64,000 nucleotides of DNA from positions 496,001-560,000 of the forward strand of contig NZ_CP045119.1 in the NCBI RefSeq assembly GCF_011492945.1. Direction: 5' to 3'. Position 1 is the stretch's first letter. Every line of letters begins with the position of its first letter. The notes under the pieces were generated by a model. That model searched no databases. It was not told the DNA's origin and saw only the letters and a program-made list of their open reading frames with translations. This document shows positions 1-64,000 of the stretch, piece by piece. The position numbers and the translations under genes are program-made. Source of the stretch: Rubrobacter tropicus (GTDB lineage: Bacteria > Actinomycetota > Rubrobacteria > Rubrobacterales > Rubrobacteraceae).

Positions 1-2599
1 GAAGCTCATCGACCCCAAGGTCAAGCTCGCAGGATGGGGTGAAAGCCAGATCGAGCGGGAGCACTACTTCGTGAAGGGCCGCGCCGTGACGGATGGCAGG
101 ATTTACCTCGTAGGTGAAGAGTCCCGTCGGCGAGAACCTCGCCGGGTCGACTACCTGCTCCGCTACAACGGCCAGATGATCGCCGTTCTCGAGGCGAAAG
201 ACGAGCGCCAAGCACCGGACGCCGGCTTGGAGCAGGCCAAGTCCTACGCCCGTCTGCTCGATGTACCCTTTGCCTACTCCTCAAACGGTCACGCCTTCGT
301 CGAGTTCGACCTGCAGGAGAATAAGAGCCGCGAGCTGGACGGCTTCCCCGCTCCAGACCCTCTCTGGAATCGATGGCAGGCGACGAGGAGTGATAGCGCA
401 GGAGCCGCAGACCTGGTCGCTGAACCTCGGACAGGATACGCGACCGATCCGCTGTTGCAGCCGTTCTGTCCGCCTTCGCGCTCCGGTAAGGAGCTAAGGT
501 ACTTCCAAGAGGTCGCGGCCCGACGCGTGATCGAGCGCGTTGTCCGAGGTCAGAGCCGCATCCTGCTCACCATGGCGACCGGGACCGGCAAGACGTTCAC
601 GGCTTTCCAGATCGCCTGGAAACTCAAGAAGAGCGGCTGGCTACGTAAGCCGATCCTGTTTATAGCCGACCGCAACGTCCTGCGCGATCAGGCGTACAAC
701 GCTTTTGCTCCGTTCGTGGACGGGCAGTCCGATCCTCGCGCCGTTATCGAGGGCGGACGGTTCAACGCCAATCGGGACCTGTACTTCGCGCTCTACCAGG
801 CGCTCGACGCCGAAGACGGCGGTGCCCCCCTCTTCAAGCGCATTCCTCGGGATTTCTTCGGTCTGATCGTCATAGACGAGTGCCACCGTTCGGGATTCGG
901 CAAGTGGAACGAGATCCTCCGCCACTTCCCCAACGCCGTCCAACTCGGCATGACGGCCACGCCGAAGCGGGACGACAACATAGATACCTATGCCTACTTC
1001 TGTTCGGAGGAGCCGGAAGTGTACGCGGACCCCGAGGACCCCTCGAAAGGGACTACTCGGCCGCCGGCCTATGCCTACAGCCTTGGACAGGGGATAGACG
1101 ACGGATTCCTGGCGACCTACAGAGTTCACAAGGTCAGGACGAGCGTGGACAGGGACGGTCTGCACATCGAGGACGCCCAGGTGCAGGGAGCGGAGATCTA
1201 CATACCCGAGAACGCCGACCTGCGCGACCTGTACAACACCTCGAGCTTCGAGCGCGAGATCACGCTGCCCGACCGCACGAAGGCGATGGTTGAGCACCTC
1301 GCCGGTCTCCTCCGGCGCTTCGATCCCATGGAGAAAACCATGGTGTTCTGCGTGGATATGGAGCACGCACGCCTTGCCGCACGACTGCTTCAGAACGAGT
1401 TCTCAGACCGTGGCCGTCCTGACTACGCGGTCCCCATAATCTCCGAGGAGGGGGAGGCATCCTCCTGGCTCGAGCGCTTCGCCGACCCCGACCGCGAATG
1501 GCCCGTGGTGGCGACGACCGCCGAGCTCCTCTCCACCGGGGTAGACGTGCCTTCTTGCCGCAACGTCGTGTTCATGAAGCCCATCGCCTCGCCGGTCCTG
1601 TTCAAGCAGATAGTCGGGCGCGGCTCTCGGGTCGACCCGACCACAGGCAAAGAGTGGTTCCGCATCATCGACTACGTCGGGGCCTCGCGGCTCTTCGACG
1701 AGTGGGACCGCCCGCCGGGCGAGCCGCCACCCGCCGTGGACGGACCGCGCACGAGCGTCCTTGAAGGCACCGTCCTCGACGCCGAGTCGGGCGCCCTGAT
1801 CGTGGGGGCGTCGGTGAGCGCGCGGGTCGCCGCCAACGAGCAGCAAGGTCCGGTTCGCACCGACGAGCACGGGCGCTTCCGCTTCGCCGACCTCCCGGCA
1901 GGGACTGTGCGTGTGTACGTGCGCGGGACGGGCTTCCGTCCCCGGGACGTGGGCGCGGAGACGGGGCCAGAAGTGACGGCGAGCATCACTGTCGAGCTCC
2001 GGCGGAAAGAGGCTTCGGCAGGAAAGATCAGAATCAGAGGGCTCGAGGTGACCATTGCCGACGAGGCGACGTTTTTCGTCGAGGCCACCGGGGAGCGGCT
2101 GACCCTGACCGAATACCTGGATTACACCCGAAGGAAGGTCAGGGGCTACGTCCCGGACTCCGCCAGATTGCATGAAGTCTGGGTCGATCAAGGGAAACGT
2201 GAAGAGTTCCTGCGCGAGCTGGAGGCCACGAGCATCGAGGTCGATGTACTGGCCGACGTCCTCGCCAAGCCGGAAGCCGATCGGTACGATCTACTGGCGC
2301 ACCTTGCGTTCGAGGGACCGATCATCACCCGCGGCGAGAGGGCCGAGGCTTTCGTAAACTACGAGCAAAACTTCATACAGAGCCACGACGAGCGGGCGCG
2401 CGAGGTGATCCTAGCCCTGCTGGATAAATACCGGCTCGCAGGCGTGGGAGAGATGACCGATCCCGACGTCTTCTCCCTCTCTCCGTTCAGGGAGATGGGC
2501 CGGATGCGGGGATCTGCTAAGCGGCTCGGCGGCGTCGAGGCGTTGAAGGAGACGCTAGACGAGATGCAGAAGCGGATCTACAAGAAGGAGATTGGATGA
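1..2599 (+). CDS. hsdR: Type I restriction enzyme, R (translocase/nuclease) subunit, 5' end missing
   Basis: ATP-dependent translocase and endonuclease subunit of a type I restriction-modification enzyme. The frame is open to base 2 and reads KLIDPKVKLAGWGESQIERE upstream of the first in-window GTG (71), so the N-terminus lies outside the window. Visible in order: a PD-(D/E)xK-type nuclease stretch (VLEAKDER, then QAKSYA, about 150-250), Walker A ATGTGKT (about 575), DEAH-type box IDECH (about 870), MTATPKR (about 950) and QIVGRGSR (about 1610). Positions about 1750-2010 encode an extra domain that reads like a carboxypeptidase regulatory-like beta sandwich (EGTVLDAESGALIVGASV, then DEHGRFRFADLPAGTVRVYV). 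An EcoEI-type C-terminal region follows. The TGA overlaps the hsdM ATG (ATGA). Family assignment is firm; the role of the inserted domain is unknown. Confidence 0.95.
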   Translation, partial: KLIDPKVKLAGWGESQIEREHYFVKGRAVTDGRIYLVGEESRRREPRRVDYLLRYNGQMIAVLEAKDERQAPDAGLEQAKSYARLLDVPFAYSSNGHAFVEFDLQENKSRELDGFPAPDPLWNRWQATRSDSAGAADLVAEPRTGYATDPLLQPFCPPSRSGKELRYFQEVAARRVIERVVRGQSRILLTMATGTGKTFTAFQIAWKLKKSGWLRKPILFIADRNVLRDQAYNAFAPFVDGQSDPRAVIEGGRFNANRDLYFALYQALDAEDGGAPLFKRIPRDFFGLIVIDECHRSGFGKWNEILRHFPNAVQLGMTATPKRDDNIDTYAYFCSEEPEVYADPEDPSKGTTRPPAYAYSLGQGIDDGFLATYRVHKVRTSVDRDGLHIEDAQVQGAEIYIPENADLRDLYNTSSFEREITLPDRTKAMVEHLAGLLRRFDPMEKTMVFCVDMEHARLAARLLQNEFSDRGRPDYAVPIISEEGEASSWLERFADPDREWPVVATTAELLSTGVDVPSCRNVVFMKPIASPVLFKQIVGRGSRVDPTTGKEWFRIIDYVGASRLFDEWDRPPGEPPPAVDGPRTSVLEGTVLDAESGALIVGASVSARVAANEQQGPVRTDEHGRFRFADLPAGTVRVYVRGTGFRPRDVGAETGPEVTASITVELRRKEASAGKIRIRGLEVTIADEATFFVEATGERLTLTEYLDYTRRKVRGYVPDSARLHEVWVDQGKREEFLRELEATSIEVDVLADVLAKPEADRYDLLAHLAFEGPIITRGERAEAFVNYEQNFIQSHDERAREVILALLDKYRLAGVGEMTDPDVFSLSPFREMGRMRGSAKRLGGVEALKETLDEMQKRIYKKEIG

Positions 2600-4110
2600 C
2601 CCTGGAGAAAGACCTCTGGCGTGCCTGCGACATCTTGCGCCGCGACAACAACTGCGGCGGGGTGATGGAGTACGTCGAGCACATCTCCTGGGTACTCTTC
2701 TTAAAGTTCCTCGACGAGCAGGAGAGCGAGTTCGAGACGCGCGCCAACTACGCCAGACGTCCGTACGAGCGCACCGTTGCTGACGAGTACCGTTGGGAGA
2801 AGTGGGTTGGCAAGGCGCTCGGGGAGCCGGTCGGCGAAGGGATGCGCACCGCACCGGAGTGGGACGGAGAGGAGTTGATGCGCTTCGTACGGGGTGAGCT
2901 TATCCCGCATCTAGCCTCGCTCTCCGGCTCGCCCGAACGCGAGGTTATCTCCGGTGTTTTTGGCGAGAGAAACGTAATCGTGTGCGCCTCGCCTTATAAT
3001 TTGAAAGACGTGCTAGGCATCGTGGACCGCATCAACTTCGAGAGCGAAGACGATGTCCACACCGTTTCACAGTTCTACGAGGGCCTCCTACGGCGGCTTG
3101 GGCAGGAGAACAAGGTCGCTGGCGAGTTCTACACGCCCCGGTCCGTGGTCCGCTTCCTGGTAGACATCGTAGACCCAAAGATCGGTGAGACGGTCTACGA
3201 TCCGGCGTGTGGGAGCTGCGGCTTCCTTGTCGAGGCCCACGAGCATATGCGTAAGCAAGAGCGGACCATAAAGGATCACCGTGTCCTGCAGGAGAAGACC
3301 TTCTACGGTCAAGAGAAGAAGCCTATTCCGGCGCTGCTGGGGTTGATGAACATGGTCCTGCATGGCGTTCGTACGCCGAGCGTACGTCGCCGCAACACCC
3401 TCGAAGAGAATGTGACCCGCGGAGTTTCCGAGCGGTTTGACGTTGTGCTCACGAATCCTCCGTTCGGCGGTACGGAGAATGTTCAGATCCAGAACAACTT
3501 TCCCGTGAGAGCTAATGCTACCGAGCTGCTATTCCTCCAGCACATTTCGAAAAAACTCCACCCTCGCAAAGGCTCTCGGTGCGGCATGGTTGTCCCCGAG
3601 GGCACTCTCTTTCGTGGGGGAGCGTTCGCCGCTGTGAAAAGGCAACTCCCCGAGGACTTCGACCTTCAGATGATCGTTAGTTTACCGTCAGGAGCCTTCG
3701 CCCCATACTCTGACGTAAAAACCGCCCTCCTGGTCTTCGAGCGCTCAGGCCCTACTCAAGAGGTCCTCTTCCACGAACTACCACTGCGCACGGGGTTGAA
3801 GAAGTTCAGTAAGGGTAATCCCCTGTCCGACGCCGATTTTGCCGAGGCCCGTGAGGCTTGGAAGTTATGGCAGCGCCACCGTCGGGATGAAGGCCCGCGG
3901 CCCGAAGCCACCTCGCGCACCTGGATCGAGTCGGCAGAAACCCTGGTGGCCCGTGGGTACGACTTGTCGGCGAAGAACCCTAACCGTCCTGAGGAAGAGA
4001 CGCCCCAAGCACTAGCCGACATTACGGCTTCCCTCCTCGAGAATAGTCGCCGTCTTCAAGAGATGGCTGCACGTCTCGACACGCTGGTTAATAGTAAGGA
4101 ACTTGTTTGA
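2596..4110 (+). CDS. hsdM: Type I RM DNA N6-adenine methyltransferase, M subunit
   Basis: Modification subunit that transfers a methyl group from S-adenosylmethionine to adenine within the HsdS-defined site. An N-terminal helical region of about 170 residues precedes the catalytic domain, as in HsdM_N/N6_Mtase proteins. The SAM-binding motif is at residues 202-210 and reads DPACGSCGF, where most relatives have DPxxGSGGF, so one motif glycine is a cysteine. The catalytic motif NPPF is at 287-290. The length of 504 residues is normal for HsdM. ATG at 2596 overlaps the hsdR stop by 4 nt and its own stop overlaps the hsdS TTG, so translation of the three subunits is probably coupled. Confidence 0.95.
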   Translation: MTLEKDLWRACDILRRDNNCGGVMEYVEHISWVLFLKFLDEQESEFETRANYARRPYERTVADEYRWEKWVGKALGEPVGEGMRTAPEWDGEELMRFVRGELIPHLASLSGSPEREVISGVFGERNVIVCASPYNLKDVLGIVDRINFESEDDVHTVSQFYEGLLRRLGQENKVAGEFYTPRSVVRFLVDIVDPKIGETVYDPACGSCGFLVEAHEHMRKQERTIKDHRVLQEKTFYGQEKKPIPALLGLMNMVLHGVRTPSVRRRNTLEENVTRGVSERFDVVLTNPPFGGTENVQIQNNFPVRANATELLFLQHISKKLHPRKGSRCGMVVPEGTLFRGGAFAAVKRQLPEDFDLQMIVSLPSGAFAPYSDVKTALLVFERSGPTQEVLFHELPLRTGLKKFSKGNPLSDADFAEAREAWKLWQRHRRDEGPRPEATSRTWIESAETLVARGYDLSAKNPNRPEEETPQALADITASLLENSRRLQEMAARLDTLVNSKELV

Positions 4111-5372
4111 CTACAGCGCGAGCAGCAATGCGAGCTACGCAAGGCCCCTCGGAGCTTCCCGAGGGCTGGGAATGGGCGCGGTTAGACGACGTGTGCCAGG
4201 TTAACCCGCGGAAGCCACAACTGAAGAGGGGTGACGAAGCTCCGACGTCCTTCTTACCGATGTCCGGGGTAGACGAGGTCGACGGGGTAGCTTCCCGTCT
4301 CGAAGTCCGCCCTTTTAAGGAAGTGGCTCGTGGGTTCACGTACTTTGAGGAAGAAGACGTGCTCTTCGCCAAGATCACTCCGTCTATGCAAAACGGTAAG
4401 AGCGCAGTGGCTCGGGGCCTGTTGGATGGCTTGGGGTTCGGGTCCACCGAATTTCACGTACTCCGTCCCGGTCCTCGCGTTACCGCCGATTGGGTTCATC
4501 GTTTCGTTCGGCGGTGGTCTTTTAGACAAGAAGCTAAGGAGCACTTCCGCGGCGCTGTTGGGCAGCAGCGGGTACCACGGGGGTTTCTTGAGGAACACCT
4601 TATACCCGTACCACCTACTATCGAGGTGCAAAATCGCATCGTCGCCCGCATTGAGGCGCTGCTCGTAGATGCGAAAGAAGCTCGCGCACTCCTCGAAACA
4701 ATGCGGCGCGATACCGATCGAGTCATGGACGCAGTGTTGGAGGAGGTTTTCGCTAGGCTGGATCAGGCTGGTTCAGACTCGAGGCTCTTAAAAGAAGTGT
4801 TACGTACAAAACCTCAGTACGGCACTTCTCAGAAGGCTTACGATGTCTTGCCTGGCACCCCGATCCTGCGTATGGGCAACATCATCAACGGTAGGATCTC
4901 CTTCGAGGATCTGAAGTATGTCGTGCTCGACCCTCGAGAAGAAGCCAAGTTCTTACTCCGCCGCGGGGATATCCTCTTCAACCGCACGAATAGCGCGAAA
5001 CTCGTCGGGAAGAGTGCCGTTTACGAAAGTTCCGAGGCTACCGTTTTCGCGTCTTTCCTGATCCGCTTGGTAGTCGATCCAACCCTAGCGAACCCTCACT
5101 ACGTCGTCGCCTACATCAACTCTGGACGGGGTCGAGCCTACATCAGGTCTCAAATGACGCGGGCTATAGGTCAGGTCAACGTGAACGCGACGAAGATCGC
5201 CGCAATGCCCATACCTATACCGAAACTGAGAACTCAAGAGCATATCGTTGCTCACCTCGAGTCTGTGCGGGTCGAGGTCGACGAAATACGTCGCTCCTTG
5301 AACCGAGATGCCACGCTGCTGAACAGGGTAGAGCAATCGGTGCTTGAAGACGCTTTTAGGGGAAAGCTGTAG
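4107..5372 (+). CDS. hsdS: Type I RM specificity subunit
   Basis: DNA-recognition subunit that sets the target for both cleavage and methylation. The 421-residue protein shows the usual two half-repeats: a first target-recognition domain (about residues 15-170) ending in a helical spacer (EVQNRIVARIEALLVDAKEA), and a second (about 225-385) ending in a similar helix (QEHIVAHLESVRVEVDEI). The start is TTG 4107, overlapping the hsdM TGA (TTGA). An internal ATG lies at 4128 and cannot be excluded. The hsdS stretch has visibly lower G+C than the genes right of 11 kb, as expected for rapidly exchanged specificity genes. The recognised sequence cannot be inferred. Confidence 0.93.
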   Translation: MTTARAAMRATQGPSELPEGWEWARLDDVCQVNPRKPQLKRGDEAPTSFLPMSGVDEVDGVASRLEVRPFKEVARGFTYFEEEDVLFAKITPSMQNGKSAVARGLLDGLGFGSTEFHVLRPGPRVTADWVHRFVRRWSFRQEAKEHFRGAVGQQRVPRGFLEEHLIPVPPTIEVQNRIVARIEALLVDAKEARALLETMRRDTDRVMDAVLEEVFARLDQAGSDSRLLKEVLRTKPQYGTSQKAYDVLPGTPILRMGNIINGRISFEDLKYVVLDPREEAKFLLRRGDILFNRTNSAKLVGKSAVYESSEATVFASFLIRLVVDPTLANPHYVVAYINSGRGRAYIRSQMTRAIGQVNVNATKIAAMPIPIPKLRTQEHIVAHLESVRVEVDEIRRSLNRDATLLNRVEQSVLEDAFRGKL

Positions 5373-5374
5373 GT

Positions 5375-7327
5375 ATGCCCGACGTACGGACGCAGCTTAA
5401 CCATGTCCGGGATTTGTTCCGTGGCGTGGGCATCGCAGACACTTTCGCAATCATCGAGAATGTGGCCGAACTCCTCCGGCTTGGCGATGCCTATCAGCCA
5501 CCAAGAGGCATGACGCAGCGTCAGACTCAGGAGGTCCGACAACTTCTTGAGGGGGCCGCTGACAAAGTTGACGGCGTCGGACCCCTATTTGACCGTCACC
5601 TACTGTTCCGGCTTTCGAAGATCCTTCCTGGAGGACGCTATCCTACTCCTAGGCATATCGTCTCGATGATATTCCGCATAGCGGAGGTCGAACCTTCACA
5701 TCGCCTGTGCGACCTAGCGTGTGGAAGCGGTGGATTCCTTGTGTGCCGGGGCATTACTGACGGAAACGTTGAACGTACGGTCGGCGTAGAGATCTCGCCG
5801 GAATGGGTGCGTATCGCTCGAACTAACGCGTACCTCCATGATGTACAAGCGCGCGTAGAGGCCGGTAACGCTCTCTACGTCTGCGGACCTAAAGGCGAGC
5901 TGGACGGTGAGACCTTCGATCGTATCCTGCTAAACCCGCCCTTCGGTGAGAAACTAGACGCTGGTCTCGCGAAGGAGGTCGTGGGATGGAATGTAGGGAG
6001 TCGTAGCGAAACCGTGTTCGCGGCCTTGGCTCTTAGCCGGCTAGCAGACGGAGGCCGAGCGGCGGTCCTGGTGCCCTCTGGGGTGTTGTCCGGTACCGGT
6101 GCGGGCGAGCGGGAATTGCGGAGACGATTGGTGGAGGAGCACGATGTCGAAGCCGTGGTCTCTTTGCCGAAAGACGCCTTTCAACCCTTCAGTTCCTTGC
6201 AGACTCACCTATTGCTCGTGCGCAAAAGGACGCAAAGTCAGGACGCGAGAACATGGTTCTTGCAGGTCGAGAGCGATGGCTATCCTTCAGGCCGCGGTCG
6301 AGACCTAACGATAGATCCCCCAAGTTTCGGCGACCTGCCGCTCATCGAGCGAGTCCTAACCGTGCGCGACGAAGAAGTTGAGGAGTCTCTGCCCGAAGAT
6401 AGCCCCCGCCTCGGTATAAGGTGGATGAGTCTCGGCGACGGTAACGTGCGCGGCGCAGTAGTCCAGGCTGTCGGTGCAAACGTAATCTCGTCGGCCGAAC
6501 GTTTTCCCGCTGTCGGAGACGAGGCTGCTTTCGTACTGCTGACGGTAGAGAGCATGTTCGGACAAGGCGGCGATCTCTTCTACGTCAAGGTATCGCTCGA
6601 CGGGGGGACAGCGGAGCCGCTAGAAGAAGACCCGCAACAACTTATTCAGAGGCTGTACAAGCCCAAGAGCACCGATCCGAACCCCGGAACTAGCTTGTTT
6701 TTCAAGCGAGCCGATCCCGTGCGAGCGGTGGCCTTCACTACGGGTGGACGTGCCTTAGGGGTAGCCATACCTAGTAGCTCCACAGGTCCTCCTCAGCACG
6801 AACTTAGGCCGAGTAGGTTTGTGGGGGGCGAAGAGGAGACGCACCACGCAGGTTCCCCTACGCAGCTTTTAAGCGACATCTACAAGAACCAGCGCTTGTT
6901 GGTCCGTCACGTAGACAACCTCCTGGGACGGCTGGAGTTGAGACCCATAGCGGGTCAAGAGGGGCCCGCGCCCCTGTTGGGAGATGCGGTTCCCTTCGGA
7001 CGGCTCTCTCCCGGACAGGAGGCCGTGTGGAGACGAGTGCGCGATAGGTTCGAGAACTTAGGGGACGAAGGTCAGGAGAAGGCGGCTTTGTTCACCCTTG
7101 AGGAGGTAGATGGGGTGGAACCTGCGACTGTGGCGTCGGACATAACAAGGTTGACCGTCGGGCTGCTAGAGCGTATGGGAATCGTCATGCCGGTGACCGT
7201 CACCGATCCGAGCACGGGGAATTCCGCTGCTTTCTACCGGCTCGTCACAGAGAAAGACCTCTGGTTGCTACCGCCTAAAGAGGACCCTCTCGGTGAAGAG
7301 GGTGTATCCGAGCAGGGAAACACATGA
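5375..7327 (+). CDS. Second N6-adenine DNA methylase with a long C-terminal extension
   Basis: Predicted SAM-dependent adenine methylase distinct from hsdM. Residues 113-121 read DLACGSGGF (motif I) and 187-190 NPPF (catalytic motif IV), followed by a region with VSLPKDAFQPFSSLQTHLL typical of HsdM-like methylases. The N-terminal helical part is short. From about residue 300 the protein continues for some 350 residues with no family I recognise. The last 100 residues (SPGQEAVWRRVRDRF..., then VASDITRLTVGLLERMGIV) look like a winged-helix fold. It starts 2 nt after hsdS, and its TGA overlaps the ATG of the ATPase gene. No recognition domain is obvious, so it may use the neighbouring HsdS or the winged helix for DNA contact (inference). 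Confidence 0.85.
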   Translation: MPDVRTQLNHVRDLFRGVGIADTFAIIENVAELLRLGDAYQPPRGMTQRQTQEVRQLLEGAADKVDGVGPLFDRHLLFRLSKILPGGRYPTPRHIVSMIFRIAEVEPSHRLCDLACGSGGFLVCRGITDGNVERTVGVEISPEWVRIARTNAYLHDVQARVEAGNALYVCGPKGELDGETFDRILLNPPFGEKLDAGLAKEVVGWNVGSRSETVFAALALSRLADGGRAAVLVPSGVLSGTGAGERELRRRLVEEHDVEAVVSLPKDAFQPFSSLQTHLLLVRKRTQSQDARTWFLQVESDGYPSGRGRDLTIDPPSFGDLPLIERVLTVRDEEVEESLPEDSPRLGIRWMSLGDGNVRGAVVQAVGANVISSAERFPAVGDEAAFVLLTVESMFGQGGDLFYVKVSLDGGTAEPLEEDPQQLIQRLYKPKSTDPNPGTSLFFKRADPVRAVAFTTGGRALGVAIPSSSTGPPQHELRPSRFVGGEEETHHAGSPTQLLSDIYKNQRLLVRHVDNLLGRLELRPIAGQEGPAPLLGDAVPFGRLSPGQEAVWRRVRDRFENLGDEGQEKAALFTLEEVDGVEPATVASDITRLTVGLLERMGIVMPVTVTDPSTGNSAAFYRLVTEKDLWLLPPKEDPLGEEGVSEQGNT

Positions 7328-8838
7328 GGCTCGAGCGTCTGTACATAGGCGATTACCGAGTCTTACGTGACCTCGAGATACATTTCGAACCACCTGAAGA
7401 GGTGACGCTTCCGGTCCTTGGACCCGACTATGCGCTCGACTTTCTCGTCGGTGTGAACGGCACGGGTAAGTCGACGGTCCTGCGCGCTTTGAGCGAAATC
7501 TTCCGCCGCATGGATGGGGACACAAAGGCCGCTGCGTTCCCGTTCGACATCTCGTACCGTTTGGCGTCCGGCGAAGGAGTTTCCGTTACAAACATCGATC
7601 CAGACACGCGGAAGGTATCGCTGGACTTCTGGCTCAGACGCCGAGGAGGGGAGGAGCGCGTAGGCAAAGTAGACGAGCGATACCTGCCTACGAGAATCGT
7701 CGCCTTCACGACCGGGAGCGAGGCGGAGTGGGAGATTTCAGAGACTACAGAGGACCCTGACCCAGACGCCGTGCGATTAGTACGGAGCATGACGGCCGAC
7801 GAGCGAGAAGTTAGAGAAATACCCGGTTTACCCGTCAACACGGGGGAGCCGGGCGAGGATCGTGCAAACCGACAGAACAGGTTATTGTTCATTCGGGCTT
7901 CTCAACTGACCTTGGTGACGCTGTGTGGCTTGCTGGCAGATCTTTCGAGGGAAGACCGGCGGCTCAGCGAGGTGCTTAGAGAGGCAAAGGTCGGAAGCTT
8001 CAAAGGGTTCTCGCTAAGGTTCCGTACGAACTTGCCCTCCACCGACCCCACCGACCACGCCTACGTCGAGGATCTGGCCAGGCACGCCACACGCGCCCTA
8101 CGTTTGGGCTCCGATCGTTTGCTAGTCTTCGATCTCGCAGAGCGCCCACAAGACTTCCCAAGTGACGTGCTTGAAGAATTCGATGGCGGCTTGTCACTCT
8201 TCGAGACTCTGGCTCGCCTCGCGACCCCTGCCGAAGACGGCCAAGCATCCTTACGCGAAGTGAACCTTTTCGTCGAGCGCTATGAGGCTGAAGAACGGGA
8301 GAACGAGCGGGGTGAAGCGCCGCTGATGCACCTCTTCGATTGGCTAAGTGACGGTGAGCGGAGCTTCGTGGGACGCATGTGCCTATTTTCGCTCCTGGGT
8401 GCCACCGAGGCACTTGTACTGCTCGACGAACCTGAGGTCCATTTTAATGATTACTGGAAGCGGCAGATCGTGAAGCTCATAGATGGTGCGATCGAGGATA
8501 GCGACAGTCATGTATTGATCACGACCCATTCCAGTATTGTGCTGACCGACGTTCCGCGTGAAGACATAGTGATCCTAAACCGCGGCGCCGGCTTTACTGA
8601 TGATTACTCTTTCCCCGGCATCAAGACCTTTGCCAGCGATCCCAGCGACGTCATGGTGCACGTGTTCGGGGCACCGCAGGCTACAGGGGCGGCGAGCGTA
8701 CAGCAGATCCAGGAAGCATTAGAACGGTCGCGTCGAGAACCTAATCAAGACGAGCTGAGATGGCTCTTCGATCGTACTGGCCCGGGTTACTGGAGCTACC
8801 GGATACGTCGAGAACTGGCGCGAATGGAAAACGAGTGA
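7324..8838 (+). CDS. ABC-like (AAA_21/PtuA-type) ATPase, putative defence protein
   Basis: Soluble P-loop ATPase of the RecF/SMC/OLD-like class used by many anti-phage systems. Walker A GVNGTGKST is at residues 43-51, an ABC signature-like segment WLSDGER near 340, Walker B LVLLDEPE near 365 and the switch histidine in TTHSS near 402. The central insertion (residues 60-330) has no recognised domain. There is no TOPRIM domain of the OLD/GajA type. ATG 7324 overlaps the upstream methylase stop (ATGA), and its own TGA overlaps a GTG that starts the HNH gene. An ATPase followed by an HNH nuclease is the Septu (PtuA/PtuB) arrangement; I infer a related role, here embedded in an RM operon. Confidence 0.85.
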   Translation: MRLERLYIGDYRVLRDLEIHFEPPEEVTLPVLGPDYALDFLVGVNGTGKSTVLRALSEIFRRMDGDTKAAAFPFDISYRLASGEGVSVTNIDPDTRKVSLDFWLRRRGGEERVGKVDERYLPTRIVAFTTGSEAEWEISETTEDPDPDAVRLVRSMTADEREVREIPGLPVNTGEPGEDRANRQNRLLFIRASQLTLVTLCGLLADLSREDRRLSEVLREAKVGSFKGFSLRFRTNLPSTDPTDHAYVEDLARHATRALRLGSDRLLVFDLAERPQDFPSDVLEEFDGGLSLFETLARLATPAEDGQASLREVNLFVERYEAEERENERGEAPLMHLFDWLSDGERSFVGRMCLFSLLGATEALVLLDEPEVHFNDYWKRQIVKLIDGAIEDSDSHVLITTHSSIVLTDVPREDIVILNRGAGFTDDYSFPGIKTFASDPSDVMVHVFGAPQATGAASVQQIQEALERSRREPNQDELRWLFDRTGPGYWSYRIRRELARMENE

Positions 8839-10148
8839 TTCACTGGGTTGCCCTCCCGAGGATAACCCGAAGACGTTTGACCGACGTGGTCGTACTCCAG
8901 ATGCTACTTCTCAGGTATGCGGCCTCTACAAGCGAATTGGACAGAACTGCTTGCGCCGGTTACATCGACCAATGCGACAGGTTCAGGGGACGCGGAGAGC
9001 GTATCGCAGGCTGGGTCTGGCAAGCTCCAGTAAGCAGGAAGGGGCTACTTGCCGAGTTTGCCAAAGGATCCATGGCTCGCAAGCGACTGTGGGTAGATAG
9101 GATGTGCAACGAGGTCGTTAACTTACTCCGGGGCCCGAACAGTGCCTTGAAGCTCACTCCTTACCGGGTGCGCAACCCGGAGAGCTGGCGGAGCGCCGGG
9201 GCTAAGTTTTTGCGTGGTTTCTACGACTCAGGACTTGGCGCCTCAACTTCCACATTTCCCGAGTATTTGTTCTCTGAACCGAGCGCTGAGCCTTTCGGGA
9301 GAGAGCAGTTTCTCAGCGCGTTCCTCACGGTAAATAGAGAGCTACGATTCTGCTCGGCGTGTGATGAGACAAAACACTACACAGTCTCCCGGACCGGTAA
9401 ACGCGCGTATATAGACCATTACTTCCCAAAGAGCTTGTACCCCCACCTCGCTTGCCATCCGTACAACCTGGTCCCCGTATGTTCATTCTGCAACGAGATA
9501 AAGCAAGATCGAGATCCTCTCCTAAGGAAGACTAGAAAAAGGCGAAGCAAACCGTCGCATATCTCGCTACCTTACCGTGGACAATCTGATTTGGGGTCCT
9601 GGACTTACCTTAAGGTAAGGCTTCTCGACACGTTGCCTCCTGCTGCGTTCGAGGAACTCAAACCGCAGGGAGCCAACTACCTAACGGACGGCATCGAGAC
9701 CTTCAGAGAGCTGTACGAGGTGCCCGACCGTTGGGACAAGCAAGTAGACTGTGTTGGTCCCTCGCTAGTTAGACATCTGTTCCAATTCTTGGACGCTCAC
9801 TTCGTCCCACGCGACGCCGGGCGGATATCAGTGGACTACATGGACTGGTTTTTGTCTCAGCTTATGGATTACCGGGGCAGGGAACCGTTCGCGTTCGCAA
9901 TGACATGGTGGGCTGCCGCGTTGGTTAACAAGGAACAAGTTGACACTGTCGCGCACGATGCGGAGCACAGCACTTCGCTCATGCTGCAGTTGCCAATACT
10001 CTTTGGGTACGATGAAAGGCCGAGACCTGCTCACTTCGAGGATCCAGATGAGTACGAGATCTCAGAAAACCTTCTTGAGGAAGACAACGTTCGCTCCGCT
10101 ATTGAAACGGCACGAAGCTTAAGGGGGGTGGCCGATACTGCAGCGTGA
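8835..10148 (+). CDS. HNH endonuclease, PtuB-like partner of the ATPase
   Basis: Predicted metal-dependent nuclease. The HNH core is CSAC (residue 173 on), IDHYFPK (193 on) and NLVPVCSFCNEIK (about 210-222): two Cys pairs flanking the DH catalytic element and the asparagine. I place the start at GTG 8835, which forms GTGA with the ATPase stop and matches the 4-nt overlaps elsewhere in this operon. A longer frame reaches back to 8760 inside the ATPase gene but would need an out-of-pattern start. At 437 residues it is longer than typical PtuB proteins. The extra 170 N-terminal and 210 C-terminal residues are unassigned and may carry targeting or partner contacts. It is the last gene of the operon and convergent with the next gene. 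Confidence 0.85.
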   Translation: MIHWVALPRITRRRLTDVVVLQMLLLRYAASTSELDRTACAGYIDQCDRFRGRGERIAGWVWQAPVSRKGLLAEFAKGSMARKRLWVDRMCNEVVNLLRGPNSALKLTPYRVRNPESWRSAGAKFLRGFYDSGLGASTSTFPEYLFSEPSAEPFGREQFLSAFLTVNRELRFCSACDETKHYTVSRTGKRAYIDHYFPKSLYPHLACHPYNLVPVCSFCNEIKQDRDPLLRKTRKRRSKPSHISLPYRGQSDLGSWTYLKVRLLDTLPPAAFEELKPQGANYLTDGIETFRELYEVPDRWDKQVDCVGPSLVRHLFQFLDAHFVPRDAGRISVDYMDWFLSQLMDYRGREPFAFAMTWWAAALVNKEQVDTVAHDAEHSTSLMLQLPILFGYDERPRPAHFEDPDEYEISENLLEEDNVRSAIETARSLRGVADTAA

Positions 10149-10175
10149 AGTTCGCAGCCTTCCTCCTGTAAAATC

Positions 10176-11054
10176 CTACAGTTCTGAGTCCTGATCGAGC
10201 TCCCTGCGTAGCAAGCCGGCCTTCACCGGGTGTCCGTTGTCTTTCAACCACCGCACGGTCTCTTGCGCCAGCTTGCGCAGCCGGTCCACCTCCTCTCTCA
10301 GGGCAAGTATCTGGTCGAATTCCTCGGACGCCTCCCGCCCACACCACTCCCTTACGAGGGCGTGAACCGGCTCGACCTTCCTCAGCCGCTCCTCGGCCCG
10401 CTCGCGGTAAGGAGCGCTGTCGACCCACCACGCGTGGGACGGGACGGGCCCGCCGGAGACCAGTTCCTGCCGCAGCTCGTCCTCCTCCTTCTGTATGCGG
10501 CCGAGGACCTTCTGCGGGAACCGTCGGCAGAGGTCCTTCGCCAGCTTCACCGCCGTTTGGAACGGGGCCCTGTACCATCCGAGCCGGTCCACAAAGGCGT
10601 AAGGCTCGTCGAGCATCGCATCTTTGTCCAAGCCGAGCCTGAGCGCCGCCGCATCCAGGTCCTGGACGAACAACAGGTCGTACTCTATGGCCCTGTATCC
10701 TAGGAAGATTTCCTCTTGAGGGCTAGAGTGCTCGGACAGCGCACCGAAGACCTCACCGGCAGCCTCCCACGTCACCTCGTCGGAGGCCTCCTCCGAGACC
10801 TCGACCGCCGCTAGCATTTGGCGCTCCTCTTCGAGGAAGGCCTCCGCTTCCTCCCACGGCGCGAGGAGTCGGATCTTCGGGACCCACTCCTCCAGGCCCT
10901 CGTACTCGCCATCGAGCCAGCGGACCCGCGCCTTGTTCGAGCGGGGCGGTCCTTCCTTGACCACCTCGACGGGCCGCACAGGCTCCCCGTACGCGCGCAC
11001 GCGAGCCCGGTAGGCGAAACGCTGCCCAACGCTATCGGCCCAATCGGATCCCAA
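10176..11054 (-). CDS. Hypothetical charged protein
   Basis: A 292-residue soluble protein that I do not recognise. The first 65 residues look like a small beta-rich domain (RVRWLDGEYEGLEEWVPKI). The rest is helical and rich in Glu, Arg and Leu, with a likely coiled coil near the C-terminus (FDQILALREEVDRLRKLAQE). No signal peptide or membrane segment is seen. The start is TTG 11054 with GGAGG 7 nt upstream on the minus strand. It converges with the HNH gene (27 nt apart) and lies between the defence operon and the tRNA-Arg, so it may be part of the same acquired island. Function unknown. Confidence 0.7.
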   Translation of the reverse strand: MGSDWADSVGQRFAYRARVRAYGEPVRPVEVVKEGPPRSNKARVRWLDGEYEGLEEWVPKIRLLAPWEEAEAFLEEERQMLAAVEVSEEASDEVTWEAAGEVFGALSEHSSPQEEIFLGYRAIEYDLLFVQDLDAAALRLGLDKDAMLDEPYAFVDRLGWYRAPFQTAVKLAKDLCRRFPQKVLGRIQKEEDELRQELVSGGPVPSHAWWVDSAPYRERAEERLRKVEPVHALVREWCGREASEEFDQILALREEVDRLRKLAQETVRWLKDNGHPVKAGLLRRELDQDSEL

Positions 11055-11500
11055 GGAGCAACCTCCTTCGATCGACGTTTGCTTCGGCCGCGCCCATGTT
11101 AACTATCCGCCCAGGCACCAGCAACGAGCGTACATGTCAGAAGATCAACCGGATTATGGGTGCAGCTCATAGGAAACCTTTTCGATCACTCTCGGCGAAA
11201 AGCTCGAGCTTCTACCTCGGATCGCCGGGAGATTGTGGCTTTCTGAGCGACAAGCAAAAGCGCGTAACACCGCCAATTACAGTCGCTTCTATAGCCCAGG
11301 TAGCAACTACGCCAGTCGTTTGACAACGGTAAGAGAGATCTATTAAGACGCGGTTCGGGATGCTCTGATTCGAGGGGATAAGTCGAGCCAGCCAGCGCTC
11401 TACAGGACCATCGCGTAAACGATAAGTGGTAGACGAGTGGTACACATCAGACGGTCAGCTTGTGGGGCAAGACAAAAAGACCTGCAAAACGGGCATTTTG
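11055..11500. other. Intergenic region between the island and tRNA-Arg
   Basis: About 445 bases without a convincing gene. Short frames exist on both strands (for example 11212-11445 minus) but their proteins show no family signature and no ribosome-binding site. The stretch is AT-richer than the flanks. If the left island was inserted at the tRNA 3' end, an attachment-site remnant would be expected next to 11501, but no second copy of the tRNA 3' sequence was seen in the window. Confidence 0.5.
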
Positions 11501-11577
<77 letters not shown>

Positions 11578-11693
11578 ATCGGAAGGTCTATGATACCGCC
11601 GCGTTGGGTATCTCTCAAGGCGGGCGCCTCGGTGGCGCGGTTTTGTGGATATACTTGCGGGGTGGTTGTGGTTCGACGGACGAAGGCGGGGTA

Positions 11694-12383
11694 TTGAGCG
11701 GGTCGGTTCTGCTGGTCATAGGGGATGACGAGGAGAGGTTGCACCTGAGAAGAGCATTGTCCGGGGAGGGGTGGCGTGTGATCCCGGCCGGCTCAGGCAA
11801 CCAGGCCCGACAGATGGCGAGCCGCGAAGAGTTCGAGATAGCCGTCGTGGACAACCGCCTCCCGGACGAGCGGGGCTTTCAGGTGATCTCGGCCGTCCAG
11901 AAACCGAACGTCTCGACGGTCGCCCTGCTCCGGGACGAGGACACGATGGACCGCATAGTCGGCATCGAGCTCGGCGCGGATTACTACATGCGTTCGCCGG
12001 TAAACCCGAGGGAGCTGGTGGCGCGCGTGAAGCAGATCTTCCGCAAGCGCGAGCGCGGCGGCGACGAGGACTCGGGCAGGCTCTTCGTGGGAGACCTTGA
12101 AATAGACCCGGACCAGGTCCTCGTCCGGAAGGGCGAGAAGGAGATCGCTCTCTCACCCCGCGAGTTCAAATTGCTGCACACCCTCGCCCGCAGCCCCGGA
12201 CGCGTCTTCCCCCGTACCGCCCTACTCCGCCAGGTGTGGGGCGAGGACGAGTTCATAGACGAAAGAACCGTCAACGTCTACGTCCAGCGCCTGCGCAACA
12301 AACTGGGCGACAACCCGAACGAGCCGAAGATGATAGAGACCGTCAGAGGGTTCGGGTACCGCCTCGTAAGACCGAGCGGTTAG
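11694..12383 (+). CDS. OmpR/PhoB-family response regulator with atypical receiver
   Basis: DNA-binding response regulator: receiver (about residues 4-118) plus OmpR-type winged helix (about 133-228, with LSPREFKLLHTLARSPGRVF and RTVNVYVQRLRNKLG). The start is placed at TTG 11694 behind GGCGGGG; a longer open frame runs back across the tRNA and cannot be coding. The phosphoacceptor region VVDNRLPDERGF keeps the aspartate and the N-terminal acidic pair is present (GDDEE). The switch Thr/Ser position reads ALL and the conserved Lys of the KP motif is replaced (YYMRSPV). It may therefore respond poorly to phosphorylation or work constitutively. No kinase gene is adjacent. Its stop codon is followed directly by a repeat hairpin. 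Confidence 0.85.
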   Translation: MSGSVLLVIGDDEERLHLRRALSGEGWRVIPAGSGNQARQMASREEFEIAVVDNRLPDERGFQVISAVQKPNVSTVALLRDEDTMDRIVGIELGADYYMRSPVNPRELVARVKQIFRKRERGGDEDSGRLFVGDLEIDPDQVLVRKGEKEIALSPREFKLLHTLARSPGRVFPRTALLRQVWGEDEFIDERTVNVYVQRLRNKLGDNPNEPKMIETVRGFGYRLVRPSG

Positions 12384-12748
12384 CGGCTCGCGAAGCGAGC
12401 CGCGCTTTCGGCTTTCAGCGGTCAGCTTTTGGTCTCAAGGTCGTGGAGAGGAGGCGCTGCGGGTACCCGATGGTGTCCTCGCGCGGGTTCACCCCTTCCG
12501 AAGGCACGTTTCGCTTCACTACAGCGGTTTGCAGAATCTCAAGCCCGTTGGGGGTGGGCCTACGGGTTTTTGGGCTTTCGGGTTCCGAGGGGTGGAGGGT
12601 CGGGGCCCGCCCGCGGCCTCGTGGCGCGCCCCTGAAAACCTGAGTGCCTCAAAACCCAAAAACCTCACCAACGATGAGGGTCGGTCTCTCCGCAAACCGC
12701 TGTAGAAAAAACTGATAGCTGAAGGCTGACAGCCGAAAGCCCGGCGCT
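12384..12748. repeat. Two convergent copies of the hairpin/TCAGC intergenic repeat with a spacer
   Basis: Directly after the stop codon at 12383 is a perfect stem CGGCTCGC/GCGAGCCG with a GAA loop (12384-12402), then GCGCTTTCGGCTTTCAGC and GTCAGC motifs to about 12435. The right end mirrors this. TAGCTGAAGGCTGACAGCC (about 12713-12732) leads into CGGCGCTC/GAGCGCCG with a TAC loop, which covers the last codons and stop of the minus-strand gene. Between them is about 270 bases with no gene seen; short frames there lack any signature. The layout is two 3'-end elements facing each other rather than one mobile element. Confidence 0.75.
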
Positions 12749-13780
12749 CTACGAGCGCCGGATAAGCGCCCCGCCCCGGATCGTCTCCCCCGGCCTGACG
12801 TTGTAGCCGTGGCCCACTATGCAGTCCTCGAGGTACGCGCCGTCGCCGACCATGGAGCCGGGGAGCAGGATGCTACGCTTGATGGTGGCGTCGGGCCGCA
12901 CCCAGCAGTCGGTGCCGATGGTAACGTCGCCGGAGAGGGTTACGCCGCGGCCAACCACCGCGTCCCTGCCCACGAGGACGTGGCCCTCTATGTTGGCGGC
13001 CGGGTGGATCTGGGCGTCCTCCCCGACCCACAGGCTCTCGCCGCGTTTTTCGCCGGGGATCTCGACGCCGACCTTCCCCGAGAGCACGTCGTACTGGGCC
13101 TGCCTGTACGCCTCCAAAGTCCCTATGTCCGACCAGTAGAAATCCCCCTGGTAACCGACGAACCGTTCCCCGTTCTCGAGGAACTTGGGGAAGACGTCCT
13201 TGGCGAAGTCGAAGAAGGTTTCCGCGGGGACGTAGTCGAGCGCCCGCGGCTCCAGCACGTAGATGCCCGTGTTGGCGAGGGTGCTTATGGCCTCCTCGGG
13301 GTCGGGCTTCTCCTGGAAACCGAGGATGCCCGAGTCTTCGTCTATCTCGACCACCCCGAACTCGGAGGTGTCGTAGACCCATCGCAGCGCTATGGTCGCG
13401 AGCGCCCCCTTCTCCTTGTGGAAGCGGACCAGCTCGCCGATATCGATGTCCGTCAGGGCGTCGCCGGAGACGACGACGAAGGTGTCGTCGAAGCGTTCGG
13501 CCAGCCGCCTGACGCCGCCGGCGGTGCCCAAGAGCTCGTCCTCCCTGCTCAGTTGGACTTTCATGCCGTTTATTCGCGACTCCTCGCCGTAGGCTTCGAG
13601 GAGGGCGTCCGCCAGGTAGTGAACGTTAACGTGAACCTCGTCGACGCCGTGCCTGGCGAGGAGGCCGAAGATGTGGCCGATGATCGGGGTGTCGACGACG
13701 GGGGCGAGGGGCTTTGGGATCTCCCCCGTCAACGGAAAGAGGCGGGTGCCCTTGCCGGCCGCGAGCGCCATTGCCTTCAT
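12749..13780 (-). CDS. Sugar-1-phosphate nucleotidyltransferase (mannose-1-P guanylyltransferase-like)
   Basis: Makes an NDP-sugar from an NTP and a sugar 1-phosphate, feeding glycan synthesis. The N-terminal Rossmann-like domain has the signature LAAGKGTRLFPLTGEIPKPL (residues 6-25) and a metal-binding GDALTDID. The C-terminal quarter (about 240-343) is a left-handed beta-helix of hexapeptide type (IHPAANIEGHVLVGRDAVVGRGVTL). Length and layout fit GMP-pyrophosphorylase or glucose-1-phosphate thymidylyltransferase-like enzymes. Base and sugar specificity cannot be told from sequence alone. It is divergent from murB (118 nt apart). The last codons lie inside a hairpin of the intergenic repeat family. 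Confidence 0.9.
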   Translation of the reverse strand: MKAMALAAGKGTRLFPLTGEIPKPLAPVVDTPIIGHIFGLLARHGVDEVHVNVHYLADALLEAYGEESRINGMKVQLSREDELLGTAGGVRRLAERFDDTFVVVSGDALTDIDIGELVRFHKEKGALATIALRWVYDTSEFGVVEIDEDSGILGFQEKPDPEEAISTLANTGIYVLEPRALDYVPAETFFDFAKDVFPKFLENGERFVGYQGDFYWSDIGTLEAYRQAQYDVLSGKVGVEIPGEKRGESLWVGEDAQIHPAANIEGHVLVGRDAVVGRGVTLSGDVTIGTDCWVRPDATIKRSILLPGSMVGDGAYLEDCIVGHGYNVRPGETIRGGALIRRS

Positions 13781-13885
13781 AGTCGGTCTACCATCCTTTG
13801 TCCTCGTTCCGTTTGGCCCTCTTCTCGAAGGCGCCCTAAAGGTCCACGCCCATCAGGCCCTGCTGCAGCCCGCCGGTCCGTGCTC

Positions 13886-13891
13886 TATATT
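13886..13891 (+). promoter_or_regulatory. -10 hexamer TATATT of a probable leaderless murB transcript
   Basis: TATATT ends 7 nt before the GTG start at 13899, so the expected transcription start coincides with the start codon. No ribosome-binding site lies between. Confidence 0.55.
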
Positions 13892-13898
13892 CACCCCC

Positions 13899-14798
13899 GT
13901 GCATGACGGCACTTTACACCGGCTCTTCCCGTCGGCCAAGTTCGACGAACCGCTCAAGCGCTACACGGCGTGGAAGATAGGCGGTCCGGCCGACGCCCTA
14001 CTCGAACCGAAGAGCGCGGACGAGGTCGTCGCAGCGGTAAACGCGGCCCGCGAGAACGACGTGCCCGTTACGGTTCTCGGCGGCGGTACGAACGTGCTGG
14101 TGCGCGACGGCGGCATCAGGGGCCTGACCATCAGACTCGCAAAATCCCTGACGAACGTCGAGGCGGACGGTACCTCCGTAATCGCCGACGCCGGCGTCCT
14201 CTACCCGGTCCTCGCCAACACCACGGCCGCCAAGGGCCTCGCCGGCCTGGAGTTCGCCACGGGCATCCCGGGCACCGTCGGCGGCGCCGTCTTCATGAAC
14301 GCCGGCGCCTACGGCTCGGAGACCACGGAGGTCCTGGATTGGGCCGACGTCTTCGAGGCGGACGCCGGCGAGGTCGTCAGGATGAAAAACGAGGACCTGC
14401 GCCTCTCCTACCGCCGGAGCATCCTGCACGAGCACCCCGACTGGCTCGTCCTGCGGGCCGGCTACACCTTGCGACCCGGCGACGCGGAGTCGCTCAAGGC
14501 CCGCATAAAAGAGTTCAGGGCCCAGCGCATGAACGGCTCCCCGAACAGGCCGAGTTGCGGCTCCACCTTCAAACGCCCCCCCGGCGACTTCCCCGGCCGC
14601 GTCATAGAAGCCGCAGGCCTCAAAGGCACCAGGGTGGGAAACCTCGAAGTCTCACCCGTCCACGCCAACTACCTCGTAAACCTCGGCGGCGGCACCGCCG
14701 AAGATGCCCTGAAGTTGATAGAACTCGTCAGGAATACCGTCCGCGAGAAGCTGGGCGTCGAGCTCGAATCCGAAGTGAGGGTGATCGGCGAGCCGTAG
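13899..14798 (+). CDS. murB: UDP-N-acetylenolpyruvoylglucosamine reductase
   Basis: FAD/NADPH enzyme that reduces UDP-GlcNAc-enolpyruvate to UDP-MurNAc in peptidoglycan synthesis (cytoplasm). Visible: YTAWKIGGPADAL (substrate and FAD region), VLGGGTNVLVRDGGIRGLTI, GIPGTVGGAVFMNAGAYG, RLSYRRSIL, the catalytic serine segment SCGSTFKRP, and the C-terminal glutamate in ELESEVRVIG. At 299 residues from GTG 13899 it has normal length for the shorter MurB type. The open frame extends to 13671 but that part overlaps the divergent gene and has no MurB similarity. A TATATT box 7 nt ahead supports the GTG. Confidence 0.95.
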   Translation: MHDGTLHRLFPSAKFDEPLKRYTAWKIGGPADALLEPKSADEVVAAVNAARENDVPVTVLGGGTNVLVRDGGIRGLTIRLAKSLTNVEADGTSVIADAGVLYPVLANTTAAKGLAGLEFATGIPGTVGGAVFMNAGAYGSETTEVLDWADVFEADAGEVVRMKNEDLRLSYRRSILHEHPDWLVLRAGYTLRPGDAESLKARIKEFRAQRMNGSPNRPSCGSTFKRPPGDFPGRVIEAAGLKGTRVGNLEVSPVHANYLVNLGGGTAEDALKLIELVRNTVREKLGVELESEVRVIGEP

Positions 14799-14962
14799 GA
14801 TCTTAGCTTTCAGCAGTCAGCTTCAAGGTTCGCCATCCGGGTTCTGAGACGGACTCGCGACGTTTGGAGGGCTTCTTGTGGGGACGCGGTTCCGCCATAG
14901 ACGACTTAGCTGATCGCTGATCGCTGATCGCTGACAGCCTGTTTCGGCGAACGCCGAAACAG
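14799..14962. repeat. Intergenic repeat copies between murB and the NYN gene
   Basis: At 14816-14832 AGCTTTCAGCAGTCAGC follows the murB stop. On the other side, 14909-14938 holds tandem GATCGCT units ending in GACAGCC, followed by the inverted repeat CCTGTTTCGGC/GCCGAAACAGG (about 14937-14962). On the minus strand the order is hairpin then TCAGC motifs, as elsewhere. This copy is read through by the NYN gene and forms its 3' end. Confidence 0.75.
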
Positions 14963-15493
14963 GTCCGGTATCTCCGCAAGGTCCGTGTGCGAATCGCAGG
15001 CGTCGAGAAGCGCTTGCGAGGTGCATTGGGCCGCGCTTATGACCTCTACGCGCAAGCCCTTTTCGCTCTGGAGGTATTCGACGGCCTCGACGTAGTCGCC
15101 GTCGCCCGAGACGAGGACGTACGTGTCGGCGTGGGAGGCGAGGCGCATCATGTCGACGACTATGCCGACGTCCCAGTCGCCCTTGTGGGAGACGGCGCGT
15201 TCGCCCTGCGGGGTGGTCGTCTCGTGGACCTGGAGCGGTTTGGAGCGCACCTTGTAGCCGAACTTGTTGAGGTTGTAGACGAACGGGCGGGCCGAGGGGG
15301 TGCCCTGGGCCTCGTCCGTCTCTTGCTTCTCTACGATGTAGAAGGTGGCGCGGAGAAGTTTACGGTCGCCGACGGCCGCTTGGAGGAGGCGGGAGTAGTC
15401 CAAGACGCCCTTGTGGTAGCTTTTGATCGAGTGGTACAGGTTAGCCCCGTCCACAAAGACCGCAACCCGCCCGCCATGACCACGCCCCTCCAT
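14906..15493 (-). CDS. NYN-domain (LabA/DUF88-like) ribonuclease-like protein
   Basis: PIN-like metal-dependent nuclease fold, thought in this family to act on RNA. The core runs from residue 9 to about 160: AVFVDGANLYHSIK with the first catalytic aspartate, then DVGIVVDMM and VLVSGDGDYVEAVEYL with the other acidic residues. The total of 195 residues is usual. The last 15 or so residues (SPKQAVSDQRSAIS) are encoded by the intergenic hairpin/TCAGC repeat, so the native C-terminus appears to have been replaced or extended by the repeat. The substrate is unknown. Confidence 0.88.
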   Translation of the reverse strand: MEGRGHGGRVAVFVDGANLYHSIKSYHKGVLDYSRLLQAAVGDRKLLRATFYIVEKQETDEAQGTPSARPFVYNLNKFGYKVRSKPLQVHETTTPQGERAVSHKGDWDVGIVVDMMRLASHADTYVLVSGDGDYVEAVEYLQSEKGLRVEVISAAQCTSQALLDACDSHTDLAEIPDLFRRSPKQAVSDQRSAIS

Positions 15494-15597
15494 CGCGCGA
15501 ATGGTAGCAGAAAATACCCGTCGCCCCTTTAAGAATGGCGGTTTACCCTGCGGGACAACTGGGTTAATATCCGTAGGCTTTACGGGACAGAGACCGG

Positions 15598-15954
15598 TTG
15601 GGAGGGATCGCCACGGACTTCGAGGTCAGCATCGACGAGCACGCCGACGATTACTCCGTCGTGGCCGTCCGCGGCGAGATGGATCTCCACACCTCCCCGA
15701 AGGTCCAGGGCGCCATCGAACGGGCCTCCGAGAGCAACGGCGTGGACGCCGTCGTCGTGGACATGAGCGGTGTGGCCTTCATGGACTCGACGGCCCTCTC
15801 GGCCCTCGTACGCTCCAAGGACGCCCTCGGAAAACGGGACGTCGCCCTGCGCCTCGCCGCGCCCTCGGACGCCGTGGCCCGTATCTTCTCCGTCACCGGC
15901 TTCCACGACTTCTTCGAGGTCTTCGACTCCCGCGAAGCCGCCATCACCGCCTAG
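15598..15954 (+). CDS. STAS-domain anti-sigma-factor antagonist
   Basis: Small single-domain STAS protein (118 residues) of the SpoIIAA/RsbV type. Such proteins bind an anti-sigma kinase when unphosphorylated and release a sigma factor. The phosphorylation loop DMSGVAFMDSTALSALV carries the conserved Asp-Ser. No anti-sigma kinase or sigma gene is adjacent. Start is uncertain: TTG 15598 opens the frame, but a purine-rich GGGAGGG (15600-15606) sits just inside it and no standard start codon follows at ribosome-binding distance. TTAATAT near 15564 could be the -10 element. Confidence 0.88.
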   Translation: MGGIATDFEVSIDEHADDYSVVAVRGEMDLHTSPKVQGAIERASESNGVDAVVVDMSGVAFMDSTALSALVRSKDALGKRDVALRLAAPSDAVARIFSVTGFHDFFEVFDSREAAITA

Positions 15955-16052
15955 AGGCCGTGCCGGCGATTTTGCGTGCCCGGCAGGATCGTCCACGCTA
16001 GCTTTCGATCACGAGAATCATCGTCGGTGGAGCGTGAAGGGAACGACCATCC

Positions 16053-17118
16053 TTGAACAAACTGCCCCTCGTAGATTCGCACCTCGACCTGGCGGAGAAC
16101 ACGACGCTTTTCGGACGCGACCTGACCCTGGGGGTGGCCGAAACAAGGGCGCTCGAGAGACGCACGACGCAGCAGGCGACCGTCTCACTCCCCGAACTCG
16201 AACGGGGGGGGTATAGCGGTGGCCTTCGCGACGGTGACCGCGGGTTTCCTGGCCGAGGACGTCGGCGAGGGTTTCGAACCCGGATCTGCCATCTACCGCA
16301 CGCCGGAGGAGGCCGAAGCGCAGGCGCTCGTCCAGGTTGGGCTGTACGAAAGCTGGGAAGAGGAAGGCCGCGTGCGGCTTATCCGATCTGTAAACGACCT
16401 GGATCATCACCTGCGCCTGTGGCAACACGACCGCAAGCCGGGGCTCGTCTTGCTCATGGAAGGCGCGGACCCTATCGTTCGTGTACGCGACCTGCCCGGA
16501 TGGTGGCGGCGCGGCCTCAGGATGATCGGGCTCACGTTCGGCGACACGAACTACGCAACGGGGGTGGGCGGCGGCAGTCCTGCGTTCAAACGGGGCGGCC
16601 TGACGCCGAAGGGCTTCGAATTGCTCGGGAATATGGCGGAACTAGGCTTTATCTGGGACATCTCGCACCTCGCCGAAGACGGTGTATGGCAAGGGCTGGA
16701 TCTCGGGTTCCCCCGTGTTTGTGCGTCACACGCGAACGCCCGAGCCTTAACACCGACGGACAGGCATCTGGACGACGAAGCCATCCGTGCCGTGGCCGAA
16801 CGGGGTGGGGTAGTCGGTCTCGTCCTCTACAATGGTTTTCTCGAGCCCCGCTGGAGACAAGACAAAACCGTACCCGTCACGCTCGAAAAACACCTGCGGC
16901 GACACGCAAACCACGTCGCAGGCCTCGTCGGTTGGGAACACGTAGGGATAGGCTCCGACCTGGACGGCGGCCTGGGCCTCGAAGAGAGCCCGTCGGAGAT
17001 AGACACGGTGGCCGACCTGTACAAGGTGGGATCGGTCGTGCCCGCCGAATTTAGGGAAGCGGTGCTGGGCACAAACTGGTTGGGTTTCCTCAGATCCTCG
17101 CTGCCGCAAACCTCGTGA
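16053..17118 (+). pseudogene. Membrane dipeptidase (peptidase M19) interrupted by a frameshift in a G8 run
   Basis: Zinc dipeptidase of the renal dipeptidase family. The 5' part (TTG 16053 on) reads DSHLDLAEN with the HxD metal ligands. The rest of the family sequence continues in another frame from 16210 on: LLMEGADP (bridging Glu), ISHLAEDGVW and CASHANARAL (His ligands) and IGSDLDGG (Asp). The switch is at eight G residues (16204-16211). With seven G the protein would read LPELERGGIAVAFATV without a break and all ligands would be in one frame of about 355 codons. It could be a recent mutation, a slippage-controlled gene or a sequencing error. No other lesion is seen, so decay is at most very recent. 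Confidence 0.85.
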
Positions 17119-17172
17119 TGCCGAAACGATTTGAGTGTCGCTGGCGTCCGTGATCCCCGGTCCGTCGCGTAC

Positions 17173-17178
17173 TAGAAT
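17173..17178 (+). promoter_or_regulatory. -10 hexamer TAGAAT upstream of the CCA-adding enzyme gene
   Basis: TAGAAT lies 3, 9 and 12 nt before the three in-frame ATG codons at 17182, 17188 and 17191. The 17188 codon would be at or next to the transcription start, giving a leaderless mRNA. Confidence 0.5.
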
Positions 17179-17187
17179 CTGATGGTT

Positions 17188-18723
17188 ATGATGGCCGACG
17201 TAAAAAAGCTGGAGATTCCCGAGCCCGTCGTTCGCCTCGGCGAGGCGTTCCGGGGGGCGGGGCACGAGCTGTACCTCGTCGGCGGGTACGTGCGGGACAG
17301 ATTGCTCGGTGGTCACGAGGAGGCGAAGCCGGACGCCGACGCGACGACCGGAGCGCGGCCGGCGGAGATAAAGCGCCTGCTCCGGCCCCTCGCCGACGAT
17401 TTGTGGGCCGTCGGGGAGCGCTTTGGGACCATAGGGGCGACGGTCGGCGGCTACGCGGTGGAGGTCACTACTTACAGGAGCGACCTCTACACGGAGGGGA
17501 GCCGGCACCCCGAGGTCCGCTTCGGGGACAGCCTGGTCGAGGACCTGGCCCGGCGGGACTTCACCATAAACGCAATCGCGGCCGATGCCCTTACGGGGGA
17601 GATCTCCGACCCCTTCGAGGGCAGGAAGGACCTTGAGAGCGGCGTGATCCGTCCGGTGGGAGACCCGCTCGACCGGATGCGCGACGACCCCTTGCGGATG
17701 CTCCGCGCCGTCCGCTTCGAGACGACCCTGTCGAAACCGGACAAACCCTTCGCCCTCACGACGGACCTGGAGAAGGCCATTCGGGAGAACGCCCGCTGGC
17801 TCGAGAGCATAAGCGCAGAGCGCATCCGGGAGGAGTTCGAGAAGGTCCTTCTCTCCGAGAACGTAACGGCCGGCCTGCGGGCCCTGGTGCGCCTGGGGCT
17901 CATGCCCTACATCGTGCCCGAGTTCATGGAGACCTTGAAGGTCGAGCAGGAGGCGGAGTTCCACCACAAGGACGTCTTCGAGCACACCCTGATTGTGGTC
18001 CAGAACGTCGAGAATACCCCGGTCTTGCGCAAGGCCGCCTTTTTCCACGACATCGGCAAGCCCCGCACCCTCGTCTACGAGCACCGCTGCACCTACTGCG
18101 GCGCCAAGAGCGCGCAGAAGACTACCGGAGAGGGGGAGTGCGAGGTCTGCAGGGGGCGCACGATCCCGAAGAAGATCCACTTCTACGGCCACGAGAACGT
18201 GGGCGCCGGCATCGCGCGGCGGGCGATGAAGCGTCTGGCCTACCCGAAGGACGACACCGACGCCGTCTCCCACCTCGTCGCCCACCACATGCGGCCGATG
18301 GGCTACGCCGTGGGGCGCGACCCGTGGAGCGATTCGGCCGTCAGGCGCTTCGTCAGGGACACGTACCTCGCCCGCGGGGACAAAGTACTCGCCGACGTGG
18401 ACATGCTGCTCAAGCTCGCCCGGGCCGACATCACGGGGAGCGCGCCGAGAAGACGGCGCGTCGCAGAGGCCTCGTGGCAGAGCCTCAAGGACAGGGTGGA
18501 CGAGGTCCGGGCCGAGGACTCCATCGAGAGGTTGGAGAGCCCGCTCGACGGCAACGACCTGATGCGGATGTTCGACCGGCCTCCGGGGCGTTGGATCAAG
18601 CCCATAAAAGACCACCTTCAGGGCGAGGTTATAGAAGGCCGCCTCGCCAAGGACGACACAGGGACGGCCCGCCAACTGGCCGAGGCCTTCGCCCGGGAGC
18701 ACGACCTCTTCGGAGAGGAGTAG
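17188..18723 (+). CDS. cca: CCA-adding enzyme / tRNA nucleotidyltransferase with HD domain
   Basis: Class II nucleotidyltransferase that builds or repairs the tRNA 3' CCA. The head domain has YLVGGYVRDRLLG and DADATTG (metal aspartates), RRDFTINAIA, and DPLRMLRAVRFE in the neck. The C-terminal half is an HD domain (FFHDIGKP, HLVAHHMRP). Inserted in the HD domain right after HDIGKPRTLVYEH are two Cys pairs (CTYC and CEVC) spaced like a zinc ribbon, an uncommon addition. ATG 17182, 17188 and 17191 are all possible; 17188 is preferred from the -10 position. Many tRNA genes here, including tRNA-Arg, encode or may encode CCA, so a repair role is plausible (inference). The sulfurtransferase gene follows 4 nt downstream. 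Confidence 0.92.
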   Translation: MMADVKKLEIPEPVVRLGEAFRGAGHELYLVGGYVRDRLLGGHEEAKPDADATTGARPAEIKRLLRPLADDLWAVGERFGTIGATVGGYAVEVTTYRSDLYTEGSRHPEVRFGDSLVEDLARRDFTINAIAADALTGEISDPFEGRKDLESGVIRPVGDPLDRMRDDPLRMLRAVRFETTLSKPDKPFALTTDLEKAIRENARWLESISAERIREEFEKVLLSENVTAGLRALVRLGLMPYIVPEFMETLKVEQEAEFHHKDVFEHTLIVVQNVENTPVLRKAAFFHDIGKPRTLVYEHRCTYCGAKSAQKTTGEGECEVCRGRTIPKKIHFYGHENVGAGIARRAMKRLAYPKDDTDAVSHLVAHHMRPMGYAVGRDPWSDSAVRRFVRDTYLARGDKVLADVDMLLKLARADITGSAPRRRRVAEASWQSLKDRVDEVRAEDSIERLESPLDGNDLMRMFDRPPGRWIKPIKDHLQGEVIEGRLAKDDTGTARQLAEAFAREHDLFGEE

Positions 18724-18727
18724 AATC

Positions 18728-19600
18728 GTGGAGACCTTCGACCCCCTGGTCCGGACCAACTGGCTTCAAGACCACCTCGAAGACCCCGACCTGCGCGTCG
18801 TGGACATCCGGGGCTACGTCAAGAAGACGGACCTCGGCGGGGGCCGCCAGAGTGCCGAGTACCTCCCGGCCCGCGAAGAGTACGACGAGGCCCACGTCCC
18901 GGGCGCCGCTTTCGTGGACTGGACCAGCGACATAACCGACCCAAACGACCCGGTTCCCGCCCAGATCGCCCCGCCCGTCCGCTTCGCGGACCTGATGGGC
19001 TCTCTAGGCATCGGAGATGGGACGCACGTGGTCGTCTACGACCACGCCGGCGGCCAGTTCGCCACCCGCCTGTGGTGGGCCCTGACGTACTACGGCCACG
19101 ACCGCGTCTCCGTCCTCGACGGCGGCTGGGACAAGTGGACCGCCGAGAACCGCCCGACCACGGACGAGGCCCCGACCCCGCCGCCTGCCCGCTTCACCCC
19201 GAGGCCAAGAACCGGCTGGCGCAAGGAGGCCGCCGACGTGCTGGACGCGAGCAAGGGCGAAGCCCTCGTGCTCGACGCCCGAGACGAGGGACAGTACACC
19301 GGGGCCGTGACGAGGGGCGAGGGGCGTCCCGGTCACGTTCCGGGGGCGAAGCACCTGCACGCGGACGGCCTCTTCGGTCCGGACGGAACCTTTCTCTCCG
19401 ACGAGGAACTCGAGGAAAAGCTGCGGGAGGCGGGCGTGCCGGAGGACAGGGAGGCTTCCGTCATCGCCTACTGCAACGGCGGGGTGGCGGCGACCGTGCC
19501 GCTCTTCGCGCTGCACCGGCTCGGGTACGAAAACCTCGCCAACTACGACGGTTCGTGGAACGAGTGGGGCGTGAGGGAGGACCTTCCCGCCGAGCGCTAG
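18728..19600 (+). CDS. Sulfurtransferase (thiosulfate / 3-mercaptopyruvate type)
   Basis: Two-domain rhodanese-fold enzyme that moves sulfane sulfur to an acceptor through a cysteine persulfide. Domain 1 (residues 1-135) is inactive and domain 2 carries the active loop YCNGGVAATV, with Cys near residue 245. Other family blocks: HVPGAAFVDW, VVVYDHAGGQFATRLWW, LDGGWDKW, LDARDEGQYTG, GHVPGAKHLHAD. The loop lacks the Arg/Lys that separates thiosulfate from mercaptopyruvate preference, so the donor is open. The start is GTG 18728, 4 nt after the cca stop, probably one transcript. A repeat hairpin begins immediately after the TAG. Confidence 0.92.
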   Translation: METFDPLVRTNWLQDHLEDPDLRVVDIRGYVKKTDLGGGRQSAEYLPAREEYDEAHVPGAAFVDWTSDITDPNDPVPAQIAPPVRFADLMGSLGIGDGTHVVVYDHAGGQFATRLWWALTYYGHDRVSVLDGGWDKWTAENRPTTDEAPTPPPARFTPRPRTGWRKEAADVLDASKGEALVLDARDEGQYTGAVTRGEGRPGHVPGAKHLHADGLFGPDGTFLSDEELEEKLREAGVPEDREASVIAYCNGGVAATVPLFALHRLGYENLANYDGSWNEWGVREDLPAER

Positions 19601-19795
19601 GCGGTTCGCTGCGCGAACCGCGCTGTCAGCTATCAGCCGTCAGCTTTTTGGTCTCGCCCTTAGCTACAGCGTCGGGAGTGGGCTGTCCGTTCGTACGCCC
19701 GAGGGCGGTTCGCGGACGGTTGGAACCTCTCGAAAACGTGCTCCGTGTCGGTCTAGAAACGGGGTGGCTGAGGGCTGAAAGCTGAAAGCCGACGG
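19601..19795. repeat. Hairpin/TCAGC intergenic repeat after the sulfurtransferase gene
   Basis: GCGGTTCGC/GCGAACCGC with a TGC loop (19601-19621) touches the stop codon, then GCTGTCAGCTATCAGCCGTCAGC. The inverted partner GGCTGAAAGCTGAAAGCCGAC-like motif occurs near 19772-19792. The 130 bases between hold no gene. Confidence 0.75.
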
Positions 19796-19803
19796 CTCGA
19801 TGC

Positions 19804-19809
19804 TACAAT
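19804..19809 (+). promoter_or_regulatory. -10 hexamer TACAAT upstream of the sortase gene
   Basis: TACAAT ends 11 nt before ATG 19821 and overlaps the alternative ATG 19800, which argues for the downstream start and for a leaderless or nearly leaderless mRNA. Confidence 0.5.
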
Positions 19810-19820
19810 CGCGTGCGGAT

Positions 19821-20465
19821 ATGGAGAGAAGCCGGGCAAAAAAGATCATCTTGTGGGTGCTCAGCCCGATCATGGTTCTGGCCGGGATCGCCCTTATAGC
19901 CTCGTTCTTGCTGGCCGGCCGCCTCGACAGCACGGCCACCAACAGCGAGGACCCGGGCGGCTTCAACGTGCCCAGGCTCGAGACCACCCAGGGCAACGAG
20001 GAGACGACCCAGGCCGGGCCGCAGGACACCACCCTCAAGCTGACGGTGCCCGCGATGAGCCGCGTAGAGGACGACGAGATCCCCTCCACGACGGGGGACG
20101 ACGAGGCCAAACTCAAGGAGTACGCCGCCATCCACCTCGAAGGCACGGGCTTCCCGTGGCAGGACGAGGCGAACGTCTACATCGCCGGCCACCGCCTCGG
20201 GTTCCCAAACACCGAGAGCTGGCTGACCTTCTGGGATATGGACAAGGTCTCGGTGGGCGACGAGGTTTTCGTCACCGACGCCGAAGGCACCGAGTACACC
20301 TACAAGGTCTTCAAAGAGTTCACCGTCGGCCCCTCCGACACCTCGGTCACCAACGCCGAACCCGGTAAGAACATCCTCACGCTCCAGACCTGCACGCTCC
20401 CCGACTACTCCCAGCGCCTCATAATCCAGGCCGAGCTAACGGATACGTCGGAGAAGGCGGCCTAG
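19821..20465 (+). CDS. Sortase family transpeptidase
   Basis: Membrane-anchored cysteine transpeptidase that attaches sorting-signal proteins to the envelope. One N-terminal membrane segment (IILWVLSPIMVLAGIALIASFLLAG) is followed by an acidic linker of about 90 residues and the catalytic domain. The catalytic His is in YIAGHRLG, the Cys in TLQTC, and the Arg follows in SQRLIIQAEL. About 214 residues from ATG 19821; ATG 19800 would place the start inside the promoter. The domain resembles class D/E sortases; the class is not certain. A decayed gene with an LPxxG-type tail lies 1 kb downstream and may have been a substrate (inference). Confidence 0.9.
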   Translation: MERSRAKKIILWVLSPIMVLAGIALIASFLLAGRLDSTATNSEDPGGFNVPRLETTQGNEETTQAGPQDTTLKLTVPAMSRVEDDEIPSTTGDDEAKLKEYAAIHLEGTGFPWQDEANVYIAGHRLGFPNTESWLTFWDMDKVSVGDEVFVTDAEGTEYTYKVFKEFTVGPSDTSVTNAEPGKNILTLQTCTLPDYSQRLIIQAELTDTSEKAA

Positions 20466-20539
20466 CGGCCCGGGGAACCCGGGCCGCGCTCTCGGCTTTC
20501 GGCCATCAGCTTTCAGCTCTTGCTGCCGGGTCGGTGCTC
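20466..20539. repeat. Hairpin/TCAGC intergenic repeat after the sortase gene
   Basis: CGGCCCGGG/CCCGGGCCG with a GAA loop (20466-20486) starts directly after TAG, followed by GCTCTCGGCTTTCGGCC and ATCAGCTTTCAGCTCTT. The stem sequence is unrelated to the copies at 12384 and 19601 but equally perfect. Confidence 0.75.
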
Positions 20540-21250
20540 TCATCCTTTGTTGAACTCTTGCGCCTTGAAGCGTTGGGCCGTTATCCCTTTCGATTCGTCC
20601 GAGGCCAGGTAGAGGAAGACGGCCGTGTTCTCTTCCGGGGTGATGCGGGTCTGGGGGTCTTCTTCCGGGTAGGCGGCGGCGCGCATGCCGGTGCGCATCC
20701 CGCCGGGGTCCACGGCGTTGGAGCGGATGCCGCGGTCTTTTAGCTCGGCTGCCAGGATCTGGGAAAGGCCTTCCATCCCGAACTTGCTGACGGAGTAGGC
20801 GCCCCATTCGGCCCTTCCATCGACGCTTACGCCGCTTACGACGTTTATGATGGAGCCGCCCTCGCGCATGTGGGGGATGGCCGCCTTTGAGACGAGGTAC
20901 GGGCCGGTGAGGTTCGCGTCGATAACGCGCCGCCACTCGTCCTCCGGGTAATCTTCTATTGCGACGCGGGGGCCGAGCACGCCCGCGTTGTTTACGAGCA
21001 CGTCGATCCCCCCGAACCTTCCGACCGCCTCGTCGACGAGGCTTTGCGCGTCTTCGCCTTTCGACACGTCCGCCGCCACGGCGTGCACCTCCGTGCCCAG
21101 ACCTTCGACCTCTTCGGCGACGGGGCGGATGCTTTGCTCGCTGCGGGAGTTTACGACGAGCGATGCGCCCTCCTTCGCGTAGGCGAGGGCGAGCGCTTTC
21201 CCGAGCCCCTGGCTCGCGCCGGTTATGAGGGCGACTTTGTCTTGTAGCAT
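20540..21250 (-). CDS. Short-chain dehydrogenase/reductase
   Basis: Classical NAD(P)-dependent SDR of 236 residues. Cofactor motif TGASQGLG (residues 10-17), NNAG (around 87-90), catalytic Ser in VVSGVS, and YSVSK with the catalytic Tyr and Lys. The sequence resembles 3-oxoacyl-ACP reductase (FabG-like) proteins, but nothing adjacent points to fatty acid synthesis and the substrate is open. It is convergent with the sortase gene. Its upstream side (21251-21388) has only repeat-like sequence and no clear promoter. Confidence 0.88.
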   Translation of the reverse strand: MLQDKVALITGASQGLGKALALAYAKEGASLVVNSRSEQSIRPVAEEVEGLGTEVHAVAADVSKGEDAQSLVDEAVGRFGGIDVLVNNAGVLGPRVAIEDYPEDEWRRVIDANLTGPYLVSKAAIPHMREGGSIINVVSGVSVDGRAEWGAYSVSKFGMEGLSQILAAELKDRGIRSNAVDPGGMRTGMRAAAYPEEDPQTRITPEENTAVFLYLASDESKGITAQRFKAQEFNKG

Positions 21251-21388
21251 GGGTCTTCCTTTCGGCAGCTTGTCGGCATTTCAGCACGCCGCCTTCGGCG
21301 GCTCTCAGCCCGTCAGCTTAAACGGTGGGCGGCGGGTTTGCGTGCGGGGGCGGGGGGCTTTGTGCATCGTTTCCGACCGTTACGCAAT
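21251..21388. repeat. Repeat-rich spacer upstream of the SDR gene
   Basis: Contains TCAGCACGCC, then GCCGCC/GGCGGC with a TTC loop (about 21286-21302), then CTCTCAGCCCGTCAGC. This variant (CAGCACGCC-hairpin-CTTTCAGCCC) recurs at 39.83-39.88 kb and 57.21-57.26 kb. Confidence 0.6.
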
Positions 21389-21678
21389 ATGCGAGTTCAT
21401 GTAATCCGTCTGTTACCCGGCTCCCAGACCTTCTCCGCAACCTACGCGTTCGGTGCTGGCCAGGGCTAGGGAACCACCGCGGAAGGAACCGTTCCGGAAG
21501 AGACCGTCGTCGGGCAGGCCGCCGCGGCCCCGACGCGGGCGAGCAGCAGGGCGGTATCTTCGAGGAGGGCGGCGCCCTGGGCTTCCTTCCCGACTTCGGC
21601 GCCACGGCGGTCCTGGCCCTCGTGGCCGGCGGCGCCCTGCTGCTCGGCGGCCTCCTCGCCTACCGCTTGACGCGCTAG
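21389..21678 (+). pseudogene. Decayed gene for a small surface protein with a C-terminal sorting-like tail
   Basis: The last 45 codons read FLPDFGATAVLALVAGGALL and end GGLLAYRLTR: a pentapeptide of LPxxG type, a hydrophobic stretch and a positively charged end, which is the layout of a sortase signal. The upstream Glu/Ala/Val-rich part (GTTAEGTVPEETVVGQAAAA) lies in a different frame, so an indel sits near 21520. A TAG at 21467 interrupts that frame where CAG would restore GQGQGTT. I infer a recently lost sortase substrate. The 5' limit is uncertain. Confidence 0.45.
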
Positions 21679-21699
21679 GGGCAAGTCTCACCGAGTAGA

Positions 21700-21733
21700 A
21701 GGCGGGACGCCATGTTTCGCGGCCCGCCTTTTA
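21700..21733 (+). terminator. Rho-independent terminator
   Basis: GGCGGG and CCCGCC enclose a 15-nt loop and are followed by TTTT. It lies 21 nt after the end of the decayed surface-protein gene. Confidence 0.6.
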
Positions 21734-21845
21734 TGCGCCACGTATTGGGAAGCCGGTGTTTGGCGGCTCCAACGCAATCTCGCCGACCGGCTTCATAACG
21801 TCCACCCGCAGAACGGTTGCACGTCCTGCGGGTGTGAATCGGTCG

Positions 21846-22373
21846 CTATTGCAGGTTCACCGTTACGCGCTCGCAGCTAGAGATGCTCACCACGTCGCCG
21901 GGTAGGGTCGTCACCGAGCTAACGAGTTGGTCGTCTACGACGTCGTTGAGGCCAACCGAGGCGCGGTCGAAGCCGGCGCCGCAGGAGATGGCGTCGCGCT
22001 GCCCGTCGTTGGCGGCGAAGATCTGGTCGCCCTCGGTCTCGCCGGAGAGCCTGTCGTTGCCGGCCAGGCCGTAGACCTCGTCGGGCCCCTGACCCCCGAC
22101 AACCTCGTCGTCGCCGGTCCCGCCGGAGAGGTAGTCCTGGTTTGGACCGCCCTGCACGGTGTCTGCGCCGTCCAGGCCGAATACGTCGTCGTTGCCGGCG
22201 AAGCCGTTGATGGTGTCGGCGGCCGCGGTGCCGGAGAGCCTGTCGTCTCCGGTAGTGCCGTTTATCGTGGCCGCCAGGGCGACGCCGGCCGCCAACGCCG
22301 TCAGCGTCATCGCCACCAGCGCAACGAGGCCCATGCCGCGGGCGGCGCGTTTCGGTATGCTTGTTTCGTTCAT
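21846..22373 (-). CDS. Secreted protein with hemolysin-type calcium-binding repeats
   Basis: Exported protein of about 175 residues. The start is ATG 22373 (MNETSIPKRAARGMG) with AAGGGACG upstream; the frame upstream of it crosses the riboswitch and is not coding. A signal peptide (VALVAMTLTALAAGVALA) precedes ATINGTTGDDRLSG. The body has a run of RTX-like nonapeptide units (GGxGxDxxx), for example GGTGDDEVVGGQGPDEVYG and LAGNDRLSG, expected to form a Ca-binding beta-roll. A C-terminal part has a Cys pair (ISCGAGFD, ISSCERVTV). No enzyme domain is present, so a matrix or adhesion role is an inference. The leader carries a probable c-di-GMP-I riboswitch, so expression is likely set by c-di-GMP. 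Confidence 0.85.
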   Translation of the reverse strand: MNETSIPKRAARGMGLVALVAMTLTALAAGVALAATINGTTGDDRLSGTAAADTINGFAGNDDVFGLDGADTVQGGPNQDYLSGGTGDDEVVGGQGPDEVYGLAGNDRLSGETEGDQIFAANDGQRDAISCGAGFDRASVGLNDVVDDQLVSSVTTLPGDVVSISSCERVTVNLQ

Positions 22374-22489
22374 GGAGCGTCCCTTCGTATCCGTGAACAT
22401 CGGGTTTCGGGGCGTTCGCGGCGTCCCGAAGCCTTTCTCTTCGTACGTGTGCCCGGATCGGGCGTCGTCAGAGTCTATGCTGGGAACCA

Positions 22490-22572
22490 CCCCTTTCGGC
22501 AGCCCGGCTGCCTCGCAGAGGCCCGCGGCTTTGCGCCCCCGCCTCGCGGCGGGTTTGCCTTTTCGTGGGTAC
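22490..22572 (-). promoter_or_regulatory. Probable cyclic di-GMP-I (GEMM) riboswitch
   Basis: Read on the minus strand, the leader shows the conserved blocks in order: CCACGAAAAGGCAAACC, a CGCC/GGCG hairpin with a GCGA tetraloop, GGGGCGCAAAGCC, GGGCC, then CAGCCGGGCTGCCGAAA. CCAC and a downstream GTGG can close the outer helix. These match the GEMM-I consensus (GCAAACC, CGCAAAGCC, GCCGGGUUGCCGA) and include the GNRA tetraloop. It lies about 115 nt before ATG 22373, with a candidate stem (TTCGGG/CCCGAA, about 22406-22430) between as expression platform. Identified by eye. Confidence 0.8.
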
Positions 22573-22580
22573 TTGGGCAG

Positions 22581-22586
22581 ATTCTA
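22581..22586 (-). promoter_or_regulatory. -10 hexamer TAGAAT for the riboswitch transcript
   Basis: On the minus strand TAGAAT ends 8 nt before the first conserved bases of the riboswitch, so transcription would begin just ahead of the aptamer. Confidence 0.5.
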
Positions 22587-22881
22587 CCCCCGCCCGGTTC
22601 CCTCAAACGTGACGGCCGTGACTATCGAGGCTGTGCGCATTTGATAAAGCCTGCACTGGGGGCGGTCGGCGAGGTTACGGAAGACGCGTCCGGGGAGCGG
22701 TGCCGCGTTTACAGGCCGCTCGGGCTCGACGTTCCTTTCGTCCGGACTGGCCGCTGGGGATCTCGGGCATCTTCGCACGGGTGACCGTAGAGGCAAGGAT
22801 CGGTTTATCTTACTGCAATCTCTAGCCACGTAGCGTATAAAGGTAGCGTGAAACGGCGAACTCTAGTGAGGACACTCCCCC
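22587..22881. other. Intergenic region between the divergent calcium-repeat and Crp/Fnr genes
   Basis: About 295 bases without a gene. TATAAA near 22836 could serve as -10 for the Crp/Fnr gene. No RNA motif or repeat was recognised in the rest. Confidence 0.45.
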
Positions 22882-23634
22882 GTGTACGGTGAGAACGCGC
22901 CGCCTTCCTGGGCGCGGCTGCCGGGGGCGCGCTGCCGGGCCGTGGAGCACCTGACGAAGCTCGAAGGGCTCAAAGAGTTCGAACTCCTGGAGGGGTTGGA
23001 TGAGGGATTCTTCCAGGCGCTCGCGATCTCGGCCGAGGTGCTCGAACTCGGCGCCGGAACCGCGCTCTACAGGGAGGGCGAACCTTCCGGGGCCGTGTAC
23101 TTCATGCGAGAGGGGAGGGCGAAGCTCTACCGCTCCGTCGGCGGGCCGAAGGCGCGGGACCAGATCCTGGGCGTCGTCGGCGACGGCTCGGTCCTCGGCC
23201 TCGGCGCCGCCCTGGAAGGCCGCCCGCAGAGCCAGGGCGCCACAGCCCTCACCGACTGCGTTCTCTACGCCGTCTTCCGCGACGACCTCTTCGAGGTGAT
23301 GGGCCGCTTCCCCGAGGGCGCCGTCCGCCTGAACCGGGTCCTCGCCGCCCGCGCGCGCGAGCTGGAAGACCTCGTCGGCGACCTCGTCTTTCGCAGCGCC
23401 CCGCAAAGAGTAGCCCGGATGCTCCTGAACCTAGCCACGGAGGAGGGCCGCGTCACCAAGCGGGGCGTCGTCTTCGAGCCCTCGCTCTCTCGCCAGGAGA
23501 TGGCAGAGGCGACCGGCATCTCGCGCGAGGCGCTCTCCCGCGCCCTCTCCCGCCTCGCCCAGGAAGACATCCTGGACCTCGAAGGCAAGACCGTAACCAT
23601 CCTCAAGCCGGCAGAGCTCCGCTCCCGCACCTGA
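22882..23634 (+). CDS. Crp/Fnr-family transcription regulator
   Basis: Cyclic-nucleotide-binding-fold regulator of 250 residues: an N-terminal beta-barrel (about 40-140, LELGAGTALYREGEPSGAVYFM), a dimer helix, and a C-terminal winged helix with LSRQEMAEATGISREALSRA. The recognition helix has the E-x2-S-R pattern of Crp/Fnr proteins that read TTGAT/TGTGA half-sites. There is no N-terminal cysteine cluster, so it is not an oxygen-sensing Fnr by sequence. GTG 22882 has GAGGA upstream; GTG 22942 is an alternative. A good TTGAT-N4-ATCA site lies 150 nt downstream, before the ferredoxin gene. Confidence 0.88.
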   Translation: MYGENAPPSWARLPGARCRAVEHLTKLEGLKEFELLEGLDEGFFQALAISAEVLELGAGTALYREGEPSGAVYFMREGRAKLYRSVGGPKARDQILGVVGDGSVLGLGAALEGRPQSQGATALTDCVLYAVFRDDLFEVMGRFPEGAVRLNRVLAARARELEDLVGDLVFRSAPQRVARMLLNLATEEGRVTKRGVVFEPSLSRQEMAEATGISREALSRALSRLAQEDILDLEGKTVTILKPAELRSRT

Positions 23635-23783
23635 AGGAGGAGGCTTCGGGCTTCAGGTCGCCTCCTTCGGAGGCTTCAGGTCTCAGGGCCGCGTTATCGG
23701 AACCCTGCGACGAAGAGCACCCCTGTAGCCTGAAACCTCCTATTCGAGAATCGTTCCCAAAAAGGCGCGGTTTTGCGGGGTTT

Positions 23784-23797
23784 TTGATCCAGATCAC
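23784..23797. promoter_or_regulatory. Candidate Crp/Fnr operator
   Basis: TTGATCCAGATCAC matches TTGAT-N4-ATCAA at nine of ten positions. It lies between the Crp/Fnr-family gene and the ferredoxin gene, about 115 nt before the ferredoxin start. Confidence 0.5.
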
Positions 23798-23871
23798 ACG
23801 CGGCGATGATCCCGGTCATGGGTGGAGATGATGGCCGTCAACGGTGGGTGGTTGGGGTATCTCCCGGCTGT

Positions 23872-23877
23872 TATAAA
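23872..23877 (+). promoter_or_regulatory. -10-like TATAAA upstream of the ferredoxin gene
   Basis: TATAAA lies 34 nt before the ATG, with GAGAGGAGGA as ribosome-binding site between them. A TTGGGG at 23852 would be the -35 but the 14-nt spacer is short. Confidence 0.4.
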
Positions 23878-23911
23878 GCCGCCACAAGAGCATTACGAGA
23901 GGAGGAGCAAG

Positions 23912-24145
23912 ATGACCTATGTGATCACGGAGCCGTGCATCGGCACGAAGGACCAGTCCTGCGTCGAGGTCTGCCCGGTCGACTGCATCTACGACGCCGG
24001 GGACCATTTCATGATCAACCCCGAGGAGTGCATCGACTGCGGCGCCTGCGAGCCGGAGTGTCCGGTCGAGGCGATCTACCCCGAGGACGAGGTCCCGGAC
24101 GACCAGGAGAGCTACATCGCCAAGGCGGCCAACTACTTCGAGTAG
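23912..24145 (+). CDS. fdxA: 7Fe ferredoxin ([3Fe-4S][4Fe-4S])
   Basis: Small electron carrier of 77 residues. The first cluster motif is [17 protein letters not shown], with the widened Cys spacing that gives a [3Fe-4S] cluster in FdxA proteins. The second is [12 protein letters not shown], a standard [4Fe-4S] motif. ATG 23912 has GGAGGAG 5 nt ahead, so the longer frame back to 23806 is not needed. A clear terminator follows at 24171, indicating a single-gene transcript. Partners cannot be read from the context; a Crp/Fnr-type operator upstream suggests redox- or carbon-linked control (inference). Confidence 0.95.
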
Positions 24146-24170
24146 CGGCGAACCAAATCTGGTGACGGGG

Positions 24171-24195
24171 GAGGGGCCTTCGGGCCCCTCTTTTT
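24171..24195 (+). terminator. Rho-independent terminator after fdxA
   Basis: GAGGGGCC and GGCCCCTC form an 8-bp stem closed by a TTCG tetraloop, followed by TTTTT. Confidence 0.92.
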
Positions 24196-24232
24196 GGTGC
24201 CGCGAGACGTGGCTCGGCCACCCGACGCGATG

Positions 24233-24802
24233 CTAGCGAGAGATTCTGGGTCCTACCCCCACGGCGTTCTTGGCCGACGGACCGCGGCGATCGGCCCGCC
24301 TGCCCGCGGGCGCCGGCCCAACGATGACCCGCGCGTCGTCGCCCGCTACCAGCCGGCCTAGCCGGGAGAGCGAGCGCCTGAGGTGGCTTCCCGCCGCGCT
24401 TCTCGCGGTCGCTCCCCGTGCCAGGGCCGCCAGGAACGGATCCGTCGGTACCAGCACGGTCCCGAAGGCCGCCACCGCGCCACCACCAACGGCGGCTATC
24501 GAGCACTCGCCCCACCCTTCGAGCGGTCCTTCGTACGTCCAGCGTAGCCGGTACGGGGCCTCCGTCTCCTCCAGCACGCTCAGGACCTTCTTCCTCAGGC
24601 CGAGAAACGAGACCTCCCACTCCGAGAGCATCCCGGTCCCCCCCTCGCCCGAGAGCACCTCGACCCGCCGCACGCCGGGCGCCCACGCCGGAAACCCGCG
24701 CACGTCGAGCACGGCCTCGTAGAAGTCCTCCGGCGCCGCCGGCGCGAAGACGCTCGCCCCAAAGGCCGAATCAAGGATTTTGTTCGATGTTGCTACGTTC
24801 AT
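24233..24802 (-). CDS. SRPBCC (START-like) fold protein
   Basis: 189-residue protein of the polyketide cyclase/CoqQ-like ligand-binding fold: FGASVFAPAAPEDFYEAVLDV, FPAWAPGVRRVEVL, a WEVSFLGLRKKVLS strand, and WTYEGPLEGWGECSI. Residues from about 150 (AGRRADRRGPSAKN) are Arg/Gly-rich and probably disordered. Such proteins bind hydrophobic ligands or help quinone-dependent respiration; the ligand here is unknown. ATG 24802 lies 8 nt after a TATAAT box on the minus strand, so the mRNA is probably leaderless. It is divergent from the Nudix gene with interlocked promoters. Confidence 0.8.
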   Translation of the reverse strand: MNVATSNKILDSAFGASVFAPAAPEDFYEAVLDVRGFPAWAPGVRRVEVLSGEGGTGMLSEWEVSFLGLRKKVLSVLEETEAPYRLRWTYEGPLEGWGECSIAAVGGGAVAAFGTVLVPTDPFLAALARGATARSAAGSHLRRSLSRLGRLVAGDDARVIVGPAPAGRRADRRGPSAKNAVGVGPRISR

Positions 24803-24810
24803 GTAGCAAA

Positions 24811-24835
24811 ATTATACATCCTGCGGGGATATACT
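24811..24835. promoter_or_regulatory. Back-to-back -10 elements of two divergent, probably leaderless genes
   Basis: Minus strand TATAAT (24816-24811) lies 8 nt before ATG 24802. Plus strand TATACT (24830-24835) lies 7 nt before GTG 24843. Only 13 nt separate the two hexamers, so each polymerase site covers the other. Confidence 0.6.
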
Positions 24836-24842
24836 CCCCTTC

Positions 24843-25403
24843 GTGGAGGACGGGAGCTGGCGGACGTTTGGGCGGGAGTACGTGTACCGGAGTCCGTGGT
24901 GCTCGTTTCGGGTGGACGGGGTGGAGTTGCCCGGGGGGCAGAGGATCGAGTACGGGGTGCTCGAGAGCGGCGGGTTCGCGGCCGTCGTCGCTTTGACCGA
25001 AGAGAACGAGGTGGTCCTGGTGCGGCAGTGGCGGCAGCCGCTCGGCGCTTTCACGCTGGAGTTGCCGAGCGGGGGCGTGGACGCCGGGGAGAGCGCGGCT
25101 GAGGCTGCCGGGCGGGAGCTGCTGGAAGAGACGGGGTACGGGGCCGAGGGGTTGGAGCGGCTGACGAGCGTACACACGAGCACCGGTCGGAGCACGGAGG
25201 TCGGGCACGTCTTTCGGTGCCGGGCCGTCAGGGATGGGCGGGGGCCGGGGCCAGAGCCCACGGAGTTTATCCGGGTTGTGGAGGTGCCGTTCGGGGAGGC
25301 GTTGGCGATGGTTCGGGACGGGCGCATCACGGACGCTGCGACCGTTCTCGGGCTGTTGTGGGAGGCGGGGCGTGGCGCGGGGGGCGTCCCTCCGGTAGAC
25401 TAG
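24843..25403 (+). CDS. Nudix hydrolase, ADP-ribose pyrophosphatase-like
   Basis: Hydrolyses nucleoside diphosphate derivatives. The Nudix box is GGVDAGESAAEAAGRELLEE with the following TGY (residues about 79-101), matching GX5EX7REUXEEXGU. The preceding VVLVRQWRQPLGAFTLELPSG and the N-terminal strand pair are typical of ADP-ribose pyrophosphatases. 186 residues, cytoplasmic. GTG 24843 is supported by TATACT 7 nt ahead; there is no Shine-Dalgarno site because the transcript would start at the GTG. It is followed 13 nt later by the TPP riboswitch, which begins a separate unit. Confidence 0.9.
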   Translation: MEDGSWRTFGREYVYRSPWCSFRVDGVELPGGQRIEYGVLESGGFAAVVALTEENEVVLVRQWRQPLGAFTLELPSGGVDAGESAAEAAGRELLEETGYGAEGLERLTSVHTSTGRSTEVGHVFRCRAVRDGRGPGPEPTEFIRVVEVPFGEALAMVRDGRITDAATVLGLLWEAGRGAGGVPPVD

Positions 25404-25415
25404 GGAGACAAACAA

Positions 25416-25506
25416 CCGGGGAGCCGCGAGGCTGAGAGGGCAAAAAGACCGAGAGGTTTGGAGCCGACCCGCTGAACCTGATCCGGGTAATGCCGGCGCA
25501 GGGAGA
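25416..25506 (+). promoter_or_regulatory. TPP (THI-box) riboswitch
   Basis: The leader carries the conserved THI-box blocks: GGGGAGCC, GGCTGAGAGGG, then GACCCGCTGAACCTGATC, CGGGTAATGCCGGCGCAGGGA. These bind thiamine pyrophosphate and close expression of the downstream genes. It lies about 50 nt before the thiT start, and AGGAGGG at 25543-25549 is the probable ribosome-binding site that could be masked. Confidence 0.95.
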
Positions 25507-25556
25507 TAAGAGAGTCTCGTCGGCGCATCCCCGCACAACGACAGGAGGGTGCGCTT

Positions 25557-26117
25557 TTGAACGCTTTCAGGGACACGAGGGTCTTGACCGAGGCGGCGCT
25601 CGCCGTCGCGCTCGCGTTCGTCCTCAGCTTCGTCAAGGTCTTCGAGATGCCTTTGGGGGGGTCGATCTCTCTCGAAATGTTCCCCCTCATGCTCCTCGCC
25701 CTCAGGCAGGGCCCCGTCGTCGGCATAACCGCCGGCGCGGTCTACGGTCTAATGGACATAATCACCCCGCCCGTCTTCGTCTTTCACCCCGTCCAGGTGC
25801 TGCTGGACTACCCGCTGGCCTTCGGCGCGCTCGGGCTGGCCGGCTTCTTCCGGCCGACCGTGCGGGGTGCGATCGTAGGGGCGACGGCGGCGGTCCTCGC
25901 CCGCTTCGCCTGCCACTTCCTCTCCGGCGTCGTCTTCTTCGCCTCCTACGCGCCAGAGGGATGGAATCCGTACCTCTACTCCGCCGCGTACAACGCGGCG
26001 TATCTGGTCCCGAGCCTCGTCATAGCCGCGGTCGTGGTGGTGGTCCTGCTCAGGGCGCTCGAAGGGGCCCAGCCCTCGCCGCGTCAACTTCGGTACCGGC
26101 GCTCCGCCGTCTCCTAG
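25557..26117 (+). CDS. thiT: ECF transporter S component, thiamine-specific (ThiT-like)
   Basis: Membrane substrate-binding subunit of an energy-coupling-factor transporter that imports thiamine. 186 residues with about six hydrophobic segments (VLTEAALAVALAFVLSFVKV, GPVVGITAGAVYGLMDII, LVPSLVIAAVVVVVLLRAL). The segment MPLGGSISLEMFPLMLLALR matches the loop found in ThiT. The ATPase and T components are not in the window and must be shared from elsewhere. TTG 25557 with AGGAGGG ahead. The TPP riboswitch directly upstream strongly supports thiamine as substrate. Confidence 0.9.
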   Translation: MNAFRDTRVLTEAALAVALAFVLSFVKVFEMPLGGSISLEMFPLMLLALRQGPVVGITAGAVYGLMDIITPPVFVFHPVQVLLDYPLAFGALGLAGFFRPTVRGAIVGATAAVLARFACHFLSGVVFFASYAPEGWNPYLYSAAYNAAYLVPSLVIAAVVVVVLLRALEGAQPSPRQLRYRRSAVS

Positions 26118-26118
26118 C

Positions 26119-26787
26119 TTGCGCGCGGCCGTCTTCCTGAACGGTTCCCCGGACCCGCCCGACCTGCTCCGCCGCGTCGCCGCGGCGGCCGACCTCGTGG
26201 TCGCGGCCGACGGCGGCGCCTCGCACGCGCTCGCGGCGGGCATCGTCCCCGAACTCGTCGTCGGCGACATGGACTCCCTGGGCGACGAGGGGGCGCGGCG
26301 GGTCGGGGCGCAGGGGGCCACCCTGGAGCGCCACCCGGCCAGGAAGGACAAGATGGACGGGCACCTCGCCGTCCTCGCCGCCCACGAGAGGGGCGCAACG
26401 GACCTGGACCTCCTCTGCGCCGCGGGCGGAAGGCTCGACGCCACCTTCGCGCTGCCGCACCTGCTGCTCGCCGCGGAGCGGATGGGGCTCAGGGCGACTG
26501 TCGTGGCGGGGTGGGGGGAGATGTTCGTGGTGGAGGAAGGCTCCCGAGCGGTCGCGGGCGGACCCGGCGAGAGCGTCTCCGTCTTTCCGGTCTCCGGCGC
26601 GGCGGGCGGCGTCACCCTCGAAGGCTTCCAGTACCCGCTGGAGGGGGCCGGGATCGAGGCCGGCGACACTTTGGGGTTCCACAACGAGTTGCTCGGGGGA
26701 GAGGCCAAAGTCTCCGTGAAGAACGGCGCCTTGTTGGTGATCCACGAGACCGGGCCGATGCCCGGTGGGGGAGGGGAAGTGCTTTGA
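26119..26787 (+). CDS. thiN: Thiamine pyrophosphokinase-like protein
   Basis: Predicted to convert thiamine to TPP. Family blocks: VVAADGGASHAL, VVGDMDSLGDEG (metal-binding Asp), ERHPARKDKMDG and AAGGRLDATFALPHLLLAAE, followed by a C-terminal beta domain. Two positions differ from the usual motifs: KDxTD reads KDKMD and GGRxDH reads GGRLDA. These touch the active site, so activity is likely but not certain. TTG 26119 starts 1 nt after the thiT stop. Its position after the thiamine transporter under a TPP riboswitch fits import followed by pyrophosphorylation. Confidence 0.85.
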   Translation: MRAAVFLNGSPDPPDLLRRVAAAADLVVAADGGASHALAAGIVPELVVGDMDSLGDEGARRVGAQGATLERHPARKDKMDGHLAVLAAHERGATDLDLLCAAGGRLDATFALPHLLLAAERMGLRATVVAGWGEMFVVEEGSRAVAGGPGESVSVFPVSGAAGGVTLEGFQYPLEGAGIEAGDTLGFHNELLGGEAKVSVKNGALLVIHETGPMPGGGGEVL

Positions 26788-27551
26788 GTGTTCTGGAAGG
26801 AAAGGTCGCCCTCGTCACGGGCGCGAGCCGGGGTGTCGGTGCCGCCATCGCCGGCGTGCTGGCCGACGAGGGCGCGGCGGTCGTCGTCAACTACCTGAAG
26901 AACGAGGAACTCGCGGAAGGGGTTGCGGGCGGCATTCGCGGGCTCGGCGGGAGGGCCTTCGCCCACCGGGCGGACGTTACGGACGAGGCCGCCGTGATGG
27001 AGATGGTCGAGAGGGCGACGGGCGAGTTCGGGCCCATCGACGTGCTCGTCAACAACGCGCTTCCCGACTACAGGTTCGACCCCGCCGGGCGCAAAGACTT
27101 CGGGAGCGTGAGATGGGACGATTACCTGCAGCAGCTCGGGGGGCTGAAGGGTGCGCTGCACTGCTCGCAGGCCGTGGTGCCCGGGATGGTAGAGAAGGGG
27201 GGCGGCAGGATCGTCAGCATCCTCTCCAACCTCATAAACAACCCGGTCGTCCCCTACCACGACTACACGACGGCCAAGAGCGCCCTCCTCGGCTTCTCCC
27301 GCAACCTCGCAGCCGAGCTCGGCCCCCACAACATAACCGTCAACATGGTCGCCGGCGGCCTCATAGACGAGACCGACGCGAGCGCCCCGACCACCGAGGA
27401 TGTCCGCCGCCTCGTCGCTGGCTCAACGCCCCTGCGCCGCCTCGGCACCCCCGACGACCTCGCGCGCGCGGTCCTCATGTTCGCCTCGCCGTGGTCGGAC
27501 TTCGTCACGGGACAGTACGTAACCTGCGACGGCGGGTTGGTTATGGCTTAG
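26784..27551 (+). CDS. SDR-family oxidoreductase in the thiamine operon
   Basis: 255-residue classical SDR: TGASRGVGAA (cofactor), VLVNNALPD in place of NNAG, catalytic Ser in SILSNL, YHDYTTAKSALLGFSRNLA with Tyr and Lys. It starts at TTG 26784, overlapping the thiN stop (TTGA), so it is translated with thiN. It is closest in style to FabG-like reductases. SDRs are not part of known thiamine salvage, so its role is open: either unrelated, or acting on an alcohol/aldehyde form of HMP or thiazole (speculation). An intergenic repeat follows before thiD. Confidence 0.87.
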   Translation: MSVLEGKVALVTGASRGVGAAIAGVLADEGAAVVVNYLKNEELAEGVAGGIRGLGGRAFAHRADVTDEAAVMEMVERATGEFGPIDVLVNNALPDYRFDPAGRKDFGSVRWDDYLQQLGGLKGALHCSQAVVPGMVEKGGGRIVSILSNLINNPVVPYHDYTTAKSALLGFSRNLAAELGPHNITVNMVAGGLIDETDASAPTTEDVRRLVAGSTPLRRLGTPDDLARAVLMFASPWSDFVTGQYVTCDGGLVMA

Positions 27552-27590
27552 GGCTATCGGCTTTCAGCGGTCAGCTATCAGCCCTTGTTG
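27549..27590. repeat. TCAGC-type repeat inside the thiamine operon
   Basis: GGGCTATCGGCTTTCAGCG and GTCAGCTATCAGCCC follow the SDR stop codon without an adjacent perfect hairpin. The copy separates the thiT-thiN-SDR block from thiD. Confidence 0.65.
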
Positions 27591-27599
27591 GGAGGGACT

Positions 27600-28394
27600 T
27601 TGAAACGGGTTTTGAGCGTGGCGACTAGTGATTCGGGGGCCGGGGCCGGGATTCAGGCGGACTTGAAGGCGTTTTTGCGGTGCGGCGTCTACGGGACGAC
27701 GGCCGTCGTCGCCACGACGGCGCAGAATACCGTCGGGGTAACGGACATATATCCGTTTCCGCCTGGGGTCGCCGTGGGCCAGATAGAGGCCGTCGCGGAG
27801 GATATCGGGGTGGACGCGGTGAAGACCGGCATGTTGTTCAACGCCGGCATCATCTCGGCCGTGGCCGGGGCGGTGCGGCGTTTGGGGTTGCCGAACCTCG
27901 TGGTCGACCCCGTTATGGTCGCCGAGAGCGGGGCGGAGTTGCTAGAGCCAGCGGCGGTAGAGACTTACAAGGAGGAACTTTTTCCGCTCGCCAGGGTCTT
28001 GACGCCCAACGTAAACGAGGCGTTTGCGTTGCTTGGCGAGCCCGTGGACGAGGGTGGGATCGAGGATTGCGCGGCGGCGCTCCTCGAGTTGGGACCGGAG
28101 GCCGTGGTCGTAACGGGCGGGCACACGTCCGCGGGCGCAGACCTTCTCTACGATGGTTTGAGGTTCGAGAGGATAGAGGGGCCCGTGCATTCTTCGCAGA
28201 ACACCCACGGGGCGGGGTGCACGCACTCTTCGGCGCTGGCGAGTTTTCTGGCGCGGGGATTTGGTCTCTTGGAGGCGGCCCGGCGGGCCAGGGAGGTCGC
28301 GTCCGAGGCCGTCGGGTACGGGCTCGCGGAGATCGGGGCCGGGGCCGGGCCCGTTCACGCGCTCGGCGGTGTTCTGGAGAGGGGAGGGCGATGA
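27600..28394 (+). CDS. thiD: Hydroxymethylpyrimidine / phosphomethylpyrimidine kinase
   Basis: Phosphorylates HMP twice to give HMP-PP for thiamine assembly. PfkB-like kinase of 264 residues: SVATSDSGAGAGIQADLKAF at the start, TTAQNTVGVTDI, VKTGMLFNAGII, VVDPVMVAESGAELL, LTPNVNEAFAL, and the anion-hole NTHGAGCTHSSALASFLA near the end. TTG 27600 with GGAGGG 3-9 nt ahead is preferred to the first in-frame codon at 27585. Its stop overlaps the thiM ATG (ATGA). Confidence 0.95.
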   Translation: MKRVLSVATSDSGAGAGIQADLKAFLRCGVYGTTAVVATTAQNTVGVTDIYPFPPGVAVGQIEAVAEDIGVDAVKTGMLFNAGIISAVAGAVRRLGLPNLVVDPVMVAESGAELLEPAAVETYKEELFPLARVLTPNVNEAFALLGEPVDEGGIEDCAAALLELGPEAVVVTGGHTSAGADLLYDGLRFERIEGPVHSSQNTHGAGCTHSSALASFLARGFGLLEAARRAREVASEAVGYGLAEIGAGAGPVHALGGVLERGGR

Positions 28395-29191
28395 ACGCCT
28401 CCGGGGCGCTGCGGAGGATCGGGGAGAGACGGCCGCTCGTCCACCACCTGACGAACTACGTAACCGTCAACCTCGTCGCCAACGCGACGCTCGCGACGGG
28501 GGCCTTGCCCGTGATGGCGAACGCCGTCGAGGAGGTGGAGGAGATGGCGGCCACAGCCTCCGCGCTCGTCATCAACACGGGGACGCTCGACGGGGACTGG
28601 GTGGAGGCCATGATCCTGGCCGGCAAGGAGGCCAACCGCCGCGGCATCCCCGTCGTCCTCGACCCCGTCGGCGCCGGGGCCACCCGCTTTCGCACCGAGA
28701 CGCCGGAGAGGCTCCTCTCCGAGATAGACTTCACGGCCGTCTGCGGCAACGCCGGCGAGGTCTCGGCGCTCGCGGGCCTCGCCGCGGAGGTCCGCGGCGT
28801 GGAGAGCATCGGCGGCGACGCGAGGGAAGCGGTCCAGAAGGCCGCCGGGCGCCTCGGGACGACCGTCGCCGCGACCGGCCCGGTCGACTACGTGTGCGAC
28901 GGGGAGCGTCTCCTTGCCGTCAAGAACGGCCACGCCCTGATGGGGCGCATCGTCGGGAGCGGCTGCGCCTCCACGGCCGTCGTCGGGTGCCTGGCCGCGG
29001 TCGGGGGTGGCGACGCGGGGACGGTGGCCGGGGCGCTGGCCTACTTCGGCCTGGCCGGGGAGGTCGCTGCGGGAGGGGCCGGGGGGCCGGGCACCTTCGA
29101 GCCCCGCCTGCTCGACGCGTTGTCCGCGCTCGCCGCGGATCCGGACGGCCTCGACGGGCGTCTCGTGGTGGAGGAGGTGCCGCTTGCGTAG
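28391..29191 (+). CDS. thiM: Hydroxyethylthiazole kinase
   Basis: Phosphorylates the thiazole moiety 5-(hydroxyethyl)-4-methylthiazole for salvage. 266 residues. Motifs: PLVHHLTNYVTVNLVANATL, ALPVMANAVEE, LVINTGTLD, PVVLDPVGAGATRFR, ATGPVDYVCDGERL and the catalytic-loop GSGCASTAVVGCLA. ATG 28391 overlaps the thiD stop; the longer open frame upstream belongs to shadow sequence. Paired with thiD and thiE it completes the HMP plus thiazole salvage branch. The gene end overlaps thiW by 8 nt. Confidence 0.95.
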   Translation: MNASGALRRIGERRPLVHHLTNYVTVNLVANATLATGALPVMANAVEEVEEMAATASALVINTGTLDGDWVEAMILAGKEANRRGIPVVLDPVGAGATRFRTETPERLLSEIDFTAVCGNAGEVSALAGLAAEVRGVESIGGDAREAVQKAAGRLGTTVAATGPVDYVCDGERLLAVKNGHALMGRIVGSGCASTAVVGCLAAVGGGDAGTVAGALAYFGLAGEVAAGGAGGPGTFEPRLLDALSALAADPDGLDGRLVVEEVPLA

Positions 29192-29687
29192 CGCCGCCGG
29201 GGGCGTTACGGGCAGCCCGACCCGCAGGCTGGTCCTCGCCGCGCTCTTCGCGGGGCTTGGCGTCCTTCTCTCTTCCTTCGCCGTGCCGGTCGGGGCTTCC
29301 CGCGTCTTCCCGTTCCAGCACGCCATAAACGCCGTAGCCGGGGTCCTGCTCGGGCCGTGGTGGGCCGCGGGATCGGCGCTCGTCACGGCCACCTTGAGGT
29401 TCTCCCTGGGGACGGGGAGCATCTTCGCCTTTCCGGGGAGCCCGTTCGGGGCGCTCGCGGTCGGCCTTGCCTACCGGTACTCGCGCAGGGACGAGGCGGC
29501 CCTGTTCGAGCCCGTCGGCACCGTGTTCGTCGGGGCGACGGTCGGGGCGGTCTTGATCTCACCTTTCCTGGGGGCGGCCGGCGGCCTCGTGGTTCTGATG
29601 GTCTCCTTCGCCCTCTCCAGCATCCCCGGCGCCGCCATCGGCTACGGGGTTCTGAAGGTTTTGAGGAGATCCGGGCAGGCGGGATGA
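29184..29687 (+). CDS. thiW: ECF transporter S component ThiW (thiazole uptake)
   Basis: Integral membrane protein of about 167 residues with five or six hydrophobic segments (LVLAALFAGLGVLLSSFAVP, HAINAVAGVLLGPWWAAGSA, GLVVLMVSFALSSIPGAAIG). The sequence VGASRVFPFQHAINAVAGVL is characteristic of ThiW, linked to uptake of the thiazole precursor. TTG 29184 lies inside the end of thiM with GAGGAGG 7 nt ahead. The shared ATPase and T subunits must be encoded elsewhere. Adjacent to thiM, its expected user. Confidence 0.88.
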   Translation: MRSAAGGVTGSPTRRLVLAALFAGLGVLLSSFAVPVGASRVFPFQHAINAVAGVLLGPWWAAGSALVTATLRFSLGTGSIFAFPGSPFGALAVGLAYRYSRRDEAALFEPVGTVFVGATVGAVLISPFLGAAGGLVVLMVSFALSSIPGAAIGYGVLKVLRRSGQAG

Positions 29688-30523
29688 GCGCCTCACGGAA
29701 CCGGGCGGGGACGCCGTTCACTGAAAGAACCGGCGAAGAGGCGTATGTTCTGGGCATGAACCGGACGCCTGGGGCGCGCGAGATCCTGAACCACTCGGAC
29801 CACCGCGCCTACCCGACGCCGGACGGCCCCTGGGTCCTGAGCATGAGCTGGCACGACCTCCTCTTCATGCACTGGCCCGTCCCCGCTCAAGAGTTGCGAC
29901 CGCTCATACCCCCCGCCCTGCACCTCGACACCTTCGACGGCCGCGCCTGGCTCGGCGTCGTCCCGTTCCGCATGAGCGGCGTCAGGCCGCGCTTTCTGCC
30001 AGCCGTACCGGGGCTCTCCGGCTTCCCCGAGCTGAACCTCCGCACGTACGTCAGCGCCGGGGGCAAACCGGGCATCTGGTTCTTCTCGCTGGACGCCCAC
30101 AACCCCGTGGCCGTGCGCCTCGCGCGCGCCACCTTCCATCTGCCGTACTTCGACGCCAGGATGTCCTCCCGGAAAGAGAACGATGAGATCTCTTACCGGA
30201 GCGTCCGTACCCACCGGGGCGCCCCGCCGGCGGAGTTCGTGGCCCGCTACAGGCCGGCGGGCGAGCCGTTCGAGAGCCGGCCCGGGACGCTTGAGAATTT
30301 CCTGACGGAACGCTACTGTCTCTACGCCGCCGATGGCCGGGGCAACGTCAGGAGGGGGGACATCCACCACCGGCTCTGGCCCCTAAGACCGGCCGAGGCC
30401 GAGGTCGAGACGCTCGGGATGACAGGCCAGATCGGGGTCGCATTGCCCGATACGCCGCCGCTCCTGCACTTCTCCGACAAGCTGGACGTGCTCGCCTGGG
30501 CCCCGAGGAGGTTGGAGACTTGA
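29684..30523 (+). CDS. DUF2071 (YqjF-like) protein
   Basis: 279-residue protein of the DUF2071/YqjF family, with a beta-rich fold and no known enzymatic role. Blocks seen: LLFMHWPVPAQELRPLIPPAL, WLGVVPFRMSGVRPRFLP, FPELNLRTYV, GIWFFSLDAHNPVAVRLAR, FLTERYCLYAADGRG. No signal peptide or membrane segment. ATG 29684 overlaps the thiW stop (ATGA) and its own stop overlaps the thiE TTG (TTGA), so it is translationally embedded between two thiamine genes. That coupling hints at a role connected to thiamine salvage, but I know of none. Confidence 0.85.
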   Translation: MSASRNRAGTPFTERTGEEAYVLGMNRTPGAREILNHSDHRAYPTPDGPWVLSMSWHDLLFMHWPVPAQELRPLIPPALHLDTFDGRAWLGVVPFRMSGVRPRFLPAVPGLSGFPELNLRTYVSAGGKPGIWFFSLDAHNPVAVRLARATFHLPYFDARMSSRKENDEISYRSVRTHRGAPPAEFVARYRPAGEPFESRPGTLENFLTERYCLYAADGRGNVRRGDIHHRLWPLRPAEAEVETLGMTGQIGVALPDTPPLLHFSDKLDVLAWAPRRLET

Positions 30524-31131
30524 AGATAGACGGCGCCCGCCTTCTACTCGTCACCGACCCGCGTCCCGACCTCGTCGCCCGCGTGGAGGCCGCCGTCCGG
30601 GGCGGGGTGGACATCGTCCAACTGCGGGACAAGAGGGCTCCGGTGGAGGGGCTGATCCCGCTCGCCGAGGAACTCAAGGACGTGTGCGAACGCGCCGGCG
30701 CCCTGTTCACCGTCAACGACGACGTGGAGCTCGCCAGGCGGGTCGGGGCGGACGGGGTTCACCTCGGGGAGGATGACGATCCCACGCCGCGCGCGAGGAG
30801 CGTTCTCGGCACAGGGGCCGTGGTAGGGCGCTCCGCAGGCGGCGTCGCGGAAGCGCTTGAGGCCGTCCGTGGGGGCGCGGATTACCTCGGCGTCGGGGCG
30901 GTCTACGCCACCCCGACGAAGCCCGAGGGCGAGGTGGCGGGACTTGAGACGATCCGGGCTCTCTCCCGCGAGAACCTCCAGGTCCCATGGTTCGCCATCG
31001 GCGGCGTAACCCTCGAAACGGCCCCCCACGTGGCCGAGGCGGGAGCCCCCGGTTTCGCCGTGGTCCGCGCGGTCCTCGACGCCGAAGACCCGGAGGGCGC
31101 GGCCCGGGCGCTGCGCGTGATCCTGGAATAG
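30520..31131 (+). CDS. thiE: Thiamine phosphate synthase
   Basis: Joins HMP-PP and thiazole phosphate to thiamine phosphate. TIM-barrel of 203 residues with the family blocks LLLVTDPRPDL, GGVDIVQLRDKRAP, LFTVNDDVELARRVGADGVHLG (substrate diphosphate and Mg), YLGVGAVYATPTKP and WFAIGGVTLE. TTG 30520 overlaps the DUF2071 stop. It is the last gene of the riboswitch-controlled unit. Its product would be finished by ThiL encoded 1.3 kb downstream. Confidence 0.95.
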   Translation: MKIDGARLLLVTDPRPDLVARVEAAVRGGVDIVQLRDKRAPVEGLIPLAEELKDVCERAGALFTVNDDVELARRVGADGVHLGEDDDPTPRARSVLGTGAVVGRSAGGVAEALEAVRGGADYLGVGAVYATPTKPEGEVAGLETIRALSRENLQVPWFAIGGVTLETAPHVAEAGAPGFAVVRAVLDAEDPEGAARALRVILE

Positions 31132-31250
31132 AGGTTCAGGCATCGGGTTTCGGGCATCAGCCGCTTACTCGTGCAGCGTGGCGTGGGACGCAACCGAGGT
31201 TCGGCTGACGCGGGAGCCAACGATTTGGCCGTTAAAGTCTGATGCCTCAA
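31132..31250. repeat. Degenerate intergenic repeat after thiE
   Basis: GGTTCAGGCATCGGGTTTCG and GGGCATCAGCC, with an inverted-looking GTCTGATGCCTCAA near 31227-31244. A variant of the TCAGC family with a GGCATCAG core. Confidence 0.5.
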
Positions 31251-31258
31251 CGGAAGGC

Positions 31259-31264
31259 TATACT
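31259..31264 (+). promoter_or_regulatory. -10 hexamer TATACT before a leader ORF
   Basis: TATACT ends 6 nt before ATG 31271, so the first coding start on the transcript is that of a 10-codon ORF, not of the Nudix gene. Confidence 0.55.
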
Positions 31265-31270
31265 CCCCGG

Positions 31271-31303
31271 ATGGCTGTCGTCCCGAAAAATCTCACCTCG
31301 TGA
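31271..31303 (+). CDS. 10-codon leader ORF coupled to the tandem Nudix gene
   Basis: Reads MAVVPKNLTS then TGA. The ATG would be at the 5' end of the mRNA, and the stop overlaps the GTG of the next gene (GTGA, 31300-31303). This layout would make Nudix translation depend on ribosomes finishing the short ORF. Too short for similarity; support is positional only. Confidence 0.4.
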   Translation: MAVVPKNLTS

Positions 31304-32172
31304 GGGCCGACCTCGTCTCCGGCATCCTGCCCGTCAGGGCCGATGGACGCATGCTGTTGCTGCAGCGTCCGGCGGGGACCTGGGAGCCGCCGGCGGGGCG
31401 GTTGAGCACCGGCGAGACCTTCGAGACGGGCGCGGTGCGGGAGCTGTACGAGGAGACCGGGATGCTCGTCGCCCCGCAGCGCATCCTGGCGACCTGGGTC
31501 GGCGAGGCCCCGAGCGGCGGCGCCCTGGCCGCCGTGACGTTTATCGGACGGGCCGAGGGGGATGAGGTGAGGCTCTCCCACGAGCACCTGGATCACAGGT
31601 GGGTCACCCTCGACGAGTGGCTCGGTCTGCCGAGCTGGTGGAGCCCCGAAAACGTCCGCCGCGTGGCCGGACCCCTGGAGGCGCTTCGCGAGGCGCCCCT
31701 GCCCAAACCGGCGGTGCCCGTGGGCGGGGGCGACAGCGGCGTCGTAAACGCCGTCCTTGGCGCGGGGGTGGTGATCACGGACCTCGAAGAGCCCCGGCCG
31801 CGGGCCCTGCTCATGCGCCGCCGGAAGCCGCCCGTCGGGCTGTGGGAGAACCCCGGCGGGGTGCTCGAGCCCGGCGAGGACTTCGAGGCCTGCGCCCGCC
31901 GCGAGGCCGGGGAAGAGACGGGCCTCAAGGTCGAAGGCCCTCTGCGGCCGTGGTGGACGCGGGTCGAGCCCTGGAAGGCACCGGACGATACCGAGCTGTA
32001 CGCCGGGGTCGGTTTCCTCGCCCGTCATCCCGGCGGCGAGGTAGAGCTCGAAGGCGCCGCCCACGACGCCCATCTCTGGGCCACCGAGGAGGAGTGGCGG
32101 GGCCTGCGCACCTGGTACACGGAGGAGGACTCGGACCGTCTGTGGGCGGAGATCCGGGAGTTGCACAGATGA
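31300..32172 (+). CDS. Protein with two tandem Nudix domains
   Basis: 290 residues. Domain 1 (about 1-140) has the Nudix box GRLSTGETFETGAVRELYEE followed by TG; domain 2 (about 150-290) has GGVLEPGEDFEACARREAGE followed by ETG. Both boxes keep the metal-binding glutamates, so both may be active. The second domain contains LLMRRRKPPVGLWENPGG, reminiscent of MutT-type enzymes. GTG 31300 overlaps a short leader ORF. Its stop overlaps the ATG of the small membrane protein. Substrates are unknown. Confidence 0.88.
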   Translation: MRADLVSGILPVRADGRMLLLQRPAGTWEPPAGRLSTGETFETGAVRELYEETGMLVAPQRILATWVGEAPSGGALAAVTFIGRAEGDEVRLSHEHLDHRWVTLDEWLGLPSWWSPENVRRVAGPLEALREAPLPKPAVPVGGGDSGVVNAVLGAGVVITDLEEPRPRALLMRRRKPPVGLWENPGGVLEPGEDFEACARREAGEETGLKVEGPLRPWWTRVEPWKAPDDTELYAGVGFLARHPGGEVELEGAAHDAHLWATEEEWRGLRTWYTEEDSDRLWAEIRELHR

Positions 32173-32462
32173 CCGGGCCGTGGGACCCGAAGGAAGGGGG
32201 AGCGAAGCCCCACGGAGACGAGAAGTCCGGGCCGGCACGGGTAGTCGGGATAGGGTTGCTGGCGTTCGCCGTCCTGATGTGGATCTCGGCCCCCGCCGTG
32301 TTGCTCCTTCCGCTCTCGGGCGGTCAGAAGCTCTGGATGGGCACGGCCCTTCTCGTGGCAGGGGAGGTGGCGTTCTGGGTTTCAGCCTTCGTTCTCGGGC
32401 GGGAGGTGTTCCGCCGGTACCGGGGGCGCCTCGACCCGCGCCGGCTCTGGGGGCGGGGTTGA
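32169..32462 (+). CDS. Small two-helix membrane protein
   Basis: 97 residues with two hydrophobic segments (VVGIGLLAFAVLMWISAPAV and LWMGTALLVAGEVAFWVSAF) and a basic C-terminal tail (REVFRRYRGRLDPRRLWGRG). I do not recognise a family beyond a resemblance to small actinobacterial membrane proteins. It overlaps the upstream Nudix stop (ATGA) and the downstream thiL TTG (TTGA), so it is coupled to both. It may help place a partner at the membrane (inference). Confidence 0.75.
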   Translation: MTGPWDPKEGGAKPHGDEKSGPARVVGIGLLAFAVLMWISAPAVLLLPLSGGQKLWMGTALLVAGEVAFWVSAFVLGREVFRRYRGRLDPRRLWGRG

Positions 32463-33391
32463 ACGAGTTCGACGTTATACGCAAGCTCTCTGGCCTCCTC
32501 CCGCCCGCGCCCCCCGAAGTTTTGGTGCCCATCGGGGACGATTGCGCGGTGCTCGAGATCGGGGGCAGGAAATGGGCCGCCGCCTCCGACATGCTCGTCT
32601 CGGGCCGCCACTTCGAGGGATGGGCGACCCCGGTCGACGTCGGATACAAGGCGGTGGCCGTCAACGTCTCGGACGTGGCGGCGATGGGCGGGACCCCGCG
32701 TTTCGTCCTGGTCTCCGGCGCCGTTCCCGACCCCGAGACGGCCCTCGGCGTCTTCGAGGGGGTGGCGGAGGCGTGCGGGGAGTTCGGCGTCTACCCGATA
32801 GGGGGCGACACCACGGGCGCCGAAGCCCTCACCGTGGACGTCGCCATCCTCGGTGAGCTGGAAGCGGATCCAGTCTTGCGCTCCGGGGCGAGGCCGGGCG
32901 ACCTGCTCGCCGTCACCGGGGAGCTCGGCGCCTCGGCGGCCGGTCTCCTCGCGTTCGAGGACGGGGTGGACGGTTTCGGGCGTCTGAAAAGCAGGCACCT
33001 GCGGCCCCAGCCGAGGGTCGAGGTCGGCCGGGCGGCGGCGCGGCTCGGGGTGGGGGCCATGATCGACCTCTCAGACGGCCTCGCCTCCGACGTCCGCCAC
33101 GTCTGCGAGAAGAGCGGGGTGGGCTGCAGCCTCGACCTCGACCTCCTCCCCGTCTCGGACGACACCCGAAAGCTCGCGACGGCCCTGGGGCGTGACCCCC
33201 TGACGCTCGCCGCCACCGGCGGGGAAGACTACGAGCTCCTCATCTCCGCGCCCGAACGCGTCCTCGAAATCCTCGCCGGAAGCGTCCCCGTTCCGGTGAC
33301 CGTCGTTGGGGAAATGAGGGGCTCCGGTGCCGAGTTCCGGCGCGGCGGGCAGGTGGTGGGCGACCTTTCCGGCTGGGACCACTTCGTCTGA
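32459..33391 (+). CDS. thiL: Thiamine-monophosphate kinase
   Basis: Phosphorylates thiamine monophosphate to TPP. 310 residues. AIR-synthase-like fold with VPIGDDCAVLEIGG, SDMLVSGRHF, VNVSDVAAMGGTPRFVL, YPIGGDTTGAEALTVDVAIL, MIDLSDGLASDVRHVCEKSG and ATGGEDYELL. TTG 32459 overlaps the small membrane protein stop. It is not preceded by its own riboswitch and belongs to the Nudix transcription unit, separate from the TPP-controlled operon. Confidence 0.95.
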   Translation: MNEFDVIRKLSGLLPPAPPEVLVPIGDDCAVLEIGGRKWAAASDMLVSGRHFEGWATPVDVGYKAVAVNVSDVAAMGGTPRFVLVSGAVPDPETALGVFEGVAEACGEFGVYPIGGDTTGAEALTVDVAILGELEADPVLRSGARPGDLLAVTGELGASAAGLLAFEDGVDGFGRLKSRHLRPQPRVEVGRAAARLGVGAMIDLSDGLASDVRHVCEKSGVGCSLDLDLLPVSDDTRKLATALGRDPLTLAATGGEDYELLISAPERVLEILAGSVPVPVTVVGEMRGSGAEFRRGGQVVGDLSGWDHFV

Positions 33392-33478
33392 GCTTCCGGC
33401 TCGCCCATCCGGGTCGCAGAGAGGATTGTTCGACGCCCATATGGGTATCGAGAAGGCAAGTCGAAGAGAGGAGGGCTT

Positions 33479-33676
33479 GTGCCGTACAAGATGATCACGC
33501 AACTGCCCGACGGCGTGAAGAACAACCTGCCCAAGCACGCGCAGGAGATCTACAAGGAGGCGTTCAACTCGGCCGAAGAGCAGTACGGTGAGGAGGGCCG
33601 CGCCCACCGCGTGGCCTGGGGCGCCGTCGAGCAGAAGTACGAGAAGAACGACAAGGGCAACTGGGTCCAGAAGTAG
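33479..33676 (+). CDS. ChaB-family protein
   Basis: 65-residue protein of the ChaB family: LPDGVKNNLPKHAQEIYKEA and EEGRAHRVAWGAVEQKYEK. ChaB was named as a putative cation-transport regulator in enteric bacteria, but the molecular role in actinobacteria is unclear. GTG 33479 has AGAGGAGG 6 nt ahead. No ChaA-type transporter is nearby. It probably has its own promoter in the 87 nt after thiL. Confidence 0.88.
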   Translation: MPYKMITQLPDGVKNNLPKHAQEIYKEAFNSAEEQYGEEGRAHRVAWGAVEQKYEKNDKGNWVQK

Positions 33677-33787
33677 CCTGTAGAGCGGGCTGCGGACGCG
33701 TCACCTTCGCGACCCGCTCCGTCAGCTACCGGCCATCGGCTCCTCGCCCTTGCTGAAAGCCGACCGCTGAAAGCAGACCGCTTTCAG
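33677..33787. repeat. Intergenic repeat between chaB and the glycosidase-like gene
   Basis: GAGCGGG/CCCGCTC is spaced by about 22 nt (33682-33718), then GTCAGCTACCGGCCATCGGC and a block of GCTGAAAGCCGACCGCTGA, GCAGACCGCTTTCAGCT up to the minus-strand stop. Confidence 0.6.
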
Positions 33788-36115
33788 CTACCTCTTCGCG
33801 GCCACTTCCGAACCCCCCGTTTCCTTGACGGGCTCGCGACCCGCGTAGGCTTCGCGCAGGATCGGGAAGCTCTTCTTCTTGCGTTCGTGGAAGGCGGGGT
33901 CCTCCCAATCGTCCCAGAAGTAGTCGAGGCGCTGGACCTCCTCCTCGCCCGTCTCTCCGGCGGGACGAAGCGAAGGGTAGATGCGCAGGCCCGGTACTTC
34001 CGTGGCCCGCAGGCCGCCGGCCTTGAAGGGGTAGTCGAGGACGCGGAGGCTGCTCGGGTCGGTGAAGCCCATGAGCATCCAGGGGATGCGCACCTCTAGC
34101 ACGTCGCCCTTCGCCTGCCAGTCGGCCAGGTTGTCGAACTCGGGGCTCGACGGGTCCGTGATGCCCTCGGTCATCCTGCCGACCTCCACGTCGTCGAAGG
34201 GGATCTTCTCCTTCGTCTGGGGCAGGAAGATGGGGCGGCTGAGGGCCAGCTTCCAGGGCAGGAAGTCGCCCGCGGCTGGGTCCCGGCTCGCGTCGGGAAG
34301 GGGCAGGTAGTCGTCCGAGTTGTAGGCCCACTGGTAGGTGAACTGGTCGTAGCCGCTGTTGACGAGCATCCGGGAGTCGTCTTCTCCCTTCATCCTGAGG
34401 AGGGTCTGGATGCCGCCGTCGGGGAAGGTGAGGCCGGGTGCCGCGTCGGCGGTCTCGGCCCCCTCTCCAAGCGTGCCGAAACCGACGTCGAGCTCGTCCC
34501 GCGTGAAGTCCCAGTCGCCCCGTTTCTTGTCGAAGCGGAGGTAGAGGTAGGCCGCGTCGTGGGAGACGCTCATGTCGAATTCGTCGTGCTCCTGCTCCTC
34601 CACGCCCGAGGCCTGGCCGCTTATGCGGTCGGAGAGCCAGTCCACGGTGTCGCCTATGCCGTCGGGGCCGCCCGAGATGCGTTCCCAGTCGTCCGTCTCG
34701 CCGTCTACGTGGATCGTCTCTTCCTCGCTCTCGCCGGACTCCGATGAGATCACGCCGAACTGTTCCTCGTTTGTGAGGCGGTTGCGCCACCTGTCCCTGC
34801 GGTCCGTCGGCAGCTCCAGCTCCAGCGTGTTCCAGGTAAATTTGAACCACTCGTCCGTCCAGGCGAAGAGGGCCGAGCCGTCCAGACCCTCGTCCCTCAT
34901 CACCTCGCGCATCCCCGAGACCATCTCGCCCTGCTCCTGCTCCGTGTGGTAACCCTGGTCGCGACCAAGCGGCCCGCGGTGGGCCATGCCGCGCGAGGTC
35001 GGCAGCCCGAACTCCCCGATAAAGAGCGGGATGCCCTCGTGGTGGGCGCGCAGCTCGTTCAGGTAACCGGCGTAGGGGTCTTTCTCGCCCTCCTCGTTGG
35101 TGTAAGACGTGTACTTCGGCTCGAAACGCATGAAGTCCGGGTAGTACGGATAGACGTGGTACTGGGAGAAGTAGCCGGCCTTCCACGCCGGTGTCGGCTC
35201 GACGTGCATCGGGTCCACGGGGACGAGGTCCTCCTGCTCGTTCGCCTCGTTGGGATGGTTGAGGGGGTCCGTGGTCGGCCAGTTGGTGAAGGAGGCCGGG
35301 TGCTGCCAGCCGTACTCCATCTCCTCCTCGGCCAAAGTGTCGAGCATCCAGGCCAGCCAGCTCTCGAAGGGCCTGGCGTCGTCGGTGGCGCGGAAGTACT
35401 CGCCCGAGTAGGGTTCCATGCCGGCGTTCGCCTCGTTCGTCTCCTTGACGGCGTAGGGGAACCACTCCGTGCCGACCATCCACCCGAGCATGTACTCGGA
35501 GATGTCGGACCTGAACCGGCCGCTGGCGTGGCCGGTTCTCTCCGGGAGGTCGGCGTCGCCGTGGACTACGCGGACGGCGTCCCGGATCTCGGCCCGGAAG
35601 TCCTTCGTGATGTGGCCCTTGTAGGCGTCGTGGCCCTGTTCGTCCTCCCCGATCAACTCCTCCTCCGGCGACCAGACGCCGTGGATCACCCACAAAGGGT
35701 CCTCCCTGTCGGCGTTGAAGTCGGCCAGGGCGTCGTAGAATTCGGGGTTGAGGATGGTGTAGACCCGCACCACGTCCACGTTCATCTCTTTCATCTGGGG
35801 GAACCAACGCATGTAGTCCTCCCTCGTCGGCGCCAGCTCGCCCGGCGAGTGGCCCGGGAGCGAGGCACCCATGTTCATGCCGTCCCAGTACCGGGACTCC
35901 CAGCCCTTCCCGTCGTAGACGGCGAGGTTGGCGTCCTTGACGGTCGAGACTTGCTTGATCCCGTCCACCTCCGAGACGGGTCTCTCTACCTCGCCCCAGC
36001 CCAGGATCACGACGACGGCCGCGACGGCCGCCACGAGCACGGCGATCAAAGCAAGCAGGCGTGCGAGACGGGCGCCCAGCCCGGATCTCCTCCTCGTCTC
36101 GTAATGTTGGTACAC
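33788..36115 (-). CDS. Membrane-anchored glycosidase-like protein with C-terminal CBM9/DOMON-like domain
   Basis: 775-residue extracytoplasmic protein. A single N-terminal membrane segment (LLALIAVLVAAVAAVVVILG) acts as anchor. Residues about 60-440 look like a (beta/alpha)8 glycosidase barrel: GMNMGASLPG, VDVVRVYTILNP, MVGTEWFP, and IPLFIGEFGLPTSRG with a likely nucleophile Glu. Residues about 480-740 resemble a CBM9/DOMON-type sandwich (ETDDWERI, AAYLYLRFD, FPDGGIQTLLRMKG). It follows the glycosyltransferase gene by 32 nt in the same operon, so a role in trimming or releasing the polysaccharide is likely (inference). Substrate unknown. Confidence 0.8.
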   Translation of the reverse strand: MYQHYETRRRSGLGARLARLLALIAVLVAAVAAVVVILGWGEVERPVSEVDGIKQVSTVKDANLAVYDGKGWESRYWDGMNMGASLPGHSPGELAPTREDYMRWFPQMKEMNVDVVRVYTILNPEFYDALADFNADREDPLWVIHGVWSPEEELIGEDEQGHDAYKGHITKDFRAEIRDAVRVVHGDADLPERTGHASGRFRSDISEYMLGWMVGTEWFPYAVKETNEANAGMEPYSGEYFRATDDARPFESWLAWMLDTLAEEEMEYGWQHPASFTNWPTTDPLNHPNEANEQEDLVPVDPMHVEPTPAWKAGYFSQYHVYPYYPDFMRFEPKYTSYTNEEGEKDPYAGYLNELRAHHEGIPLFIGEFGLPTSRGMAHRGPLGRDQGYHTEQEQGEMVSGMREVMRDEGLDGSALFAWTDEWFKFTWNTLELELPTDRRDRWRNRLTNEEQFGVISSESGESEEETIHVDGETDDWERISGGPDGIGDTVDWLSDRISGQASGVEEQEHDEFDMSVSHDAAYLYLRFDKKRGDWDFTRDELDVGFGTLGEGAETADAAPGLTFPDGGIQTLLRMKGEDDSRMLVNSGYDQFTYQWAYNSDDYLPLPDASRDPAAGDFLPWKLALSRPIFLPQTKEKIPFDDVEVGRMTEGITDPSSPEFDNLADWQAKGDVLEVRIPWMLMGFTDPSSLRVLDYPFKAGGLRATEVPGLRIYPSLRPAGETGEEEVQRLDYFWDDWEDPAFHERKKKSFPILREAYAGREPVKETGGSEVAAKR

Positions 36116-36147
36116 GTTCCCCCTTTAAAGATTGCGTCTAGTTGGCG

Positions 36148-37644
36148 CTACTCGGACCGCCGGGTGGGCTCGCGCACGGTCTCGGGCGCCGTTTCGGCCC
36201 GCTTCTCGTCCTTGCCGGGCGTGTATTTTATCCCGCCGTCGGCCTCCCCCTCGTCAAAGCCTTTACGCTCCATCGCCCCCCACTCGGTGTTCTTGCGGGC
36301 GAACGAGACGATGGCGAGGGCGCGCCAGAGCGTGTTGATCTGACGGTATCCGAAGTTCTCTAGTATCCCGTAGAAGGTGAGCTTCAGGAGGTCCCGCCAC
36401 CTGGGGTAGCGCTCCAGGCGCAGCTCCTCCAGAAAGACGGCGGCCGTGGAGAGCAGGACGCCGAGGCCGATCGCCGCCAGGAAGAACGCGATGGCGAAAG
36501 GCAGGTTGATGACGCCGAGGAAGAGGCCCGCCGCGAAGGCCACGTAGCCGGCCAGCTCGACCACGGGCCCCAGAAACTCGAACAGAAAGAAGTAGGGCAT
36601 CCCGAGTACGCCGACCGCCCCGTAGCGGGGATTGAAGAGCATCTTGCGGTGCCGGAAGAGCGTGTCTATGAGGCCTCGGTGCCAGCGGTTCCTCTGGCGG
36701 CCGAGGACGCGCAAGGATTCGGGGACCTCCGTCCAGGCGACCGGGTCGGGGACGAAGGAGATCTTGTACATCCGGTCGTTCTCGCGCAGGACGCGGTGCA
36801 TGCGGGTGACGAGCTCCATGTCCTCGCCCACGGTGTCCGAGGCGTAGCCGCCCGCGGCGATGACGTCCCTGCGGCGGAACATCCCGAAGGCGCCCGAGAT
36901 GATGAGCAGGCAGTTGAGCCTGCTCCATGCCGTCCTCACCGCTATAAAGGCCCTCAAGTACTCCACTATCTGGAAGTTCGGCAGCGCCTTGCGCGGCGTC
37001 TTCGGCTCGATGATGCGGCCCTTCTCGAAGCGGGAGCCGTTGGCCACCCGCACGATGCCGCCGACGGCGGCGACCGAGCCCGACTCGACGAGGGGACGGG
37101 CGATCCTCAGCAGGGCGTCCTCCTCCAGGATGATGTCCGCGTCCATGCAGCAGACCAGCGGGTACTGGGCGGCGCAGATGCCGGCGTTCAGGGCGTCGGA
37201 CTTGCCGCCGTTGGCCTTGTCCACGACGACGAGCCGCTCCGTGGGCGAGGCGTAGACGCCCGTTATCTCGGCCGTCTCAAGTTGCAGGCGCACGGGCTGG
37301 TCCGACTCGTGCAGGTCGAACTCCCGGATCAGGACGTTCAGGGTCTCGTCTTTGGAGCCGTCGTTTACGACCACGACCTCGTGGAGCGGGTAGTGGAGGG
37401 TCAGAAAAGAGCGGACGCTGTCCACGATCGTCGCCTCCTCGTTGTAGGCCGGGACGACGATGGTGGCGGGCGGGGCGTAGTTGGAGGCGAACAGCTCCGA
37501 GAGGCCCGAGAAGACGTCGCGGCGGACGTAATCCGCGATCTCGGCGAAGGAGATCGCGTACAGGACCAGATACACGGCGTTTATGACCAGAAAATAGGTC
37601 AGAACGAAGTAGTTGGCGTAGACGACGAAGTCCCCGAGGGTCAT
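36148..37644 (-). CDS. Processive family 2 glycosyltransferase, membrane-embedded
   Basis: 498-residue polysaccharide synthase of the cellulose/hyaluronan/PNAG synthase class. One membrane segment near the N-terminus, the GT-A domain with VPAYNEEATIVDSV, CMDADIILEED, EDMELVTRMHRVL and RQRNRWHRG (D, D, ED and QxxRW motifs), then about three membrane segments (MPYFFLFEFLGPVVELAGYV, INLPFAIAFFLAAIGLGVLL). There is no PilZ domain, so direct c-di-GMP control of the enzyme is not seen. ATG overlaps the HEAT gene stop (ATGA). The polymer cannot be predicted. Confidence 0.92.
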   Translation of the reverse strand: MTLGDFVVYANYFVLTYFLVINAVYLVLYAISFAEIADYVRRDVFSGLSELFASNYAPPATIVVPAYNEEATIVDSVRSFLTLHYPLHEVVVVNDGSKDETLNVLIREFDLHESDQPVRLQLETAEITGVYASPTERLVVVDKANGGKSDALNAGICAAQYPLVCCMDADIILEEDALLRIARPLVESGSVAAVGGIVRVANGSRFEKGRIIEPKTPRKALPNFQIVEYLRAFIAVRTAWSRLNCLLIISGAFGMFRRRDVIAAGGYASDTVGEDMELVTRMHRVLRENDRMYKISFVPDPVAWTEVPESLRVLGRQRNRWHRGLIDTLFRHRKMLFNPRYGAVGVLGMPYFFLFEFLGPVVELAGYVAFAAGLFLGVINLPFAIAFFLAAIGLGVLLSTAAVFLEELRLERYPRWRDLLKLTFYGILENFGYRQINTLWRALAIVSFARKNTEWGAMERKGFDEGEADGGIKYTPGKDEKRAETAPETVREPTRRSE

Positions 37645-39302
37645 GGTCTCACCTTGATGAGCGACTCCCTGATGTGCGCGTACGCCTGTTTGGCCCGCCT
37701 CCGCAAGCCCCCCGACAGGGCCACCACGGACATGGCGGTGATGGAGACGGCGATGACAGAGACGACGATGCGCTTCTTCCCCCTCTCGACAGACTCCGGG
37801 GTCCGACGGACGTCCGTCTGGACAACATCGCGCGCCGCGCCGCCTGATACGGCTACCAGAGGGGTGTTCTCGCGGACGACCAGAGACGATCCGGAGGACC
37901 CGCCGGGGTGCGGAGTCGAGGGGCCCGCCTTCCCGGGCAGAGCCTTCTGGAGGCTTACTACGTCTCCGACCTCGCTGGTCTCAGCAGCAGGCCTTCTATC
38001 GAGTCGGGGGAGATCCGGGCCGGGCAGACCGTCCGGCGTTTCCGTCGTTACGTCCGGTGGGGGGACGGTGGGCCCTTGTTCAGCGCCTTCGCCCTGGCCA
38101 TTCAGTATCCGGTTCAACTCCAGGCGAGTCTCTCCCTCCGGCATCGTCTCCGCGAGCCTTCCGAGGTAACGGGTTGCGCCCGCGCGGGTCATGGCCCGGA
38201 TCATACGCCGCGCGTTCTCGCCCCGCTCGCCCGGCTGGTCGAGGGCTTCAGCGGCCCGCCGGATGACGCCCCGCGCCTCCAGCGAGCTCGCGGCCCTGTC
38301 GCGCGCGAAGCGGTCCTCGCCCTCGAGCACGCTGACGAGGGCCGCCTCGCCGGCGGGACCCATGTTGGAGAGGGCCCGGCTGGCGTTCAGGCGGACCCAC
38401 CATTCCTGGTCAAGGGTGAGCCTCCGGAGGGCCGGGATGGTCGAGGCCTCCCCGATCCTCTCCAGGGCGTTGGCGGCCTGCGCCCGCACGGGCCACTCCT
38501 CGCTCTCGGAGGCCTTTACGAGTACGGGGACGTCCTCCGGGTCGCCGATCTTGCCGAGCGCGAGCGTGGCCTGGGCCTTGAGGTCGATCGGGACCTCATC
38601 GTCCGGGCCGGTGAGCGTCTCGCGCAGCGCCGGCCTGGCGTCGGCGGCGCGCAGGTTGCCTAGCACCCTGGCGGCTAGCACGCGCGCCCTGGGGTTGCCG
38701 GCGTCGAGGGTCTCGACCAAAGAGGCCGTCGCCACGGCTCCTATCCTCTCCAGGTTCTCGGCCATGCGCAGGCGGGTCAGCTCCGAGGGGTCGTTAAGGG
38801 TCTGCGACAAAGACGCCGCCGCCTCCGGCGTCCCGATCCTGGCAAGGGCCCTGGCGGCGACGGCCCTGACGGTCTCGTCCTCGTAAGAGAGGAGCTGCGT
38901 TATCTGCGGGACCGCCTCGGGCCCGCCGAGGTAGCCGAGGCCCTCGGCGGCCTGGGCCTTTCTCCAGCGGTTGCGCGAGCGCAGACGCCAGAAGAACCTC
39001 CTCACGAGGCCCGCCTCCCGCGCCAGCTCGATCAGCCTCTCCCGCTGCGAGCCTGTCAGGAGCGTGAGGTACTCGATGAGCCTCGCCGCGAGAAGGTCCA
39101 TATCCCGCCCCTTGAGGTTCAGCAGCTCCGGGTCGGCCCGCCCCGTCAGGAGCGACTCGTCCAGGGCTGCTTCGAGCGTGGCCGCCCTCGCCTCGAGGCC
39201 GCGCTGCTTGACGGTCCTGCTCATCTTTACCCCGAGGGTCAGCAGGACCATCAGGACGTTCAAGACGCCCATGACCGCAATAGTCCACAACATAACCGTC
39301 AC
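37641..39302 (-). CDS. Membrane HEAT-repeat protein of the exopolysaccharide operon
   Basis: 553 residues. An N-terminal membrane helix (LWTIAVMGVLNVLMVLLTLG), a helical linker, then about seven HEAT/PBS-lyase-like repeats (residues about 115-370; units such as VRAVAARALARIGTPEAAAS and VRAQAANALERIGEASTIPA), a low-complexity Pro/Thr linker, and a second membrane helix near 515 (IVVSVIAVSITAMSVVALSG). HEAT arrays are docking scaffolds; coupling to the synthase by a 4-nt overlap suggests an assembly or regulatory partner. First gene of the HEAT-GT2-glycosidase operon; GATACT near 39345 (minus strand) could be its -10. Confidence 0.85.
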   Translation of the reverse strand: MTVMLWTIAVMGVLNVLMVLLTLGVKMSRTVKQRGLEARAATLEAALDESLLTGRADPELLNLKGRDMDLLAARLIEYLTLLTGSQRERLIELAREAGLVRRFFWRLRSRNRWRKAQAAEGLGYLGGPEAVPQITQLLSYEDETVRAVAARALARIGTPEAAASLSQTLNDPSELTRLRMAENLERIGAVATASLVETLDAGNPRARVLAARVLGNLRAADARPALRETLTGPDDEVPIDLKAQATLALGKIGDPEDVPVLVKASESEEWPVRAQAANALERIGEASTIPALRRLTLDQEWWVRLNASRALSNMGPAGEAALVSVLEGEDRFARDRAASSLEARGVIRRAAEALDQPGERGENARRMIRAMTRAGATRYLGRLAETMPEGETRLELNRILNGQGEGAEQGPTVPPPDVTTETPDGLPGPDLPRLDRRPAAETSEVGDVVSLQKALPGKAGPSTPHPGGSSGSSLVVRENTPLVAVSGGAARDVVQTDVRRTPESVERGKKRIVVSVIAVSITAMSVVALSGGLRRRAKQAYAHIRESLIKVRP

Positions 39303-39390
39303 GTTTTTCGCCTCACCCCCACTCTTCTCAAGACTTTTAGTATCTTATCGCGTGGGTAATCATTACAAGTAGGCTTACGCACTCGGCGAG

Positions 39391-39798
39391 GTGACGGATC
39401 TGTTGGACACAAACGGGATAAAGATCCTGGCGGCGGACGACGATCGCATCGTGCGGCGGATCGTGGTCGCGAAGCTGACGGGCCTGGGCTACGACGTGAC
39501 CGAGGCCCAGGACGGGCAGGAAGCGCTGGACATCCTGGAGAGCGGGAACATACCCGACCTCCTGATCACGGACAGCCTCATGCCCCGCGTCGGCGGCCTG
39601 GAGCTGGTCCGCAACGTGAGGAAGAGCCAGAACGCCGCCGTTGCCTCGTTGCCGGTCATCATGCTGACCTCCCGCCAGGGCGAACGGGACATAATAGAGG
39701 GCCTCGAAACCGGCCTCGACGACTACGTGACCAAGCCCTTCTCCCCCGACGAACTCGCCGCCCGCGTCCGTACCGCCCTCTGGCGCGCGAGACGCTAG
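39391..39798 (+). CDS. Single-domain response regulator (CheY-like)
   Basis: 135-residue stand-alone receiver. Acidic pocket DDD near residue 17, phosphoacceptor Asp in LLITDSLMP, Thr in VIMLTSRQ and Lys in YVTKPFSP are all present. There is no output domain, so it works by protein contact or as a phosphate sink. It is divergent from the exopolysaccharide operon (88 nt shared upstream region) and next to the kinase/cyclase operon, so it is a plausible phosphorelay partner of the hybrid kinases. GTG 39391; GAGGT ahead is weak. Confidence 0.9.
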   Translation: MTDLLDTNGIKILAADDDRIVRRIVVAKLTGLGYDVTEAQDGQEALDILESGNIPDLLITDSLMPRVGGLELVRNVRKSQNAAVASLPVIMLTSRQGERDIIEGLETGLDDYVTKPFSPDELAARVRTALWRARR

Positions 39799-39916
39799 CG
39801 CGCTCCGGCTTCGCCTCCGCGCGGCACGCCCCCTTCGGGGGCTTTCAGCCCGGCGCTGCGCGCCTCTCAGCACGCTTCGGCCTGTCAGCAAAAAGAAGTG
39901 CTGACAGGCTGACCAG
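39799..39916. repeat. Intergenic repeat between the response regulator and the cyclase gene
   Basis: GGCACGCC, GCCCCCTTCGGGGGC with TTC loop, CTTTCAGCCCGGCGCTGCGC, CTCTCAGCACGC, then GCCTGTCAGC and the inverted CTGACAGGC (39872-39911). Belongs to the CAGCACGC variant also found at 21.28 kb and 57.22 kb. Confidence 0.7.
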
Positions 39917-40854
39917 CTATTCACCCGTCGAGACGCGGTTTCGGCCGGCTCTCTTGGCGGCGTACAGGGCGGCGTCGGCCTCTTTGAGCAGGTCGTCGGG
40001 GGCGCCTGCGGAGGAGAAGGCGGCGACGCCGGCGCTGATGGTTACGACGTTGCCCGGGGGGTTCGATTCGTGCGGGATGCCGAGGTCCTCTACCGTGTGG
40101 CGCAGGCGGTCGGCTATACCGACGGCCATCTCCACGGACTGTTCGGGGAGGACGATCAGGAACTCTTCCCCGCCGTAGCGGTAGGCTGTGTCCCCGCCGC
40201 GCAGGCTGGCGGAGATCGTCTGTGAGACTTTCTGGAGGGCGTCGTCGCCGGCGAGGTGCCCGTAGCGGTCGTTGTAGGCCTTAAAGAAATCGACGTCGCA
40301 GAGGACCACCGCGTAGTCGTGGCCGTACCGTTCCGCCCGGCTCTGGAGAACTTCGAGGTCCTCGCGCATGCGCAGGCGGTTGCCAAGACGGGTAAGCGGG
40401 TCCTGCCTGGACTGTTCGAAGAGCATCCGGTTCAGATTCTCCAACTCGTCGTTCTGGAAGGCGAGTTTCCGGTGCAACTCGGTCACGCGGTCGGCCGAGA
40501 TCAGGCGCATCCCCAGCTCGTCGCGGTCGAGCGGCTTGGAGAGGTAGTCGTCCGCCCCGGCTTCGAGGCCCATTAGCAGGTGGTCCCTGTCGCCGAGCGC
40601 CGTGAGGAAGATGAAGTAGGTGTACGCGCGGCCCCGGGCGCCGCGTTCCTCTTCCCGGATCATCCGGCAGAGCTCCAGACCGTCGACGTCCGGCATCATC
40701 CAGTCGCTTATGATGACGTCGACGCAGGGCTGTGCGCAGAAGGTCTCCCACGCCGACCTTCCGTCTTCGGCGACGAGGCACTCGTGGCCGAGCTTCTCGA
40801 CGGCGCGTTTGAGGATGGTGCGGGAGACCGCATCGTCTTCGGCAACGAGTATCT

Positions 40855-40858
<4 letters not shown>
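39917..40858 (-). CDS. Response regulator diguanylate cyclase (REC-GGDEF)
   Basis: 313 residues. REC domain (1-125; LVAEDDAVSR, ISDWMMPDVDG, LSKPLDRDE) joined by a coiled coil to a GGDEF domain (about 155-310; DPLTRLGNR, RYGGEEFLI). The active GGEEF signature predicts synthesis of c-di-GMP from two GTP, and RGGD five residues before it is an RxxD inhibitory site for product feedback. ATG overlaps the stop of the upstream hybrid kinase gene by 4 nt, so kinase and cyclase are made together. Phosphorylation of the REC domain would raise c-di-GMP, with likely outputs the polysaccharide operon and the riboswitch at 22.5 kb (inference). Confidence 0.95.
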
Positions 40859-46794
<5,936 letters not shown>

Positions 46795-46890
46795 CTATCT
46801 CGCTCCCCCCGCGCGGCGTTCCTCTCTACGGTTCGCCGCGTCGCGAAAGATCGTGCCGTCGTTCGTGTACGTCCCGAAGTGGGGCAAGGA

Positions 46891-49800
46891 TCACCCGCCC
46901 CCGTTCTTCGAGAGCTCCGCGTCCAGCGCGCCACGAACGCGGTCGAGTTCCTGCTCCAGCTCCCCCAGGAGCCGCGGCGCGTCCGAGAGGTCGCCTTCGC
47001 CGCCGGCGTCTTGCAGCACCGAGGCGAGGCTGCTTACTCTGGTGGCGCCCATGTTTCCCGCGCTGCCCTTGAGCGTGTGGGCGGCCCGTTCCACGCCGGT
47101 GGCGTCGCCGCTTTCGAGGCACGACCGGATCTCCTCGACGCGCCCTGGCGCGTCCTCCAGGAAGATCCCGGCGAGCTCTTCGAGGATGTCCGGCTCGCCT
47201 TCCCCCTGTAGCTCGCGCAGGCCCGCCAGAACGCCCTCGTCGAGGACCGGACCGGCGGCCGCGTCGTTCTCGCCACCCGCGGCGGGGTCTTCGGATCCCG
47301 TGGGCTCCCGCGGCACCCAGCGGGAGAGGACCTCGCCGAGGACCTCCTGCCGGACGGGCTTGGAGATGTAGTCGTCCATGCCGGCGCCTATCGCCTTCTC
47401 GCGGTCGCCCTGCATGGCGTTGGCGGTCATGGCGATTATCGGGATCTGGCGCGCCGAACCTTCGCCGTGCGCGGCGCGCTGGTACGCTTCCAACGCCTCG
47501 CGGCGGCGGATCTCGGCGGTCGCCTCGTAGCCGTCCATTTCGGGCATCTGAACGTCCATGAGCACGGCAGCGTAAGCGTGGGCGCCGTCCCTGGCAAGCG
47601 CGGAGAGCGCCTCGCGGCCGTCCTTTGCCACGTCCGCGCGGTAGCCGAGCCTCTCGAGCATCCTGATCGCCACCTTCTGGTTCACGGGGTTGTCCTCGGC
47701 GAGGAGGACGCGTGAGCGGTTGCCGGTCCTCTCTTCGCGCAGGGTGTGGCGGGTGACGAGGCCGGGTTCCTCGTCGGGGGCGGTCCCCTGCGGGGCGCCC
47801 ATGACCGTGGAGATCACGTCGTAGAGCTCCGACTGCCTCACCGGCTTTGTCAGGTACGCGTCTATGCCGGAGCGGCGGGCCGCGTCGCCCTCCCCCCTGT
47901 AGCCCATGGAGGTCAGCAGGACCAGCCGCGCCCCCGCGACGGCCGGATCGGCCCTCACCTCCCGCGCGAGCTGCATGCCGTCCATGCCGGGCATCTGCAT
48001 GTCCAGGATAACGAGGTCGTAGGGGCGTCCGCCTCCGGCGGCGGCGCGCATCATCTCGAGCCCCCGCGGCCCATCGCCGGCCTCGTCGTTCTGCATCTCC
48101 CAGGAGGCGAGTTGCTCGTGCAGGATGCGGCGGTTGGTGGCGTTGTCGTCGACCACCAGCACCCGCAGCCCCCGCAGGTCGGCGAGCGGTTTCGGCCTCT
48201 CGACGGGGCCCATCTGCTTGCGCAAGGGCAGCGTGAAAAAGAACGTGCTGCCGGCGCCGGGCTCGCTCTGTACGCCTATCTCGCCCCCCATGAGCTCCAC
48301 GAGTTGCTTGCTTATGGCGAGGCCGAGGCCCGTGCCCCCGTAGCGCCTCGTCGTCGAGGCGTCCGCCTGGGTAAAGGCCGAGAAGAGGCGCTCCCGCTGC
48401 TCGGGGCTCATGCCGATGCCGGTGTCGGTGACCTCGAAGCGGACCAACACCTCGTCCGCCGACTCCTCTACCGGTGTGAGCTTCAGGACGACCTCGCCCT
48501 TCTCGGTGAACTTGATGGCGTTGCCGATCAGGTTCGTCAGTACCTGCCGGATACGTCCCGGGTCGCCGCGCAAGGACGTTGGCAGGCCGGACTCGATCAG
48601 GCTGGCGAGTTCCAGGCCCTTGGACTGGGCCCGCTCGGCGAGAAGCGCGACCGTGTCTTCGACGGCCAGGCGCAGGTCGAAATCTATGACCTCGACCTGC
48701 ATCTGTCCGGCCTCGACCTTGGAGAAGTCCAGGATGTCGTTGATGATCGCCAGCAGGTTCTCACCGGAACGGCGCACGATCTCCGCGTACTCCCTCTGCT
48801 CCGCGTCGAGGTCGGTGCTCATGAGGAGGTCGGTCATCCCGATGACGCCGTTCATGGGGGTGCGTATCTCGTGGGACATGTTCGCCAGAAACTCGCTCTT
48901 GGCCCGGCTGGCGTCCTCGGCGATCTCTTTCGCCTCCCGTAGCTCCCTCTCCGCGCGCCGCTCGGAGATCACGCGACCTATGCTCTGGGCCATCAGCTCG
49001 ATGATCTCGCGCTCGAAGCTCTGGAAGCCCCGCTCCCTCGGCTCTTTGGAGCTGAAAAGCAGGACGCCGTAGATCTCGCCGTTGACGCGTATGGGCGAGC
49101 CGATGTACGACTCGACGTTCGAGGACAGGTAGACGGGGTTGGAGTTCATGCCGTCTATCTCGCCGATCCGGTCGTAGGAGACCGTAGCCCCGCACTCGAC
49201 GACCGCAGAGCAGTAAGTCTGGTTCAACTCAAGGACCAGCCCCGGCGCGAGGTCGAGCTCGTCCGAGTCGACGGCCAGGATGGTGTACTCCTCGCCCCGT
49301 ATGCGGGCTATGATCCCGGTCGGGAGGCCGAAGATCTCGCGCCCGGTCTTGAGATAGTCGGCGAAGAGGTCTTCCCGGGAGTCGTACCGGCTCGTGCTCA
49401 CGCGGTGCAGCTGCCGGAGGTCGGAGCTGAACTCCTGCAGGGACCGGGATTTTTCGAGGATCTCCTCCTGCGCCCGCACCCGCTCCGTGACGTCGGCACC
49501 GACGCCGATGACGCCCGTCACTTCGCCCCCGTCGTCCAGCATGGGCGAGTACATGGTCTCGTAGGCAAGACCGTTCACGGGTATCGTCGTCGTCAGGGTC
49601 TCCCCGGAGAGGGCCCGCCCGACGCTCTCCAGGATCTCCGGCACCTCGGCGTAGATCTCGAAGATGGAGCGGCCGACGAGGTCTTCCGGTGTTATCTCCA
49701 GAGCCTCCAGCCCCCTTCCCTCGGCGAAGGTGAAGACACCGTTGCTGTCCGTGGCGAAGAGCACTACCGGCACGTTGGCCGTCACCGTCCGGAAATGCAG

Positions 49801-51324
49801 TTCGCTCTCCTTTACCGCTTCTTCGGCGCGCTTGCGCTCGGTGGTGTCGCGGATGATGCCGGTGAAGAGGATGTCTCCATCCTCGCGCATCTCCCCGAGC
49901 GAGAGGTCCAGCGGGAACTCCTCGCCGTTTTTTCTCAGGCCTGCCAACTCCACCGCGCCCCTGCCCACCACGCGCGCCTCGCGGCCCTCGAGGTAGGCGC
50001 GGAAGCTCGCCTCGTGCGAGCCCCGGAAGCGATCTGGCATGAGCATTCGCAGGGGCTGGCCGATCACCTCGTCGGTCGGGTAGCCGAAGATTCTTTCGGC
50101 GGCGGGGTTGAACGAGCGGATCAGGCCGTTCGTTGTCATGGTGATGATGGCGTCGGTGGCGGTATCGACGATGGCCCGGGTGCGCGCCTCGCTCTTCTTG
50201 AGCTTCTCTTCGGACCGTTTGCGCTCGGTGATGTCGCGCACCGCCGTGACGTAGACGGTGCGGTCCCTGTGGTAGGAGGACCTCCCGCGAAGCTCTACGT
50301 CGAAGGTGGTGCCGTCTTTCCTGACGCCCTCGATCTCGTATGGTTCCTGGTAGTCAGAGAGCGTGTTCTCCTGCACGATGTCGTGGTAGGCGGGAAGCGT
50401 GAAGTCCAGGGTGTTCATGCCGACGACCTCATCCGGCTCGTAGCCGAACATCCCGGCGAAGGCCCGGTTGGATTCGACGACGCGACCGTCCTCGCTGATG
50501 ACGATGCCCTCGAAGGCCGCGTCGGAGAGCTGCCGGAAGCGCTCCTCACCCCGCCGCAGCGCCTCGTTTGCCTCCTGACGGCGCTCGGCCATCCGATTGA
50601 ACGCGACGGCTACCTCCTCGATCTCATCCCCCGAGCGGAGGTCTATGCGGTGGTCCAACTCGCCGCGCCCGATCCTGTTTGCCCCCTCACGGAGCTTCCG
50701 GACGGAGCGGATGATCCTCCCACCGATCACCCCGGCCGCCAGAAGCCCGAGCACGAGGCCCACGAGGAGCAGGAAGGCCATCGAGATCTGGCCCCCCCTT
50801 ATCGCCGCCCGCGCGTCGGCTTCGGCCTCTAAGAGCTGCCGGGCGGTCCAGGGCTGTATCTCGTCGTCCAGCAGGTCGTCCATCTCCATCTGCACCCGCG
50901 AGAACTCGTCCACGCTCTCGGAGAGGGAGTCACTACCCTGATCGCTCTTCCGCACGATCTCCTCGACGAGGACGATGTAACGGTCGTAGAGGCGGCCCAT
51001 CTCCTCGGCGTGCCTCCGGCCCGTGGGGCTCTCCACCAGGTCGTTGTGCTGCCTCTGGAACTTCTCGAAATCGGCCCGGTCGCTCTCGATGCGGCTCAAG
51101 TAGCGCCCGTCGTCCGTGTCCAGGTAGGCGAAGACGTTGCGGCTGATCTCGACCGCGTTGATCTCCATCTCGAAGGAGGCGGCGCGCGTCGGCTCCTCGA
51201 CCTCCGCTATCTCCCTCAGGTTCCGCTCGACGATCCTCTCGCTCACGATCGTGAACAACCCGGCGACGACGAATAGCAGGATCAGCACCCCGAACCCCAG
51301 CCGCAACCTGTTTGTTATCGACAT
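46891..51324 (-). CDS. Large hybrid histidine kinase, HAMP, three PAS, GAF, two REC, HPt
   Basis: 1477 residues. N-terminal membrane helix ([20 protein letters not shown]), a periplasmic four-helix domain, a second helix ([20 protein letters not shown]) and HAMP (about 200-255). Three PAS units (about 265-620), a GAF domain (about 640-790), HisKA ([20 protein letters not shown]), HATPase, two receivers and HPt ([14 protein letters not shown]). The kinase core is a close paralogue of the next gene, with stretches identical at the DNA level. It is first in a three-gene unit with the second kinase and the REC-GGDEF cyclase. A TATAAT box (51420-51415, minus strand) lies about 90 nt upstream. Confidence 0.93.
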
Positions 51325-51414
51325 GCTTTCCCCTCAGTTCTGCTCGCCGCCCCGCGCGAGAATCATCGTGCTCCCGGAGCATCTGTTGCGTGGTCCCTCC
51401 CGAGCGCGCGAAGA

Positions 51415-51420
51415 ATTATA
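51415..51420 (-). promoter_or_regulatory. -10 hexamer TATAAT of the kinase/cyclase operon
   Basis: On the minus strand TATAAT lies about 90 nt before ATG 51324. It is the only clear hexamer in the 130-nt spacer between the two kinase transcription units. Confidence 0.5.
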
Positions 51421-51455
51421 TACGCAACGTCGGGTGCGAGCGGGCGCGCCGGGGA

Positions 51456-52232
51456 CTAGGCGCGGGGAAGGTAGACGGTGAAGGTGGTCCCCTCTGCGGG
51501 GACACTCTCGACGGTCACCCGGCCCCCGTGGTTTTCCGCGATGTGCTTGACTATGGAGAGGCCGAGGCCCGTCCCGCCGGTCGCCTTGGATCGGGCCTTG
51601 TCGACCCTGTAGAACCGCTCGAAGATGCGCGAGAGCTTCCCCTCCGGGATGCCGATGCCCGTGTCGGCGATGCTGATGACGATCTCACCCCCCTCGGTCC
51701 CCCCGGTAACCTCTACCCGCCCCCCGGACGGCGTGTACTTGACGGCATTATCCACTAAATTAGTGAACATAGAGGTTAGCTGGGTTTCGTCTCCGTGGAC
51801 GGTGTAGCGGGCGGCCTTGCCGAAGCGTTTCCACTGGAGGGTTATATCCTTTCTGCGGGCCACCCTTCTCATGCCCGAGAGAACGGTCATGAGGACGCCG
51901 CGCACGTCCACCAGGGTCGGGTAGTCGGTCCTCTCCTGGCTCTCCAGGCGGGCGAGATCGAGGAGGTCCGTGATCAGGTTGGCGAGGCGCTCGGTCTCTC
52001 TCTTGAGCTGGGCGGCGAAGAGTCGCGCCTGGACCGGGTCCTCGTCGAGGCTCTCCTCGAGGCTCTCGGCGAGGAGTTTGAGGCTGGTGGCCGGGGTCTT
52101 GAGTTCGTGGGAGACGTTCGCGACGAAGTCGCGCCGGATCTTGTTGACCCGCTGCAGCTCGTCTGGGCTGAAGGGGCTGGTGGTGGGCTTTGCCGACCCG
52201 TTTGCCGGTGGATCGTGCCTCTCCAGCGCCAC
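51456..52232 (-). CDS. Sensor-less PhoR-type histidine kinase
   Basis: 258-residue soluble kinase: HisKA (about 30-95, FVANVSHELKTPATSLK) and HATPase (N box LVDNAVKYTP, DTGIGIPEG, GGTGLGLSIVKH). No membrane helix, PAS or other input domain is present, only about 25 disordered residues before HisKA, so it must be controlled by a partner protein or sense through the core. GTG 52232 follows the response regulator stop by 3 nt, and the pair is clearly one two-component system. The HisKA sequence resembles PhoR/SenX3-type kinases. Confidence 0.92.
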   Translation of the reverse strand: MALERHDPPANGSAKPTTSPFSPDELQRVNKIRRDFVANVSHELKTPATSLKLLAESLEESLDEDPVQARLFAAQLKRETERLANLITDLLDLARLESQERTDYPTLVDVRGVLMTVLSGMRRVARRKDITLQWKRFGKAARYTVHGDETQLTSMFTNLVDNAVKYTPSGGRVEVTGGTEGGEIVISIADTGIGIPEGKLSRIFERFYRVDKARSKATGGTGLGLSIVKHIAENHGGRVTVESVPAEGTTFTVYLPRA

Positions 52233-52235
52233 CCG

Positions 52236-52958
52236 CTACCCCGGTCTGCCGGCCGGCGACCCGGTCCTCGATCTCGCCTCGAAGCGATAGCCGAGGCCCC
52301 GCGCCGTGTGGATGTACTCGTAGGAGCTCTTCTCCTCGAGTGCTGCCCTTATGCGGCGTATGTGCACGTCGATGGTGCGCGAAGACCCGACACCCGCGTG
52401 ACCCCAGACTTCCTTTGCCAGATCCTCCCGGCTCCTGAGTTCCCCTGGTGTGGAGGCGAGCGCCGCCAGAAGCTCGAACTCCTTCAGGCGCAGATCCAGG
52501 GGTTCCTCGCCCGCGCGGGCCGTGAAGTTCTTCGTGTCCAGCTGCAAGTCCCCGGCCTCGATCAGCTTCCCGCGCCCGCCCGTCTCGCCCCGCTTCAGGT
52601 TCGCGTTTATGCGGGCGACGAGCTCCTTCATCCCGAACGGCTTGGTGACGTAGTCGTCCGCGCCCGCCTCGAAGCCGCGGACCTTGTCCTCTTCGGCGTC
52701 CTTGGCCGTGATCATGACGATCATCACGCCCTGGTCCCGCTCCCGAATACGCTCGCAAACCTCTATCCCGGACTCTCCCGGCAACATGATGTCCAGAAGG
52801 ATAAGGTCGGGCCTCAGTTTTCTCGCCATCCGCAACGCCTCGGCCCCCGTCGTCGCCTGGCTCACCCCGAAGCCGCTCCGGGAGAGGTTGTAGGCGAGGG
52901 TGCCCATGATGACCTCGTCGTCCTCGACTATCAGGATCTCCGCCACACTCGTCGCCAA
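52236..52958 (-). CDS. PhoB/RegX3-like response regulator
   Basis: 240-residue OmpR-family regulator. Complete receiver (VEDDEV, LLDIMLPGESG, MITAKDAEE, YVTKPFGMKE) and winged helix (about 130-228; LRLKEFELLAALASTPGELR, RTIDVHIRRIRAAL). First gene of the pair with the sensor-less kinase. Its promoter region holds two GTTAAA direct repeats spaced 11 nt, the spacing PhoB-type dimers use, so autoregulation is likely. The target genes are unknown; phosphate control is suggested by similarity only. Confidence 0.93.
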   Translation of the reverse strand: MATSVAEILIVEDDEVIMGTLAYNLSRSGFGVSQATTGAEALRMARKLRPDLILLDIMLPGESGIEVCERIRERDQGVMIVMITAKDAEEDKVRGFEAGADDYVTKPFGMKELVARINANLKRGETGGRGKLIEAGDLQLDTKNFTARAGEEPLDLRLKEFELLAALASTPGELRSREDLAKEVWGHAGVGSSRTIDVHIRRIRAALEEKSSYEYIHTARGLGYRFEARSRTGSPAGRPG

Positions 52959-52997
52959 AACGTGCCCTCTCCCGCTCTTCGGACCCGGACAAACCGA

Positions 52998-53046
52998 AGT
53001 ATAAACGTCGCCTCCCCACGCTTCAGTCTTTTAACCAGCATTTAAC
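52998..53046 (-). promoter_or_regulatory. Promoter and candidate tandem operator of the two-component operon
   Basis: On the minus strand, two GTTAAA hexamers (53046-53041 and 53035-53030) are exactly 11 nt apart, followed by a TATACT -10 hexamer (53003-52998). The repeats fall just upstream of the expected -35 position, as for activator-type OmpR-family sites. Confidence 0.45.
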
Positions 53047-53181
53047 GGTGGGCGCCGGATGCCCGGATTGGCCCTCCGCTCGGGACGCAACACGGCCTGC
53101 CCCGCGCCGATCCCGAACACCTCTTCAGCGTGTGGCCGAGCCGGCCTGAAGCAGACGTACCGCGGCAGACCGGTGGGCGAG

Positions 53182-53217
53182 AAAAACAGGGGCCGGGGCT
53201 CGTCGAAGCCCCGGCCC
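53182..53217 (-). terminator. Rho-independent terminator of the sugar dehydrogenase gene
   Basis: On the minus strand a stem GGGCCGGGGCTTC/ (loop) /GAGCCCCGGCCC of about 11 pairs is followed by TGTTTTT. It lies about 48 nt after the gene's stop codon. Confidence 0.85.
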
Positions 53218-53264
53218 GGGGGTGCTACCTGTATTTCTTTGCCGGCTACTCTTCCGAGGACATC

Positions 53265-54815
53265 CTAGTCCCGGCAATCCCTGTTCGGCGCGCACTGACG
53301 CACCAGCTTCATCACGACCCCCGTCTCTTCGAAGGGGATGCCCGTCTTGTTGGCGAGCGCGTACAGTTCGCCGTTGGCGTCTTCGCCGAAACCGTTCACG
53401 AAGAGGTTGGTGTGGCCGTTGATCAGGTTGAAGACCTTCGGCGTCCTCTCGTGGATGTCTGCGTCGTCGCTCTCGTCTACGTACATGACGCGGCCGTTCG
53501 CGGAGTTGAAACCATCGGAATAGTCGCCGAAGACGTAGTGTCCCCGAAGCTCCTCGATGCGTTGGCCCCGGTAGACGAAGCCGCCGATGGTGGCGACGCC
53601 CTCGTCGTGATCGTACTCCGCGGTCGGATCGATCATGTCCGCAGGCTGGCCCGGCGAGAAGCCGTAGACGAAGCCGTCTGACGCAAACCCGCGCAACTCG
53701 TAGAAGAACGGGTTGAAGAGCCACTGGCCCTCCTTGAAGTGCCAGCCGTAGTTGCCGCCCTGCTGGACCCTGCCGTCCACTTCCTCTATGTGGTTCTGGC
53801 CGACATCGGCGGTCCAGATCTCGCCCGTGCCGCCGAGGTCCGCGCGGTCCGAGGACGCCCGGAACGGGTTGCGGAACCCGTAGGCGTAGATAGTCTCAGG
53901 CAGGGCAGCCTCGGGGTAGGTCCCGGTCGGATCGAGCCTGAGGATCTTCCCGAGCGGCGTGTCGAGGCTCTGCCCGTTGCCGGCCTTGTTGGGCGCCGTG
54001 GCCTCGGAGCCCGGGCCGTGCCCGATGCACGGGCCCTCGCCGCCGAGCCCGAGCTGCATGTTCTGGTCGTCGGCGCACCCGCCGTCGCCGGAGGTGACGT
54101 AGAGCAGGTCGCGCTCTTCCGGCCTGGTGCCGAAGAAGATAGCCCCGCCGTTGTGGTTGAACTGCGGCTGGACGAAGCTCGTCACCTCACGGGTCGCGCC
54201 CGGCTCGACGCCGAACTCGCCCTGCGCGTTGTCGTCGTTGTTGGGGGCGTTTCGGGGGTCCGGCACGCGGTTGGCCGCGGGCACCACCCACTCCCGGATC
54301 ACGCTGCGGTGGTTGGGCTGGACCGCGGGGCTGCCTTCGGGGTTGTTCGGGATACGCTCCGACGTGTAGGTGTATAGCCTCCCGTTCGTCCCGAAGTCCG
54401 GATCGAAGGCCACCCCCAGGAACCCGCGCTCGTCGCCCGGCACCAGAGGTACCAGCAGAGGCCGGGTGTTGAGGACTACAGTCTTGCGACCGGTCCGGAT
54501 GTCGATCGCCCAGAGGGGGCCGTCCTGATCTACCACGTATAGCGTGTTCTGTTGGCCGGGGGCGTAGGTGCCCCAGTTCGGCGCCGTCAGGCCCCGGCCT
54601 TCGGCCAGGGTCTCTAGCTCGACTTGTATGTCTCCGTCCTCGATGTGTCCAGGAATCGGGTCGTCGATCGACTCGTTGGGGTCGGGTGGTTCGTCCAGGT
54701 GGCTGGTGAACGCCGCAGGTGCGGCCACTAGCAACACCAAAAACGCGATCGCCAGAGCGACCAACGAAACCAGGACCTGCGGCCTGATCGCCGGAATGGT
54801 CAGCCTTGTACTCAT
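53265..54815 (-). CDS. PQQ-dependent sugar dehydrogenase-like protein (GSDH family)
   Basis: 516-residue exported six-bladed beta-propeller of the glucose/sorbosone dehydrogenase family. N-terminal signal or anchor (VSLVALAIAFLVLLVAAPAA). Propeller blocks: GFLGVAFDPDFGTNGRLYTY, FNHNGGAIFFG, LLYVTSGDGG, LGKILRLDPTGTYP, YAYGFRNPFRASSD, TADVGQNHIEEV and NYGWHFKEG, all diagnostic of the family. Cys residues in GGCADDQ, EGPCIGHG and the C-terminal RQCAPNRDCRD may form disulfides. Acts outside the membrane, oxidising a sugar or polyol with PQQ; the substrate is open. ATG 54815 has GAGGAGAGGGG ahead. Confidence 0.92.
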   Translation of the reverse strand: MSTRLTIPAIRPQVLVSLVALAIAFLVLLVAAPAAFTSHLDEPPDPNESIDDPIPGHIEDGDIQVELETLAEGRGLTAPNWGTYAPGQQNTLYVVDQDGPLWAIDIRTGRKTVVLNTRPLLVPLVPGDERGFLGVAFDPDFGTNGRLYTYTSERIPNNPEGSPAVQPNHRSVIREWVVPAANRVPDPRNAPNNDDNAQGEFGVEPGATREVTSFVQPQFNHNGGAIFFGTRPEERDLLYVTSGDGGCADDQNMQLGLGGEGPCIGHGPGSEATAPNKAGNGQSLDTPLGKILRLDPTGTYPEAALPETIYAYGFRNPFRASSDRADLGGTGEIWTADVGQNHIEEVDGRVQQGGNYGWHFKEGQWLFNPFFYELRGFASDGFVYGFSPGQPADMIDPTAEYDHDEGVATIGGFVYRGQRIEELRGHYVFGDYSDGFNSANGRVMYVDESDDADIHERTPKVFNLINGHTNLFVNGFGEDANGELYALANKTGIPFEETGVVMKLVRQCAPNRDCRD

Positions 54816-55196
54816 TTGCCCCCTCTCCTCCGAAACCCTTTTCGTTACTCATGTATCAATATACGCCCGGTCCGGAGTGGCGCGCTATGGCTCAAATGGG
54901 CTAATTTTCAGCGCCTGGCGCATGATCGGGAGGATAAAATGGCGAAGCCGGACGACGCCGAAAGCGGTGTGTCACTGCTCTACCGGGGGCGCCACGCGGG
55001 CTCTGGGCGATGCTGAGTTTTGAGTGAATTCCCGTCTCTGGGTTGTGTTACGGGGTGAATAAGACGTCTTCCGGCAACGGAGATCTCGACCGTCCTCTTT
55101 ATTCGAGAGCATCTTTCGCCCGGGATTTCGGACCCTCCGGGAAGGTGACACCGGGCGCCGCTACAATGCGTTCGACGGGAGGCTTGGAGGGGCGTA
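54816..55196. other. Divergent intergenic region
   Basis: 380 bases without a supported gene. On the minus strand TATATT (54863-54858) is a plausible -10 for the sugar dehydrogenase. On the plus strand TACAAT (55162-55167) is a plausible -10 for dgcA. A 25-codon frame from 54939 (MAKPDDAESG) has no similarity I recognise. Confidence 0.45.
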
Positions 55197-56189
55197 TTGA
55201 AGACGCGGGTACGGACGATGACGGTTCATACGAGGCGCGCATTCGCCATAGCCCGCTCCTCCGAGGACACCTTCGAACGCGTGGTCTTCGAGGTCGAGGA
55301 AGGCGGCGAAGTCGGCCGGGGGGAAGCCGCCCCGACGGGCCGCTACGGCCAGGACGCGGGAGGTGCCGCCGCCGCGCTGGAGAGGGCCGAGGTCCGTGAC
55401 CCGTGGGACGTGGACGGCACGCTCCGGTTGAACGCCGGCCTGCCCCCGAGCGCGCTCTGCGCGTTGGACGGCGCCCTGCACGACCTTGCCGCGAAGAGGC
55501 TAGGCGTTCCTGCCTACCGGCTGCTCGGGCTCGGCAAGCCACGGCCCATCTCGGCCTACACTCTGGGAATAGCCGATAGGGAGACGACGGTCGCCGACGC
55601 TGAGAGGCTCAGGGACTATCCCGTTTTGAAGGTCAAGCTCGGGGGGTGGGAGGACGTCGAGACGCTGAGGGCCGTGCGGGAGGTCTCGGACGCGGAGCTC
55701 TGGGTGGACGCCAACGAGGCGTTTTCGCCCGGGGAGGCCGCCGAGCTCGCGCGCGAGTTGCGGGGCTTTGTGGGCATGATCGAGCAGCCCGTACCCGTCT
55801 CGGCCGGCCCGGAGGCGTTGCGGGCCGTTACGGAAGCGGCCCGTCCTGTGCCCGTGATCTCCGACGAGGGCGCCATCGACGCCCGCGACGTGCCGAAGCT
55901 CGCCGGCTGCGTCTCGGGCGTGAACGTCAAGCTCGCCAAGTGCGGCGGCATCAGGGGCGCGCTCGAGATGGTCCACACGGCCCGCGCCCACGGAATGAAG
56001 CTCATGCTCGGCTGCATGGTGGAGACCTCGCTCGGCATCGCCGCGGCAACCCACGTCTCCGGTCTCTTCGACTTCGTGGACCTCGACGGCGCCATGCTTC
56101 TCGCCGACGACCCGTTCGCCGGCCCGGAATACGAGCGGGGAAGCATCCTCCTCCCCGACGTCCCGGGACTCGGCGCGTGGCCCCGATGA
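55197..56189 (+). CDS. Enolase-superfamily epimerase, DgcA-like
   Basis: 330-residue member of the muconate-lactonising/dipeptide-epimerase branch. Catalytic set: KVKLG (KxK), WVDANEAF (metal Asp), MIEQPV (metal Glu), ISDEGA (metal Asp-Glu) and NVKLAKCGG (second Lys). Similar proteins are L-Ala-D/L-Glu epimerases or N-acetyl-glutamate racemases (DgcA). The 4-nt overlap with a DUF1611 gene downstream favours the DgcA/DgcN pairing used for D-glutamate. TTG 55197 has GGAGGGG 4-5 nt ahead; ATG 55218 is an alternative. Confidence 0.88.
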   Translation: MKTRVRTMTVHTRRAFAIARSSEDTFERVVFEVEEGGEVGRGEAAPTGRYGQDAGGAAAALERAEVRDPWDVDGTLRLNAGLPPSALCALDGALHDLAAKRLGVPAYRLLGLGKPRPISAYTLGIADRETTVADAERLRDYPVLKVKLGGWEDVETLRAVREVSDAELWVDANEAFSPGEAAELARELRGFVGMIEQPVPVSAGPEALRAVTEAARPVPVISDEGAIDARDVPKLAGCVSGVNVKLAKCGGIRGALEMVHTARAHGMKLMLGCMVETSLGIAAATHVSGLFDFVDLDGAMLLADDPFAGPEYERGSILLPDVPGLGAWPR

Positions 56190-57211
56190 ACGGAACCTTG
56201 AGGCGGCGCTACGTCATCCTGGCCGAAGGCCGCCTCCACGAGGCGAAGACGGCCCACGGCGTGCTGCGCTACGGCAAAGACGAAGTCGTGGCCGTCCTCG
56301 ACTCGACCCTCGCCGGGAAGACCGCCGGCGGCGTGATGCCAGGTCTCCTCACCGACCCGGGTCGGGACGCCCCGGTTGTGGCGACCCTTTCGGAGGCGCT
56401 CGCGCATTCGCCCACCTCTATCCTGGTCGGGGTGGCCCCGGCGGGGGGGAGGTTGCCCGGGGAGTGGATGGAGACCCTGCGGGGGGCTGCCGAGGCGGGG
56501 CTGGAGATCGTGGGCGGCCTGCACCAGCGCCTCGCGCCGGAATTCCCCGGGGCGAACGTCTGGGACGTCCGGGAGCCGCCGGCTGAGGTCCCGATCTTCT
56601 CCGGCGAGGGTTTCGGGGTGGCGCCGAAGGTCGCGCTCACGGTCGGGACGGACGCGGCCATCGGCAAGATGACCGCGACGCTCGAAGTAGAGAGGGAGGC
56701 CAGGAGGGCCGGTCTCTCTACCGGCTTCGTCCCGACCGGGCAGACGGGCGTCATCATCGCCGGGTGGGGCGTGTGCGTGGACGCCGTCGTCTCGGATTTC
56801 GTCGCGGGCGTCTCGGAGATGCTGGTCCTCCAGGCCGCGAAGTCCTCCCCGGATTTGATCCTGGTAGAAGGACAGGGCGCCCTCTCGCACCCGGCCTACT
56901 CGGGCGTGACCCTCGGCCTCCTCCACGGCTCCTGCCCCGACTGCCTCATCCTCTGCGTCTCCCCCGAAGACGGCCCCGGCTACGCGGGCGTCCCCCGCCC
57001 CTCCCCGGCCCGCGCCGCCCGCCTCTACGAAGAAGTCGCGGCCCTCGTCAAGCCCGCCCCAGTAGTCGCCATCAGCGCCAACACCAAAGGACTGACCGAC
57101 AAAGAAGCCGACGCCTTCGTCGAGAGGATCTCCACCGAGACGGGTTTGCCGACCGCCGACCCGTTCCGCGACTCCGCGAAACCCATCCTCGAAGCGGCAA
57201 TGAGAAGCTAG
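56186..57211 (+). CDS. DUF1611 protein, DgcN-like (putative D-glutamate N-acetyltransferase)
   Basis: 341 residues of the DUF1611 family with an N-terminal Rossmann-like part and a C-terminal P-loop-type domain: VALTVGTDAAIGKMTATLEV (P-loop-like), FVPTGQTGVIIAGWGVCVDA, LILVEGQGALSHPAYSGVTL, VVAISANTKGL. DgcN proteins are reported to N-acetylate D-glutamate before epimerisation by DgcA. ATG 56186 overlaps the dgcA-like stop, indicating coupled synthesis. The D-Glu substrate is inferred from the pair, not shown by the sequence. Confidence 0.85.
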   Translation: MNGTLRRRYVILAEGRLHEAKTAHGVLRYGKDEVVAVLDSTLAGKTAGGVMPGLLTDPGRDAPVVATLSEALAHSPTSILVGVAPAGGRLPGEWMETLRGAAEAGLEIVGGLHQRLAPEFPGANVWDVREPPAEVPIFSGEGFGVAPKVALTVGTDAAIGKMTATLEVEREARRAGLSTGFVPTGQTGVIIAGWGVCVDAVVSDFVAGVSEMLVLQAAKSSPDLILVEGQGALSHPAYSGVTLGLLHGSCPDCLILCVSPEDGPGYAGVPRPSPARAARLYEEVAALVKPAPVVAISANTKGLTDKEADAFVERISTETGLPTADPFRDSAKPILEAAMRS

Positions 57212-57500
57212 TCAGCACGCCTGCTTTGCAGGCTTTCAGCCCGGCGCTTCGCGCCTCGTCAGCACGCCTCGCGGGCTCTCAGCAAGTCGTCTGTGGGCGT
57301 CACGCCGAACGACGCTCGAACGGTTCCGCAAAGCGTCGCCCGGTCGGGCCGTGGGTGGCCGAAGGCTGAAAGCGAGGCGAAGCCGCAGCGGGCCGAAAGC
57401 GAGGGTCTGCGAAGCAGTCCCGAGGCGTGCCGAGGGCGGAGCCCGCAAGGGCGGAGCGCGCTGACCAGCTTTATTCCGCACGCCCAAGCATTCCCTTATG
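57212..57500. repeat. Long intergenic repeat cluster after the DUF1611 gene
   Basis: TCAGCACGCC, GCCTGC/GCAGGC with TTT loop, CTTTCAGCCCGGCGCTTCGC and a second CAGCACGCC follow the stop codon. A spacer then leads to an inverted half rich in GAAAGC/GCGAGG motifs (57360-57470). About 290 bases with no gene; the HNH open frame runs through part of it but lacks similarity there. Confidence 0.65.
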
Positions 57501-57501
57501 T

Positions 57502-57507
57502 TAGAAT
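57502..57507 (+). promoter_or_regulatory. -10 hexamer TAGAAT before the small HNH gene
   Basis: TAGAAT ends 7 nt before GTG 57515 and overlaps an in-frame ATG at 57506 that therefore cannot be on the transcript. Confidence 0.5.
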
Positions 57508-57514
57508 GCCGGAC

Positions 57515-58054
57515 GTGGCACGATGCTTGACGCTCAACGCTAGCTACGAGCCCGTGGCCCTGGTGCCGGTCAAGAGGGCTATCGTCCTCGTCGTCTCCGA
57601 GAAGGCCGAGATCGTCGAGGCCAACCTGGAGCAGAGGTTCCGTTCGGAGAGGTCCGAGTACCCTTATCCGCTCGTGATCCGGCTGGTCAAGTACGTCGAG
57701 ATACCGCGCCGCCTGCGCAAGCACGTAACGAACGCCATCCTCTTCGCCCGCGACAACTACAAGTGCCAGTACTGCGGCAAACACCGCAACGACCTCGGCC
57801 GCCGCGACCGCCTCACCCGCGACCACGTGAAGCCTATCTCCAAGGGCGGCCTCAACACCTGGGACAACGTGGTCACCGCCTGCACCAAGTGCAACGCGCG
57901 CAAGGGCAGCCGCCTCCCCATGGAGTGCGGCATGTACCCGAAGACCACCCCCAAAGAGCCCCGCTACGTGGTCATGGTCTGGTACTCCCGCGACCTGAAC
58001 GAAGTCCAACGCCGCTACGTGGATCAGTTCTACGGAGGCCTACCGGCCTCCTAG
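57515..58054 (+). CDS. HNH endonuclease family protein
   Basis: 179-residue protein. The N-terminal part (VARCLTLNASYEPVALVPVK) is typical of a widespread actinobacterial and cyanobacterial HNH family. The core is CQYCGK, LTRDHVKPISKGG, NVVTACTKCNARKG: two Cys pairs, the DH element and the Asn, all intact. Genomes often keep this as a housekeeping gene, so it is not evidence of a mobile element. GTG 57515 is chosen because TAGAAT lies 7 nt ahead. A hairpin (GGAGGCC/GGCCTCC, 58034-58051) covers the last codons, and a TCAGC repeat follows the stop. Confidence 0.88.
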   Translation: MARCLTLNASYEPVALVPVKRAIVLVVSEKAEIVEANLEQRFRSERSEYPYPLVIRLVKYVEIPRRLRKHVTNAILFARDNYKCQYCGKHRNDLGRRDRLTRDHVKPISKGGLNTWDNVVTACTKCNARKGSRLPMECGMYPKTTPKEPRYVVMVWYSRDLNEVQRRYVDQFYGGLPAS

Positions 58055-58218
58055 CGGTCAGCTTTCAGCGGTCAGCAATCAGCCAAACCTTTCGAAGCGG
58101 TTCTCTGCACGGTGAACGTACAGTATCGGCAAGAGTAGCTCCATGGTCCGCGGCGCCGCGTACGACGCGCATAGGCGGCGCCGGCTGGAAGCTGAAAGCT
58201 GATAGCTGACCGCTATAA
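58055..58218. repeat. Intergenic repeat pair between the HNH and moxR genes
   Basis: CGGTCAGCTTTCAGCGGTCAG follows the HNH stop. An inverted copy GGAAGCTGAAAGCTGATAGC with TGACCGCT lies at 58188-58214. Together they bracket about 110 bases without a gene. Confidence 0.72.
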
Positions 58219-58220
58219 GA

Positions 58221-58226
58221 TATAAT
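58221..58226 (+). promoter_or_regulatory. -10 hexamer TATAAT of the moxR operon
   Basis: TATAAT lies 34 nt before TTG 58261, directly behind the inverted repeat half, so the repeat covers the -35 region. Confidence 0.55.
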
Positions 58227-58260
58227 TCTTTCTCGTCGTTGGGCCACGAACAGGATTTCT

Positions 58261-59208
58261 TTGGACTACAACGGTTTTTCGGAGAGGGTCGGGCGTATCG
58301 TTGGGAACGTCGAGCGTGCCGTGTCGGGCAAGCGTGAGAGCGTTTTCGTGGCCGTCGTGGCGATGCTGGCGGGGGGCCACGTCCTGATCGAGGACGTGCC
58401 GGGCGTCGGGAAGACCTTGCTCGCGAAGTCGTTGGCGCGTTCTATTCGGGCGGATTTTCGGCGGATACAGTTCACGCCCGACCTCTTGCCCGCCGACGTC
58501 ACGGGGCTCAACGTCTACAACCAGGGGGATGGGGACTTCGAGTTCTGGGCGGGGCCTGTGTTCGCGAACGTGGTGCTTGCCGACGAGATCAACCGCGCCT
58601 CCCCCAAGACCCAGAGCGCGCTACTGGAGGCGATGGAGGAGGGGTCGGTTACGGTCGACGGGGTGACGCGGCACCTGCCGCAGCCCTTCGGCGTCGTCGC
58701 CACCCAGAACCCCGTGGAGCACGAGGGGACCTACCCTTTGCCGCACGCGGAACTCGACCGGTTCATGGTCAAGATGCGGATAGGTTACCCGGACGAGGAC
58801 GCCGAGACGGAGATGTTACGCCTCTCAAGGGACCCGGTCGCCGACCTCTCGCCCGTTGTCGAGGTCGAGGAGTTCATGGAGATGCGGCGGCTCGTCGAGG
58901 AGGTTTACGCGAGCGAGGCGGTTTTGCGGTACGTCGTCTCGGTGACGTCGGCTACGCGGGAGCACCGCGGGATCAACCTCGGCGCTTCGCCCCGGGCGAG
59001 CCGGATGCTTCTCTCCTCGGCCCGCGCCCGGGCCGCCGCGAACGGGCGCTCCTACTGCGCGCCGGACGACGTGAAGGCAATGGCGCCAGGGGTCCTGGGG
59101 CACAGGATCATCCCCGCCGCCGGCGCGGGCGATGGTGGTTCTTCGGAGGAGGCCGAGGAGATCGTGCGCGACATCCTCTCCTCCGTGCCGGTAACCGAGG
59201 CGGTGTAG
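58261..59208 (+). CDS. MoxR-family AAA+ ATPase
   Basis: 315-residue chaperone-like ATPase. Walker A EDVPGVGKT (around 45-53), Walker B VVLADEINRASPKTQSALLE, sensor 1 VVATQNPVEHEGTYPLP, ELDRFM and the C-terminal lid (NLGASPRASRML). MoxR ATPases work with von Willebrand/DUF58 proteins in assembling envelope or secreted complexes. First of three genes with DUF58 and a transglutaminase-like membrane protein, a conserved trio. Start TTG 58261 with CAGGA ahead is weak. Confidence 0.93.
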   Translation: MDYNGFSERVGRIVGNVERAVSGKRESVFVAVVAMLAGGHVLIEDVPGVGKTLLAKSLARSIRADFRRIQFTPDLLPADVTGLNVYNQGDGDFEFWAGPVFANVVLADEINRASPKTQSALLEAMEEGSVTVDGVTRHLPQPFGVVATQNPVEHEGTYPLPHAELDRFMVKMRIGYPDEDAETEMLRLSRDPVADLSPVVEVEEFMEMRRLVEEVYASEAVLRYVVSVTSATREHRGINLGASPRASRMLLSSARARAAANGRSYCAPDDVKAMAPGVLGHRIIPAAGAGDGGSSEEAEEIVRDILSSVPVTEAV

Positions 59209-59212
59209 GACT

Positions 59213-60487
59213 TTGCTTCGCCGGGCCGGGAGGGACGGCTCGCGTCTCTCCGTCAGGCCCACGTCCGCCGGCTGGCAGGTGCTGGCCGCCGGCGCGCTCG
59301 TCTTTTTCGTGGCAAGGCTCATCGGCACCACGCAGTTCCACCAGCTCGCCTACGCGCTTCTGGCATTGCCCTTCGCCTCCCTCGTGCTCGGGATCGCGGG
59401 TAGCCGCGGCGTCCGTTTTTCGCGCTCCGTCCCGCCGGGGACGCACCTGACGGCCGGGGAGACCTCCGCCGTCGTCCTGGAGCTCTCGCGCACGCGCTTC
59501 GGCGCGTCGAGGGCCGAGGTCGTCGACCGCCTGCCGGAGCCGCGCACCCTGAAGTTCCCGCCCCCGCGGGGCGGAAACCGGACGGCGGTTCTGGAGGCGC
59601 CCCTCTCCTTCCCGCGGCGCGGGGTCTACGAGCTTGGTCCCGCGGAGACAAGGATATCCGACCCCTTCGGTCTCCTCGGCTTCTCCAGGACCTTTCGGGA
59701 GAAGACGGAGGTCGTCGTCTACCCGAAGACGTATCCTTTGCCCGGCTTTCCCCTGCGCGGCGGGGACATGGAGGCTGGCTCGCGCGGCTCGCGCGGGCAG
59801 CGCGGGGACGAGTTCGCGAGCCTGCGCGAGTACCGCCGGGGGGACGACCGGCGCCACATCCACTGGAAGAGCGTGGCCCGCACCGGCGAGCTCTTCGTCA
59901 AGGAGTTCTCCCTCGAGGCCCCGCGCCGCCACACGGTGGTACTCGACGCCAGGCGGGAGGGCATAAGGACCAACGAGGGCGAGGTCGAGGACGCCGTCTC
60001 CGCGGCCGCCTCGGTGCTGCGCCACCTCTCCCGCGAGCGCCTGCCGCTGCGCCTGCTCTGCGCGAACGCCGCCGCGCAGGCGACGGAGTTCGGCAACGAC
60101 GACGCCCCCTACCGGGAGTCGATGCGGCTCCTGGCGCAGGTCAGGGCCGACGGGGCCCGCCACCTCTCTGAGGTCGTGCTCGAAGGACGGGGCGGGCTCG
60201 GCGAGGGCGTCGTGATCGTCTCGCGCACCCGCGACGCGGGGCTGCCCGCCGCGGTGCGGTCCTTGCGGGACGCCGGCCTCTCCGTCGTGGTCGTGGCGCT
60301 GGCGACTTACACCTACCGCACGCCCCCCGGTAGCGGGGGCGCGGCGCAGGGGAGGGGGGAGGAGTTCGCCCGGTCCCTGCGGCTGCTGGAGGCAGCCGGG
60401 GCCACGGTGCGCGTGGTCGACCAGCCGAACGGGGTCGGGGGCCTGTCTGGAGGACGCAGGAGCGCAAGGGCGGGGAGCAACGGGTGA
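59213..60487 (+). CDS. DUF58 protein
   Basis: 424 residues. Two adjacent hydrophobic segments near the N-terminus (WQVLAAGALVFFVARLIGTT and YALLALPFASLVLGIAG), a beta-rich middle, then the DUF58 core LREYRRGDDRRHIHWKSVAR and a vWA-like region (HTVVLDARREG). Works with the MoxR ATPase encoded 4 nt upstream; the exact job is not established in the family. Its stop overlaps the GTG of the next gene (GTGA). Confidence 0.92.
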   Translation: MLRRAGRDGSRLSVRPTSAGWQVLAAGALVFFVARLIGTTQFHQLAYALLALPFASLVLGIAGSRGVRFSRSVPPGTHLTAGETSAVVLELSRTRFGASRAEVVDRLPEPRTLKFPPPRGGNRTAVLEAPLSFPRRGVYELGPAETRISDPFGLLGFSRTFREKTEVVVYPKTYPLPGFPLRGGDMEAGSRGSRGQRGDEFASLREYRRGDDRRHIHWKSVARTGELFVKEFSLEAPRRHTVVLDARREGIRTNEGEVEDAVSAAASVLRHLSRERLPLRLLCANAAAQATEFGNDDAPYRESMRLLAQVRADGARHLSEVVLEGRGGLGEGVVIVSRTRDAGLPAAVRSLRDAGLSVVVVALATYTYRTPPGSGGAAQGRGEEFARSLRLLEAAGATVRVVDQPNGVGGLSGGRRSARAGSNG

Positions 60488-62721
60488 GGTACTGGCTCTA
60501 CGCGGCCGTGCTGGTGGCCGGGTCCGCGTTCTCGATCCTGTTCACCGGCGACTTATACACGGAGACGAACACGGGCTTCGGCGACCTTTCGGTCGTCTCT
60601 ATCATCGCGGGGAACCGGGCCTTCTTGCCCATGCTCTTCGCCGCGGCCGTGGGTGCTCTGATCGGGTCCGCGGGGAGGTGGAGGTTCGTTCTACTGGTCC
60701 CCGTCGGGGCGCTTTACACGATCCTGGCCGTCTACGGGGTGCCGCCCGTGTTCTCGCCGGGCGAGTGGCGGCAGTTCGGGTACAGGATCGGGAACGACGT
60801 GATCGACGCGGCGAACATCATGTACGCCGAGCCCGTCCCGTACGACCTGGCGCCCGGCATCTTCGTGATGGTCCTGCCGGCGGTCGTCATCCTCGCGACC
60901 TTCGCAACCTCGGCCGCTTTGTACGAGGGGACCCCGGTCCTCTCGGTGGCGGTCATGGGCCTCACCATAGGCGTCCTCTCGACCGTCAGCTTCGAGGACG
61001 GGGCCGGGCCGTTCTTCGCGGCCTTCCTCGCCTGCGCCGTGGGGCTGCTGCTCGCGGCCGGGTCCGTCGGGCAGGAGGGGCCGGGGCGGGCCGCGCTCGT
61101 CGCGGGGGCCGCCGTGGTGGCGCTCGCGCTGCTGGTGCCCAGGCTGCCGTTCAACGACGCCACCATCAGCCCCGGCATGATCGACTGGACCCGCATAGGG
61201 ACCGGCGGGACCTCCAGGCTCGACGTGCAGGCCGACGTCGGGGACTATCTGGCCGCCGGCCGCGACGCCGAGCTCTTCACGGTCAGGAGCCCCGAGCCGC
61301 TCCTCTGGCGCGGGGGGACGCTGGACTCCTTCGACGGCGTCCGCTGGTCAGACACCACCACGCCCGCCGAGGACTACGGGGCGGAGCTCGCCCCCGGCGT
61401 CCCCTCCCGAATAGTGGAGCAGGACGTGGAGGTCCTCAACGCCGAGACCGACGTCCTTTTCGGGGGCTACAGGATGGTGGATACCGACCGCTTCGACGCG
61501 ACCCGGCACTCCGACTCCTCCTGGACTTTGGACGAGCCGTTCGAGGAGGGCGACAGCTACGAGGTCATCTCCCAGATCCCGCAGCCGACCGAGGGCCAGC
61601 TCCAGGCCGCCGGCACCTCCTACCCGTCTTCCGTCGAGAGGAAGTTCCTGCAGCTCCCCGACAGCACGCCCGGGGTCGTCGCCGAGACGGCCGACAGGAT
61701 AGAAGAAAGATACGATCCCGGCACGCCCTACGACACGGCGCGGGCGGTGGAGCGGTACCTGATCTACGACGGCGGCTTTATCTACAACCTGGACGTCAGC
61801 TACCGGCGCGCGGACAAGGCAGTGGAGGAGTTCCTGGGAGACAGCAAGGAGGGCTTTTGCACCCAGTTCTCGACCTCGATGGCGCTGATCCTGCGCGACA
61901 TGGATATCCCCTCGCGCGTCGTCTACGGGGCGACGAGCGGGGAAGAGGTGGACGAGGACGAGTACGTGGTGACCGGCTCCAACATGCACACCTGGGTGGA
62001 GGTCTATTTCCCCGGCGTCGGCTGGTACCCGTTCAACCCGACCCCCGGCTTCTCCATGCCGTCCACGATGGAGGCGAACGCCCGCAGGCCGAGCATCCCG
62101 GTCCCGTCGACCATCGGAGGCCCGACGGAGAACAACCTCGACCTGCGCCAGCGGCTGAACGAGCAACGCCCGGCCCCGGAACAACAGCAGCAGGACGCCC
62201 GGCAGGATCGAAACACCGCCCCCTCGGAGGAGAGGCAGGCGCCCCTGTGGCCCCTGTTCGTGGCCCTGCCCGTGCTGCTCGTGGCGGCGGTCCCGCTCTC
62301 CAAACGGGCGCTCGCGGCCCGCGGCAGGCCCGAAGACCTGTACGGCGACCTGACGGGACGCCTGCGCGACGTTTTGCCGCCCAACACCGCCGCCGTCGCG
62401 GACTCCCCGGCCCTCACACCCACCGAGCGGGTCCTGCTGCTCTCCGGGGCCGCCGGCGTCGAGGAAGGACCGATGGGCGGGTTCGCCAGGGCCTACTCGG
62501 ATCACCTCTACTCCGCCTCCGGGGACGCCGATGCCGTCGCCGCCGCCCACCGCCGCGCGCTAGGGGCCTACGGGCGACTGCCGCTCTGGAAGAGAACGCT
62601 CGCCGCGGTAAACCCGTCTTCGCTCCTCGCCAGGATGGGAAAGAACGTCGCGTCGGGGCGGGCGCGGGCGGGGAAGGCGGTGCGGGGCAGGATACGGGCG
62701 CTGCTCCGAAGGGGGCGTTGA
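60484..62721 (+). CDS. Transglutaminase-like membrane protein (TgpA type)
   Basis: 745 residues. Five or six N-terminal membrane segments to about residue 220, an extracytoplasmic transglutaminase core (about 430-530), one membrane segment near 590 (LWPLFVALPVLLVAAVPLS) and a cytosolic DUF4129-like tail. Catalytic Cys in GFCTQFS and His in MHTWVEV are present. The third triad position, usually Asp in DPTPG, reads FNPTPG (Asn). Such proteins are envelope peptidases or crosslinkers. Third gene of the moxR operon; GTG overlaps the DUF58 stop. Confidence 0.9.
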   Translation: MRYWLYAAVLVAGSAFSILFTGDLYTETNTGFGDLSVVSIIAGNRAFLPMLFAAAVGALIGSAGRWRFVLLVPVGALYTILAVYGVPPVFSPGEWRQFGYRIGNDVIDAANIMYAEPVPYDLAPGIFVMVLPAVVILATFATSAALYEGTPVLSVAVMGLTIGVLSTVSFEDGAGPFFAAFLACAVGLLLAAGSVGQEGPGRAALVAGAAVVALALLVPRLPFNDATISPGMIDWTRIGTGGTSRLDVQADVGDYLAAGRDAELFTVRSPEPLLWRGGTLDSFDGVRWSDTTTPAEDYGAELAPGVPSRIVEQDVEVLNAETDVLFGGYRMVDTDRFDATRHSDSSWTLDEPFEEGDSYEVISQIPQPTEGQLQAAGTSYPSSVERKFLQLPDSTPGVVAETADRIEERYDPGTPYDTARAVERYLIYDGGFIYNLDVSYRRADKAVEEFLGDSKEGFCTQFSTSMALILRDMDIPSRVVYGATSGEEVDEDEYVVTGSNMHTWVEVYFPGVGWYPFNPTPGFSMPSTMEANARRPSIPVPSTIGGPTENNLDLRQRLNEQRPAPEQQQQDARQDRNTAPSEERQAPLWPLFVALPVLLVAAVPLSKRALAARGRPEDLYGDLTGRLRDVLPPNTAAVADSPALTPTERVLLLSGAAGVEEGPMGGFARAYSDHLYSASGDADAVAAAHRRALGAYGRLPLWKRTLAAVNPSSLLARMGKNVASGRARAGKAVRGRIRALLRRGR

Positions 62722-62745
62722 AGTATACGGTAGGGGGTGTAATAA
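62718..62745 (+). promoter_or_regulatory. Promoter of the Fe-S carrier gene
   Basis: TTGAAG (62718-62723) and TAATAA (62740-62745) are separated by 16 nt. The -35 overlaps the stop codon of the transglutaminase gene. The start codon follows about 40 nt later with GGGAGG ahead. Confidence 0.6.
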
Positions 62746-62785
62746 TTCGGCAACAAACCGCCCCACTACAGCACGGGAGGTGCTG

Positions 62786-63133
62786 ATGCAGCAGAAGCAA
62801 GAGACCACTATCGTAAACATCACCGATAACGCTGCAGAGAAGGTCAAGGCCCTCATGGCCCAGGAGGGCGAAGAGGATCTCGCCCTGCGCATCGGCGTCA
62901 GGCCCGGTGGCTGCTCCGGCTTCCAGTACAACATCTACTTCGACGACGAGATCGCCGACGACGACGAGGTCTTCGAGACCAAGGGCGTCAAGCTCGCCAT
63001 CGACGCCATGAGCGTCCCCTACATCATGGGCAGCGAGTTCGACTACGTCGACGGCCTCATGGGCGCCGGCTTCGCCGTCAACAACCCGAACGTCCAGGGT
63101 GGTTGCGGCTGCGGCAGCTCCTTTACTTGCTAG
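62786..63133 (+). CDS. erpA: Iron-sulfur cluster insertion protein (HesB/IscA/ErpA family)
   Basis: A-type Fe-S carrier of 115 residues that passes clusters to apo-proteins. The three conserved cysteines are in RPGGCSGF and in GGCGCGSS; the fold blocks ITDNAAEKVKAL and FDYVDGLMGAGFAVNNPNV are typical. ATG 62786 lies 5 nt after GGGAGG; GTG 62780 overlaps that site and is less likely. Single gene with its own promoter and a strong bidirectional terminator. Confidence 0.93.
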   Translation: MQQKQETTIVNITDNAAEKVKALMAQEGEEDLALRIGVRPGGCSGFQYNIYFDDEIADDDEVFETKGVKLAIDAMSVPYIMGSEFDYVDGLMGAGFAVNNPNVQGGCGCGSSFTC

Positions 63134-63185
63134 GCGGCCTCCTTCGGAGACCGCGCTGATAGCTGTCGGCTTTCAGCTTTAGATC
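63134..63185. repeat. Hairpin/TCAGC repeat after the Fe-S carrier gene
   Basis: GCGGCCTCC/GGAGACCGC with TTC loop and one mismatch (63134-63154) touches the stop codon, followed by GCTGATAGCTGTCGGCTTTC and AGCTTT. Confidence 0.7.
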
Positions 63186-63193
63186 TTGGTTCG

Positions 63194-63222
63194 AAGCCCG
63201 GGGTTCTCGCCCCGGGCTTTTT
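63194..63222. terminator. Strong terminator between convergent genes
   Basis: AAGCCCGGGG/CCCCGGGCTT, 10 pairs with a 6-nt loop, followed by TTTTT on the plus strand. It serves the Fe-S carrier gene and lies before the end of the minus-strand HD gene. Confidence 0.92.
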
Positions 63223-63286
63223 GTTGCGCCGGTTTGCCGGGCCGGACGGGTGACGGCCACGTGGGGGCGTTTCGCGAAACGCTCCG

Positions 63287-64000
63287 CTACACGGCGTTCT
63301 CGTTGATGAGGTCTTCGAGGATGGTTACGGAGTCGGCGTCCAGTTTGGTGCCGCTGTCTTCTCGAAGGATGCCGAGGACCTTCTCCTTCGGCAGGGCCTT
63401 GTGGTACGGGCGGTCGGCGGAGAGGGCGTCGTAGATATCGGCGACGGCGAGGATTCTTGATGGGAAGTCGAGGTCTTCCGCCCCGACGCCCCGGTGGTAG
63501 CCCGAGCCGTCTAGCTTCTCGTGGTGGTTGGCGGCGGTCTCGGCGATGGGCCTGAAGGGTCCCACGCGGGAGAGGATCTCGTACGTCAGCTCGGGATGCC
63601 GCCTGACCTTCGCGTACTCCTCGTCCGTAAGCGGGCCGGGCTTGTCCAGGATGCGGTTGGAGATGCCGAGCTTGCCGATATCGTGCAGGAGGCCGGCGCG
63701 CATCAGGTCGCGCGTGGCGTCGGGCCCGAAGCCGGCCCTCTCTCCCATCGCCACGGCCACCTTCGCCACCCCTTCCGAGTGGCGGTACGTGAAGGGGGAC
63801 TTGGCGTCGATGATCTCGCCGAAGGCGCGGGCGACGAGGTCGACGCGCTCCGGGGTGGCCTCGAGGGTGCGGTCGTCGGGCTCCAGGCGGGTCACCTCCC
63901 GTTGCGGATCTTCCCGGGAGAGGTCCTTCCACAGCCCGCCCTCTGCGGCCTCGGCCAGCAAGACCTCGACCAGCGCCGGGTCGAACCAGCGTCCGCTGCG
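63287..64000 (-). CDS. HD-GYP-like phosphodiesterase domain protein, 5' end missing
   Basis: The frame is open to the right edge of the window, where it reads SGRWFDPALVEVLLAEA, the usual tail of an HD-GYP domain; the real protein is longer and may carry a second, upstream HD unit. The visible domain (about 170 residues) has RHSEGVAKVAVAMG, LLHDIGKLGI (HD), EILSRV, HHEKLDGSGY and AVADIYDALSADRPYHKA. The GYP tripeptide reads GYH, so c-di-GMP hydrolysis is likely but not certain. It could counter the REC-GGDEF cyclase at 39.9 kb (inference). The 3' end is separated from the Fe-S carrier gene by a terminator. Confidence 0.88.
   Translation of the reverse strand, partial: RSGRWFDPALVEVLLAEAAEGGLWKDLSREDPQREVTRLEPDDRTLEATPERVDLVARAFGEIIDAKSPFTYRHSEGVAKVAVAMGERAGFGPDATRDLMRAGLLHDIGKLGISNRILDKPGPLTDEEYAKVRRHPELTYEILSRVGPFRPIAETAANHHEKLDGSGYHRGVGAEDLDFPSRILAVADIYDALSADRPYHKALPKEKVLGILREDSGTKLDADSVTILEDLINENAV

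What the first reader, a model, noticed from the sequence alone, without database searches (positions are those of the whole stretch)
7324..10148. Septu-like ATPase/HNH pair with an enlarged HNH partner
The ATPase keeps Walker A, signature, Walker B and switch His. The HNH protein keeps both Cys pairs and the DH motif but is about 437 residues, longer than typical PtuB, with unassigned N- and C-terminal parts. The start is fixed by a GTGA junction at 8835.
Basis: partly seen in the sequence, partly recalled or inferred. Interest (0 to 1): 0.55.

Follow-up and report, generated by a model that had tools for sequence, protein, structure and literature searches.

The report
Restriction operon with docked Septu-like effector
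The ATPase and HNH nuclease are the last two genes of a six-gene bacterial DNA-restriction operon, in which an extra methylase-like protein carries a small add-on domain that may tie the pair to the restriction machine as a built-in second weapon against viruses.

Summary
The pair is real and correctly placed, but it is not a free-standing Septu. It ends a six-gene operon: EcoAI-type R–M–S, a second HsdM-like protein (M2), ATPase, HNH. I found this arrangement, sometimes incomplete, in 14 further loci of Chloroflexota and Cyanobacteriota; of 376 genomes sampled from the host's phylum only the host has it. The ATPase is PtuA-like but far below the cut-off of the named restriction-associated family (TIGR04435: 99.6 against 300 bits). 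The HNH protein matches PtuB/PDC models only around its HNH core; its length is normal for this clade (352–683 aa). New here: M2 has an HsdM-like S-docking tail followed by a C-terminal winged-helix-like domain. In a related clade without M2 that domain sits at the end of S, again directly upstream of the ATPase gene. M2, ATPase and HNH co-diverge; S does not follow HNH. Three M2 loci lack an R gene in the operon, and two of these lost M2's catalytic motif, yet keep ATPase–HNH; other HsdR genes exist elsewhere in those genomes. Best reading: a type I methylase complex acts as platform or sensor for a latent Septu-like nuclease. New variant of a known kind; mechanism inferred, untested.

The parts
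1..2599 (+). HsdR (R), EcoAI/FtnUII family. Full gene is 876 aa and starts 32 bases upstream of the window; the ORF lister shows 71-2599 only.
   Evidence: NF046051 672 bits, cut-off 550; Pfam ResIII, EcoEI_R_C, HSDR_N; full ORF L106:5969-8599
2596..4110 (+). HsdM (M1), type I N6-adenine methylase with AGEF and NPPF motifs
   Evidence: PF02384 E 5e-59 and HsdM_N; motifs
4107..5372 (+). HsdS (S), 421 aa, no C-terminal extension
   Evidence: PF01420; 14 of 14 S proteins of this clade are 390-431 aa
5375..7327 (+). M2: second HsdM-like methylase, 650 aa, without HsdM_N, with a long C-terminal part
   Evidence: PF02384 at residues 86-303; model matches type I M subunits, best 7eew_A E 2e-13; conserved in the clade
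5933..5944 (+). M2 motif IV NPPF (residues 187-190)
   Evidence: NPPF in 12 of 14, APSF in L012 and L015
6824..6937 (+). M2 tail helix (residues about 484-521), related to the S-docking C-terminal tail of HsdM
   Evidence: hhalign with M1 tails: probability 77, E 2e-5; nine control stretches 0.1-1.9; long helix 495-521 in the model
6995..7276 (+). M2 C-terminal winged-helix-like domain (residues about 541-634), the proposed adapter
   Evidence: hhalign with the C-terminal extension of four related S proteins: probability 97, E 1e-10; seven control comparisons 0.1-3.0; helix-helix-helix-two strands in the model
7324..8838 (+). PtuA-like ABC-type ATPase, 504 aa
   Evidence: PF13304, PF13175; PDLC00293 119.7 bits; TIGR04435 99.6, below cut-off 300
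8835..10148 (+). HNH protein, 437 aa, GTG start in the GTGA overlap
   Evidence: PF01844 only sub-threshold, 13.6 against 21.4 bits
9351..9494 (+). HNH core, C173..N220
   Evidence: invariant Cys, His, Asn; core hits in PADLOC

Best explanation
This is a type I restriction-modification complex with a second, Septu-like effector built into its operon. Shown by sequence: the six-gene order, its recurrence, the HsdM-like tail of M2, the C-terminal domain shared by M2 and by S of a related clade, and the co-divergence of M2, ATPase and HNH. Inferred: M2 takes one of the two M places in an M1-S-M2 complex through its tail helix; its winged-helix domain sticks out and docks the PtuA-like ATPase, which holds the HNH nuclease. 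Inferred with less certainty: the ATPase-HNH pair is normally silent and is switched on when the complex is blocked or meets phage DNA it cannot cut, as PrrC is with EcoprrI, and the HNH then cuts DNA or tRNA.
For: Same arrangement in 14 further loci, of which 13 reach the HNH gene. ATPases of the M2 loci form one clade (96/95; 98% of bootstrap trees) next to three ATPases of loci with no M2. M2-ATPase r 0.89, M2-HNH 0.82, ATPase-HNH 0.84, against S-HNH 0.09 and M1-HNH 0.28, 12 loci. Tail homology. Shared domain, always in the gene directly upstream of the ATPase: 14 unbroken M2s and the broken one of L009, and four related S proteins, confirmed in a held-out Pantoea S (E 8e-7). In 400 Chloroflexota genomes the six with M2 are the six with the clade's HNH. 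ATPase-HNH is kept where the operon has no R (L006 decayed, L012, L015), where M2 has lost NPPF (L012, L015) and M1 too (L012). Known parallels: PrrC in a type I locus (PMC3874165, PMC12707154, passages); PtuAB cut tRNA-Tyr (PMC11555353, PMC13096335, passages).
Against: No experiment and no complex model; docking is inferred. M1-M2 distances also correlate (r 0.68) and M1-ATPase 0.49, so M2 is not clearly tied to ATPase-HNH alone. The M2-domain profile finds only one of the four S extensions by hmmsearch (L071, E 4e-5), and the held-out Pantoea S is found by the S profile, not by the M2 profile. S extensions of more distant loci (7 sets aside L005; plus Priestia and Sphingobium) do not match this domain. 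In the HNH tree the M2 loci are not one clade. Other HsdR genes exist in the genomes of L006, L012 and L015, so R may act in trans. Of the six Chloroflexota genomes, four contributed to the search alignments.
Confidence: 0.45

Rival explanations
1. Alternative restriction arm: the M-S complex recognises unmethylated target DNA and ATPase-HNH cuts it, beside R or in its place. Methylation protects the host.
For: No R gene found near M-S-ATPase-HNH in four of 11 loci without M2 (L016, L074, L075, L077) nor in the annotated stretch of Priestia L113; R decayed in L006 with M1 and M2 motifs intact. PtuAB of one Septu was reported to cut DNA (told in PMC11555353, passages).
Against: Most M2 loci keep R (11 of 15, one cut by a contig end). 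L012 has lost NPPF in both M1 and M2, so self-protection by its own methylases is unlikely there. HsdR-type genes exist elsewhere in the three genomes tested of these four loci and in those of L006, L012, L015.
Confidence: 0.25
2. Two independent systems in one operon: a type I system with a spare methylase and a divergent Septu that shares transcription and selection only.
For: L076 has an ATPase-HNH pair with no type I genes in its 16 kb, and a true Septu sits beside M and S in Vibrio L016. Defence genes cluster anyway.
Against: Fixed position directly downstream of the protein with the added domain; co-divergence with M2 but not with S; M2 kept after loss of its catalytic motif.
Confidence: 0.2
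3. M2 is an ordinary second modification subunit, as in the m6A/m4C systems of the PacII kind, and its last domain serves DNA binding.
For: M2 has the MTase fold, motif I in 14 of 14 and NPPF in 12 of 14, and an HsdM-like tail.
Against: PacII-type M2 has AAEF and NPPY (PMC9613975, passages); here the pocket motifs are GG[RG]Y and NPPF. APSF in two loci. The same last domain occurs on S next to the ATPase gene.
Confidence: 0.1

Closest known systems
Septu (PtuA/PtuB) and retron I-A PtuAB
   Same: ATPase then HNH gene; Walker, signature and switch motifs; Cys4 HNH core; weak overall fold match of the HNH model to two retron PtuB-type nucleases.
   Different: PtuA score 120 and PtuB 32 bits against 664 and 324 for a true Septu; HNH protein with longer N- and C-terminal parts; embedded in a type I operon with M2; no reverse transcriptase among the ORFs around the pair.
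TIGR04435 restriction system-associated AAA ATPase loci
   Same: Type I M-S(-R) followed by ATPase and HNH; L072 and L074 pass the cut-off (724, 482).
   Different: The window and L069, L015 score 97-106 against 300; so do the nearest loci without M2 (L066, L067, L068, L071: 110-133). Those have no M2, and the S extension of the true TIGR04435 loci tested does not match the M2 domain.
EcoprrI with PrrC; PARIS
   Same: An ATPase-nuclease guard linked to a restriction system (as told in PMC3874165, PMC12707154 and PMC12839542, passages).
   Different: PrrC is one chain with an anticodon nuclease, PARIS uses a TOPRIM nuclease; here ATPase and HNH are separate chains and M2 is added.
Non-canonical type I systems with M1 and M2 (PacII)
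   Same: Two different M proteins with one S.
   Different: PacII M2 carries NPPY/AAEF and makes m4C; this M2 carries NPPF, lacks HsdM_N and has the added last domain.
OLD-ABC/HNH dyads in BREX and RM-like systems (PMC12839542, passages; Krishnan et al. 2020 cited there, not held)
   Same: ABC ATPase-HNH pair as auxiliary effector of a modification system.
   Different: No M2 adapter or domain exchange with S was seen in the passages; the 2020 paper could not be checked.

Membership tests
Type I restriction-modification | R, M and S subunits in one operon | tested here: met
   R passes NF046051 (672 against 550), M by N6_Mtase plus HsdM_N, S by Methylase_S; overlapping genes
Septu (PtuAB) | ATPase matching PtuA over its length | tested here: inconclusive
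   PDLC00293 119.7 bits in two stretches; true Septu L016 664; NF041760 48 against 500
Septu (PtuAB) | HNH protein matching PtuB beyond the HNH core | tested here: inconclusive
   PtuB models match only residues 164-241 at best; profile comparison with smaller and TIGR04435-type HNH proteins aligns 118-304, probability 99.3; structural second look Z 5.3-5.8
Septu (PtuAB) | Two-gene autonomous unit | tested here: not met
   Six-gene operon here and in relatives; autonomy of function not testable
TIGR04435 | Score above the curated cut-off of 300 bits | tested here: not met
   99.6 bits; relatives L069 106, L015 97
PacII-type M1/M2 m4C systems | NPPY and AAEF in the second M subunit | tested here: not met
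   NPPF and GGRY in the window M2; motifs from PMC9613975, passages
MADS | MAD2 methylase and MAD3 ATPase above cut-offs | tested here: not met
   MAD2 model 77 (M1) and 64 (M2) against 720; MAD3 18 against 420
Retron I-A | Reverse transcriptase and ncRNA with PtuAB | tested here: not met
   The genes around the pair are type I genes upstream and an unassigned ORF downstream; no ncRNA search was made
PrrC-type guard of a type I system | Release on inhibition of the restriction enzyme | not testable with these tools
   needs phage or Ocr-type challenge

The most novel reading that the evidence does not exclude
A type I methylase complex has been turned into a DNA-bound sensor: M2 is an adapter, in some lineages a dead methylase, whose winged-helix domain, exchanged with S during evolution, couples DNA recognition or restriction failure to a latent Septu-like ATPase-HNH killer that works even without the operon's own R.
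Probability: 0.28. Interest if true: 0.78.

Novelty: new variant of a known kind. Interest (0 to 1): 0.58.

Why it matters
ATPase-nuclease pairs often sit beside restriction systems, but how they sense trouble is open in most cases. A portable domain found on M2 or on S, each time directly upstream of the ATPase gene, gives a concrete and testable candidate for the physical link. If true, it shows a modular route by which restriction enzymes gain a second, possibly suicidal, effector, and a use for methylase subunits that no longer methylate.

Tried and rejected
Free-standing Septu: set aside because of the operon and the weak model scores. m4C-type M2: motifs do not fit. MADS and retron: cut-offs missed. 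A phage origin: the viral-contig scan gave two short ATPase-HNH loci only (L017, L018; HNH 294 and 308 aa). A truncated R in the window: rejected, the gene starts 32 bases upstream of the window; my notebook entry is superseded. The clade's own R profile found nothing convincing in G306 and G309, but HSDR_N finds two HsdR-type ORFs in each, one in G306 about 5 kb past the HNH gene on the other strand.

HNH model: mean pLDDT 69, Foldseek found nothing at E 0.001 or better. In the second look the top row is an unrelated pyocin complex chain (Z 6.3), and all Z are under 8. Sequence search of the HNH profile against PDB gave nothing significant: helical designs rank above 9n69_F, E 0.026. In the same second look no other HNH family stood out, which shows nothing.

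Rows dropped: L011 was left out of the M1-tail set. Loci: regions taken for 8 of 44 matching genomes besides the L007 genome already held, 5 of 10, four being held already. Of 14 plasmid records with an ATPase hit I looked at five. L009 and L070 are broken and were left out of several alignments. Literature: searches found no paper on the M2 arrangement or the shared domain in this library; 74 was swamped by unrelated MADS papers, and most subscription papers are not held.

Full report
What is there. They are genes five and six of an operon on the + strand: R (876 aa, starting 32 bases before the window, to 2599), M1 2596-4110, S 4107-5372, M2 5375-7327, ATPase 7324-8838, HNH 8835-10148. R passes the curated cut-off for EcoAI-type R subunits (672 against 550). 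M2 has an N6-methylase domain, no HsdM_N hit and about 350 further residues without a Pfam hit.

How far it recurs. Herpetosiphon aurantiacus plasmid pHAU02 has the same six genes in the same order. A scan of one genome per species with the ATPase profile gave 11 loci. One is that plasmid again, nine more are of this kind, and one is a Vibrio locus with a true Septu pair. Four more came from samples of 400 and 386 genomes of the two phyla. Together that is 14 loci besides the window: ten from Chloroflexota and four from Cyanobacteriota (phylum by record title and my knowledge, or by the sample drawn). Completeness: HNH in 13 of 14 (L014 ends inside the ATPase gene); M2 unbroken in 13 of 14 (L009 is cut by an IS1595-type transposase ORF); R in 10 of 14 (partial in L014; absent from the loci L006, L009, L012, L015, a decayed remnant in L006). 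In the host's phylum only the host has a full-length match among 376 genomes; three others match over the HNH core only. In Ktedonobacteria (47 genomes) only the two known genomes have a full-length M2.

Relatives without M2. Eleven loci have M-S-ATPase-HNH, seven of them with R (L005 has a broken S). The ATPase tree puts the M2 loci on one branch (96/95, 98% of bootstrap trees) beside L066, L067 and L071 (fork 92/87), with L068 on a long branch outside. The HNH tree does not hold the M2 loci together (three changes, 0% of bootstrap trees) and is poorly resolved. The HNH profiles of the two groups align over 342 columns (probability 100).

The adapter domain. S proteins of M2 loci are 390-431 aa (14 of 14). 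Those of loci without M2 are 503-583 aa (10 of 10). The tail of S in L066, L067, L068 and L071 matches the last domain of M2 (hhalign probability 97, E 1e-10 as a pairwise value). Seven control comparisons gave 0.1-3.0. By hmmsearch the M2-domain profile finds only L071 among the four S tails (E 4e-5). As a held-out case the Pantoea agglomerans plasmid locus (helicase-M-S-ATPase-HNH) has the domain in S by the S profile (E 8e-7) and by the joint profile (E 2e-4), not by the M2 profile. Priestia and Sphingobium S proteins do not. S tails of L016, L074, L075, L077 and of L072, L073 do not match either. So the shared domain is a feature of this clade and its sisters, not of all such loci.

M2 as a subunit. 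The M2 model is closest to type I M subunits (7eew_A, E 2e-13; 122 PDB matches at E 0.001 or better). Residues 484-521 match the tail of M1 (probability 77, E 2e-5; nine control stretches 0.1-1.9). In PacII the tails of M1 and M2 are needed to assemble with S (PMC9613975, passages). Motif I is kept in 14 of 14 M2s, NPPF in 12 of 14; L012 and L015 have APSF. M1 has NPPF in 12 of 13; L012 has HPPL. Distances over 12 loci: M2-ATPase r 0.89, ATPase-HNH 0.84, M2-HNH 0.82, M1-M2 0.68, M1-S 0.65, M1-ATPase 0.49, M2-S 0.45, M1-HNH 0.28, ATPase-S 0.27, S-HNH 0.09. In 400 Chloroflexota genomes six have M2 at E 1e-60 and the same six have the clade's HNH. Four of the six were in the alignments, and one search scored only two candidates per genome.

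The effector. Against curated models the ATPase is PtuA-like but outside the named families. The HNH protein has only core matches. Its model is of middling quality (pLDDT 69). Two retron PtuB-type chains align along most of their length (184 and 167 residues, Z 5.8 and 5.3), which fits a widened PtuB but does not prove it. Published PtuAB act on tRNA-Tyr in retron Eco7 and in a Septu of an E. coli clinical strain, and on DNA in another Septu (PMC11555353, PMC13096335, passages), so the target here is open.

R-free loci. L012 and L015 have no R in the operon and L006 a decayed one. The clade's R profile finds nothing convincing in the genomes of L012 and L015. HSDR_N does find other HsdR-type ORFs there, one of them near the L012 operon on the other strand. 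So ATPase-HNH is kept without a co-encoded R, but R in trans is possible. The same holds for L016, L074 and L075.

Reading. A type I complex with M2 as adapter and a latent Septu-like effector fits these facts best (0.45). Within it, a PrrC-like guard fits L012 better than direct restriction, since neither methylase there looks active; direct restriction remains possible elsewhere (0.25). Known parts: type I systems, ATPase-HNH pairs beside them (TIGR04435; OLD-ABC/HNH dyads, PMC12839542, passages) and guards (PrrC, PARIS; PMC12707154, passages). Apparently new, within the searches listed: the M2 subunit with its added domain, the domain's presence on S in sister loci, and the wear of catalytic motifs in two loci.

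Noticed in passing
L106:4148-5776 (about 190 bases before R, outside the window): 542-aa protein with GmrSD_N (PF03235, 103 bits), a type IV restriction relative next to the operon.
   Followed up: partly
L106:1741-2905: Fic_N and Fic domains on two overlapping ORFs in different frames, perhaps a split Fic gene.
   Followed up: no
window 71-2599: A carboxypeptidase-regulatory-like domain (PF13620) lies inside R, between the helicase part and the EcoEI_R_C domain.
   Followed up: no
window 10176-11054, minus strand: 292-aa ORF downstream of the operon with no convincing family hit.
   Followed up: partly
window 11501-11577, minus strand: tRNA-Arg about 1.35 kb past the operon, possibly an island edge; G+C falls to 0.54 in the HNH region.
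   Followed up: no
L076 (ATPase 3785-5743, HNH 2797-3792, minus): Related ATPase-HNH pair with no type I genes detected in 16 kb.
   Followed up: no
L009:7370-8275 and L070:4960-5952: Transposase ORFs interrupt M2 and the ATPase gene respectively.
   Followed up: partly
L115:5391-6314: Sphingobium TIGR04435-type locus with a GIY-YIG nuclease gene between M and S.
   Followed up: no
L007:11689-13740: HNH protein of 683 aa with about 250 extra C-terminal residues.
   Followed up: no
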